Below, in pieces: positions 1 to 39,503 of a stretch of DNA of 39,503 nucleotides; the stretch's first letter is position 1, and each line of letters starts with the position of its first letter. The stretch is from Candidatus Methylomirabilota bacterium (GTDB lineage: Bacteria; Methylomirabilota; Methylomirabilia; Rokubacteriales; DASRDR01), in contig DASYQW010000100.1 of assembly GCA_036005065.1 (NCBI GenBank), positions 1-39,503 of the forward strand, in the 5' to 3' direction. The notes below the pieces were generated by a model. The model worked only from the letters and a program-made list of their open reading frames with translations. It had not been told where the DNA came from and made no database searches. The translations under genes and the position numbers were made by a program.

Positions 1-754
1 ACTCCAGCACGAACTGGTCCGCCCGCGCCTCGAGGAGCGCTGGGAAATAGGGTCGGTAGGTCCGGTCGAACCGGGAGCGGCCGAAGCGGTTTCCGAAGCA
101 GACGTGAAAGGCGAGCTTGGCCCGGACGCCCTCGGTCGCCCTGTTGAAGAGGCGCGCCATCTCCTGACCCGAGACGTGCCCGCGGGCGGGCTCGTCGATC
201 TGGATGAACTCCGCCCCGGCCGCCACCAGGCCCCGGAGCTCCTGGTTGATGACGTCGGCGAAGCGCTCGGCGACGTCGACCACGCCCTTGTAGACCGTGC
301 CCGGGTGGATGCGGGACCCGAAGGTCAGCGGTCCGGCGCACGTCGCCTTGGTGGCGCGCGTGGTGTGGGCTTTGAGGTATGCGAACTCCTTGACGATCCC
401 GAGCCCGCCCTCGGGCGTCTCGATCGAACCGACGGCCTCGTAGCGCGTCTGCTGGTCGTATCCCCAGGGCCCGACCTTCCGGCGGACGGGGATCGGCTGG
501 ATCCCCTTGATGATGGCGTAATAGGAGTCCACGTAGCCGTCGAGCCGCCGGACCTCGCCGTCGGTGATGATGTCGAGCCCGGCCCGCTCCATGTCGCGGA
601 TCGCGGTGTCGGCGGCGTCGTCGAGCATCTCCTCGAGGTCGGCCGGGCCGAGCTCTCCGGCCTCCCACGCCTTGACGGCGACGTACCACCAGCCGGGCTT
701 CCCGTGGGAGCCGACGACCGTCGCGGGGATCAAAGGCAGCGATGTCGCGGGCAT
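1..754 (-). CDS. MetE-core methyltransferase-like protein A (partial, C-terminus outside window)
   Basis: Only the first 251 residues are inside the window; the C-terminus lies beyond position 1. The start at 754 follows a GGAGACCTCC-type ribosome site. The N-terminus (PATVVGSHGKPGWW) and the zinc-ligand segment (FHVCFGNRFG) match MetE-like protein B at 3692-4711. This is the C-terminal catalytic half of cobalamin-independent methionine synthase standing alone, a UROD/MetE-like TIM barrel in which a His-x-Cys pair and a later Cys normally bind zinc and activate a thiol for methylation. The later Cys would be off-window. The true methyl donor and acceptor cannot be read from sequence. It lies downstream of fic on the same strand, separated by 209 bp, so it may have its own promoter. 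Confidence 0.85.
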   Translation of the reverse strand, partial: MPATSLPLIPATVVGSHGKPGWWYVAVKAWEAGELGPADLEEMLDDAADTAIRDMERAGLDIITDGEVRRLDGYVDSYYAIIKGIQPIPVRRKVGPWGYDQQTRYEAVGSIETPEGGLGIVKEFAYLKAHTTRATKATCAGPLTFGSRIHPGTVYKGVVDVAERFADVINQELRGLVAAGAEFIQIDEPARGHVSGQEMARLFNRATEGVRAKLAFHVCFGNRFGRSRFDRTYRPYFPALLEARADQFVLE

Positions 755-810
755 GGAGGTCTCCTCTCCCGAGTTGGCGGTGCGCGGGCGGGGCGCCCTT
801 CTCACCCGCG

Positions 811-840
811 AACATACACCACGGGTGACGCGTGCGGCAA
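811..840 (-). promoter_or_regulatory. Weak sigma70-like promoter upstream of MetE-like protein A
   Basis: On the minus strand a TTGCCG box (840-835) is followed after 18 bp by TATGTT (816-811), about 57 bp before the start codon at 754. Each box matches its consensus at four of six positions. This is the best candidate in the 209-bp gap between the fic stop and this gene, but such a match can arise by chance. Confidence 0.3.
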
Positions 841-963
841 GCGGATCGGACACATGGGAGCCCACGAGCACGTCGGCGCGAACGATGAACTCCATGGCCG
901 AAGACGACCGAGCGTGGCGACCTCAGCCGCCGGCCGTTCCCGTCCGTCGTCGTCCGCGGGCCG

Positions 964-2115
964 TCAGGGCTCCTCCCCGGGCGTCAGTCGAGCCGGCTCC
1001 TCCAGGATGTCCAGGAGGGCCTCCGCGCAGTAGACGCGATCGCGTCGGGCGCGACGGATCTCGGTGAGAATGGACAGCCGCTCCAGCCGCGCCACCGCGC
1101 GCTGGGCCGTGGTGAACGCCACGCCCAACTGCTTCGCCGCCCCTTTGATCGTCAGGTACGGGTTGGCCGCGAGCTGGTCGACGAGGGCCAGCGGGGTCCT
1201 CGACGCGGCGCCCGCAACAGCCACTCGCCATTGCTCGAGCAGCCGGTTGATTCTTCCGGCCCGGCTCAGCGCGTCTTCCGACTGCCGCGCGACACCGTTG
1301 AGGAAGTAGTGTAGCCACTCCGTCCACTCGCCGCGCTCACCGACGCCGCGCAGGCGCTCGTAGTAGTCGCGCCGCGTGGCCTCGAAGAACGCGCTGAGAT
1401 ACAGCAGCGGCGCCGGCACGATGCCGCGCTCGATCAGGAACAGCGTGATGAGCAACCGCCCGACGCGCCCGTTGCCATCAAGAAAGGGATGGATCGCTTC
1501 GAACTGGTAGTGGATTAGCGCCACCTGCACGAGCGGCGGCAGGCTTCGGTCGTGAAGGAACTTCTCCCAGTCACCGAGACATGTGATCAACTCGCCAGGA
1601 GGCGGAGGCACGTAGACGGCATTGGCCAGCGTGCACCCAGGCGGGCCGATCCAGTTCTGCGACCGGCGAAACTGGCCCGGGGTGGCGTGGTCCCCGCGGA
1701 CACCCCGCATGAGCTTCTCGTGGAGCTCCCTGACCAGCCTGAGGGAGAGCGGGAGCGTCTTGAGGCGCTTGATTCCATGCTCCAGGGCGATCACGTAGTT
1801 GCCGACCTCCCGCAGGTCGGCCGGGCTTCGCTCAACGGCAGCCCCGGCCTCGGCAGCCAGCAGCTCGCCGAGGGTGGCTTGGGTGCCCTCGATCTTGCTG
1901 GAGAGCACGGCTTCCCGGCGGATGAACGGCCGGATGAGGAGGTGCGGGTTTGGCAGCCGGGCGCCCTCCCCGGCCAGCTTCCCGACCATGCGGTCGCCAT
2001 CGGAAAGGGCCCGGACCAGCTCGGGGCTCCACACGATCTCGGGCGGCAGAGGATCGGGCAGGTAGGCCGTGTACCCCTCTGGGCGGCGAAGATGTCGGCC
2101 GGGAGCCTTCGTCAC
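964..2115 (-). CDS. Fic-domain protein AMP-transferase with internal inhibitory helix and C-terminal winged helix
   Basis: The 383-residue protein has the Fic catalytic motif HPFLDGNGR at 209-217. The His is the general base, and the Asp and Gly-Asn-Gly bind ATP. Near the N-terminus SSKIEG (72-77) fits the inhibitory-helix motif [S/T]xxxE[G/N], so this is a self-inhibited class II-type Fic protein. The last ~75 residues look like a winged helix-turn-helix (ITIKGAAKQL-type segment, then TTAQRAVARLERL), giving the common Fic/DUF4172-type plus HTH layout. Family members transfer AMP from ATP to protein hydroxyl groups; the target is unknown. The start is GTG at 2115, with an in-frame stop at 2137-2139 and no clear ribosome site. 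An inverted repeat at 2144-2170 lies just upstream and could be an autoregulatory operator. Confidence 0.93.
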   Translation of the reverse strand: MTKAPGRHLRRPEGYTAYLPDPLPPEIVWSPELVRALSDGDRMVGKLAGEGARLPNPHLLIRPFIRREAVLSSKIEGTQATLGELLAAEAGAAVERSPADLREVGNYVIALEHGIKRLKTLPLSLRLVRELHEKLMRGVRGDHATPGQFRRSQNWIGPPGCTLANAVYVPPPPGELITCLGDWEKFLHDRSLPPLVQVALIHYQFEAIHPFLDGNGRVGRLLITLFLIERGIVPAPLLYLSAFFEATRRDYYERLRGVGERGEWTEWLHYFLNGVARQSEDALSRAGRINRLLEQWRVAVAGAASRTPLALVDQLAANPYLTIKGAAKQLGVAFTTAQRAVARLERLSILTEIRRARRDRVYCAEALLDILEEPARLTPGEEP

Positions 2116-2143
2116 GTCAGGTGTTTCTGGGGATTTTCAGGGC

Positions 2144-2170
2144 CGCTAACAATACCGGGCACTATTAGCG
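2144..2170 (-). promoter_or_regulatory. Inverted repeat upstream of fic (candidate operator)
   Basis: CGCTAA (2144-2149) and TTAGCG (2165-2170) form a 6-bp inverted repeat with a 15-bp spacer, 29 bp upstream of the fic GTG. The surrounding stretch to about 2200 is AT-rich compared with the rest of the window, as expected for a promoter. The Fic protein carries a C-terminal winged helix that could bind here, which is inference. Confidence 0.35.
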
Positions 2171-2219
2171 ATATTACTCCGATTCGAAAATAAATACCAG
2201 GAAGGTGCCTCGCCCGGCG

Positions 2220-3695
2220 CTACCGAGAACCCGCGGCTGCCGTGGGTGTCTCGGAGGAGCCGGCCTGCGGGCGGACGTCGCGACCCAGGAAATAGTTCAG
2301 CCAGGAGGAGGTGCCATGGAGCGACCGGTCCGGGGGCGGGACGAAGACCCGCAGGCCCTCGAGCCGGCGGGCCCGCCGGGCGTGCTCGTAGACCTCGATC
2401 CAGATGCACGGCTTCCGCTCGACCTCGCACCAGCCGTCGGTCGAGCCGCCGCACGCCCCGTTCCGCTGGTCCTTCGGGCAAGTCATGGGGCACACGTACT
2501 CCATGTACGAGAGGACGCAGTTGCCGCACTCCTTGCAGCCGAAGGTCGGGATCTTCAGGGCCTGTTCGACCGTGCGCGTCAGGGTGACGAGCCCCGGCCG
2601 GCGGTCCACCGCGGCGGCCGCGCGCCTGAGGAGGCCGTGCACCGCGGTGCCGGGGACGGGGGCCAGGTGGCTGGCCGCGCTGAAGAGGCGGTGGCGGAGC
2701 GTCGAGAAGTGCCACCAGCGGCGCTCGGCGGTGGCGGGCTCGTAGAGAAGGAAGCCATCCCGCCGGCCGAGGGCGAGCGCGGCGGCGGCGGCTTTCCAGT
2801 CGGGGGCGAGCGCGTCGGACCGGGCCAGGAGCTCGGCGATCTCGCGGGGACGGCGGGTCAGCCCGACGAGGTAGACGCCGGCGTAGCCGAGTCCCCGCAG
2901 CACGGCGATGACCTGGGCCGTCCGCTCGAGGGCCGCCGCCCGGCCGCCGTCGGGGGCTCCGGACTCGCGGCGGACGGCCGTCAGCAGCGGGGGCGCGATC
3001 GTGCACCCCGCGAGCTCCCCCGCCGCGATCTTCTCGGCGACCCGCCGGCTGAGCACCGCGACGCAGCCGATCAGGGGGAGGCCGGGGGCATGCTCGTCCC
3101 GATAGCGGACCAGCTCCGCGAACTTGGCGGTGTCGAAGCCGAGCTGCGTGATGGCCACGTCCGCCCCGGCGGCTCGCTTCTTTTCGAGCTTCAGGTACTG
3201 CAGCATGGTCTCCGCCTCCGTGTACTTGAAGGGGGAGACCGCCACCGCGACGTGAAAGGGGAAACCGGCCGCCCGCCGCTCGGCGACGAGCGCGGTGAGC
3301 TGGACCGAGTCGAGGTCGTAGCGTGGCCGCACGGTCGTGCGCTCGGCCGGCCAGTCTCCGGTCATGGCGAACACGTTTTCGAGGCCCAGCGCCTGGAGGC
3401 GGTCGAGATCCCGTCCGAGTCCCCGGCGGTCCATCCAGACGCAGGTGAGGTGGACGTTGGGGGTGAGCCCCACGTCGGCGACGGCCCTCGCAATCGGGAT
3501 GGGATCCTCCCCGGGATGACCGCCGGCGTTGCTCGTGATGCTGGCCGCGGCGATCCGGGGCACGACGGTCAGGGCGGCGGCCCCCCGGGCGTGCTCGGCC
3601 AGGCGGCTGCCGCGGCTGGGGGTGATCTCGACCATGACCACGAACTCGCCCCGGGCCAGGCGCTGGCGGAGCTGGTTGACGACGACCCGGTTCAT
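2220..3695 (-). CDS. Methylenetetrahydrofolate reductase with cysteine-rich MTHFR_C (MetV-like) tail
   Basis: The 491-residue protein joins a MetF-type FAD TIM barrel (about 1-300; VEITPSRG near the start, HLTC and MTGDWP motifs) to a C-terminal cysteine-rich domain. The tail starts CKECGNC, continues with CPMTCPKD, and has further Cys residues to CIWIEVY. Tails of this type are called MTHFR_C and resemble MetV of acetogens, which holds an iron-sulfur cluster. The enzyme interconverts methylene-THF and methyl-THF; the cysteine domain suggests ferredoxin or another electron partner and possible use in the oxidative direction (inference). The ATG at 3695 overlaps the TGA of MetE-like protein B by 4 bp (ATGA), so the two are translationally coupled. 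It is the last gene of a run starting at 7427. Confidence 0.92.
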   Translation of the reverse strand: MNRVVVNQLRQRLARGEFVVMVEITPSRGSRLAEHARGAAALTVVPRIAAASITSNAGGHPGEDPIPIARAVADVGLTPNVHLTCVWMDRRGLGRDLDRLQALGLENVFAMTGDWPAERTTVRPRYDLDSVQLTALVAERRAAGFPFHVAVAVSPFKYTEAETMLQYLKLEKKRAAGADVAITQLGFDTAKFAELVRYRDEHAPGLPLIGCVAVLSRRVAEKIAAGELAGCTIAPPLLTAVRRESGAPDGGRAAALERTAQVIAVLRGLGYAGVYLVGLTRRPREIAELLARSDALAPDWKAAAAALALGRRDGFLLYEPATAERRWWHFSTLRHRLFSAASHLAPVPGTAVHGLLRRAAAAVDRRPGLVTLTRTVEQALKIPTFGCKECGNCVLSYMEYVCPMTCPKDQRNGACGGSTDGWCEVERKPCIWIEVYEHARRARRLEGLRVFVPPPDRSLHGTSSWLNYFLGRDVRPQAGSSETPTAAAGSR

Positions 3696-4711
3696 GCCCC
3701 GCCGGCCAGCTCGCGGCGGACGAGGGCCGCGCCCTCGACCATGGCCCTGAGCTTCCGGAAGGCGACATCCTGTGGCACGTGGAGAAGACCGCAGTCCGGA
3801 TTCACGTAGAGCCGCTCGGCCGGCACCACGGCCAGCGCCGTGCGGATGCGCTGGGCCACGGTCGCCGGCGACTCCACGTCGGGCGACTTCACGTCGATGA
3901 CGCCGAGCCCGAGCTCGAAGGGGCACTTCCACTCCCGGAAGAGCTCGAGCTCCTCGTACCCGCGCCGCGCGAACTCGAGGGTGAGCTGGTGGACCTGAGC
4001 CTCGAGGATGCGCGGGAAAAGGTAGCGGTAGGAGCCTTCCCAGGTCGGCTTTCCGTAGCGGTTGCCGAAGCAGATGTGGAGCCCGATCTTAGCCTCGACG
4101 CCCTCCACCATCGCGTTCAGGACGCGCACCCCCCACTCGAGGTCGTCGGGAAATCCCGAATAGTAGGGCTCGTCGATCTGGATGTACGCCGCCCCGGCTC
4201 GCGCCAGCTCCCGAAGCTCGAGGTTGAGGATCCGCGCCAGGTCCAGGGCCAGCGCGGCCTCTCCGCCGTAATGCTCGTTGCGGATCCGCTTGGCCAGGCA
4301 GTGCGGGCCCGTCACCGTGAATTTGACGGCCCGCCGCGTGTTCCGGCGAAGGACGTCCAGGTCCGGCCCGAGACGCAGCGGCGCCATCGGAATCTTCCCG
4401 CGGACGATGGCGTCGTAAAAGTCGTAGTAGAAGCGCTTGGAGGCGTGGTCCACCTGGACGCCCGGGAGCCGCACCAGAAAGTAGTCCACCATGTTGTCGC
4501 GCCGCAGCTCGCCGTCGGTGATGATGTCGAGGCCAGCCATCTCCTGGTCCTTGATGGCGGCCTTGGTGACGGCGTCGTGGATCTCGTCCAGCTCGTGGGC
4601 GCTGATCCGGCGGAGGAAGAAGTCCGTCTTGAGGCGCTCGAGCCAGCCGGGCATCGAGTAGGACCCCACCACGGCCGTCGGGAGGATCGGGCGGGCGTCG
4701 AGCTCCCGCAT
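3692..4711 (-). CDS. MetE-core methyltransferase-like protein B
   Basis: This 339-residue stand-alone MetE catalytic barrel begins MRELDARPILPTAVVGSYSMPGW, like protein A. The zinc ligands of MetE are visible: His-x-Cys in GLHICFGNRYG and a late Cys in YVNPDCGLLH. GVIDVKSPDVES corresponds to the GVYDIHSPxxPS region of methionine synthases. It lacks the N-terminal half of classical MetE (about 750 residues). Such proteins move methyl groups to or from thiols without B12, but the physiological donor is unresolved. A GTG at 4750 would add 13 poorly conserved residues; 4711 is preferred by alignment with protein A. The stop overlaps the start of the MTHFR gene, so methyl transfer and folate reduction or oxidation are likely linked. 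Confidence 0.9.
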   Translation of the reverse strand: MRELDARPILPTAVVGSYSMPGWLERLKTDFFLRRISAHELDEIHDAVTKAAIKDQEMAGLDIITDGELRRDNMVDYFLVRLPGVQVDHASKRFYYDFYDAIVRGKIPMAPLRLGPDLDVLRRNTRRAVKFTVTGPHCLAKRIRNEHYGGEAALALDLARILNLELRELARAGAAYIQIDEPYYSGFPDDLEWGVRVLNAMVEGVEAKIGLHICFGNRYGKPTWEGSYRYLFPRILEAQVHQLTLEFARRGYEELELFREWKCPFELGLGVIDVKSPDVESPATVAQRIRTALAVVPAERLYVNPDCGLLHVPQDVAFRKLRAMVEGAALVRRELAGGA

Positions 4712-4786
4712 GGCGTCAGTTGAGCCTGGGGGGGAGCGGCGGCGCTCCACGCCATGGGTGGGCGAGGGTCATGGGCTCACCGCCTG

Positions 4787-6232
4787 TCAGTCCTTGAGTG
4801 ACGTCGTCAACACCGTGATCGCCGAGCCGGGCCGGTAGCGGAAGGGAGTCGCGTCCACCCGGTAGCCGAGCCGGTCGGCCGCCGCCCGGATCAGCGCCCC
4901 GTTCACCCAGTTTACGATGCTTCCGTCGAGCTTGCCGGGGCCCCGGAAGCCCCGGTTGTAGTCGGCCAGGTCGGTCACGAACAGGTCCTGCACCTGCAGG
5001 ATCCCCTTGGGATGGAGGAGCGGGAGGGTGCGAACGAACGACTGTACCGCTCCGTTCGACAGGTGGCAGCGGAGGTCGCGCGGGCAGCGGTCGAGACAGT
5101 CCGCGAGGACCTCGGGATCCAGGCCAGGGACGGGCGGCGCGTCCCGGACGTCGGGGATGGGGACGTAGCGCTCCTCCAGTCGGACGAGCCGCCACAGCTC
5201 CCGCCAGAACCGCACGCCGTCGGTCGGGTCGGGGAACGCATCGGGGCCCGTCCGGAGGAGGAACTCGAGCTGGCGGAGGAGGCGGTCCGGCTCGATCCCG
5301 TGGGTGCCCGCGATCTCGGCGGCGGCGTCGCGGGCCACGTAAGCGCGGCCCTCGACGAGGTAGAGGTGACCGTCGCGCCTGGCGACCTCGTCGGTGGGCA
5401 GGTTGTCCCACAGATTCGACAGGTGAATGAACAGGATCTTGTAGCGGAGGAAGGACAGGGTCTTGAGCGGGTCCAGGGCATCCAGGGCGATGAACGACAC
5501 CTTGTCGACGTGGTGCAGGACGTTGCCGTGGGCCCGCTCGAGCATCGGCATCGAGTAGTCGGAGAGCAGGAACCGGACCCGGCCGTAATAGTCCTTGGCG
5601 TGCGATTCGGCGAGGTCACGGAAGCGGTCGAGCCAGAGGCCGGCGCGCTCGCCGGTGCCGGCGCCGATCTCGAGGACGAACAGCTCCGGCGGCAAGACTC
5701 CGCGCTTGTCGAGGGCCCGGAGGCCGTCGAAGAACTGCTGGACGCCCTCCTCGATCTGGGCCGGGTTGGAGGCGTCCGACTTGCCGCCGGGCAGAGCCGC
5801 CTCGAAGCCCCGCTGGAAGGTCCGCTCCCAGTGGTCGATCTCGCGCCAGTAGAGCGCGTTGAACCGCCAGATCAGGCTGCTCCGAAGGGGACCGAATTCC
5901 TCGAGGTACAGTCGGTCGCTGCGCGCCGCGGCATCCGCCAGCAGGTGCCGGAGCGCCGCCTCCGCAAGCGGCTCGAGCGTCTCGGGATCGGACTGCCGGA
6001 GGTCGACGGCCAGCTCGTGGACGGCCGGCGCGCCGCCAGCGCCGACCGACCGGCGCTCGACGATCGGCTCGCGGAAGGTCTGCCGGTACTGGCACCAGTC
6101 GAAGCGGATGTGGAGATCGGCGACGGGGATGCCCCCCGCGCGGCAGCGCTCGACGGCCCGGAGGACCGCGGCCACCATCGCGTCGCCCGGGGTCGCTTTC
6201 GGATTGTGGAGGTACGGAAGCTCGATCAGCAC
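4787..6232 (-). CDS. Class I SAM-dependent methyltransferase-like protein
   Basis: This 481-residue protein has a long N-terminal region (1-180) and then a Rossmann SAM-binding motif I, VLEIGAGTGE, at about 187-195. LLSDYSMPMLERA follows as the motif II region and FIALDALDPL as the motif after it. The segment LSNLWDNLPTDEV with DGHLYLVEGRAY recalls the MidA/NDUFAF7 group of SAM methyltransferases, but the match is loose and the substrate is unknown. It sits between MetE-like proteins C and B on the same strand, with gaps of 76 bp on each side, so cotranscription is likely. The start is GTG at 6232 without a ribosome site, and the reading frame stays open upstream, so the start is uncertain. 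Confidence 0.7.
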   Translation of the reverse strand: MLIELPYLHNPKATPGDAMVAAVLRAVERCRAGGIPVADLHIRFDWCQYRQTFREPIVERRSVGAGGAPAVHELAVDLRQSDPETLEPLAEAALRHLLADAAARSDRLYLEEFGPLRSSLIWRFNALYWREIDHWERTFQRGFEAALPGGKSDASNPAQIEEGVQQFFDGLRALDKRGVLPPELFVLEIGAGTGERAGLWLDRFRDLAESHAKDYYGRVRFLLSDYSMPMLERAHGNVLHHVDKVSFIALDALDPLKTLSFLRYKILFIHLSNLWDNLPTDEVARRDGHLYLVEGRAYVARDAAAEIAGTHGIEPDRLLRQLEFLLRTGPDAFPDPTDGVRFWRELWRLVRLEERYVPIPDVRDAPPVPGLDPEVLADCLDRCPRDLRCHLSNGAVQSFVRTLPLLHPKGILQVQDLFVTDLADYNRGFRGPGKLDGSIVNWVNGALIRAAADRLGYRVDATPFRYRPGSAITVLTTSLKD

Positions 6233-6308
6233 GGGGAGGCTCGCTCGATCGTCGGCGCGGGCCTCAAGGGCCCCCGGGCCGAAGTTCCCTCGCGTCCGGA
6301 GGCGGCCG

Positions 6309-7427
6309 TCAGGATCGGGTCGTCGGCGCGCCCCAGACTTGGCGGGCGGTATCCACCACCAGCTCGAGCTTGGCCCACTGCGCCTCCTCGGAGAGCAGGT
6401 TGCCCTCCATGGTGGAGGCGAAGCCGCACTGCGGGCTGAGGGCCAGGCGCTCGAGCGGAACGTAGCGGGAGGCCTCGTCGATGCGCCGGCCGAGCTCGGT
6501 CGGCGACTCGAGCTCCGGCCGCTTGCTGCTCACCAGTCCCAGTACCACCGCCTTGTCCCGCGGGACGAATCGCAGCGGGGCGAATGTGCCGGAGCGCGCG
6601 TCGTCGTACTCCAGGAGAAAGCGGTCCACCTCGAGTGAGCCGAACAGCTTCTCCGCGATGGGGTCGTAGCCGCCCTCGGCGTACCAGTGGCTCCGGTTGT
6701 TGCCCCGGCAGAGGTGGATGGCCACGGTCACGCCCGGGCGTCGGGCGCCTTCCAGGCAGGCGTTGTCGGCCCGGACGGCCTCGTCCAGGGCGGCCTCCGG
6801 ATCCAGCCCCATCTCGGTTCGGATGTAGTCTCGCCATTTGGGATCGACGTAATAACTGTAGCGCGGCGCGTCGATCTGGACGTAGTGTACGCCCTCGTCG
6901 ACCAGCGCCTGCACCTCGGACCTGATGATCGGCACGATGTCCCACAGGAGGTCCGAGTGGCTCGGGTAGACCTGGTCGGTGACGCCGTGCTTGTACGCGA
7001 TGGCCGGAAACTGGGTGGCGCTGGGCAGCGTCATCTTGATCGCGCCGGGACTGTGCTGGTTGAGAAAGGGAAGCTCGTGGGCGGTGAGGCGGCGGCGCGG
7101 CCGGAGCTTGGCGGTCACGATGCCCGTCACGCTGCTCACCCCGGCGGGCGCGCCGGCCCCGGCGCGCCACGTGCGCGCGACCGTGTCGCCGAGGTCGAAG
7201 CCCTCCACCGAATCGACGAGGTCGCTCATGAAGTTCCGTCGCCGCAGCTCGCCGTCGGTGAAGATCTCGAAGCCCAGCTCCCGTTGCTTCGCGAGCACGC
7301 GGAGGATCTCCCGGTCCTCGAGCGCCCGCCGGCGCTCGGCGTCCATCCCGGCGTCGGCCTGGGCTTTCACGAGCTCCGGGGGTCGCAGGAAGCTGCCTAC
7401 CTGATCGGCCCGGTACGGGGTGGTCAT
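6309..7427 (-). CDS. MetE-core methyltransferase-like protein C (YxjG/YxjH-like)
   Basis: The 372-residue protein starts MTTPYRADQVGSFLRPPELV, the typical opening of the short methionine-synthase-II-like family (YxjG/YxjH, vitamin B12 independent). FTDGELRRRNFM, a His-x-Cys in IHLCRGNN and a late Cys in LSPQCGF supply the expected zinc-binding residues. It differs in sequence from proteins A and B, so it is a distinct paralogue, not a recent copy. GGGAG lies 9 bp before the ATG at 7427, which decides this start over upstream in-frame codons. It is the first gene of the minus-strand run that ends with MTHFR, and it faces the symmetric promoter region at 7484-7548. Confidence 0.9.
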   Translation of the reverse strand: MTTPYRADQVGSFLRPPELVKAQADAGMDAERRRALEDREILRVLAKQRELGFEIFTDGELRRRNFMSDLVDSVEGFDLGDTVARTWRAGAGAPAGVSSVTGIVTAKLRPRRRLTAHELPFLNQHSPGAIKMTLPSATQFPAIAYKHGVTDQVYPSHSDLLWDIVPIIRSEVQALVDEGVHYVQIDAPRYSYYVDPKWRDYIRTEMGLDPEAALDEAVRADNACLEGARRPGVTVAIHLCRGNNRSHWYAEGGYDPIAEKLFGSLEVDRFLLEYDDARSGTFAPLRFVPRDKAVVLGLVSSKRPELESPTELGRRIDEASRYVPLERLALSPQCGFASTMEGNLLSEEAQWAKLELVVDTARQVWGAPTTRS

Positions 7428-7483
7428 CTCAAGTCTCCCGGGGGTGTACACGCTCGGGCGAGCGGACTCCCTTTCCCATCCGA

Positions 7484-7548
7484 TTGACACCGGCTGGCTT
7501 TCTTGGATAACGTCAGCCACGTTAGGGGCGCCGGGCGGCCGGTGTCAA
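7484..7548. promoter_or_regulatory. Symmetric divergent control region with face-to-face promoters
   Basis: TTGACACCGG (7484-7493) is mirrored by CCGGTGTCAA (7539-7548). Inside lies TAACGT (7508-7513), cagcc, ACGTTA (7519-7524). Both gaps are exactly 14 bp, so the whole 65 bp has one centre at 7516. Each arm begins with a perfect -35 box (TTGACA). The inner arms provide -10-like sequences: GATAAC at 7506-7511 rightward (16-bp spacer) or TAACGT (18-bp spacer), and the mirror copy leftward. Rightward transcription would reach the Liv operon at 7667, and leftward the MetE-C/MTHFR run at 7427. The central palindrome is a natural operator site. Promoter function is inferred. Confidence 0.65.
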
Positions 7549-7666
7549 GGGCGTTGTGCCCGCCCGGCGATCCGGAATCGCCGAGGGCGCCGCATCGCCG
7601 TCCCGAGCGTCCACAACTGCCCGGACGGCCACATCCGCGCAGCAGGGCATCACCCAGGAGGACGTC

Positions 7667-8869
7667 ATGACGCGACGTGCGTGGTTCCGAGGGGGCTTCG
7701 CTCTGGTCCTGGCGGTCGGACTCGCCGCGTGGCCGACGATCACGACGGCCCAGGGGATCAAGGTGGGTGCGGCGGTGCCGCTGACCGGGCGATACGCGGC
7801 CGGCGGAGCCCAGGTCCGGGCGGGGTACGAGATCGCCGTCGAGGACGTCAACCGGGCGGGAGGCGTCACCGTGGGCGGGGCGAAGCGGCCTCTGGAGCTG
7901 GTGCTGCTCGATGACGAATCCGATGCCACCAAGACGGTGAGCCGCCTGGAGACGCTGGCGGCTCAGGGCGTCGTCGCCTATCTGGGCGGGTTCGGCTCCG
8001 ATCTCCACGCGGCGGCGGCGTCGGTGGCCGAGAAGAACAAGATCCCCTATCTCGGCGTGGCCTTCGCGCTCCACAAGATCCACCAGCAAGGGTTCCGCTA
8101 TCTCTTCTCGCCCTTCTGGAAGTCGCCCGACATCGGGCGCGAGCTGGTCGGCCTGCTCGGCTCCATTCCGGCGGCGGACCGCCCCAAGCGCGCGGCCATC
8201 TTCCAGGAGAAGACCGACTGGGGCCGGGAGATGGCAGCGGCCTGGACGGAGGCCGGCAAGGCGGCGGGGTATCAGGTCGTCGCGCACGTGGAATACGCCC
8301 CGGGAGCGAAGGACTTCGCCGACGGGATCCTCAAGGCCAAGTCCGCCCAGGCCGACGTCGCCTTCGCGCTCCCGACGCCGCCCGACGGCATGACCCTCGT
8401 CAAGCAGATGAGGGAGCTCGACTTCAACCCCAAGCTCGCGCTCTTTATCCGGGCTCCGGACCCTCCCGTCTGGGCCAAGAACCTGGGCAAGGACGGTGAC
8501 TACGTGCTCCTCGCCCCCGGCTGGCATCACGCCGTGAAGTATCCGGGGGTGGCCGAGCTGAACGAGGCGCACCAGAAGCGCCTCGGGCGCCCGGCCGATC
8601 CGATCACCGGGCCGTCGTACGCGTGCGTGCAGATCCTGGCCGCGGCGCTCGCCAAGGCCGGCAGCCTCGACCGCGAGAAGATCCGCGACGCCGTCGCCGC
8701 CACCGACATGACCACGGTCATCGGCCCGGTCAAGTTCCGGCCCGACGGCACCGGGATCGTCCAGTCCGTGTTCATCCAGTGGCTCAACGGCAAGCAGGAG
8801 CTGGTCTGGCCCAAGGAGTTCGCCACCGCCCCACTGGGCTATCCGGCGCCGGCCTTCTCCAAGCGCTGA
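7667..8869 (+). CDS. Branched-chain-amino-acid-type ABC transporter substrate-binding protein (set 1)
   Basis: This 400-residue periplasmic binding protein is of the Leu/Ile/Val (peripla_BP_6) type. It has an N-terminal signal peptide (MTRRAWFRGG, hydrophobic to about residue 25, cleavage near TTAQ), then IKVGAAVPLTGRYAAGG, the usual first strand and ligand loop. AGGAGGA at 7656-7662 precedes the ATG at 7667 by 4 bp. It captures an unknown small ligand and delivers it to the permeases encoded at 10316-12159. The stop is immediately followed by the ATPase start at 8870, so the five genes form one operon driven from the 7484-7548 region. Relatives bind amino acids, amides, aromatic acids or urea, so leucine should not be assumed. 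Confidence 0.95.
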   Translation: MTRRAWFRGGFALVLAVGLAAWPTITTAQGIKVGAAVPLTGRYAAGGAQVRAGYEIAVEDVNRAGGVTVGGAKRPLELVLLDDESDATKTVSRLETLAAQGVVAYLGGFGSDLHAAAASVAEKNKIPYLGVAFALHKIHQQGFRYLFSPFWKSPDIGRELVGLLGSIPAADRPKRAAIFQEKTDWGREMAAAWTEAGKAAGYQVVAHVEYAPGAKDFADGILKAKSAQADVAFALPTPPDGMTLVKQMRELDFNPKLALFIRAPDPPVWAKNLGKDGDYVLLAPGWHHAVKYPGVAELNEAHQKRLGRPADPITGPSYACVQILAAALAKAGSLDREKIRDAVAATDMTTVIGPVKFRPDGTGIVQSVFIQWLNGKQELVWPKEFATAPLGYPAPAFSKR

Positions 8870-9613
8870 ATGGCGCTCCTCACGCTCGAGGGCGTCTCCA
8901 AGGCCTTCTCGGGCGTGCAGGCGGTGCGTCAGGTGAGCTTCACCGTGCCCGAGGGCGCAGTCCTGGGCGTCATGGGGCCGAACGGCTCGGGCAAGACGAC
9001 GCTCTTCAACCTGATCGGTGGGGCCCTCCGGCCCGACCGGGGCCGGATCCGGCTCCGCGAGGCGGACATCACCGGGCTCAGCCCCCACCGGGTCTGTGCC
9101 GGGGGCATCGCCCGCACGTTCCAGCACGTCCGTCCGTTCCCGGGCCTCACCGCGCTCGAGAATGTCCTGGTGGGACAGCTCTACGGCCGGCGGGGCACGC
9201 GGGGCCGGACGGCGGCCGGGGAGGCCGAGCGCCAGCTCGCGCTGGTCGGGCTCGAGGGCAAGGGGCATCTCAAGGCCAGCCGGCTCACCCTGATGGAGCG
9301 CCGGCGCCTCGAGCTGGCGCGCGCCCTGGCCACCGGTCCCGACCTTCTCTTGCTCGACGAGTTCATGGCCGGCCTGAACGAAACCGAGACGGCCGAGGCG
9401 ATGCGGATGATCCGCCGGGTCCACGGCCAGGGCGTCACGCTCGTCCTCGTCGAGCACATCGTCTGGGCCCTCCTCGACCTCTCCCAGCGTATCGTCGTCC
9501 TGAGCGCCGGGGAGAAGATCGCCGACGGGCCCCCCGGCGCCGTCGCCGCCGACCCGGCGGTCGTCGACGCGTACCTCGGCCGCGCGGGGCCCGGCGGGAG
9601 CCCGCGTGCTTGA
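8870..9613 (+). CDS. livG: Liv-type ABC transporter ATP-binding protein (LivG-like, set 1)
   Basis: The 247-residue ATPase has Walker A GPNGSGKTT at 36-44 and Walker B LLLLDEF near 157-163, followed by AGLNETE. The H-loop is LVEHI. The signature motif is the variant LTLMERRRLELARAL, which is normal for LivG-type subunits. The ATG abuts the stop of the binding-protein gene. The last 8 bp overlap the LivF-like gene. It powers import together with the LivF-like partner at the cytoplasmic face of the permease dimer. Confidence 0.95.
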   Translation: MALLTLEGVSKAFSGVQAVRQVSFTVPEGAVLGVMGPNGSGKTTLFNLIGGALRPDRGRIRLREADITGLSPHRVCAGGIARTFQHVRPFPGLTALENVLVGQLYGRRGTRGRTAAGEAERQLALVGLEGKGHLKASRLTLMERRRLELARALATGPDLLLLDEFMAGLNETETAEAMRMIRRVHGQGVTLVLVEHIVWALLDLSQRIVVLSAGEKIADGPPGAVAADPAVVDAYLGRAGPGGSPRA

Positions 9614-10319
9614 GGTCCGCGACCTGGACGCCTCGTACGGCGAGTTCCGGGCCCTGTCGGGCGTGAGCGTCCGCATCGCGGCCGGGGAAATCGTCGCGCT
9701 GGTGGGTTCCAACGGAGCCGGGAAGACGACGCTCCTGCGCTGCATCGCGGGTCTCACGCGGCCCCAGGCCGGCGTCGTCCGGTGGGAGGACGAAGAGCTC
9801 AGCCGGCTGGCGCCCCACCGGATCGTCGACCGCGGCATCGCGATGGTCCCCGAGGGGCGGCGCCTGTTCGGCCGGATGACCGTCGAGGAGAACCTGGTGC
9901 TGGGCGCCTTCACCGCGCGGGCCCTCCGCGAGAAAGACGCGACCCTGAGCCGCGTCCACGAGATCTTCCCGCGCCTGCGCGAACGACGGCGGCAGCTCGC
10001 GGGGGCGCTCTCGGGCGGCGAGCAGCAGATGGTGGCCATCGGACGCGCGCTGATGTCCCGGCCCCGGCTCCTCATGCTCGACGAGCCCTCCCTCGGCCTC
10101 GCCCCGCGGGTGGTCGACGCGATCTTCGAGGTCTTTGCCGAGATCAATCGGGCCGGCGTCTCGATCTTCCTGGTGGAGCAGAACGTGCGGGCATCCCTGG
10201 CGCTCGCCCACCGGGGCTATCTGCTCGAGCATGGCCGGATCGTCGGGCAGGGGCGGGGGGCCGCGCTCCTCGACGATCCCGAGGTGCGGCGGGCGTATCT
10301 GGGGCCGCTGGCCCTGTGA
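9606..10319 (+). CDS. livF: Liv-type ABC transporter ATP-binding protein (LivF-like, set 1)
   Basis: The 237-residue ATPase has Walker A GSNGAGKTT at 34-42, signature LSGGEQQMVAIGRALM near 135-150, and Walker B LLMLDEPSLGLAP. VPEGRRLFGRMTVEENL is a hallmark of LivF. The GTG start at 9606 overlaps the LivG-like gene by 8 bp, and its TGA overlaps the GTG of the permease gene at 10316. It pairs with the LivG-like subunit to form the ATPase heterodimer. Confidence 0.95.
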   Translation: MLEVRDLDASYGEFRALSGVSVRIAAGEIVALVGSNGAGKTTLLRCIAGLTRPQAGVVRWEDEELSRLAPHRIVDRGIAMVPEGRRLFGRMTVEENLVLGAFTARALREKDATLSRVHEIFPRLRERRRQLAGALSGGEQQMVAIGRALMSRPRLLMLDEPSLGLAPRVVDAIFEVFAEINRAGVSIFLVEQNVRASLALAHRGYLLEHGRIVGQGRGAALLDDPEVRRAYLGPLAL

Positions 10320-11188
10320 GGATCCTCCTCCAGCAGCTCGTGCTGGGCCTCCTGCTGGGCGGCCTTTATGGCCTGGCGGCGGCCGGGCTGTCGCTGATCT
10401 TCGGCGTCCTCAAGGTGCTCAACGTCGCCCACGGGGAGCTGATCATGGTGGGCGGCTACGTGGCCTTCTGGCTCTTCGCCCTGCTCGGGCTCGACCCGTT
10501 CGTCTCGCTCCTCCTCGTCATCCCGCTGTCGGCGGCGCTCGGCCTCGGGCTCTACGGGGCCGTCTTCGGCTTCGTCGTCCGGCTGGACGAGGAGACGCGG
10601 ATCAAGAACTCGCTCCTGGTCGGCTTCGGGCTCGCCCTGACCCTCCACGCTCTGGCCGTCCGGCTCTGGACCGCGGACGAGCGCTCGATCACGACGGCTT
10701 ACGGCGGCCAGGCGATCGTCGTGGGCGGGCTGGTCCTGCCGCTGGCGCGCCTCCTGAGCCTGGGCGTGGCGCTCGCTCTGATCGCCCTCACCCACCTCTT
10801 CCTGAGCCGGGCGCGCTGGGGTCAGGCCATCCGGGCGACGGCGGAGGACTGGGAGGCCGCGTCTCTGCTCGGGATCGACGTGCGGCGGGCCTACTTGCTG
10901 GCCTTCGCGATCGGCACCGGTCTGGCCGGCGCCGCCGGGAGCCTCGTGAGCGTCGGGCATTCCATCAGCCCCGCCATCGGGCTCGAGTGGACCTTGAAGG
11001 CTCTCATCGTCATCGTCCTGGCCGGGCTCGGCTCCGCCTTCGGGACCTTCGTGGGTGGCCTGGTGCTCGGCCTGGCGGAGGCGGCCAGCGCCACCGCCTT
11101 CGGCGGGCCGTATCGCGAGGTCGTGGGACTGCTCCTCTTCTTCTGTGTCCTGATCGCGCGGCCCCAGGGGTTGTTCGGTCGTCCGTGA
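10316..11188 (+). CDS. livH: Liv-type ABC transporter permease (LivH-like, set 1)
   Basis: The 290-residue inner-membrane permease begins RILLQQLVLGLLLGGLYGLAAAGLSLIFGVLKVLNVAHGEL, the typical LivH opening in which N-x-AHG is conserved. About eight membrane segments follow. The cytoplasmic coupling loop that contacts the ATPase is RATAEDWEAASLLGID, and VLAGLGSAFGTFVGGLVLGLAE is the usual late motif. The GTG at 10316 overlaps the preceding TGA (GTGA), and the start fits the family length. It forms the translocation channel with the LivM-like protein. Confidence 0.95.
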   Translation: MRILLQQLVLGLLLGGLYGLAAAGLSLIFGVLKVLNVAHGELIMVGGYVAFWLFALLGLDPFVSLLLVIPLSAALGLGLYGAVFGFVVRLDEETRIKNSLLVGFGLALTLHALAVRLWTADERSITTAYGGQAIVVGGLVLPLARLLSLGVALALIALTHLFLSRARWGQAIRATAEDWEAASLLGIDVRRAYLLAFAIGTGLAGAAGSLVSVGHSISPAIGLEWTLKALIVIVLAGLGSAFGTFVGGLVLGLAEAASATAFGGPYREVVGLLLFFCVLIARPQGLFGRP

Positions 11189-12159
11189 CGCCGCTCTACC
11201 GGGTGGACGTCGGCTGGCTGGCCGGCATCGTCCTGGCGCTGGCCGGCCTGGGCCTCCTGCCGCTGGCCGTCCGGCGGGAGGATCTGCTCAACCTCGGCGT
11301 CCTCTTTCTCCTGTCGGTGACCCTGGCTCAGAGCTGGAACATCATCGCCGGGTTCGCCGGACAGGTGAATCTCGGCCACGCCGCGTTCTTCGGCCTCGGG
11401 TGCCTGGTCACGCGGAGCCTGTGGATCGCGGGGATGCCGATCCCCCTCGCCATGACGGCGGGCGCCGCGGCCGCGACCGCCGCCGGCATCGCCCTGGGCC
11501 TGGCCGCCTTTCGGCTGCGGGGAGCCTACTTCGCGATCGGCACCCTGGCCCTGGCGGAGATCCTGCGCATCACGGTCGGCAACGTGCTCCCGGAGATTTC
11601 GACGCTGCCGGCCCCGGCCATCGCGGGCTACCGCCTGACGGCGCGCTACTACCTGGCGCTCGCCCTGGCCCTCGGGTCGGTCCTCGTCGTGACGGCGCTC
11701 GCGGGCTCCCGTCTCGGCCTCGGCATGCAGGCCGTGCGCGAGGACGAAGCGGCAGCCGAGGCGTCAGGCGTCGGGGCCTTCGGCCTCAAGCTCCGGGCGG
11801 TCGCGCTGTCGACGGCCCTGGCCGGTCTCGCCGGCGGGCTCTTCGCCTACTACCACATCAGCTTCTATCCCCAGCATCCCTTCAGCCCGACATGGACCTT
11901 CGACGCGGTGCTGATCACCTTCATCGGGGGCGTGGGGACTCTCCAGGGTCCCGTACTGGGCGCCGCCTTCTACGTCGTCTTCAAGGAGTACCTGGCGATC
12001 CGCTGGGTCGACGTTCACCTCCTCATCTTCGGGGCCCTCTTCGTCGTCATCGTGGTGCTCCTGCCCGGGGGCCTCACCGAGGCGGCCCATCGACTCGCCG
12101 CGCGGCTCTCCACGCGCCCGCGCTCGAGGAGGGGATCTCAGCCGGGCATCGAGAGATAG
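11185..12159 (+). CDS. livM: Liv-type ABC transporter permease (LivM-like, set 1)
   Basis: The 324-residue multipass permease includes QSWNIIAGFAGQVNLGHAAFFGLG, the conserved LivM motif in which the G-Q-x-N/S-L-G-H run is diagnostic. AVREDEAAAEASGV is the coupling loop, and FIGGVGTLQGPVLGAAFYV is the late motif. The GTG at 11185 overlaps the LivH-like stop (GTGA). The 3' end overlaps the convergent nhaA gene by 22 bp, so the last codons of the two genes share DNA and there is no room for a separate terminator. Confidence 0.95.
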   Translation: MTPLYRVDVGWLAGIVLALAGLGLLPLAVRREDLLNLGVLFLLSVTLAQSWNIIAGFAGQVNLGHAAFFGLGCLVTRSLWIAGMPIPLAMTAGAAAATAAGIALGLAAFRLRGAYFAIGTLALAEILRITVGNVLPEISTLPAPAIAGYRLTARYYLALALALGSVLVVTALAGSRLGLGMQAVREDEAAAEASGVGAFGLKLRAVALSTALAGLAGGLFAYYHISFYPQHPFSPTWTFDAVLITFIGGVGTLQGPVLGAAFYVVFKEYLAIRWVDVHLLIFGALFVVIVVLLPGGLTEAAHRLAARLSTRPRSRRGSQPGIER

Positions 12160-13310
12160 CGCTCCCGCCCGAAGCGGCCGACCTTCAGCACGACGGCTAA
12201 CGCCACGGCAATCCCGCCACTCCCGAAACTCAAGAGCGCGCCCATCTTCGTCTCAGACAGTAAGCGTATCTCGCCGGGAAACGCCGCCGTCGCGAAGAAC
12301 AGGGAGACCGTGAAGCCAATCCCGGCGGCCAGCCCCACGATGCTCATGTCGGCCCACGTCACCCCCGACGGCCGACGGAGCCCTCCCAGCACACCCGCCG
12401 CCGTCACCAGGAGAATCCCCACCGGCTTCCCGATGATCAGACCGGCCAACACGACCCAGGTTCCCGCCCCCACGCTGGACACCGGCACTCCGGCGTTCAC
12501 CAGCGCAAAAAAAAACAGAATCACCTGAACGGGGACGTGCCACCACTGCGCGAATCGGTTGAGCGGATCCGTCGCTCCTCGCTCCTGGGGACACAGGATG
12601 CCTCGGTCCCGTTCCTCATGTGGAATGAAGGGGATGACAGGGACGAGGGCCAACGCGGGATGGAGACCGCCCCGGAACAGCGCCGTCCAGGAAACCGTCC
12701 CGGCTAACAGGATGTACGCCCAGAAGTTGGCCACGGATCGACGCCGCAAAAGCCAGGAAACCAGGATCGCCCCCGCCAGGATCGCGACGCACTCACCCAG
12801 GCGTGTCTCCCCGGCCGGGTAGAAGACCGCCAGAATCACCAGGCCCAGCGCATCGTCCGCAATCGCCAGCAGCAGCAGGAATGGGATGGCCGGATGCTGG
12901 GCGCCGAAGATGAGACGGGATACCAGGTAGCTGAAGGCGATATCGGTGGCGCACGGAATGGCCCAGCCATGCGCCAACTCGCGCTGGCTCAGCCAGAGAG
13001 ACAGCCCGACGTGAATCACCGCCGGCGCGAGCATACCTCCCATTGCTGCCAGCAGCGGCATCGCGGCCCGGCGGGGCGACTCCAGTGGGCCGCCCGGCAG
13101 GACGGCCTCGACAACCTCCTTCATCGCGAGCCCGAAGAAGAACACCATGCCGACGTCGTTCACCGGAAAGTGGAGGGCGTGGCTGACAGCCGCGTACGAG
13201 GCCGGAGCCGCGTTAGCCCAGACCAACCCGCCCGCCGCGCCGACGACGATCAGGAGCGAAGGATCGAGGACGAACTCGACTGCTGCTCGCAGGATATGCC
13301 AACCGGTCAT
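12138..13310 (-). CDS. nhaA: Na+/H+ antiporter NhaA
   Basis: The 390-residue protein matches the length of E. coli NhaA (388). MVFFFGLAMKEVVEAVLPGG, IPCATDIAFSYLVSRL (Asp near 123) and LAIADDALGLVIL (Asp152-Asp153, corresponding to the ion-binding Asp163-Asp164 pair of E. coli) are NhaA hallmarks. It exports Na+ or Li+ in exchange for protons across the inner membrane, supporting pH and salt homeostasis. The ATG at 13310 overlaps the stop of a 31-residue membrane peptide (ATGA), so translation is coupled. The 3' end overlaps livM on the opposite strand by 22 bp. Confidence 0.95.
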   Translation of the reverse strand: MTGWHILRAAVEFVLDPSLLIVVGAAGGLVWANAAPASYAAVSHALHFPVNDVGMVFFFGLAMKEVVEAVLPGGPLESPRRAAMPLLAAMGGMLAPAVIHVGLSLWLSQRELAHGWAIPCATDIAFSYLVSRLIFGAQHPAIPFLLLLAIADDALGLVILAVFYPAGETRLGECVAILAGAILVSWLLRRRSVANFWAYILLAGTVSWTALFRGGLHPALALVPVIPFIPHEERDRGILCPQERGATDPLNRFAQWWHVPVQVILFFFALVNAGVPVSSVGAGTWVVLAGLIIGKPVGILLVTAAGVLGGLRRPSGVTWADMSIVGLAAGIGFTVSLFFATAAFPGEIRLLSETKMGALLSFGSGGIAVALAVVLKVGRFGRERYLSMPG

Positions 13311-13402
13311 CGTAGAAGCTTGAGACCGAGGATCAGCACCATCGAGACCAGCAACATCAGCAGGGCAACGACGAGCCCCTCGTACCCCTCTTTGATCTTC
13401 AT
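13307..13402 (-). CDS. 31-residue single-pass membrane peptide coupled to nhaA
   Basis: This 31-codon gene begins MKIKEGYEGL, followed by a run of hydrophobic residues (VVALLMLLVSMVLILGL) and a basic end (KLLR). That fits a single transmembrane helix with a charged N-terminus. A strong GGAGGAG ribosome site lies 7 bp before the ATG. The stop TGA overlaps the nhaA ATG by 4 bp, the classic arrangement for translational coupling. It resembles other tiny transporter-associated peptides in layout only; I recognise no family. It could modulate or stabilise NhaA, or simply deliver ribosomes to nhaA. Confidence 0.7.
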   Translation of the reverse strand: MKIKEGYEGLVVALLMLLVSMVLILGLKLLR

Positions 13403-13409
13403 CCGTCTT

Positions 13410-13416
13410 CTCCTCC
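13410..13416 (-). promoter_or_regulatory. Shine-Dalgarno sequence deciding the small-peptide start
   Basis: GGAGGAG on the minus strand, 7 bp before the ATG at 13402. It is one of the best ribosome sites in the window. It supports the 31-residue start over the longer upstream in-frame extension, which is Arg-rich and unlike a real N-terminus. Confidence 0.7.
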
Positions 13417-13549
13417 ATGTATCCACCCGTCGAGTTGTGGCGGCCCGGGCGGGCAGCGATCGGATGGCGCCGCGATCGAGTCTCATGCCCACCCGGGTGC
13501 TATCTCTCCGGGGGCACGAGCGCTCAGGACGGAGGAGCCGAACTAGCGG

Positions 13550-13858
13550 CTAGTGGTCGTCGGAGGAGGGGACGGATCCAGCCGGCCGAGGATGAATCCG
13601 GCGAGGTGGCCTGAAGGGCGGCTTGAGCGGATACGCCGGCGAAAGACGACGGATCGAGGGCTGATGCCTGTCGTCCGGGATGTCCAGGGGCGCCGGTTGG
13701 GCAGAAGGAGCGGTGACGACTTCTTGGTGTCCGCGAAACTCACCGCCCCGCATGGCATCTACCGACTCATTCGCGTTGAAAGAGACTGCACCCGGCATCA
13801 ACGGATTTCCAAAGTCGAGCGTGAGGTAGACGAGCAAAGCGAGAGTGAGATACGGCAT
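13550..13858 (-). CDS. Small hydrophobic-N-terminus protein of unknown function
   Basis: The 102-residue reading frame starts MPYLTLALLVYLTLDFGNPLMPGAVSF, a hydrophobic segment resembling a signal peptide or membrane anchor. A Pro/Arg-rich C-terminal half follows (LKPPFRPPRRIHPRP). The N-terminal segment with GNPLMPGAVSF looks protein-like, and I have an impression of similar short hypothetical proteins in related bacteria, but I cannot verify this. No ribosome site is evident. A plus-strand frame covers the same DNA but is Arg/Ser-rich and looks like an antisense shadow. Confidence 0.45.
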   Translation of the reverse strand: MPYLTLALLVYLTLDFGNPLMPGAVSFNANESVDAMRGGEFRGHQEVVTAPSAQPAPLDIPDDRHQPSIRRLSPAYPLKPPFRPPRRIHPRPAGSVPSSDDH

Positions 13859-13969
13859 CGGCAGGAATCTTGCCGGAATGGCGTGAAGTCTGTCAAGTGG
13901 TCCGAGCTCCTCTGCGCGAGGCGGAGGAGCATGGCCGCGCTCGGTGGTAATGGGCGCGGGTAGTGTCCT

Positions 13970-14275
13970 AATCTGGAGGGATACTGGACCGCCGACGCCG
14001 CGACGCCGATGCCCGCGGACGGCTGGTGGGCGACCGGCGATCGCGGCCACGTCGATGCGCGCGGCCGGCTGTGCGTGGTCGGGCGGCTGACGGAGATCAT
14101 CCTGGTCGGGGGCTCGAACGTGGCGCCGGCGCAAGTCGAGCGCGGCTTGCTCGAGTCCGGCCTGGTGGTCGAGTGCGCGGTGGTCGGCGTCGCCGACGCG
14201 CTCCACGGCGAGGTGCCGGTCGCCTTCGTCGTGCTCGGCGCGGGCCGCACGGCGGCGCCACCCGCGCGGCGTGCC
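13970..14275 (+). pseudogene. Remnant of an AMP-dependent acyl-CoA synthetase (C-terminal part)
   Basis: Translation from about 13973 reads LEGYWTADAAT, then DGWWATGDRGHVDARGRL, VVGRLTEIILVGGSNVAPAQVERGL, and VVGVADALHGEVPVAFVV. These are the A8-type hinge (TGD-G-x-x-D) and C-terminal lid motifs of AMP-forming acyl-CoA synthetases. An in-frame stop at 13961 precedes it, so the large N-terminal ATP-binding domain is gone. The similarity also ends near 14270, before the catalytic-lysine motif (P-x-T-x-x-GK). Roughly 100 residues of a ~520-residue enzyme survive, and no start codon is positioned to express it. It abuts the end of the LivF-like gene, so a deletion probably joined the two. Confidence 0.75.
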
Positions 14276-14278
14276 CCG

Positions 14279-15004
14279 TCAGGCCCCGGTCGCCGGCGCG
14301 ACGCCACCCCCGATCACGCGGAGCACGGCCGGCTCGCGGACGACGTCGCCCGGGGGCCCGTGATAGATGATCTCGCCCCGCTCCAGCACGTAGAGGCGGC
14401 TCGCCTGGGGTGGAACGTGGTGGATGTTCGACTCGGCCAGCAGGATGCCGCAGCCGAGGCGCGCGATGGCCCCGATGCTGTCGGTGATCTGCGGAATGAT
14501 AGCCGGCGCGAGGCCCTCGAAGGGCTCGTCCAGGAGCAAGAGCTCCGGATCCAGCGCGAGGGCGCGCGCGATCGAGAGCATCTTGCGCTCGCCGCCCGAC
14601 AGGCGAGTGCCGCCCCGCGCGGCATAGGCCCGGAGCCTCGGGAAGACGGCGTAGGCGCGCTCCACGCGCTCCGGCGCCGGCCGCGCGGTGCCGCGCGTCC
14701 ACGTCGCGATCTCGATGTTCTCCGCCACCGAGAGGTCGCCGAAGATCCCGCAGTCCTCGGGGGCGAAGGCCACGCCGAGTCGGGCGATCTGGTAGGTCCG
14801 GAGCCCCGCCAGCGCCCGGCCGCGGAACGCGATGCGCCCCGAGGCGGGGGAGCGGTACCCCATGATGGTGCGCAGGGTCGTCGTCTTCCCGGCGCCGTTG
14901 CGGCCGACCAGGCAGACGAGGGCCCCCGGGTCCACGCGAAGCGAGACGTCGCGCAGGATGTGGCTCGTCTCGATGAAGACGTTGAGCCCGTCGACCTCGA
15001 GCAT
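14279..15004 (-). CDS. livF: Liv-type ABC transporter ATP-binding protein (LivF-like, set 2)
   Basis: The 241-residue ATPase has Walker A GRNGAGKTT at 34-42, signature LSGGERKMLSIARAL, and Walker B LLLLDEPFEGLAP. FAPEDCGIFGDLSVAENI replaces the usual VPEGR-x-F segment of LivF, so this is a divergent member. The ATG at 15004 overlaps the preceding LivG-like TGA (ATGA). It is the last gene of the second Liv operon; immediately downstream lies the acyl-CoA synthetase remnant. Confidence 0.93.
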   Translation of the reverse strand: MLEVDGLNVFIETSHILRDVSLRVDPGALVCLVGRNGAGKTTTLRTIMGYRSPASGRIAFRGRALAGLRTYQIARLGVAFAPEDCGIFGDLSVAENIEIATWTRGTARPAPERVERAYAVFPRLRAYAARGGTRLSGGERKMLSIARALALDPELLLLDEPFEGLAPAIIPQITDSIGAIARLGCGILLAESNIHHVPPQASRLYVLERGEIIYHGPPGDVVREPAVLRVIGGGVAPATGA

Positions 15005-15798
15005 CAGGCGGACGGGGTGGGACGGGCCAGGCCGGGCCCGGGGTGCGCGGCTGGCGGCCGCCCGATGACGGCGGCCACGACCGCCTCGTCGCCGCGGATG
15101 GCCCCGGGCGGGCCGTCGGCCAGGATCTTGCCCTGGTGGAGGGCGACGATCCGGTCGGAGTAGCCGAACACGATGTCCATGTCGTGCTCGACGAGGATGA
15201 TGGCCTGGATCCCGATCCCCTTCGAGGCCGTGACCAGCATCTCCATGATGGTCGTCTTGTCACGAGTGGAGACGCCGCTGGTCGGCTCGTCGAGCAGGAT
15301 CACCTCCGGTCGCAACGCGAACGCCGACGCCACGTCCAGGAGCTTCTTGTCCCCCTGCGGGAGCTGGCGGGCTTGGCGGTGCCGCTTGTCAGCCAGTCCG
15401 AAGAGCCCGGCCACTTCGAGGGCGGCCTGCCGGACCTCACGGTCGCCGGCCAGCGAGGCGAAGACGCGGGTGCCGCGCCCGAGCCGCGACACCACCGCCG
15501 CCTCCAGGGTCTCGAGCACGGTGAGCTCGGGGAAGACCTGGACCAGCTGGAAGCTCCGGACCAGGCCCAGCCGGGCTAGCCGGACGGGGCCGATCCCGCT
15601 GATGTCCTGCTCCCTGAAGCGGACCCTGCCCGCCGTCGGCCGGAGGGCCCCGGTGAGCACGTTGATCAGGGTCGACTTGCCGGCGCCGTTGGGCCCGATG
15701 ATGGAGACGAACTCCCCGGCCCGGATGCCGAGGCTCACCCCGTCCAGTGCGCAGAGGTTACCGTAGAACTGCACGATGCCCACGGCTTCCAGGATCAT
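15004..15798 (-). CDS. livG: Liv-type ABC transporter ATP-binding protein (LivG-like, set 2)
   Basis: The 264-residue ATPase has Walker A GPNGAGKST at 35-43, Walker B VILLDEPTSGV and the H-loop LVEHDMDIVF. The signature motif is the unusual LPQGDKKLLDVASAF, in which LSGGQ is replaced by LPQGD; LivG-type subunits vary here. The ATG at 15798 overlaps the LivM-like stop, and a GTG one codon upstream is an alternative. Both ends overlap neighbours, showing tight translational coupling. Confidence 0.93.
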   Translation of the reverse strand: MILEAVGIVQFYGNLCALDGVSLGIRAGEFVSIIGPNGAGKSTLINVLTGALRPTAGRVRFREQDISGIGPVRLARLGLVRSFQLVQVFPELTVLETLEAAVVSRLGRGTRVFASLAGDREVRQAALEVAGLFGLADKRHRQARQLPQGDKKLLDVASAFALRPEVILLDEPTSGVSTRDKTTIMEMLVTASKGIGIQAIILVEHDMDIVFGYSDRIVALHQGKILADGPPGAIRGDEAVVAAVIGRPPAAHPGPGLARPTPSA

Positions 15799-16760
15799 CA
15801 CGCGCGGGCCGCCCCGGGGGTCGGGTGCCGGCGGCGGGTGAAGAGGCCCATCAGCCCCCCCGGGGCGCAGATCACGAGGAAGGCCAGAATCGCGCCGAAG
15901 ACGAGCCGCCAGTATGGCACCACCGACATCACCGTGTCCTGCAGGTAGATGAAGACGAAGGCTCCCAGCACGGGGCCGAAGAAGTGCGCGAAGCCCCCGA
16001 GCAGCGTCATGAACACGATGTTGCCGGAGTGCGTCCAGTAGGCGAGCGTCGGGTCGACGTTGCCGGTGGGCGGCCCCAGCAGCGCGCCGCCGACCGCGGC
16101 GTACACGGCGGAGATCGTGAACGCGTACCAGCGATAGCGGACGACCCCGATGCCCAGGCTCTCGGCCTTGACCGGATTGTCGCGGATGGTGCGGAGGCAG
16201 AGCCCGAACGGCGACCGGACGATCCGCCACATGCCGAAGGTGGCGAGCGCCAGGACGGCCGCCGAGTAGTAGTAGTAGGGACCGACCAGGTAGGCGACCT
16301 TCGGCATTTCGCCCAGATCCTGCCCGAGGAGCCAGGGGCGGAGCACGCGCATCCCCTCGTCGCCCCCGGTGATCCCGTAGAACTTCAGCAAGAACGTGTA
16401 GAAGACCATGCCGAAAGCCAGCGTGAGCATCCCGAAGTAGATCTTGACGTACCGCACGCAGAGAGCGCCCACCGGGGCCGCCACGGCGGCCGCCGCCACC
16501 GCGGCGGTGAGCAGGATCACCTCCAGCGAGCGGACCCTGGTGTGCGTGGTGAGGACGGCGCCCGTGTAGGCCCCGATCCCGATGAAGAGCGCGTGGCCGA
16601 AGGAGACGAGGCCGGTATAGCCGAACAGGAGGTTGAGGCCCAGCAGGATGACGGCGTAGGCCATGAAGGGCAGCATGAGCGTCAGCTGGTAGGTCGGCGC
16701 CACCAGCGGCAGCACGAGCACGCCCGCCGTCACCGCTCCCAGCACCAGGCGACCCGTCAT
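15798..16760 (-). CDS. livM: Liv-type ABC transporter permease (LivM-like, set 2)
   Basis: The 320-residue multipass permease has the LivM motif GLNLLFGYTGLVSFGHALFIGIGAYTGA. RTIRDNPVKAESLGI is the ATPase-contact loop, and LLGGFAHFFGPVLGAFVFI the late motif. The start overlaps the LivH-like stop and the stop overlaps the LivG-like start. It is more similar to short-chain amide/urea-type permeases in feel than to the set 1 protein, but this is only an impression. Confidence 0.93.
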   Translation of the reverse strand: MTGRLVLGAVTAGVLVLPLVAPTYQLTLMLPFMAYAVILLGLNLLFGYTGLVSFGHALFIGIGAYTGAVLTTHTRVRSLEVILLTAAVAAAAVAAPVGALCVRYVKIYFGMLTLAFGMVFYTFLLKFYGITGGDEGMRVLRPWLLGQDLGEMPKVAYLVGPYYYYSAAVLALATFGMWRIVRSPFGLCLRTIRDNPVKAESLGIGVVRYRWYAFTISAVYAAVGGALLGPPTGNVDPTLAYWTHSGNIVFMTLLGGFAHFFGPVLGAFVFIYLQDTVMSVVPYWRLVFGAILAFLVICAPGGLMGLFTRRRHPTPGAARA

Positions 16761-17644
16761 ACCGCGACCTCGCCGAAGATCCCGCGCGGCCGGAGGACGA
16801 GGACTCCGATCACGATCAGATAGATCAGGAGCATCTCCAGCTCGGGGTACACCGAGATGGCGACGGCCCGCAGGACGCCGACCACCAGGGCCCCCACGAA
16901 GGCGCCGCGCATGCTGCCGAGCCCCCCGATCACCACCACCGCGAAAGCCTCGACGATCAGCTCGATGCCCATCTCGCTCATGGCCGCCGTGGCCGGGATG
17001 ACCAGCGCCCCGCCCAGGGTGCCGAGGGCGGTGCCGAGGGTGAACACCCGGGCGTAGACCGAGGCCATGTTCACCCCCAGCGCCTCGGCCATCTCCCGGT
17101 TCTCGGCCGTCGCCCGCACGATGCGGCCGAACGCGGTGCGGGTGAGGAACCAGCCGATGCCGGCCGCGATGGCGAGGCTCGCCCCGATGACGACGAGGTT
17201 GTAGGTGGGCACGGTCGCGCCGAGCAGGCGGACCTGGCCGTAGACGAGGTAGAGCCCGGCCGTCGACTGCGGTGCCGTTCCCCAGGTCATCCGGATGGCG
17301 TCCTCGAGCATCAACACCAGCGCGAAGGTCAGCAGGAGCTGGAACGTCTCGTCGCGGTCATAGACGAAGCGCAGCAGGCCCCGCTCCACGACCACGCCGA
17401 CGAGGCCGACCAGCAGGCCCGCCAGGGCCAGGGGAAGCAGGAAGAGCCCGGGCGGTCCTCCGGCCCCGATGAAGGCCTGGACTGCCGAGATGCCCACGTA
17501 GGCGCCCAGGGCGTAGAAGGAGCCGCAGGCGAGATTGAAGATCTTCTGGACCCCGAAGATCACCTGGAGGCCCGCCGCGACCAGGAAGAGGATCGCGGCG
17601 TGGAAGATGCCGCCCATCAGCACGTTGACGACGTGCGCCGCCAC
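16757..17644 (-). CDS. livH: Liv-type ABC transporter permease (LivH-like, set 2)
   Basis: The 295-residue permease contains FLVAAGLQVIFGVQKIFNLACGSFYALGAYVG (LivH opening, with N-LACG in place of N-x-AHG). RATAENREMAEALGVN is the coupling loop, and FAVVVIGGLGSMRGAFVGALVVGV the late motif. The start is GTG at 17644 without a clear ribosome site; it gives the expected family length. A strong GC-rich hairpin (17733-17749) separates it from the binding-protein gene upstream and may lower transcription of the permease genes relative to that gene. Confidence 0.92.
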   Translation of the reverse strand: MAAHVVNVLMGGIFHAAILFLVAAGLQVIFGVQKIFNLACGSFYALGAYVGISAVQAFIGAGGPPGLFLLPLALAGLLVGLVGVVVERGLLRFVYDRDETFQLLLTFALVLMLEDAIRMTWGTAPQSTAGLYLVYGQVRLLGATVPTYNLVVIGASLAIAAGIGWFLTRTAFGRIVRATAENREMAEALGVNMASVYARVFTLGTALGTLGGALVIPATAAMSEMGIELIVEAFAVVVIGGLGSMRGAFVGALVVGVLRAVAISVYPELEMLLIYLIVIGVLVLRPRGIFGEVAV

Positions 17645-17732
17645 CGATTGGTCCGGTTTGTCCCGGGGGGAGGCAGGCCCGATCCGTTCGCCGGATGGCG
17701 AACGGCCCGGCTGTGCCGGGAGGGCATTCTTC

Positions 17733-17749
17733 GGGGGGCGGAGCCCCCC
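17733..17749 (-). terminator. GC-rich hairpin after the set 2 binding-protein gene
   Basis: GGGGGGC and GCCCCCC pair perfectly around a 3-base loop, starting 8 bp past the stop at 17757. No U-run follows, so it is not a textbook intrinsic terminator. It could be a partial terminator or an mRNA-stabilising stem that makes more binding protein than permease. The core GGGGGCTCCGCCCCC recurs at 29323-29337. Confidence 0.5.
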
Positions 17750-17756
17750 TCCGAGA

Positions 17757-19040
17757 TCAGGTCTTCCAGGAGCTGATCCAGTCGAAGAGCCTGGTCCCCG
17801 ATGGCTTCATCGCCTGCTTGGTGGAGACGATCTCCAGCGGGTCGATGGTCACGAAGTCGTAGGCATTCTTGTGGGTCGTGATCCCCTGGTAGAAGTTGCA
17901 CATCTGGATGTGGTCCTCGCGCCAGCTGCGCTTCCCCGACAGGGACTCGACCTCCAGCCCCTCGAGGGCCTTGACGACCTGGGTCTTGCTCGGCCACTGT
18001 CCGGCCGCGGCGTAGGCCTTCTCCAGCCCCGCCTTGTACGACTCGGCGCAGAAGTAGGCGTGGTCGCACTCGTAGGGCGGGTATTCGTTGTACTTGGCCT
18101 TGTACTCCCGCACGAACTGCTTGAGGAGCGGGCTGCCCTTGGGATCGTCGAAGTACATGGAGTTGTAGCCGAGCAAGAGGCCTTCGGGAGTGAAGTCCTT
18201 CTTGAGCGAATCGTGCACGCCGCCCGCCGTGGTGAAGACGCCCTTCATGGTCTTGAAGAGCCCGACCGCGGCCGCCTGCTTCATGATGATGGTCGCATCG
18301 CCGGACCAGAAGGAGCACATCAGGAGGTCGGCCCGCGACTGCTGGATGGAGGCGATGTGCGAGGTGAAGTCGGTCGCCCCGAGCTTGGGGAACAGCCCCA
18401 GCACGAACTTGACGTCCGGCATGTGACGCCGGAGCACGGCCTGGTAGGACTCCCAGCAGTCGTGGCCGTAGGAGTAGTCGTTGCCGATGCCCGCTACCGT
18501 CTTGATGCCCTTGAAATACTTGGCGGTGAGCATCGCGGCCACGATGGCCTCGACCTCGTTGTCCACGCTCCGGAAGGCCCACTTCGTGCTGGGCATCGTC
18601 TCCTCGACACCCTTCTGGGTCGTTCCGTCCCAGGAGAGCCACGGCGTCCCCATGTCCTCCGCGACCGGGCCCAGCGCCAGCGTGACCCCGGTTGAGATGC
18701 CGCCGAGGACGACCTCCACCTTGTCCTGGAGGATCAGCTTGCGGTATCGCTCCACCGTGTCCTTCGGGTTGGACTCCTCCTCGACGACGAGCTGGACCGG
18801 GCGCCCGAGGATGCCGCCCGCCCTGTTCACGCGCTCGGCCCACCACTCGGTCCCGCGGAGCCCGGCGGTGCCGACCGGGGCGGCGATACCCGCCCGGATC
18901 GCGAGCACGCCGATCTTCAGCGGCTCCGCCGGAACCCCGGGACGGCCCTGGGCCCGCCCGAGAGCCGGCACGCCCAGGCCGGTCCCGGCCGCCACAGCTG
19001 CCCCCGCGCCCTTGAGGAAGTCACGTCTGCTGGTGCTCAT
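17757..19040 (-). CDS. Liv-type ABC transporter substrate-binding protein with Tat signal (set 2)
   Basis: This 427-residue binding protein begins MSTSRRDFLKGAGAAVAAG, a twin-arginine (SRRDFLK) export signal, so it is probably folded before export. The mature part starts LKIGVLAIRAG, and the peripla_BP_6 fold is indicated by ERVNRAGGILGRPVQLVVEEE and VVLGGISTGVTLAL. The ribosome site GGAGGACCCA precedes the ATG. Its closest relatives in layout bind amides or short organic ligands; the ligand here is unknown. Only 27 bp separate it from vapC upstream, so it may be cotranscribed with the toxin-antitoxin pair and the citrate synthase string. Confidence 0.94.
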   Translation of the reverse strand: MSTSRRDFLKGAGAAVAAGTGLGVPALGRAQGRPGVPAEPLKIGVLAIRAGIAAPVGTAGLRGTEWWAERVNRAGGILGRPVQLVVEEESNPKDTVERYRKLILQDKVEVVLGGISTGVTLALGPVAEDMGTPWLSWDGTTQKGVEETMPSTKWAFRSVDNEVEAIVAAMLTAKYFKGIKTVAGIGNDYSYGHDCWESYQAVLRRHMPDVKFVLGLFPKLGATDFTSHIASIQQSRADLLMCSFWSGDATIIMKQAAAVGLFKTMKGVFTTAGGVHDSLKKDFTPEGLLLGYNSMYFDDPKGSPLLKQFVREYKAKYNEYPPYECDHAYFCAESYKAGLEKAYAAAGQWPSKTQVVKALEGLEVESLSGKRSWREDHIQMCNFYQGITTHKNAYDFVTIDPLEIVSTKQAMKPSGTRLFDWISSWKT

Positions 19041-19067
19041 TGGGTCCTCCTGAGTCGTGGACGTTGG

Positions 19068-19502
19068 CTATTTCGATTCGAGGATGAGTACCCGGAAGCC
19101 TTCGCGCTCGGCGGCGATCGCCTGATCGGTATCGAGGGTGACGAACTCGAACGCGGGGACATCGTCCTCGGCCGCCACGATGGCGGCTCCGATCTGCAAG
19201 GCATCGGCGGCCCGGAGAGGATGGCTCTCCACGACTCGCTCGGCATGCCGGCGGACAATCTCGACGGCCGTGATTTCCGACCAGCGTTCCCAGGCGTCAA
19301 GGAACTCGCGCCGGGCTGCGGTGAGACGCCGGGCGGCGACGGGCTCGGCTCGCCGGCGCCGGGCGAGCGCGGACAGCACCTCGACGCGCGTGAGCGTCCA
19401 CACCACCACCACCGGGTCCTCGCGGAGCCACGTCTCGGCGTGCCGGGTGCCGCGCTCCGCCACGAACAGGGCGACCAGCGCCGAAGAGTCCCAGAACCTC
19501 AC
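19068..19502 (-). CDS. vapC: PIN-domain toxin (VapC family)
   Basis: The 144-residue PIN-domain ribonuclease starts RFWDSSALVALFV. The acidic metal-binding residues are Asp5, Glu41 (RVEVLSAL), Asp100 (RAADALQ) and Asp124 (TLDTD), so it should be active. VapC toxins cleave specific tRNAs or rRNA and are held inactive by the partner antitoxin. The GTG start overlaps the antitoxin TGA (GTGA), the normal coupling for such pairs. It lies between prpF and a transporter operon on the same strand. Confidence 0.93.
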   Translation of the reverse strand: MRFWDSSALVALFVAERGTRHAETWLREDPVVVVWTLTRVEVLSALARRRRAEPVAARRLTAARREFLDAWERWSEITAVEIVRRHAERVVESHPLRAADALQIGAAIVAAEDDVPAFEFVTLDTDQAIAAEREGFRVLILESK

Positions 19503-19801
19503 CAGCGACTATGGCGCTCGTCGAGGAGGTCGCGGAGGACGCTGCCGCGCAGCTTGGGGGGCTTGCGCTTGCCCAGCCACTCCGGCAATCCCCCGGCGCC
19601 ACGTCGGATGAGACCGCGGCGCTCGAGACGCCGGAGTCGCTCCTCGTCGTCGCCTCCGTGTCCGGCCGCGGTCCGCTGCACGGGAATGATGCGTGCGACC
19701 GGCTGGTCCCTGGCGAGGACGAGGACGGTGCCGCCGCTCTTGACGTGCTCCAGGTACCGGGACAGGTTGTTCTTGAGCTCGGCGATCCTGGCCCTTTTCA
19801 T
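19499..19801 (-). CDS. Phd/YefM-type antitoxin partner of VapC
   Basis: The 100-residue protein begins MKRARIAELKNNLSRYLEHVKSGGTVLVLARDQPVARIIPV, the DNA-binding fold of Phd/YefM antitoxins. The C-terminal half is charged (DDEERLRRLERRGLI, then KRKPPKLRG) and would wrap around the toxin. It neutralises VapC and probably represses the pair. Its stop overlaps the vapC start by 4 bp. No clear ribosome site precedes the ATG at 19801. It starts 41 bp after the prpF stop. Confidence 0.9.
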   Translation of the reverse strand: MKRARIAELKNNLSRYLEHVKSGGTVLVLARDQPVARIIPVQRTAAGHGGDDEERLRRLERRGLIRRGAGGLPEWLGKRKPPKLRGSVLRDLLDERHSRW

Positions 19802-19842
19802 GTGGCCATGATAGCCATCAAGGGCAGGCTGGTCAACCGCCC

Positions 19843-20940
19843 TCACGGGACGCGCACGTAGCCTTCCATGAGGCGCCGGGCGGTTCGATAGACGGTGACG
19901 CGCTCGGCCCAGGGCTCCCCGTCGCGGATCGTCACCGCCGCCGCGATCGGCAGGATCCCCGAGGGGTGGCCCAGCCGGACGTCTCCGGCACGCCGGGTCG
20001 CGCATTCGTGGACGACGGTGCCGTCGACCCGGGCGGCCACCGCCAGGCACATGGCGGCGGTGAGCGCGAAGGCGCGGTGGCAGTTGCCCATGGAGACGAC
20101 GCGGGCCACCAGGTCCATCTGCTCGAGCCCGTAGCCGCGCCCGTCGAGCGCCGTGAACGCCGTGGCGGGCGCCACCAGGGCGATCTTCGGCGTCGCCGCG
20201 CTGCCCGGGATCCCCATCCGCGCCGCGGCGCCGCGGCGGATCGCTTCGAGCCGAGCCCCCAGGCCCCGGTCGGCGTCGATCGCCTGCGGCGACTCGGTTC
20301 CCGTGAGGCCGAGATCCACGGCGCGGACGAACGCCACCGGGTTCGTCGCGTCCACCAGCGAGGCCGGAAGCCCCTCGACGAGGTCACGGGCCCGTCCGGT
20401 GGGCAGCAGGCGTCCCGAGCCGGCGCCTCCGGGGTCGAGGAAGTCGAGCGCGATCCGCGCCCCGCGCCCGGGGACGCCCGGGAGCTCGAAGTCGCCGGCC
20501 ACCGCGGCCTCGCCGCCGGCGACGGGCACGTGGGCCACGATGAGCTTCTTCGTGTTGGTGTTGTGGATACGGACGACCGTGTCGGCGCCCGTCGGCGGGA
20601 CGAGGCGCTCGTCGATCGCGAAGGGTCCGACGGCGGAGGCGCAGTTCCCGCAGTTCCCGCTGTAGTCGACGACCGGCTGCCCCACGTGGACCTGGGCGAA
20701 GGTGTAGTCGACGTCGGCTTCGGCATGGGTCGGCGGCCCGATGATGCACGCCTTCGAGAGAGACGAGATCCCTCCGCCCAGGCCGTCGAGCTGGCGGCCG
20801 TACGGGTCCGGGCTCCCGAGAGCGGCCAGCAGCATCCGATCGCGCGCGTCGCCGGCCGGGGGAACATCCTGCTCGTGGAAGAACAGCGCGCGGCTCGTCC
20901 CGCCGCGCATGAAGACGGCGCGGATCCTACGCTGGGCCAC
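19843..20940 (-). CDS. prpF: PrpF-family isomerase (2-methylaconitate cis-trans isomerase-like)
   Basis: The 365-residue protein has the PrpF signature: MRGGTSRALFF near the start, SSLSKACI (Lys63) and SGNCGNCASAVGPFA (Cys97). Lys and Cys correspond to the catalytic pair of PrpF, and NPxxFV and TGTESP segments also fit. PrpF isomerises 2-methyl-trans-aconitate to the cis form in the methylcitrate cycle; other members act on oxalomesaconate or related tricarboxylates. The GTG at 20940 lies inside the aconitase gene (14-bp overlap), so the two are coupled. This supports a role in handling an aconitase product. Confidence 0.88.
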   Translation of the reverse strand: MAQRRIRAVFMRGGTSRALFFHEQDVPPAGDARDRMLLAALGSPDPYGRQLDGLGGGISSLSKACIIGPPTHAEADVDYTFAQVHVGQPVVDYSGNCGNCASAVGPFAIDERLVPPTGADTVVRIHNTNTKKLIVAHVPVAGGEAAVAGDFELPGVPGRGARIALDFLDPGGAGSGRLLPTGRARDLVEGLPASLVDATNPVAFVRAVDLGLTGTESPQAIDADRGLGARLEAIRRGAAARMGIPGSAATPKIALVAPATAFTALDGRGYGLEQMDLVARVVSMGNCHRAFALTAAMCLAVAARVDGTVVHECATRRAGDVRLGHPSGILPIAAAVTIRDGEPWAERVTVYRTARRLMEGYVRVP

Positions 20941-22927
20941 GCGGTGATCGAGGAGCGTCGGCCCCCGCCTCGGTGGAGGCCCGGGGAAGACGCGGGTGAG
21001 CCCCGGCGCCCTGCTGGACGGTATGGCGGAGCCGCCCGCCGGCCAGGAGGATCTCCCGCTCCCGGTCGGTGAGGACGCAGCGCACCGCGACCTGGCGGCC
21101 GGTGGTCTCGTCCTCCACCGTGAGCCTCCCCTCGGCGAGCCCGGCCGTGATCCCGCGGATTCGCAGCCGGTGGCCGGGCACGATCGTGTCGTAGTCCGCG
21201 GGATCGGCGAACTCCAGCGGCAGGATGCCCCAGTTGATCAGGTTCGCGCGGTGGATCCGGGCAAAGGTCTTGGCCAGGACCCCCCGCACCCCGAGGTACA
21301 TCGGGGCGATCGCGGCGTGCTCGCGCGACGAGCCCTGGCCGTAGGTCTGCCCGGCCACGATGAAGCCGGTGCCGGCGGCCCGGGCGCGGGCCGGAAACTC
21401 GGGATCGACGTGCTTGAACAGGAACTCCGCGATGGCGGGAATATTCGACCGGAAGACCAGGATCTGGGCGCCGGCCGGCAGGATGTCGTCGGTCGAGACC
21501 TTGTCGCCGACCCTGATCAGGACGGACCCGGCCACCTCGTCGCCGACCGGCTGGCCGATGGGGACCTCGCGGATGTTCGGGCCCTTGATGACGGCGGCGG
21601 CGGCTCCGTCGGTGGCCGGGGGGATGAGCCCCGCCGTCGCCGGCGCGAAGCGTGGCGGGAAGACGACCTCGGGGGCCCGGCCGAGCCGTCGCGGATCCGT
21701 GATGACGCCGCGGAGCGCCGAGACGGACGCCGTCTGGGACGAGCAGAGGTAGACCTCATCGTCCTTGACGCCGCTTCGGCCCGGGAAGTTCCGGTTGAAG
21801 GCGCGGAGGCTCTTCGAGCCCGAGGCCGGCACGTGCCCGATCCCGGGGCACGCCCCGCAGGTCGACTCGGAGACGACCGCGCCGGCGGCGATGAGGTCGG
21901 CCACGAGGCCCTTGCGCGCCATCGTCTCGAGGATCTGCTGGCTCGCCGGGAAGAGGACGAACGAGACGTCGGGGTGGACCCGCCGCCCGCGCAGGATCTC
22001 GGCCACCACGTACATGTCTTCCCACGAGCCGTTGGTGCAGGATCCGACCAGCACCTGGTCGATCGTCGTGCCCTCGACGTCACCCACGGGCACCACGTGG
22101 TCGGGCGAGCCCGGGAGCGCGACCAGCGGCTCGAGCGCCCCCAGGTCCACCTCGATCGTCTCGTCGTACCGGGCCTCGGGATCCGGCGCGAGGGGCTGCC
22201 ACTCGGCCTCACGTCCGAGCCGGGCGAGGTAGCTGCGCGTCACGTCGTCGGACGGGAAGACGGACGTCGTGAGCCCGAGCTCGGCGCCCATGTTGGCGAT
22301 CGTCGCCCGCTGCGGCACCGTGAGCGTGCCGACGCCCGGGCCGGCATACTCGAAGATCTTGCCGAATCCGCCGCGCACCGTGAGCCGTCGCAGCAGCTCG
22401 AGGATGACGTCCTTCGCGGTGACCCAGGGCCGGAGGCGACCCTTGAGGACGACCCGCACGACCTGTGGCATCGACAAGAAATAGGGAGCCCCGCCCATGG
22501 CGCACGCGACGTCGAGGCCGCCGGCGCCGATCGCGAGCATGCCGAGCGCGCCGCAGAGCGGCGTGTGGCTGTCCGAGCCGAGCAGGGCGAGGCCGGGTGC
22601 TCCGAACGTTTCCAGGTGGACCTGGTGACAGATGCCGTTTCCCGGCTTCGAGTAGTGACCGCCGTAGTGGCGTGAGACGGTCGCCAGATAGCGGTGATCG
22701 TCGGTGTTGCGGGAGTCGAACTGGTACACGTTGTGATCCGCGTACGTGACGACCGTGGGCGCCTGGACCCGCGAGAAGCCCATGGCTTCGAATTGGAGCC
22801 AGGCCATCGTGCCGTTGGTGTCGGTGAGGAGGACCTGATCGATCCGCAGCCCGATCTCGCAGCCGGCAACCGCCTCCCCGGCCGTCAGGTGCCCGGCCAC
22901 GAGCTTCTGGACGACGCTCTGCGGCAT
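20927..22927 (-). CDS. Aconitase-family hydratase (short, bacterial 666-residue type)
   Basis: The 666-residue protein contains the three Fe-S cysteines of aconitases: one in VLVGSCTNGS (about 296) and two in STCGACPGIG (about 356 and 359). GSDSHTPLCGALGMLAIG and QGSSREHAAIAP (with the catalytic Ser) are also present, as is the swivel domain after KVSTDDILPAG. This is the short Aquifex-type aconitase, not the ~860-residue AcnD or AcnA form. It interconverts citrate or 2-methylcitrate and its isomer through a [4Fe-4S] cluster. It starts 15 bp after the citrate synthase stop and overlaps prpF, forming a three-gene unit. The last ~25 residues are a low-complexity tail. Confidence 0.92.
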   Translation of the reverse strand: MPQSVVQKLVAGHLTAGEAVAGCEIGLRIDQVLLTDTNGTMAWLQFEAMGFSRVQAPTVVTYADHNVYQFDSRNTDDHRYLATVSRHYGGHYSKPGNGICHQVHLETFGAPGLALLGSDSHTPLCGALGMLAIGAGGLDVACAMGGAPYFLSMPQVVRVVLKGRLRPWVTAKDVILELLRRLTVRGGFGKIFEYAGPGVGTLTVPQRATIANMGAELGLTTSVFPSDDVTRSYLARLGREAEWQPLAPDPEARYDETIEVDLGALEPLVALPGSPDHVVPVGDVEGTTIDQVLVGSCTNGSWEDMYVVAEILRGRRVHPDVSFVLFPASQQILETMARKGLVADLIAAGAVVSESTCGACPGIGHVPASGSKSLRAFNRNFPGRSGVKDDEVYLCSSQTASVSALRGVITDPRRLGRAPEVVFPPRFAPATAGLIPPATDGAAAAVIKGPNIREVPIGQPVGDEVAGSVLIRVGDKVSTDDILPAGAQILVFRSNIPAIAEFLFKHVDPEFPARARAAGTGFIVAGQTYGQGSSREHAAIAPMYLGVRGVLAKTFARIHRANLINWGILPLEFADPADYDTIVPGHRLRIRGITAGLAEGRLTVEDETTGRQVAVRCVLTDREREILLAGGRLRHTVQQGAGAHPRLPRASTEAGADAPRSPRGPA

Positions 22928-22942
22928 CTGGCGCTCGGCCGC

Positions 22943-24076
22943 TCAGCTCCGGGCCGCCAGCGGCCGGAACGGGCGCGGCGGCGTCCCCACGTACTCGGCG
23001 CGAGGCCGGATGAGGCGGTTGTCGGCGTGCTGCTCCAGGATGTTGGCGGTCCAGCCCGCCACCCGGGAGACGGCGATGACGGGGACGAACAGATCCACCG
23101 GGAGTCCGAGCGCCCGGAAGAGCGGAGCCGAATAGAAGTCCACGTTGGGGATGAGTCCCTTCTCCCGGTTGACGGCCTCGTGCAGGCGCCCGGCCGTTTC
23201 GAACCAGACGCCCTCGCCCGACTGCCGGCACGCCTTCTCGGCCAACCCGCGGAGGATCGCGGCCCGAGGGTCGCCCGCCTTGTAGACCCGATGGCCGAAT
23301 CCCATCAGCCGCCGCTTCTCGGCGAGGGCCTGCCGCGTGAAGGTCTCGGCCCGGTCCGGCGTCCCGATCTCCTCGAGGGTGCGCATGACGGCCTCGCCGG
23401 CGCCGCCATGGAGCGGGCCCTTGAGGGCGCCGAGCGCGCCGGACACCGCCGAGTGCATGTCCGCCAGCGTCGAGGCGACCACCCGCGCCGTGAAGGTGGA
23501 CGCGTTGAACTCGTGCTCGGCGTAGAGGACCAGCGCCGCGTCGAAGGCCCGGACATTGACCGCCTTGGGCTTGCGGCCGGCGACCATGTAGAGGAAGTTC
23601 GCCGCGTGGGAAAGCTCGGGGCGAAGCGGGACCGGACGCTTGCCCTGGCGCACTCGATGAAAGGCCGCCGTCACCGTCGCCATCTGGGCCACGAGCCGGA
23701 CGGCTTTCCGCCGGTTGGCCTCGGCCGAATTGTCTTCGCCATCGGGGTCGAGCGCCCCCAGGAGGGCCAGCGCCGCCTGGAGGACCCGCATGGGGTGCAT
23801 CTCCTTCGGGAGCAGACGGAAGACCCGGAGGAGGAGGGGAGACAGGGGCCGCGCCTCGGTGAGCTCCGTCCGGAGACCGTGCAGCTCGGCGGGGGTCGGA
23901 AGCTCCCCGTGCCAGAGCAGCCACACCACTTCCTCGAACTGCGCGTGACGCGCCAGGTCGGCGATGTCGTAGCCGTTGTAGGCGAGGCGCCCCTGGGCGC
24001 CGTCGAGATCACAGAGCCGGGTGGCGGCCGCGACGACCCCCTCCAGCCCTCTGATGAGTCCGGCTTCGCTCGGCAT
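22943..24076 (-). CDS. Citrate synthase / 2-methylcitrate synthase family
   Basis: The 377-residue short-type citrate synthase has catalytic residues His223 (GPLHGGA), His262 (MGFGHRVYK) and Asp313 (NVDFYS), plus His188 in AEHEFNAS. It condenses oxaloacetate with acetyl-CoA or, in PrpC-type relatives, propionyl-CoA. The association with a PrpF homologue and an aconitase makes the methylcitrate role likely, but sequence cannot separate the two activities here. The start at 24076 is chosen because GGGAGCAGG lies directly upstream; a longer form from 24145 is possible but has an unlikely N-terminus. Confidence 0.92.
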   Translation of the reverse strand: MPSEAGLIRGLEGVVAAATRLCDLDGAQGRLAYNGYDIADLARHAQFEEVVWLLWHGELPTPAELHGLRTELTEARPLSPLLLRVFRLLPKEMHPMRVLQAALALLGALDPDGEDNSAEANRRKAVRLVAQMATVTAAFHRVRQGKRPVPLRPELSHAANFLYMVAGRKPKAVNVRAFDAALVLYAEHEFNASTFTARVVASTLADMHSAVSGALGALKGPLHGGAGEAVMRTLEEIGTPDRAETFTRQALAEKRRLMGFGHRVYKAGDPRAAILRGLAEKACRQSGEGVWFETAGRLHEAVNREKGLIPNVDFYSAPLFRALGLPVDLFVPVIAVSRVAGWTANILEQHADNRLIRPRAEYVGTPPRPFRPLAARS

Positions 24077-24209
24077 CCTGCTCCCTTCGGGTGGGTGACG
24101 GGCGCCTTCGATTGTACTCCCGGAGCGGGGCGATCCGAAGGGCAAGGGGCCGCGCTCGAGGACGCGGCGGAGGGAGAGACTCAGCGGGCCTCGTCGACGA
24201 GGCTCGGCG

Positions 24210-24764
24210 TCAGGCTCCCACGATCACGTCGACGACCTTCTGGAGATGGCTGAGGTCGATGGGTTTGTTGATCATCGTGAACGGCCCGATCTCGAGCGCC
24301 TTCGACATGAGCTCCGAGTCGGGGTAGCCGGTCACGATGACGACGGGCAACTCGGGGCGAAGGGCGTGGAGCTGCCGGAACGTCTCGACGCCGCTGATCC
24401 CCGGCATGATGAGGTCGAGGAGGGCCACGTCGAGGTCGGTCTGCTTGGCGATCTCGAGCGCCTCCTCGCCGCTGGCCGCCGTGAGCACGTGGCGCTGGGC
24501 GGTCTGGAGGGCCGAAGCGATGAACTGCCGGGTCACGTCCTCGTCGTCCACGACCAGGATGGTCACCCGAAGGTTCGCCGCATGCTGGCGGAACCAGTCA
24601 TCCAGGATGGACTTGTGGAATCGCCACTGCCGTCCCACCTTGTGGCCCGGGAGCTCGCGGCGCTCCGCCAACCGGTACACGGTGGAGACGGGTAGCTTCA
24701 AATAGGCGGCAACGTCGCGGATCGTCAGGATCTCGGCCGTCGCTTGGCCCCGGCGCTCAGCCAT
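24210..24764 (-). CDS. Excisionase-type HTH / receiver-domain fusion regulator
   Basis: The 184-residue protein joins an N-terminal MerR/excisionase-like DNA-binding domain (about 12-60: LTIRDVAAYLKLPVSTVYRLAERRELPGHKVGRQWRFHKSILDDW) to a CheY-type receiver (about 66-184). The receiver is complete: Asp73-Asp74, phospho-acceptor Asp117 (LLDLIMPG), Thr145 (VTGYP) and Lys167 (NKPID). The order is the reverse of most response regulators, which have the receiver first. No histidine kinase lies nearby. AAGGA about 10 bp upstream supports the ATG at 24764 over longer forms. It lies 133 bp upstream of citrate synthase on the same strand, so it may control that string. Confidence 0.85.
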   Translation of the reverse strand: MAERRGQATAEILTIRDVAAYLKLPVSTVYRLAERRELPGHKVGRQWRFHKSILDDWFRQHAANLRVTILVVDDEDVTRQFIASALQTAQRHVLTAASGEEALEIAKQTDLDVALLDLIMPGISGVETFRQLHALRPELPVVIVTGYPDSELMSKALEIGPFTMINKPIDLSHLQKVVDVIVGA

Positions 24765-25279
24765 CGCTTGTCCTTCCGCTTGATTGACGACGCTGGGCCG
24801 GCGATGCGCCTTGGCGTCCCTCAACGTTGTTGGCGTTAATTCGGCGTAGGGCGACATAGTTTCATCCGCCCGCGAGGCTGTCAAGGGAAAAGCAACGCGT
24901 TCACTGATCGATCCTCGGGTGTCGCTCGTGCTCGGTTGCGGCTTCTGAAATCTGGGCGCCATGCCGTGTCTCCCCCACCGTGAGGCCTGCGTTGGTTCCT
25001 CGGTGACCACCCTTCCGGGTGTCCAGGTGGGCAGTGCAACGAGAGTACCAATCAGGGGCCCATGCTGAACCTCCTGTCACATAAGCGATTCCCGGCTTCC
25101 CTCGACGCTCGGGCGGGTCCCGATGGTCGATTCTTAGTCATTTCTGCCTCCGACTTGAATCTGTTTTAACCAGTTAGGCGATGGCCCGAAGCGATTCCCG
25201 CGAAGTGCAAGACGTTTCTCTTGCCCGAGGCTGGCTTGACACGCAATCCATCGGTGCGGTACGGTGAGGGGTGCCCGCG
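24765..25279. other. 515-bp intergenic region between divergent genes
   Basis: This gap separates the minus-strand HTH-receiver gene and the plus-strand tusA-like gene. I see no convincing protein or tRNA in it. It is less GC-rich than its surroundings (for example around 25120-25180). It contains the palindrome CAACGTTG at 24822-24829 and a TTGACA box at 25236-25241. It is presumably a two-way regulatory region. Confidence 0.5.
25236..25265 (+). promoter_or_regulatory. Candidate promoter of the tusA-like operon
   Basis: TTGACA (25236-25241) is a perfect -35 box, followed after 18 bp by TACGGT (25260-25265), a weak -10 box. Transcription would start around 25272, almost at the start codon, giving a near-leaderless mRNA. 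The -10 may therefore be misassigned. Confidence 0.35.
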
Positions 25280-25522
25280 ATGCAGACCGAGATCCAGGCC
25301 GACCGCGTGCTCGACTGTCTCGGCCTGTTCTGCCCCATGCCGATCGTCAAGACGCGTGAGGCGATCAAGACGATGACGGCCGGCCAGGTTCTGGAGATGC
25401 TCTCCGACGACCCCGCCAGCGACGCCGACATGAAGAGTTGGGCCAGGCGGACCGGGAACGAGCTCGTTGCGGTCACGAAGGACGGCCCGATCTACCGCTT
25501 CTTGGTCCGAAAGACCGGATAG
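25280..25522 (+). CDS. TusA-family sulfur carrier protein
   Basis: The 80-residue protein has the family signature CPMPIVKTR near residue 20, where the Cys of CPxP carries a persulfide. The rest follows the TusA fold (VLEMLSDDPASDADMKSWARRTGN). TusA proteins receive sulfur from a cysteine desulfurase and pass it to acceptors such as tRNA thiolation or molybdenum-cofactor enzymes. The ATG at 25280 has GGTGAGGGG about 9 bp upstream; a GTG at 25271 would add three residues. It directly precedes a desulfurase homologue, a natural partner, although that partner lacks the PLP lysine. Confidence 0.9.
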   Translation: MQTEIQADRVLDCLGLFCPMPIVKTREAIKTMTAGQVLEMLSDDPASDADMKSWARRTGNELVAVTKDGPIYRFLVRKTG

Positions 25523-26690
25523 GCTCGGCCCCCCGGGATCCGGGCGCCGGATCTACCTGGATTACGGGGGCTTTGCCCCCGTCGACCCGCGCGTGCTGGC
25601 CGTCATGACGCCCTTTCTCGAAGGGTGGGTGGGCAATCCCTCGGCTATTCACACGCTGGGCCAGGAAGCTCGTGACTCGCTCGCCGCCGCCCGGGCCAAG
25701 GTCGGTCGGCTCGTGGGCGGCCGCGCGGAGGGCGTCGTCTTCACCAGCGGCGCCACCGAGGCCAACAACGTCGCGATCAAGGGAGTGGCCCTTCGGCGGG
25801 CGGGCCGCCACGTCGTCACCACGGCCATCGAGCACCCGTCGGTCCTGACGCCGTGCCGCGACCTCATGAAGCATGGCTTCGAGGTGACCTTCCTGCCCGT
25901 CGATCCGGCAGGCCGGGTGGCTCCGGACCAGGTTCGAGCGGCGCTGCGCGCCGATACCTGTCTGGTCTCCATCGGAGCCGCCAACGCCGAGATCGGCGTG
26001 ATCCAGCCCTGGGCAGCGATCGCCGCCATCGCGCAGGCGGCCGGCGTCCCCTTCCATGTGGACGGGGTGGGAGCGGTGGGCCGCGTGCCGCTGGCCGTCG
26101 AAGCCGATGGCATCGATCTGTTGACGCTGGCCGCCAACGATCTCTACGGCCCCCCCGGCGTCGGCGCGCTCTGGGTCCGTCCCGGCCTCCGCCTCATCCC
26201 GCAGATCCTGGGCGGGGGGCAGGAAGGCGGCCTGCGATCGGGCACGGAGAATCTCGCGGGTGTGGTCGGACTGGGCGTGGCGGCGGAGGTGGCCCTTCGC
26301 GATGGACCGGCCGAGACGGCCCGGCTGGTGGAGCTGCGAGACCGGCTGACCGAGGGGCTCCTGGCCTCGTGCGGAACGGTGCGGCTGACCGGGCCGCGCG
26401 TGGGCCGCTTACCGCACCATGCGAGCGTCGTCGTCCCCGGGGTGAAGGGCGAGAGCCTCCTCCTGGCGCTCGATCTCGTCGGCATCTCGGCGGCCACGGG
26501 CTCGGCCTGTGTCGCCCTCACGGGGGAACCCTCGCACGTCTTGCGGGCGCTCGGCCTCGATTCGCCCGTGGCCGAAGGGTCGCTCTGCGTCACGTTGGGG
26601 CGCTGGACGCGAGCGGAGGACATCCACGTCTTCCTGGCGGAGCTTCCCCCGATCGTCGACCGCCTGCGCGCGATCTCTCCACTCGGCTGA
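25467..26690 (+). CDS. Cysteine desulfurase (NifS/IscS) homologue lacking the PLP lysine
   Basis: The fold-defining segments of NifS/IscS are present: IYLDYGGFAPVDP, TSGATEANN, EHPSVL (His123), FHVD (Asp199), RSGTEN, and GSACVAL with the persulfide Cys348. The cofactor site is altered. Where IscS has S-x-H-K-I-Y-G-P, this protein reads AANDLYGP, so the Schiff-base Lys is Asp225 (codon 26139-26141), His is Asn and Ser is Ala. The second Asn of the NNEIG motif is Ala174. It probably cannot do normal PLP desulfuration. No ATG or GTG occurs in frame between the tusA-like stop and the conserved IYLDY. The only candidate start is TTG at 25467, overlapping tusA by 56 bp, so a frameshift fusion is possible. 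N-terminal residues before about 27 are doubtful. Confidence 0.85.
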   Translation: MRSRRTARSTASWSERPDRLGPPGSGRRIYLDYGGFAPVDPRVLAVMTPFLEGWVGNPSAIHTLGQEARDSLAAARAKVGRLVGGRAEGVVFTSGATEANNVAIKGVALRRAGRHVVTTAIEHPSVLTPCRDLMKHGFEVTFLPVDPAGRVAPDQVRAALRADTCLVSIGAANAEIGVIQPWAAIAAIAQAAGVPFHVDGVGAVGRVPLAVEADGIDLLTLAANDLYGPPGVGALWVRPGLRLIPQILGGGQEGGLRSGTENLAGVVGLGVAAEVALRDGPAETARLVELRDRLTEGLLASCGTVRLTGPRVGRLPHHASVVVPGVKGESLLLALDLVGISAATGSACVALTGEPSHVLRALGLDSPVAEGSLCVTLGRWTRAEDIHVFLAELPPIVDRLRAISPLG

Positions 26691-26698
26691 GTGTCCCG

Positions 26699-27394
26699 GT
26701 GAAGCTCGTCTGCTTCGACATCGACGGGACGCTCTTGTCGGCCAGCGGCGCCGGCCGCCGGGCCCTCGGCCAGGCGCTCCTGGACGTATATGGCACGGCC
26801 GGTCCGATCGATACCTACGATTTCCATGGCGGGACCGATCCGCAGATCATCCGGGACCTTCTCGGCGCGGCCGGGCTCTCGCCGGCGGAGATCGCCGCCC
26901 GCGAGGCCGACCTCTTCGCCCACTACCTCGGACACCTCGCGGGGGAAATCGGGGATGGCCGGCAGGTCACCCTCTACCCCGGGGTGGCGGCGCTCGTCGA
27001 GGCGCTGGCCGGGCGCGGGGACTGCCTGGTGGGGCTGCTCACGGGCAACATTGAGGCGGGCGCCCGAATCAAGCTCGAGCCGACCGGACTCCTCCCGCGG
27101 TTCCGGGTCGGCGCCTATGGCTCGGACCACGCCGACCGCACGTGCCTCCCGGCTGTGGCGGCGGGACGGGCCGCCGCGCTGGTGGGCCGGGCATTCCTGG
27201 GCCCGGACCTGGTGATCATCGGCGACACGCCGCGAGACGTCGGATGTGGCCGCGCCTTCGGAGCCCGGTGTATCGCGGTCGCCACCGGCCGTCACGCCGT
27301 AGCGGAGCTGACCGCCTGCGCGCCCGATCACGTCTTCGCGAACCTGGCCGAGACGGATCGGGTGATGGGCGCGATCCTGGACAGCCGCCCATGA
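26699..27394 (+). CDS. HAD-superfamily hydrolase (phosphoglycolate-phosphatase-like)
   Basis: The 231-residue protein begins with HAD motif I, LVCFDIDGTLL (nucleophile and acid-base Asp). LLTGN supplies motif II (Thr), and VIIGDTPRDVGCGRA motif IV (GD-x3-D). The motif III lysine is not obvious: the usual region reads GSDHADRTCLPAV. A cap domain lies between motifs I and II. Members remove phosphate from small metabolites; the substrate is unknown. The start is GTG at 26699, 8 bp after the preceding stop. Confidence 0.85.
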   Translation: MKLVCFDIDGTLLSASGAGRRALGQALLDVYGTAGPIDTYDFHGGTDPQIIRDLLGAAGLSPAEIAAREADLFAHYLGHLAGEIGDGRQVTLYPGVAALVEALAGRGDCLVGLLTGNIEAGARIKLEPTGLLPRFRVGAYGSDHADRTCLPAVAAGRAAALVGRAFLGPDLVIIGDTPRDVGCGRAFGARCIAVATGRHAVAELTACAPDHVFANLAETDRVMGAILDSRP

Positions 27395-27434
27395 GAGGCC
27401 GGCGCCGCCGGACGGGCGACGCCGATCCGCGCGC

Positions 27435-27863
27435 ATGACGCGCCTCCTGGTCGTCTGGCTCCACCTGCTGGCGGCGGCGGTCTGGGTCGGCGGGCTCCTC
27501 TACGCGAGCCACCTCGTCGTCCCCGCCCTCGCCCGGGGCGAACGGTTGCCCGTGATCCTCCTGACCCGGGCCCGGGTCAGCGCCTGGGTGGCGGTCGGAC
27601 TCCTCGTCCTGACCGGCCTCGAGAATCTTCGCCACACCCGGCTCGACAGCGCCTGGCTGATGAGCAAGGTGCTGCTCGTCCTCGTCCTCGTCCCGCTGGC
27701 CGCGCACCGTGACTTTGCCCTGATTCCGCGCGTGGTCCGGGAGATCGAGCGGGGGATCCCCGCCGCCGTCGTCCTGGGCGGCCTTCGCTGGCTCGACCGC
27801 GCCCTCATCCTCCTGGCCGCCGTCGTCCTCTTCCTGGGTGTGGGCCTTTCCCGGGGCCGTTGA
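27435..27863 (+). CDS. CopD-like four-helix membrane protein
   Basis: The 142-residue protein has about four transmembrane segments. VVWLHLLAAAVWVGGLLYAS near the start carries the H-x6-W-x-G-G pattern seen in CopD-type copper-resistance and related heme- or metal-associated membrane proteins. Further helices are around VSAWVAVGLLVLTGL, MSKVLLVLVLVPLAA and RALILLAAVVLFLGV. The function in this context is unknown. It begins 40 bp after the HAD gene and precedes the monooxygenase. Confidence 0.75.
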   Translation: MTRLLVVWLHLLAAAVWVGGLLYASHLVVPALARGERLPVILLTRARVSAWVAVGLLVLTGLENLRHTRLDSAWLMSKVLLVLVLVPLAAHRDFALIPRVVREIERGIPAAVVLGGLRWLDRALILLAAVVLFLGVGLSRGR

Positions 27864-27911
27864 GTCGAGCGGAGCGCGAGTGGCGGGGTTCGGCGCCGCG
27901 TTGGGGTACTG

Positions 27912-29087
27912 ATGGCCGCCGCCCTGCCGCCTCGGACGCTCGTCATCGGCGGGGGCATCGGGGGGCTCTCGCTCGCGCGCGAGCTTGCCATCCGGGGGCT
28001 CCCGGTGACCGTGCTCGAGCGGACGCCGACCCCGGCGCCGGTCGGGGCCGGGATCATCATGAACCCCAACGCCATGCGGGTGCTCGAGCGGAACGGGCTC
28101 GCCGAGCCTCTCCGCGAGCGCGGGTGGCCGTACCTGGCTCGCGAGACCTGCGATCACCGGGGGCGCCTCCTGGCGACCCGCGATCACCGGCCACTCCACG
28201 AGGCGGGGAAGATCGCGCTCGGCCTGCTGGTCCACCGGGCCCATCTCCACCAGGTCCTCCTCGATGGCCTCCCGCCGGGCACGGTGCGGTTCGGAGTCAG
28301 GCTCCGCGGCCTCGAGGTCGCCGCCGACGGGGTGAGCATCGGGGTGGGGGGCGGCCATCGCCTGGAGGCCGAGCTCCTGGTGGGGGCCGACGGGATCCAC
28401 TCCGAAGTGCGCGGACGCGTGTTCGGGCCGAAGGAGCCGGTCTATCTCGGCTACCGGTCGCATCGCCTCGTCGTGGAGAACGAGGACCGCGTCGAGCACT
28501 TCACCGAGTTCCTCGGGCGTGGCCAGCGGATCGGCCTCGTCCCCATCTCGAAGGACCAGCTCTATGTGTGGACGACCTTCAACGCGCCCCGGACGAGTCC
28601 CGCCCAGGCGCTGGGGAGCCCCGCCGAGCTCCGGGCGCTCTTCGGCGGGTTCACCGATCCACGGGTCGCCCGCGCGCTCGGCCGCATCGAGACGACCGAG
28701 GCGGTCCTGTGCACCGACATCGAGGAGATCCACCAGCTCGAGTGGGTACGCGGGCGCGCGGTGCTCCTGGGAGATGCCGCCCACGCCCTCAGCCCCAACC
28801 TGGGCCAGGGCGCGGGCATGGCCATGGAGGACGCAGCCGTCCTGGCCGAGGAGCTGGCCGCGGCTCATCGGGGGGCCCGGTCTCCGGAGGCGGCGCTCCA
28901 CAGCTACCAGGCCCGGCGACGGCCGCGGGTCGCCACGGTGATGCGGCTTTCCCGGGAAGTCGGAGAGGATGGCCAGCGGACCGGGGCCCTCGAGTGCTGG
29001 CGCCGGAATCGGCGCCTTCGGCGCGAGGGGCGAGACGTCAGCCGGGTCGAGGCGGCCCTCGAGCGACTGCTGGCCTATCATATCTGA
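27912..29087 (+). CDS. FAD-dependent monooxygenase (PHBH/salicylate-hydroxylase family)
   Basis: The 391-residue flavoprotein has the FAD-binding GGGIGG motif at 13-18, the DG motif LVGADGIHS at about 157-164, and the GD motif LLGDAAHALSPNLGQGAG at about 286. These three define the class A aromatic hydroxylase family. Such enzymes use NAD(P)H and O2 to hydroxylate aromatic or related rings. The neighbouring 4-oxalocrotonate tautomerase fits an aromatic or meta-cleavage catabolic role, but no ring-cleavage enzyme is in the window. Confidence 0.93.
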   Translation: MAAALPPRTLVIGGGIGGLSLARELAIRGLPVTVLERTPTPAPVGAGIIMNPNAMRVLERNGLAEPLRERGWPYLARETCDHRGRLLATRDHRPLHEAGKIALGLLVHRAHLHQVLLDGLPPGTVRFGVRLRGLEVAADGVSIGVGGGHRLEAELLVGADGIHSEVRGRVFGPKEPVYLGYRSHRLVVENEDRVEHFTEFLGRGQRIGLVPISKDQLYVWTTFNAPRTSPAQALGSPAELRALFGGFTDPRVARALGRIETTEAVLCTDIEEIHQLEWVRGRAVLLGDAAHALSPNLGQGAGMAMEDAAVLAEELAAAHRGARSPEAALHSYQARRRPRVATVMRLSREVGEDGQRTGALECWRRNRRLRREGRDVSRVEAALERLLAYHI

Positions 29088-29123
29088 GGCCACGGCCGGA
29101 ACGAGCGCACAGGAGGAGAGACC

Positions 29124-29312
29124 ATGCCGAACATCACGATTCAGTGGTTCGCCGGGCGGACCGAGCAGCAGCGGCGCGAGATCGTCGCCGCCATCACCGA
29201 GGCCATGGTGAAGATCGGCAAGACCACGCCCGACCAGGTGCACATCGTCTTCCAGGACGTCGAGAAGTCCCACTGGGGGGTCAACGGGAGGCTGGCCAGC
29301 GATCCCGCGTGA
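29124..29312 (+). CDS. 4-oxalocrotonate tautomerase family protein
   Basis: The 62-residue protein begins MPNITIQWFAGRT; after Met removal Pro1 is the catalytic base of this superfamily. The length matches the classical 62-residue enzyme. AGGAGGAGAG at 29111-29120 is a strong ribosome site. It would tautomerise a dienol or oxoacid product. It follows the FAD monooxygenase by 36 bp, so the two probably form an operon for a ring-derived substrate. The C-terminus (HWGVNGRLASDPA) is usual for family members. Confidence 0.93.
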   Translation: MPNITIQWFAGRTEQQRREIVAAITEAMVKIGKTTPDQVHIVFQDVEKSHWGVNGRLASDPA

Positions 29313-29322
29313 CCACTCCGGC

Positions 29323-29337
29323 GGGGGCTCCGCCCCC
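29323..29337 (+). terminator. GC-rich hairpin after the tautomerase gene
   Basis: GGGGGC and GCCCCC pair around the loop TCC, starting 10 bp past the stop at 29312. No U-run follows. It stands between convergent genes (tautomerase and dehydrogenase), so it may act in both directions. It shares the 15-bp core with the hairpin at 17733-17749. Confidence 0.55.
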
Positions 29338-29375
29338 TCTGGGGGGCTCCGGCAGGATCTCAGGGCCGGGAGCTG

Positions 29376-30464
29376 TCAGGCCGGCGAGGCGAGCGAGAAC
29401 GGAACGCCGAGCTCGGCGGCCAGCGAGCGGAGCTGCCTGACCAGCCCCGGGGCCAGCGGGATCCCCTCGCGCCGGCGCCTCTGCTCGCACTCCCACTCCG
29501 GCTCGCCGGCCACCCAGATCCGCTCGGCGCCCTCCGCCTTGGGCGAGTCCTTGAGGGAGCGGAGGAGATCGTCGATGTCGGCTTTGAATGCGTCGATCGG
29601 ACGGAATCGCCCGACGTCGATCGCTCCGAAGAAATGGCCGACGTTGGCGCGCGTGGTCGCGCCCGGGCTCCGGCGGTGGACGTCGGAATGGGCGGCCCCG
29701 CTCAGCACGCCGGCCAGGATGTCCACCATCACCGAGAGCCCGTAGCCCTTGTGGCTGCCCTGCTCGGGGGTCCCGCCGAGCGGCGTGAGGAAGCGGGTGG
29801 CCAGGGCCAGGTCGGGGTCGGTCGTCGGCCGGCCCGTCGAATCCAGGGCCCAGCCCGCCGGGATGGGCTTGGCCCAGCGCGAGGCGACCGCCAGCTTCCC
29901 GATCGCCACCGTGCTGGTGGCCATGTCGAGGACGAACGGATACTCGCGTCCGGCCGGGGCCGCCACCGAGAGCGGGTTCGTGCCGAGGAGGGGCTTCTTG
30001 CCGAAGGTGGGCACGGTGGCGGGCCAGGGCGCGTTCGTCATGCTGAGGCCGATCATGTCGTGGGCGAGGGCCATCATCGAGTAGTTGGCGGCGGCGCCGT
30101 AATGGTTCGAGTTGTAGACGGCGACGAAGCCGACCCCGGAGGTGCGAGCCTTGGCGATGGCGAGCTCCATCGCGCGTGTCCCGACGTAATGGCCCCAGGC
30201 CTGGTTGCCGTCGATGGTGGCCGTCGACTCCTCATCGCGCATGATCTTGGGCTCGGCGGCCGGCAGGATGTAGCCGGCCCGGAACCACTCGTGATACTTG
30301 GGCAGCATCCCGACTCCGTGGGAGTCCACTCCTCGCAGGTCGGTGCCGACCATGAGGTCCACGGTCAGCCGGGCGATCCGAGGCGGCGTACCCCAGCGCT
30401 CGAGAATCGTCAGGGCGAAGGCCTCGAGCCGGTCGTGGCGCACGACGAGTGGCGCGTCGGTCAT
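29376..30464 (-). CDS. Malate/L-lactate dehydrogenase family (Ldh2) oxidoreductase
   Basis: The 362-residue protein belongs to the Ldh2/MDH2 family, unrelated to classic LDH. DLRGVDSHGVGMLPKY carries the catalytic His in SHG, VAVYNSNHYGAAANY is the NADH-loop region, and TNPLSVAAPAG and SHKGYGLSVMVDIL are further family motifs. Members oxidise or reduce 2-hydroxy or 2-oxo acids and imine analogues with NAD(P). The ATG at 30464 overlaps the stop of a 20-codon leader frame and lies within the first copy of a 59-bp duplication. The upstream side is interrupted by an IS element about 150 bp away, which may separate it from former neighbours. Confidence 0.9.
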   Translation of the reverse strand: MTDAPLVVRHDRLEAFALTILERWGTPPRIARLTVDLMVGTDLRGVDSHGVGMLPKYHEWFRAGYILPAAEPKIMRDEESTATIDGNQAWGHYVGTRAMELAIAKARTSGVGFVAVYNSNHYGAAANYSMMALAHDMIGLSMTNAPWPATVPTFGKKPLLGTNPLSVAAPAGREYPFVLDMATSTVAIGKLAVASRWAKPIPAGWALDSTGRPTTDPDLALATRFLTPLGGTPEQGSHKGYGLSVMVDILAGVLSGAAHSDVHRRSPGATTRANVGHFFGAIDVGRFRPIDAFKADIDDLLRSLKDSPKAEGAERIWVAGEPEWECEQRRRREGIPLAPGLVRQLRSLAAELGVPFSLASPA

Positions 30465-30523
30465 CGGAGGACCTTCGGTCCAGCCACGCGACCGGGTCCG
30501 ACGATGGGACCGGGCCGGCTCAT
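30461..30523 (-). CDS. Possible 20-codon leader peptide overlapping the Ldh2 start
   Basis: A short frame starts at ATG 30523, encodes 20 residues rich in Pro, Gly, Arg and Val, and ends in a TGA that overlaps the Ldh2 ATG by 4 bp. Its own start region is a copy of the Ldh2 start region (see the repeat at 30461-30580). It may couple ribosomes to Ldh2, or be only a by-product of the duplication. Confidence 0.3.
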   Translation of the reverse strand: MSRPGPIVGPGRVAGPKVLR

Positions 30524-30580
30524 CGGGGTACCTTCGGACCAGCAGCGTGATGGGGTCTGGGCGATGGGACCGGGCCGAGC
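30461..30580. repeat. Two imperfect tandem copies (about 59-60 bp) covering the Ldh2 start region
   Basis: Copy 1 (30461-30519) and copy 2 (30520-30580) share tcatcgg, accttcgg, and gatgggaccgggccg (30503-30517 and 30563-30577). Copy 1 contains the Ldh2 start codon. Copy 2 contains an equivalent ATG. In copy 1 GGACC-gaa-GGTCC can form a hairpin beside the start; copy 2 has a weakened version. Confidence 0.7.
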
Positions 30581-30606
30581 CCCGAGCAGCCCTAGGACGC
30601 AGGGAG

Positions 30607-30618
30607 GAGGCGGGCCGA
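30607..30618 (+). repeat. 12-bp direct repeat, left flank of the IS element
   Basis: GAGGCGGGCCGA here is identical to 32146-32157. It lies 4 bp outside the left inverted repeat. The pair may mark the recombined target core of the IS insertion. Confidence 0.45.
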
Positions 30619-30622
30619 GACA

Positions 30623-30637
30623 ATATGGAAGGACCGG
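30623..30637 (+). repeat. Left inverted repeat of the IS element
   Basis: ATATGGAAGGACCGG, perfectly complementary to 32110-32124. Confidence 0.85.
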
Positions 30638-30708
30638 CCTCACTTGTTGCACTCTTTCGTGGGTTGCTCCCACGGAGGAACAGAGCCACATGCAAAAGGA
30701 GGCCGGTC

Positions 30709-31809
30709 ATGGAGCAGGATACCATCTACGTGGGACTCGATGACAGCAAGCGCGTGATCGTCGCCGGCATTCTGCGGCCCGGGCAGCACGAGCCGGAGGG
30801 GCGGCGCATCCCCAACGAGCCGCACGCCATCGGGCAGCTCGTCAAGCGCCTGCAGCGCGAGGGCACCGTGCACGCCGCTTACGAGGCGGGCCCGGCCGGC
30901 TACGCCTTGTACCGGCGGCTCACCGCCCTCGGGGTCACCTGTACCGTCGCTGCGCCCGCCCTCACCCCGCGCAAACCGGGCGACCGCATCAAGACCGACA
31001 AGCGCGATGCCCTCAAGCTGGCCCGCCTCCTCCGCGCCGGCGAGCTGACGGCCATCCATGTCCCCGACGAAGCCCAGGAAGCCGTCCGCGATCTCGTCCG
31101 CTGCCGCGAAGACATCCACGAGGACGTCCGCCGCTGGCAACACCGCCTCGTCCGCTTCCTCGACCGCCACGACCGCGTCTATTGTCCCGGCCGCCACTGG
31201 ACCGCTCGCCACTGGGCCTGGCTCCGCGCTCAGCAGTTTGACGACCCGGCGCTGCAGCACACCCTCGCCGCTCACCTGCACGCGGTGGAGCACGCCCTCG
31301 CCCGCCGCGCCGACCTCGAGCGTGAGCTGCAGGCCCTCGCCCAGCGCGCGCCCTACGCCGAGCCGGTCGGCTGGCTCCGGTGCTTCCGCGGCATCGACAC
31401 CCTCTCGGCCATGGTCCTGCTCACCGAACTGCACGACTTCCAGCGCTTTCACACCCCGCGTGAGCTCATGGCCTTCCTCGGCCTGGTGCCCAGTGAGCTC
31501 ACCACCGCCGACCGGCACCGCCGCTTCGGGATCACCAAGGCCGGAAACACGCATGCCCGCCGCATCCTCGTCGAAGCCGCCTGGCATTACCGCCACCGGC
31601 CCCGCTGCAGTGCCCGCTTGGCCGCCCGCAGTGCAGGCCAACCCAGCGCCCTCCAGGCCCTGGCCTGGAAAGCCCAGACGCGCCTGCACCGGCGCTACTG
31701 CCACCTCGTCGGCCGCGGCAAGCGCAGCCCCGTCGCGATCGTCGCCGTGGCCCGCGAACTCGTCGGCTTCCTCTGGGCCGCGATGCGGCAGGTCCAGCCA
31801 GCGAGCTAG
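30709..31809 (+). CDS. IS110/IS1111-family transposase (DEDD recombinase)
   Basis: The 366-residue protein has the RuvC-like DEDD residues: Asp11 (YVGLDDSKR), Glu59 (AAYEAGPAGYALYRRL), and Asp97 and Asp100 (KTDKRDALKLARLL). The C-terminal Transposase_20 region (from about GIDTLSAMVLLTELHDF) includes FLGLVPSE and ITKAGNTHARRILVEAAWHYR. Where relatives have a Ser-Ser-Gly containing the catalytic serine, this protein reads Thr265-Thr266-Ala267. AAGGAGG is 7 bp upstream of the ATG. It would catalyse recombination of the element, guided in this family by a bridge RNA from the non-coding end. Confidence 0.93.
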   Translation: MEQDTIYVGLDDSKRVIVAGILRPGQHEPEGRRIPNEPHAIGQLVKRLQREGTVHAAYEAGPAGYALYRRLTALGVTCTVAAPALTPRKPGDRIKTDKRDALKLARLLRAGELTAIHVPDEAQEAVRDLVRCREDIHEDVRRWQHRLVRFLDRHDRVYCPGRHWTARHWAWLRAQQFDDPALQHTLAAHLHAVEHALARRADLERELQALAQRAPYAEPVGWLRCFRGIDTLSAMVLLTELHDFQRFHTPRELMAFLGLVPSELTTADRHRRFGITKAGNTHARRILVEAAWHYRHRPRCSARLAARSAGQPSALQALAWKAQTRLHRRYCHLVGRGKRSPVAIVAVARELVGFLWAAMRQVQPAS

Positions 31810-32109
31810 GTCCACCGTCCCATATGCCCAGTCCTGAGGCCGGCCGGCGCTGTGGCGCGACGCAGGCACGATTGGAGAGCCCGCGTTACGCCTCTGCGAT
31901 GCCGGCGCCCCGGTGCCCGGTGACTCGCGCCCCGAGACGGCGGCAGCTCCCGACGATCCACCGCCTTGCGGCTCTGCCCCCTGAGGTAACCCGCGCATAT
32001 CAGGGTGAGTCGTCGTCGAAGCCGCCTCGTCCGCTCGCGGCGCCGGTCCCCTCGGGATATCGCCTGAAAAAACCGCGAGAACCGGATGCGTGGAACAAAC
32101 CCCTTGACA
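31810..32109 (+). ncRNA. Long non-coding right end of the IS element, candidate bridge-RNA source
   Basis: About 300 bp between the transposase stop and the right inverted repeat contain no convincing gene. In the IS1111 group the guide (bridge) RNA is encoded in the right end downstream of the transposase. GC-rich complementary stretches occur (for example around gccggccggc and gcgccccggtgcc), but I did not derive a structure. The 3' side carries TTGACA at 32104-32109 pointing outward, which might act as a junction promoter in the circular form. Confidence 0.35.
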
Positions 32110-32124
32110 CCGGTCCTTCCATAT
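32110..32124 (-). repeat. Right inverted repeat of the IS element
   Basis: CCGGTCCTTCCATAT on the plus strand, the exact complement of the left repeat at 30623-30637. Confidence 0.85.
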
Positions 32125-32129
32125 CAGGC

Positions 32130-32142
32130 GTATGCCGCATAC
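32130..32142. repeat. Palindrome next to the IS right end
   Basis: GTATGC-C-GCATAC is a perfect 6-bp palindrome with a one-base centre, 5 bp outside the right inverted repeat and before the right 12-bp direct repeat. It could be part of the insertion target or of the element end. Confidence 0.5.
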
Positions 32143-32145
32143 GTT

Positions 32146-32157
32146 GAGGCGGGCCGA
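32146..32157 (+). repeat. 12-bp direct repeat, right flank of the IS element
   Basis: GAGGCGGGCCGA, identical to 30607-30618. Confidence 0.45.
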
Positions 32158-32197
32158 CGACCGAGGACGACGCCAGGCGAAGTCAATTGGCCCTGCA

Positions 32198-32674
32198 TCA
32201 GGAGCCGGCGAGCGGAACCGACACATGCTCGTGCACCACCACCCAGCTGTTCTTGCGCTGCTCGAGAATCATCGTCCAGCGTCCGTCCAGGTGTGAGCTC
32301 GCGCCCTGCTTGTTGACGACGTCCGCGCCAAAGGTGAAGGTCGCCCAGGCCAGCCGGCGGTGGCGGTGGACACGCACATCATCCTTCACCGTAAACTTCA
32401 GGCTGCGGTTGGGCTCGAAGAACACCTTCTGCACGCCGGTTCGGTACTCGGCCCAGTTGGCGTACTTCAGGGGCGCGACGTCGAAGAAGGTCAGATCCGG
32501 ATCGGCGGCGTAATACGGGTCGACCTTGCCGATGTCCATGCTCTCCCAGGCCTGGACGATCTTCGGGATGAGGGCGCGCACCTCTTGCTCGCCCTTGTCG
32601 GCAGCCATCGCCGACAGGACGGCCAGCGCGATCGCCACCCCGATCGACAGACACACCCACCGTCGCGTACGCAT
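32198..32674 (-). CDS. Secreted SnoaL/NTF2-like protein
   Basis: The 158-residue protein has a signal peptide (MRTRRWVCLSIGVAIALAVLSAMAA, cleavage near AMAADK). An NTF2-like cone-fold domain follows: ALIPKIVQAWESMDIGKVDPYYAADPDLTFFD, then YANWAEYRTGVQKVFFE and a WTMILEQRKNSWVVVHEHVS C-terminal sheet. Members range from ketosteroid-isomerase-like enzymes to binding proteins; no catalytic set is certain here. GAGGAGG is 7 bp before the ATG at 32674 but only 1 bp before an alternative ATG at 32680, so 32674 is preferred. It is divergent from the amidohydrolase gene. Confidence 0.85.
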   Translation of the reverse strand: MRTRRWVCLSIGVAIALAVLSAMAADKGEQEVRALIPKIVQAWESMDIGKVDPYYAADPDLTFFDVAPLKYANWAEYRTGVQKVFFEPNRSLKFTVKDDVRVHRHRRLAWATFTFGADVVNKQGASSHLDGRWTMILEQRKNSWVVVHEHVSVPLAGS

Positions 32675-32681
32675 GGTCATG

Positions 32682-32688
32682 CCTCCTC
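32682..32688 (-). promoter_or_regulatory. Shine-Dalgarno sequence deciding the SnoaL-like start
   Basis: GAGGAGG on the minus strand, with 7-bp spacing to ATG 32674 and 1-bp spacing to ATG 32680. The spacing rules favour the shorter protein. Confidence 0.6.
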
Positions 32689-32742
32689 TGTGAGAGGTTT
32701 CGACTCCGTAAGGTCCCACATTCGCCCGGCGCCGGCAACCGG

Positions 32743-32754
32743 CATTCGCGAATG
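32743..32754. promoter_or_regulatory. 12-bp palindrome between divergent genes
   Basis: CATTCGCGAATG is a perfect palindrome in the 131-bp gap between the SnoaL-like gene and the amidohydrolase gene. It is a possible operator; no recognised regulator is adjacent. Confidence 0.3.
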
Positions 32755-32805
32755 GACGTGGGGAGCGGCGAGCCGACGGCCGACAGCGGGAAGGGGGCGC
32801 CGCCG

Positions 32806-34047
32806 ATGAGCGTGATTCTGTTCCGCAACGCGAAGCTGCTCGACCCGACCAGATCGGAGCTCACCGACGAGGCGTCCGTCCTGGTCGAGGGCGATCGGAT
32901 CCGCGAGGTCTCGTCGCGACCCCTGGCGGCGTCGAGCGCCACCGTGATCGACTGCGGGGGCCGGACACTCATGCCCGGGCTCATCGACTGCCACGTGCAC
33001 GTCTTCCTGTCGGAGGTGAACATCCGGTACCTGGAGGCGGTCCCGCTCACCCTGATGACGGCGCGGGCGGCCCCCCTGATGCGGGCCATGCTCGACCGCG
33101 GGTTCACCACGGTGCGCGACACCGGCGGCGCCGACTGGGGCATCCGCGAGGCCGTGGCGCTGGGGCACCTGGCCGGGCCCCGTCTCTTCGTGGGCGGGCG
33201 AGCGATCGGGCAGACCAGCGGCCACAGCGACGCTCGCCGCCGGACCGATGTCGGGGCGAGCTGTCACACCTGCAACGCCATGGCCTTCACGCTCGCCATC
33301 GCGGACGGCGTGACCGAGGTGCGCCGGACCGTCCGGGAACAGCTCCGCCAGGGCGCCGACCACATCAAGATCATGGTCTCGGGCGGGGTGGCTTCGCCCT
33401 ACGACCCGCTCGACAGCCTCCAGTACACGGTCGACGAGATCCGCGCCGCCGTCGAGGAGGCGGCCACCTTCAAGAAATACGTCTGCGCCCACGCCTACCC
33501 GGCCGAGGCCGTGGCCCGCGCCGTCGAGTGCGGCGTGCGCGTGATCGAGCACGGGAACCTCATCGACGCCCCGACGGCGACGCTGATGGCCGCGCGGGGG
33601 GCGTTCCTGGTGCCGACCCTGGTCGCCTACGACGCGATCAACCGTCACGGGCGCCAGTTCGGGATGGGGGCGGAGAGCCTGGAGAAGAACAAGGTGGTGC
33701 TGGAAGCCGGGCTCCGCTCCCTCGAGCTGGCGCGAGCGGCGGGGGTCCGGATGGCCTACGGCAGCGATCTCCTGGGACAGCTTCAGCCCGATCAGTCGCG
33801 CGAGCTCCTCCTGCGGGCGGAGGTGCTCTCGCCGCGCGAGATCCTCCACTCGGCGACGGTGATCGGCGCCGAGCTGCTGGGGCGCGCGGGTGAGCTCGGC
33901 GTGGTGGCCGCGGGCGCGCTGGCCGACCTCCTGGTCGTCGAGGGCGACCCGCTGCAGGACCTCAAGCTGTTTCAGGATCAGGGGGCACACCTGTCGCTCA
34001 TCATGCAGGGCGGGAGGCTCCACAAGAACACGCTGACCGCGGCGTGA
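32806..34047 (+). CDS. Metal-dependent amidohydrolase (imidazolonepropionase/prolidase-like)
   Basis: The 413-residue amidohydrolase-superfamily protein has the metal ligands His63 and His65 (LIDCHVHVF), probable bridging Lys188 (HIKIMVSGG), His229 (CAHAYPAEA), His249 (VIEHGNLI) and Asp321 (MAYGSDLL). This set fits the Xaa-Pro dipeptidase/Sgx9260-like group that hydrolyses acyl-amino acids or dipeptide-like amides. The start at 32806 has AAGGGGG upstream. The stop overlaps the GTG of the membrane-protein gene. It opens a plus-strand catabolic series and may supply an acid or amino acid for it. Confidence 0.9.
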   Translation: MSVILFRNAKLLDPTRSELTDEASVLVEGDRIREVSSRPLAASSATVIDCGGRTLMPGLIDCHVHVFLSEVNIRYLEAVPLTLMTARAAPLMRAMLDRGFTTVRDTGGADWGIREAVALGHLAGPRLFVGGRAIGQTSGHSDARRRTDVGASCHTCNAMAFTLAIADGVTEVRRTVREQLRQGADHIKIMVSGGVASPYDPLDSLQYTVDEIRAAVEEAATFKKYVCAHAYPAEAVARAVECGVRVIEHGNLIDAPTATLMAARGAFLVPTLVAYDAINRHGRQFGMGAESLEKNKVVLEAGLRSLELARAAGVRMAYGSDLLGQLQPDQSRELLLRAEVLSPREILHSATVIGAELLGRAGELGVVAAGALADLLVVEGDPLQDLKLFQDQGAHLSLIMQGGRLHKNTLTAA

Positions 34048-34751
34048 GCCGAGTATTCGAATCGGTGTCTGATCTCCCGCGCGGAGTCGGCAACCCGCCG
34101 GCAGATTCGCCCGGAAGCGGGTCCTGGCTGGCCGGGGTCTTCTCCGCGCTGCCCGATTTCGGTCTCGCCTTTGCCTTCCTGACGACCTGGATCTCCCCGG
34201 GCCGGCTGGGCGACCACATGATCTCCTACCTGATGCTCCTGATGTTGCTCGAGTTCATCATTGTCCACTCCTCGGGCTTCATGGCGGGCCTCATGGTGAG
34301 CGACGTCCCCCGGGGGAAGAAGACGCTCTGGCTTTTCGGGCTGAGCTGTTTTTACATGCTCTTCGTGGGCGCGTTTGCCCTGGCATTCGGGACCTGGTGG
34401 CCCCTCAGCGCCTTCTGGCTCCTCACGCTGAACCGGTTATCGGGCGTGCTGCTGGGCCAGGCCCCCGTCGGCCGGGAGAGCCAGATGGTGATGGCCTCCT
34501 GGGCGGTGGGAGCGCTGGCCTATCTCCTGCTCGCGTTCGCCACCACCCTCCTCCCGGTGCCCCGACTGGGGATCACGAAGGCCGTGGTGGCGGCGGAGCA
34601 CTTGCCGGGGACCGGTCTCTGGGTCGACGAGCCTCAACGGGTCATCGCGTTCGGATTCCTGTACTTCACCGTTGTGGCACTTTGGGAGCTGGGTGCCCAC
34701 GCGTGGGTATCGAGAGGGAGAGCCGGAAGCGGAGCATCGATGGCGGCGTAA
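34044..34751 (+). CDS. Multipass membrane protein of unknown function
   Basis: The 235-residue protein has about six predicted membrane segments (around FGLAFAFLTTWI, MISYLMLLMLLEFIIV, LWLFGLSCFYMLFVGAFALAF, WPLSAFWLLTLNRL, MVMASWAVGALAYLLLAFATTLL and VIAFGFLYFTVVALWELGA). The first ~30 residues are polar. I recognise no family. The GTG start overlaps the amidohydrolase TGA (GTGA), so the two are cotranslated. Confidence 0.75.
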   Translation: MSRVFESVSDLPRGVGNPPADSPGSGSWLAGVFSALPDFGLAFAFLTTWISPGRLGDHMISYLMLLMLLEFIIVHSSGFMAGLMVSDVPRGKKTLWLFGLSCFYMLFVGAFALAFGTWWPLSAFWLLTLNRLSGVLLGQAPVGRESQMVMASWAVGALAYLLLAFATTLLPVPRLGITKAVVAAEHLPGTGLWVDEPQRVIAFGFLYFTVVALWELGAHAWVSRGRAGSGASMAA

Positions 34752-34850
34752 AGTCCATGTCTGCTTCCCTGAATTGCCCCGAGCCGCCCTCCGGGGCCCA
34801 TAGGATACCTGGCGCGACCGCCGGCAGTCGAGTAACATCATCGAGCGGCG

Positions 34851-35828
34851 ATGGACGAGCATCGGATCCGGTACTTGAGCCGGCGGGACGTCGAGGAGCT
34901 CGACCTCGGCATGCCGGCCGTGGTGGACGCGGTCGAGCAGGCGTTCCGGGAGAAGGGCCGGGGGCGCGCCGTCATGCCAGCCAAGCACTGGCTGGCGCCG
35001 AGCGAGCGGCGGTTCTACAGCGCGATGACGAGCGTGGTGCCCGAAGCCCGGGCCGCCGGCTGCAAGTGGCAGAGCGGCTCGTCGGACAACGCGGCCCGCG
35101 GCCTGCCGTACATCACCGGCCTCCTGATCCTGAACGACAGCGAGACCGGCTTGCCGCTCGCCGTCATGGACTCGACCTGGATCACCGCCATGCGGACAGG
35201 GGCGGCGACGGCCGTGACCGCGCGCTACCTGGCCCGGCCCGGGATCGAGAGCTTCGCCATGCTGGGCTGCGGGGTCCAGGGGCGGCGGCACGTGGAGGCG
35301 CTCCGCGTGGTCTTTCCCGGGCTCCGGCGGGTCCACGCGTATGACATCGACCCCGACGCGCTCCACCGCTACGCGCGCGAGGTGGGCGAGCGCCACGGCC
35401 TCGAGGTCATCGCCTGTCCGAGCGCCCGGGAGGCGGTGCGCGGGGCCCCCCTGGTGGTGACCGCCGGGCCGATCGAGCCGAATCGGCCCCGCACGATCGA
35501 CGCCGACTGGCTCGAGCCGGGGATGCTCGGCGTGGGCATCGACTACGACTGTTACTGGCGGCCGGCGGCCCTCCGGGCGGCCGACAAGCTCTACGCCGAC
35601 GACCGGACCCAGCTGGAGCACCTGCGCGAGTCGGGCTACTTCCGCGACAGTCCGCCGCTCACCGCCGAGATCGGCGACGTCGTGGCCGGGAAGGCCCCGG
35701 GGCGCGAGCGCGCCGACGAGGTCATCATCGCCATGACCATGGGCATCTCGGTGGAGGATGTCACCACCGCCCGCCGGGTCTACGACCTGGCCGTCACCCG
35801 CGGCCGCGGCACCCTGCTCCCGCTCTAG
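34851..35828 (+). CDS. Ornithine cyclodeaminase / mu-crystallin family protein
   Basis: The 325-residue protein has the family Rossmann motif LGCGVQGRRHVEAL (138-151) for NAD(H), a conserved Lys72 in GCKWQSGSSDN, and MDSTWITAMRTGAATAVTARYLAR, the signature dimer/substrate helix. Members act as ornithine cyclodeaminases, alanine dehydrogenases or ketimine reductases; the substrate cannot be assigned. It begins 99 bp after the membrane-protein gene without a strong ribosome site. It is followed after 2 bp by the CoA transferase start. Confidence 0.9.
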   Translation: MDEHRIRYLSRRDVEELDLGMPAVVDAVEQAFREKGRGRAVMPAKHWLAPSERRFYSAMTSVVPEARAAGCKWQSGSSDNAARGLPYITGLLILNDSETGLPLAVMDSTWITAMRTGAATAVTARYLARPGIESFAMLGCGVQGRRHVEALRVVFPGLRRVHAYDIDPDALHRYAREVGERHGLEVIACPSAREAVRGAPLVVTAGPIEPNRPRTIDADWLEPGMLGVGIDYDCYWRPAALRAADKLYADDRTQLEHLRESGYFRDSPPLTAEIGDVVAGKAPGRERADEVIIAMTMGISVEDVTTARRVYDLAVTRGRGTLLPL

Positions 35829-35830
35829 CT

Positions 35831-37051
35831 GTGTCTTCCCCGCCGACCGCGCCGCCGTTCGGGCCGATCGCCGGCCTTCGCGTCCTCGACCTCGGCAACA
35901 TGATCGCCGGGCCCATCGCGGCGTCCCTCCTGGCCGACTTCGGGGCCGACGTGCTCAAGGTCGAGCACCCCGAGCTCGGCGACGATATCCGGAACTGGCC
36001 GCCGATCAAGGAGGGGCGCCCCCTCTGGTGGAAGGTCATCGCGCGCAACAAGAGACTCGTCACGCTGAACATCGGGAGGCCCGAGGGCCGCGACCTCCTC
36101 CGGCGCCTGCTGCCCGACTTCGACGTGCTGATCGAGAACTTCCGCCCGGGGACCATGGAGCGCTGGGAGCTCGGATATGAAGAGCTGGTCCGGGTGAATC
36201 GGCGCCTGATCATGGTGCGGGTCAGCGGGTACGGCCAGACCGGTCCCTACGCCGGCCGTCCCGGCTACGGCACCGTCGCCGAGGCCATGAGCGGCGTGCC
36301 CTCGTTCACCGGGTTCCCCGACAAGCCACCGACCTTCTCCGCCTTCCCGCTGGTCGATTACCTGACGGGTCTCTTCGCGGCCTACGCGACCATGCTGGCG
36401 GTCTACGAGCGCGATGTCCGGGGCTCGGGCGTGGGGCAGGTGATCGACGCCAGCCTCTACGAGTCCATGTTCCGGATCGTGGAGGCCCAGGTCATCGGGT
36501 TCGACCAGCTCGGCGTGGTGAAGAAGCGGCGAGGCAACCGGATGGACGAGGACTCCCCGCGGAACGCCTACCGGACGGCCGACGGCGAGCACGTCGCCAT
36601 CTCGATCGGCTCCCAGCGGATCTTTGCCCGCCTGGCCCAGGCCCTGGACCGACCCGAGCTGGCCGACGACCCGCGCTTCGGCTCGCTCTCGCGACGCGTG
36701 GAGAACGGCGACGTGCTCGACGCCATGCTGGCCGAGTGGTTCGCCGGCCTGCCGCTGGCCGAGGCGATGCGGCGGCTCGAGGCGGCCGACGTCGTCGCCG
36801 GTCCGGTCTACGACATCCGCCGGATCGTCGCCGACCCGCACTACGCGGCGCGGGAGGACATCGTGGCGGTGGCCGACCCGGACTTCGGCACCGTCCGCAT
36901 GCCGGCAGTGGTGCCGAAGCTGTCCCGCACCCCGGGCCGGGTCGCCCACCCGGGGCTCGAGCGCGGGGCGCACAACGACGAGGTCTATCGCGGTCGGCTC
37001 GGGCTCAGTGCCGAGGAGTGCGAGCGGCTCCGCCGGGCGGGTGTGATCTGA
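35831..37051 (+). CDS. CaiB/BaiF family III CoA transferase
   Basis: The 406-residue protein matches family III CoA transferases: GLRVLDLGNMIAGPIAASLLADFGADVLKVEHP near the start, ENFRPGTMERWELGYEEL, and FPLVDYLTGLFAAYA in which Asp176 is the expected catalytic nucleophile. GQVIDASLYESMF and a C-terminal domain complete it. It moves CoA between organic acids and so activates a substrate without ATP. The start is GTG at 35831, 2 bp past the previous stop. It is followed 1 bp later by the thiolase-like gene, fitting a catabolic route through an acyl-CoA. Confidence 0.93.
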   Translation: MSSPPTAPPFGPIAGLRVLDLGNMIAGPIAASLLADFGADVLKVEHPELGDDIRNWPPIKEGRPLWWKVIARNKRLVTLNIGRPEGRDLLRRLLPDFDVLIENFRPGTMERWELGYEELVRVNRRLIMVRVSGYGQTGPYAGRPGYGTVAEAMSGVPSFTGFPDKPPTFSAFPLVDYLTGLFAAYATMLAVYERDVRGSGVGQVIDASLYESMFRIVEAQVIGFDQLGVVKKRRGNRMDEDSPRNAYRTADGEHVAISIGSQRIFARLAQALDRPELADDPRFGSLSRRVENGDVLDAMLAEWFAGLPLAEAMRRLEAADVVAGPVYDIRRIVADPHYAAREDIVAVADPDFGTVRMPAVVPKLSRTPGRVAHPGLERGAHNDEVYRGRLGLSAEECERLRRAGVI

Positions 37052-37052
37052 C

Positions 37053-38204
37053 GTGAGCTACGACGGCGCCGTGATCGTCGGCTGCGGCCAGACCGAATAC
37101 CACAAGCAGGCCCGCCACGAGGTGCCCTGGTACATCGCCGACGCGATCCGCCGGGCGCTCGCTCACGCCGGGATCGACAAGCGTGAGGTGGACGGCCTGG
37201 CAGTCAGCTCGTTCATGCTGCCGCCCGACAACACGGCGACCGTCGCCGAGCAGCTCGGGATGACGCTCTCCTGGGGTTACCTCGGCGCCTTCGGCGGCGC
37301 CGAGCACGTGATCGGGCTCCTGCGGGCGGCCCGGGCGATCCAGCACGAGGAGGCCGAGGTGGTGGTGGTCGTCGCCGCCGACGCCTTCACCGTCGCGCGC
37401 CACATGGCGATGATGAACGTCTTCAACACCGGCTTCGAGTACCTGGCGCCCTACGGGATGGGCGGCACCAACGGCCTCTTCGCCATGGTCGAGCGCCGCC
37501 ACCGCTACGAGTTCGGGACGACCCGGGAGCAGCTCGGCAAGCTGGCCGTCACCCAGCGGCGGAATGCCGCCCTCAATCCGAACGCGCTCCTGCGGACGCC
37601 GCTCACCCTCGAGGAGTACCTCACGGCCCGGCTCATCGCCGACCCGCTCCGGCTCTACGACTGCGTGCTGCCGTGCAGTGGCGGCGACGCGGTGGTGGTG
37701 ACGTCGGCCCGCCGGGCGCGCCGGCTCGGGCGCCGGCCGATCCGGATCCTGGCCGGCGACGAGCGGACCAACTACCGGGCCAAGGACCTGGTGATGCTCG
37801 AAGGCGGCTGGGCCGAGTTCAGCGCCGAGCTCTTCGGGGACGCCGGGCTCGGCCACGCCGACATCGACATGCTGCAGCTCTACGACGACTACCCGATCAT
37901 GGAGGTGATCCAGATCGAAGGCCTCGGGTTCTGCCGAAAAGGGCAGGGCGGGCCCTTCCTCGAGGCGACCGACATCTCGCTCACCGGCACGCTCCCCATC
38001 AACACCGGTGGCGGCCAGCTCTCCTGCGGTCAGTGCGGCGCCGGCGGCGGCGCGATCGGGCTCACCGAGGCGGTGCTGCAGCTCCAGGGCGAGGCCGGGG
38101 ACCGGCAGGTCGGCGGCGCGCGGACGGCGCTGGTGACCGGGTTCGGCATGGTCGGCTTCGTCAAGGGCCTGTGCCAGAGCGCGGTGATCCTGACCAACGA
38201 CTGA
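37053..38204 (+). CDS. Thiolase-like protein without the thiolase cysteine (SCP-x/Ltp2-like aldolase candidate)
   Basis: The 383-residue thiolase-fold protein starts YDGAVIVGCGQTEYHKQ. The nucleophile loop (about 75-85, WGYLGAFGGAEHVIG) has no Cys. The GHP motif is replaced by GQC (326-328, in NTGGGQLSCGQCGAGGG). It keeps LYDDYPI with Tyr277 and LGFCRKGQGG, features shared with non-thiolase lipid-transfer relatives such as Ltp2, whose Tyr is catalytic in retro-aldol cleavage. It is therefore unlikely to be an acetyl-CoA acetyltransferase. The DUF35 partner follows immediately, as in Ltp2 complexes, so it could cleave an acyl-CoA carbon chain. Confidence 0.85.
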   Translation: MSYDGAVIVGCGQTEYHKQARHEVPWYIADAIRRALAHAGIDKREVDGLAVSSFMLPPDNTATVAEQLGMTLSWGYLGAFGGAEHVIGLLRAARAIQHEEAEVVVVVAADAFTVARHMAMMNVFNTGFEYLAPYGMGGTNGLFAMVERRHRYEFGTTREQLGKLAVTQRRNAALNPNALLRTPLTLEEYLTARLIADPLRLYDCVLPCSGGDAVVVTSARRARRLGRRPIRILAGDERTNYRAKDLVMLEGGWAEFSAELFGDAGLGHADIDMLQLYDDYPIMEVIQIEGLGFCRKGQGGPFLEATDISLTGTLPINTGGGQLSCGQCGAGGGAIGLTEAVLQLQGEAGDRQVGGARTALVTGFGMVGFVKGLCQSAVILTND

Positions 38205-38221
38205 GGAGGCCCGTCGCGACG

Positions 38222-38644
38222 ATGGCCGAGACCCCCGGCATCCCGCTGCCCCGGCTCACCGAGTGGAACCGCCCCTTTTTCCAGGCGGCCGTGGCCGGGC
38301 GGCTCGCGCTCCAGCAGTGTCGCGCCTGTGGCGCCCTGATCTACTACCCCCGGCCGGCCTGCCCCGAATGCCTGGCCATGGAGTACGACTGGGTCCAGGT
38401 CTCCGGCCGCGGCCGCATCTACTCGTTCGCCGTCGTCTGGCGTCCCCAGCACCCCGCCTTCAACGACCGGGTCCCGATCACGCTGGCCACGATCACGCTC
38501 GACGAGGGGCCCCAGATGGTCAGCAACATCGTCAATGCGCCACCCGAGCGCGTCGAGATCGGCTTGCCGGTCCGCGTCGTCTTCGAGCGGGTCTCCGACG
38601 AGGTGGCCCTGCCGAAGTTCGAGCTCGCCGACGACCCCGGCTGA
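38222..38644 (+). CDS. DUF35 protein with zinc ribbon and OB-fold
   Basis: The 140-residue protein has a four-cysteine zinc ribbon (Cys33, Cys36, Cys47, Cys50 in CRACGALIYYPRPACPEC). An acyl-CoA-associated OB-fold follows (GRGRIYSFAVVWRPQHPAF, then PITLATITLDEGPQMVSNI). DUF35 subunits are partners of thiolase-like enzymes, supplying an acyl-CoA binding surface. GAGGAGG lies upstream of the ATG. It starts 17 bp after the thiolase-like gene, so the two form a likely enzyme complex. Confidence 0.93.
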   Translation: MAETPGIPLPRLTEWNRPFFQAAVAGRLALQQCRACGALIYYPRPACPECLAMEYDWVQVSGRGRIYSFAVVWRPQHPAFNDRVPITLATITLDEGPQMVSNIVNAPPERVEIGLPVRVVFERVSDEVALPKFELADDPG

Positions 38645-38662
38645 GGGCCCGGACCGCGCGTC

Positions 38663-39103
38663 ATGACCGTGTACTCCATCGGCTTCACCCGGAAGACCGC
38701 CGAGCAGTTCTTCGGCGCGCTGCGGGGGGTGGGCATCAAGCGCCTGCTCGATGTGCGGCTGCATACCGCCTCGACCCTCGCCGGCTTCACCCGGGGTGAC
38801 CACCTGCCGTTCCTCCTCCGGGAGCTGTGCGGCGCCGGGTACGAGCGCGAGCCGATGCTGGCCCCGAGCGAGGAGCTGTTCCGCGCCATCAAGGCGCGGA
38901 GGATCGGCTGGCCGGAGTACGAGACGGCCTTCCTCCAGCTCATGGCCCAGCGGCGCGTCGAGGATCGCATCAGCCGGGCCGGGTTCCGGGTGCCGACGGT
39001 CTTGCTGTGCAGTGAGCCGGCGGCCGATCGGTGCCATCGCCGCCTCGTGCTGGAATATCTGAACGAGAAGTGGAGCCAGGCGCTCGAGGTGGTTCACCTC
39101 TAG
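38663..39103 (+). CDS. DUF488 family protein
   Basis: The 146-residue protein begins TVYSIGFTRKTAEQFF and has the conserved RLLDVRLHT and LLCSEPAADRCHRRLVLEYL segments that define DUF488 (CxE-x5-C-HR). No enzymatic function is firmly established for the family. It starts 18 bp after the DUF35 gene but may be functionally separate. A strong hairpin follows the stop. Confidence 0.9.
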   Translation: MTVYSIGFTRKTAEQFFGALRGVGIKRLLDVRLHTASTLAGFTRGDHLPFLLRELCGAGYEREPMLAPSEELFRAIKARRIGWPEYETAFLQLMAQRRVEDRISRAGFRVPTVLLCSEPAADRCHRRLVLEYLNEKWSQALEVVHL

Positions 39104-39108
39104 GACAT

Positions 39109-39135
39109 GGGAGGGGGCCTCGACGGCCCCCTCCC
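39109..39135 (+). terminator. Strong GC-rich hairpin after DUF488
   Basis: GGGAGGGGGCC pairs perfectly with GGCCCCCTCCC around a 5-base loop (TCGAC), starting 5 bp past the stop. No long U-run follows. It lies between convergent genes and may also protect galU. Confidence 0.65.
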
Positions 39136-39158
39136 AGGCCCACCCCCAGGAGAAGGTG

Positions 39159-39177
39159 GCGCGGGCGAAGCCCGCGC
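39159..39177. terminator. Second hairpin between DUF488 and galU
   Basis: GCGCGGGC pairs with GCCCGCGC around the loop GAA, 23 bp past the first hairpin. Together they could form a two-way terminator. Confidence 0.5.
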
Positions 39178-39280
39178 TCGGAGCGGAACATCAACCGTGG
39201 GCGGTCCGCCGGGTCGGATTACTCCGACACACCCTACCCGCGGCTAGCGCGGCGCGATGACTCGGACGGGCTCCTCGCCG

Positions 39281-39503
<223 letters not shown>

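Follow-up and report, generated by a model that had tools for sequence, protein, structure and literature searches.

What can a protein with the fold of a cysteine desulfurase do once the lysine that binds its cofactor, pyridoxal phosphate (PLP), has been replaced? This question is raised by an IscS/NifS-like gene (positions 25467–26690, plus strand, as are all features below unless stated) in the window, by which we mean the whole 39,503-nucleotide stretch of DNA analysed here, from a Candidatus Methylomirabilota bacterium of the order Rokubacteriales. The gene is an uninterrupted open reading frame that encodes aspartate in place of the PLP lysine, and it follows a tusA-like sulfur-carrier gene. 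We favour, with a probability of roughly 50%, the reading that its product, synthesized along with TusA, is a pseudo-desulfurase of the IscS fold that exchanges sulfane sulfur through Cys321 and does not draw it from cysteine.

The protein has an aminotransferase class V fold (Pfam PF00266, E = 2.1e-62), and its AlphaFold (AF2) model, with a pLDDT of 92.8, matches IscS structures at TM scores of 0.94–0.96. It missed the NCBIfam equivalog cut-offs for NifS (404.7 of 530.75 bits) and IscS (325.8 of 643.2), as well as the cut-off of PRK14012 (338.8 of 548). Residues are numbered from the start of the conserved region, codon 25548–25550 being residue 1 (the numbers of the original prediction are higher by 27), and equivalences come from an alignment to Escherichia coli IscS.

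As originally predicted, the PLP lysine is gone: Lys206 of E. coli IscS corresponds to Asp198 (codon 26139–26141), and His205–Lys206 has become Asn197–Asp198 (26136–26141). Alignment to homologues, which had been proposed as a check for other lysine-less members, covered 52 distinct Rokubacteriales orthologues and 17 archaeal proteins, Archaeoglobus fulgidus IscS included. Asn197 and Asp198 were invariant in these 69 Asp-type (D-type) proteins, whereas all 73 other homologues (K-type) carried lysine, which argues against chance or sequencing error as the source of the change. Two further losses that had been pointed out are also real. The second asparagine of the NNEIG motif, Asn155, is Ala147 (25986–25988) and in most relatives glycine; asparagine occupied this position in 70 of 73 K-type, 3 of 52 Rokubacteriales and 1 of 17 archaeal D-type proteins. 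The glutamine of the DATQS-type segment, Gln183, is Gly175 (26070–26072) and was present in 73/73 K-type but in 0/52 and 0/17 D-type proteins. In addition, Ser203 is replaced by Ala195. One change had been overlooked in the original prediction, whose residues and coordinates are otherwise correct: Arg354 of the substrate pocket is replaced by Cys347 (26586–26588). Arginine was found here in all 73 K-type proteins, cysteine in 51 of the 52 from Rokubacteriales, and leucine, methionine, valine, serine or alanine in the 17 archaeal D-type proteins. The lysine, Gln183 and Arg354 were all present in every K-type protein, and none of the three occurred in any D-type protein.

Other parts of the active site are intact. 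The PLP-stacking histidine, the aspartate and the persulfide cysteine that were said to be retained (His123, Asp199 and Cys348 in the earlier numbering) are His96 (25833–25835; E. coli His104), Asp172 (26061–26063; Asp180) and Cys321 (26508–26510; Cys328), the last in an SGSAC loop. Together with the equivalent of Glu77, they were invariant among the K-type, Rokubacteriales and archaeal D-type proteins. Thr76 and Thr243 are kept as Thr70 and Thr233. The Asp-type proteins alone share Arg83 (window numbering), Asn197 and Asp198.

In E. coli IscS, the K206A and Q183E mutations abolish desulfurase activity, K206A retains some PLP, and R354K is tolerated (PMC9978102). As the window protein lacks both the lysine and the glutamine, it is unlikely to be a working cysteine desulfurase, and on our analysis the loss of this activity appears well supported. 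It could still be active if another lysine or free PLP acted as a substitute, and it does contain four lysines (residues 51, 78, 108 and 300), of which Lys51, Lys108 and Lys300 are conserved in Rokubacteriales. Judged by the alignment, however, none of the four sits at the Schiff-base site, so the nearby compensating lysine that had been considered earlier is probably absent. Conservation of Lys108 and Lys300 does not extend to the archaeal relatives, and Lys51 lies on helix 36–56, in a region that faces TusA in E. coli. The predicted model matches the structure of an A. fulgidus IscS mutant with a restored lysine (D199K; 4r5f) at a TM score of about 0.95 and gives no indication of a local rearrangement. 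As Gln183 and Arg354 are lost too, we regard continued desulfurase activity as very improbable. Ordinary desulfurase activity can be supplied by other genes in this genome, because it encodes two further IscS copies (at C248) that have the lysine and are each accompanied by an IscU.

A further possibility is that the gene is a decaying pseudogene or an assembly error, for which nothing speaks except its unusual active site and the fact that no ordinary start codon lies near the conserved N terminus. Orthologues at 58–70% identity were found in 54 of 59 Rokubacteriales relatives, and close homologues occur in Candidatus Rokubacteria/Rokuibacteriota. A DNA search for the pattern N-D-x-[YC]-G-P detected it in 52 of 60 genomes of the order, almost always as a single copy, and in 0 of 35 genomes of the same class that belong to families in other orders. 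The pattern N-D-x-Y-G-P was absent from the sampled 151 genomes of the Chloroflexi phylum and 101 of the Actinomycetota phylum; in the sampled archaeal phylum to which a Bathyarchaeota record (L053) belongs, the pattern was present in 17 of 349 genomes. The substitution is therefore order-wide and is not confined to one assembly. Pairwise dN/dS values were 0.11–0.17 in Rokubacteriales and 0.07–0.13 between archaeal pairs, indicating purifying selection. With the same residues in 52 orthologues and a fixed gene pair, these values refute decay, to which we assign a negligible probability, and bear out the earlier view that this is a maintained protein. One locus (G006:C295, 15800–16056) contained two nearby Asn-Asp patterns, and the orthologue there matched over residues 1–268 only; an assembly fault or a tandem fragment may account for this double pattern.

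To place the D-type proteins, we used a tree built with the trait columns masked. The Rokubacteriales proteins formed one clade (support 100/100), and the archaeal Asp-type proteins, A. fulgidus IscS among them, formed another (97/89). A single Lys/Asp change suffices on this tree: a joint archaeal and Rokubacteriales branch had a support of 76/74, and in 78% of bootstrap trees the two groups lay on the same side. It is likely, though short of proof, that the Asp-type proteins arose once and were then transferred between archaea and bacteria.

The nearest solved structures, by sequence and by fold, are those of A. fulgidus IscS (4eb5, 4eb7 and 4hvk) and its D199K mutant, with 45–46% identity and TM scores of 0.94–0.96 to the window protein. 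According to papers that cite the primary work, A. fulgidus IscS has aspartate (Asp199) for the lysine, is without desulfurase activity and provides a cysteine ligand to a [2Fe-2S] cluster on IscU (PMC7585200, PMC9769115). It shares with the window protein the Asn-Asp pair in place of His-Lys, the loss of Gln183 and Arg354, and the retention of Arg83 and Cys321. It differs in keeping Asn155, in having leucine at position 347 and in having glutamate at an IscU-contact position, where the window protein has alanine, cysteine and lysine, respectively. Methanosarcina acetivorans IscS1 (MA0808) is also without the catalytic lysine (PMC7585200) and by its published description resembles the window protein in this respect; unlike the window gene, its gene lies in a cluster that also contains iscU1 and four genes of unknown function. 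Lysine-less IscS proteins as a class are thus not new, since these two members have been published, although 16 further distinct archaeal Asp-type members are added here to A. fulgidus IscS. What is new is the TusA-partnered bacterial variant of the A. fulgidus type: in the literature searched, in which the A. fulgidus IscS papers are represented through papers citing them, we found no description of a TusA-linked bacterial clade.

The A. fulgidus protein also informs the possibility that the window protein is an enzyme of altered chemistry, which would use PLP or PMP without a Schiff base, with Asp198 and Asn197 acting catalytically on another substrate. The uniformity of Asn-Asp indicates selected residues rather than drift, the ring-stacking histidine, the N1-binding aspartate and the phosphate-side threonines are kept, and the 4EB5 complex of A. 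fulgidus IscS (Asp199) is described as containing PLP (PMC9769115). By its title, moreover, the A. fulgidus structure entry was first presented as an unusual L-cysteine desulfurase. The title of a later paper, as cited in PMC7585200, instead reports no desulfurase activity; the pocket arginine and asparagine are lost as well, and no single new residue has become fixed at positions 147 and 175 of the D-type proteins. We consider altered chemistry improbable. The original prediction had offered, as one of two readings, a desulfurase that works by other than normal PLP chemistry. A role as relay or scaffold now appears more likely, given the A. fulgidus precedent, the closeness of the A. fulgidus structures and the additional loss of Arg354.

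The neighbouring gene encodes a candidate partner. The tusA-like gene (25271–25522) encodes 83 amino acids with a TusA domain (Pfam PF01206, E = 1.2e-24; 86.3 bits, cut-off 28.6) and the motif DC-x-GL-x-CPMP (DCLGLFCPMP), which includes the CPxP cysteine. It missed the NCBIfam TusA equivalog cut-off (60.3 of 78) and keeps the equivalent of Arg27 of E. coli TusA, read against PMC2854127. One further TusA domain is encoded elsewhere in the genome. The suggestion that TusA is the partner is strengthened by comparison of loci: tusA lies directly upstream of the IscS-like gene in 52 of 52 distinct Rokubacteriales loci and adjoins the gene in 14 of 17 archaeal D-type loci (all but L053, L055 and L186), but adjoins none of the 73 lysine-containing homologues, in a comparison that lies outside the A. 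fulgidus and Methanosarcina loci and in which the 73 and 52 loci are not independent trials, because they are phylogenetically clustered. TAG serves as the tusA stop codon (25520–25522 in the window) in 49 of the 53 distinct Rokubacteriales loci.

The two genes are also interlocked. In the window, their reading frames overlap by 56 nt (25467–25522) in different frames. The TTG at 25467 is the sole ATG, GTG or TTG in the IscS-like frame after a stop located 89 bases before the tusA stop, and the start of the gene is uncertain because this TTG is its only candidate. Between the tusA stop and the start of the conserved region lie 7, 22, 25, 28, 31 or 34 nt, a length of 3n + 1 in 42 of 44 Rokubacteriales loci, which keeps the linker in the IscS-like reading frame. 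Most relatives have an ATG, made out of a tusA codon, 38 nt ahead of the tusA stop; the aspartate codon that yields this ATG is GAT in 17 of 18 cases, as against about 25% GAT elsewhere. These patterns are most simply read as a start codon that overlaps tusA, with the translation of the two genes coupled, and overlapping, frame-locked genes would imply coupled synthesis of the two proteins. The constant +1 frame (42 of 44 loci) also raised the idea of a TusA–IscS fusion made by programmed frameshifting. We set this aside as less likely, because most loci have either the biased-codon ATG at −38 or a start directly following the tusA stop codon, and because the frames are arranged otherwise in two loci. 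A scan for promoters and terminators found none.

By contrast with tusA, iscU separates the two D-type groups. The archaeal Asp-type loci are mostly arranged tusA–iscS(Asp)–iscU, with iscU next in 17 of 17 and tusA before in 14 of 17. No IscU match was found beside the Rokubacteriales D-type genes in loci L191–L208, and iscU adjoined 15 of 73 lysine-containing homologues. The loss of iscU in Rokubacteriales is matched by a charge reversal on the IscU-contact helix, as defined for E. coli IscS in PMC2854127: Glu309 of E. coli IscS is Lys300 (26445–26447), a lysine found in 52 of 52 Rokubacteriales proteins, whereas this position is glutamate in 17 of 17 archaeal D-type proteins and mostly glutamate or aspartate in K-type proteins. 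Seven archaeal genomes (G378, G161, G256, G168, G387, G268 and G403; loci L236–L242) encode a second odd IscS paralogue, each adjoined by its own iscU, in which the lysine is kept and His104 is changed to proline (IEP), Gln183 to aspartate (HTDASD), His205 to tyrosine and Arg354 to methionine.

These observations bear on the chief rival to a relay, in which the protein is a non-catalytic scaffold or regulator that docks TusA or, through Cys321, a metal–sulfur cluster, or that forms mixed dimers with active IscS, without transferring sulfur. Pseudoenzymes often turn into regulators. In the accounts of citing papers, A. fulgidus IscS ligates a cluster on IscU and has no desulfurase activity (PMC7585200, PMC9769115). 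However, the A. fulgidus mode, in which IscS works with IscU, is not simply transferable to Rokubacteriales, because the iscU neighbour is missing and the charge on the IscU-contact helix is reversed. Thiol chemistry is also suggested by the strictly conserved Cys321 and the newly acquired Cys347. We regard a scaffold or regulator as on the unlikely side, although it is the most serious of the alternatives.

A sulfur relay can be pictured from the E. coli IscS–TusA complex (PDB 3lvj), which involves the same two protein families. The window protein and canonical class I cysteine desulfurases (IscS/NifS) such as E. coli IscS have about 40% identity, the fold, the cysteine of the persulfide loop and the equivalents of His104, Asp180 and Thr76 in common, but Lys206, Gln183, His205, Asn155 and Arg354 are all replaced. 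In E. coli, TusA receives a persulfide that IscS has made from cysteine, whereas the IscS-like partner in the window should not make a persulfide. The cysteines of the two E. coli proteins are placed for transfer, about 4 Å apart (PMC2854127), a geometry that could serve transfer in either direction. The ability to desulfurate cysteine would have gone with the Schiff-base lysine, with two PLP contacts (Gln183 and His205) and with Asn155 and Arg354 of the substrate pocket. The protein retains its fold, some of the cofactor pocket and, on a mobile loop, the persulfide cysteine; PLP may be held non-covalently for structure, as in A. fulgidus IscS. TusA, loaded elsewhere, would exchange sulfane sulfur with Cys321, which would hand the sulfur on. 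Cys347 should face the old substrate pocket, as Arg354 does in IscS, and may pair with Cys321. We infer the relay, its direction and the role of Cys347 from these arrangements. The pseudoenzyme half of the earlier proposal of a sulfur-relay pseudoenzyme is probable, given the loss of the lysine, Gln183 and Arg354, and sulfur relay would be its most likely role. Several points weigh against a relay. We found no direct precedent for sulfur flow from TusA to an IscS-like protein, and the A. fulgidus literature, as represented in citing papers, favours a cluster-ligand role over sulfur transfer. The residues of E. coli IscS that contact TusA (Trp45, Glu49, Arg220 and Arg237) are not conserved in the Rokubacteriales clade, although they vary among K-type proteins too, and in the window protein Asp52 is alanine as well.

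The co-encoded IscU would come next in archaea, as acceptor or cluster partner, and a chain from TusA through IscS(Asp) to IscU would amount to cluster assembly without a need for cysteine. In Rokubacteriales, where IscU has gone from the operon, the acceptor would be something other than an adjacent IscU. Tentatively, we suggest that it is possible to join the two: a cysteine-independent route may lead sulfane sulfur from TusA via lysine-less IscS to IscU in archaea, from which Rokubacteriales may have lost IscU while acquiring a Cys321/Cys347 relay that serves a different acceptor. Such a route would touch on the open question of how archaea and some bacteria supply sulfur for Fe–S clusters and thio-cofactors without cysteine. 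A review notes that many archaea have no cysteine desulfurase and that their first source of sulfur is unknown; its statement that cysteine is reportedly not the sulfur donor for Fe–S clusters in methanogens fits the proposed chain (PMC5372739). A. fulgidus IscS was until now an isolated oddity; the constant tusA neighbour names a candidate sulfur donor or partner, and the Rokubacteriales branch represents a module kept without an adjacent IscU. A practical warning is that genome annotation will score these lysine-less genes as active desulfurases.

Two further genes flank the pair. A HAD-family hydrolase gene (26699–27394; Pfam PF00702/PF13242) starts 8 nt past the stop of the IscS-like gene and has relatives in about 22 of 26 compared Rokubacteriales loci; from its position it may well be a third member of the operon, without an obvious role in sulfur metabolism. 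Upstream of tusA lies a divergent gene (24210–25010, minus strand) encoding an excisionase-type helix-turn-helix and a response-regulator domain, and a gene of this kind is found upstream of tusA in several relatives too.
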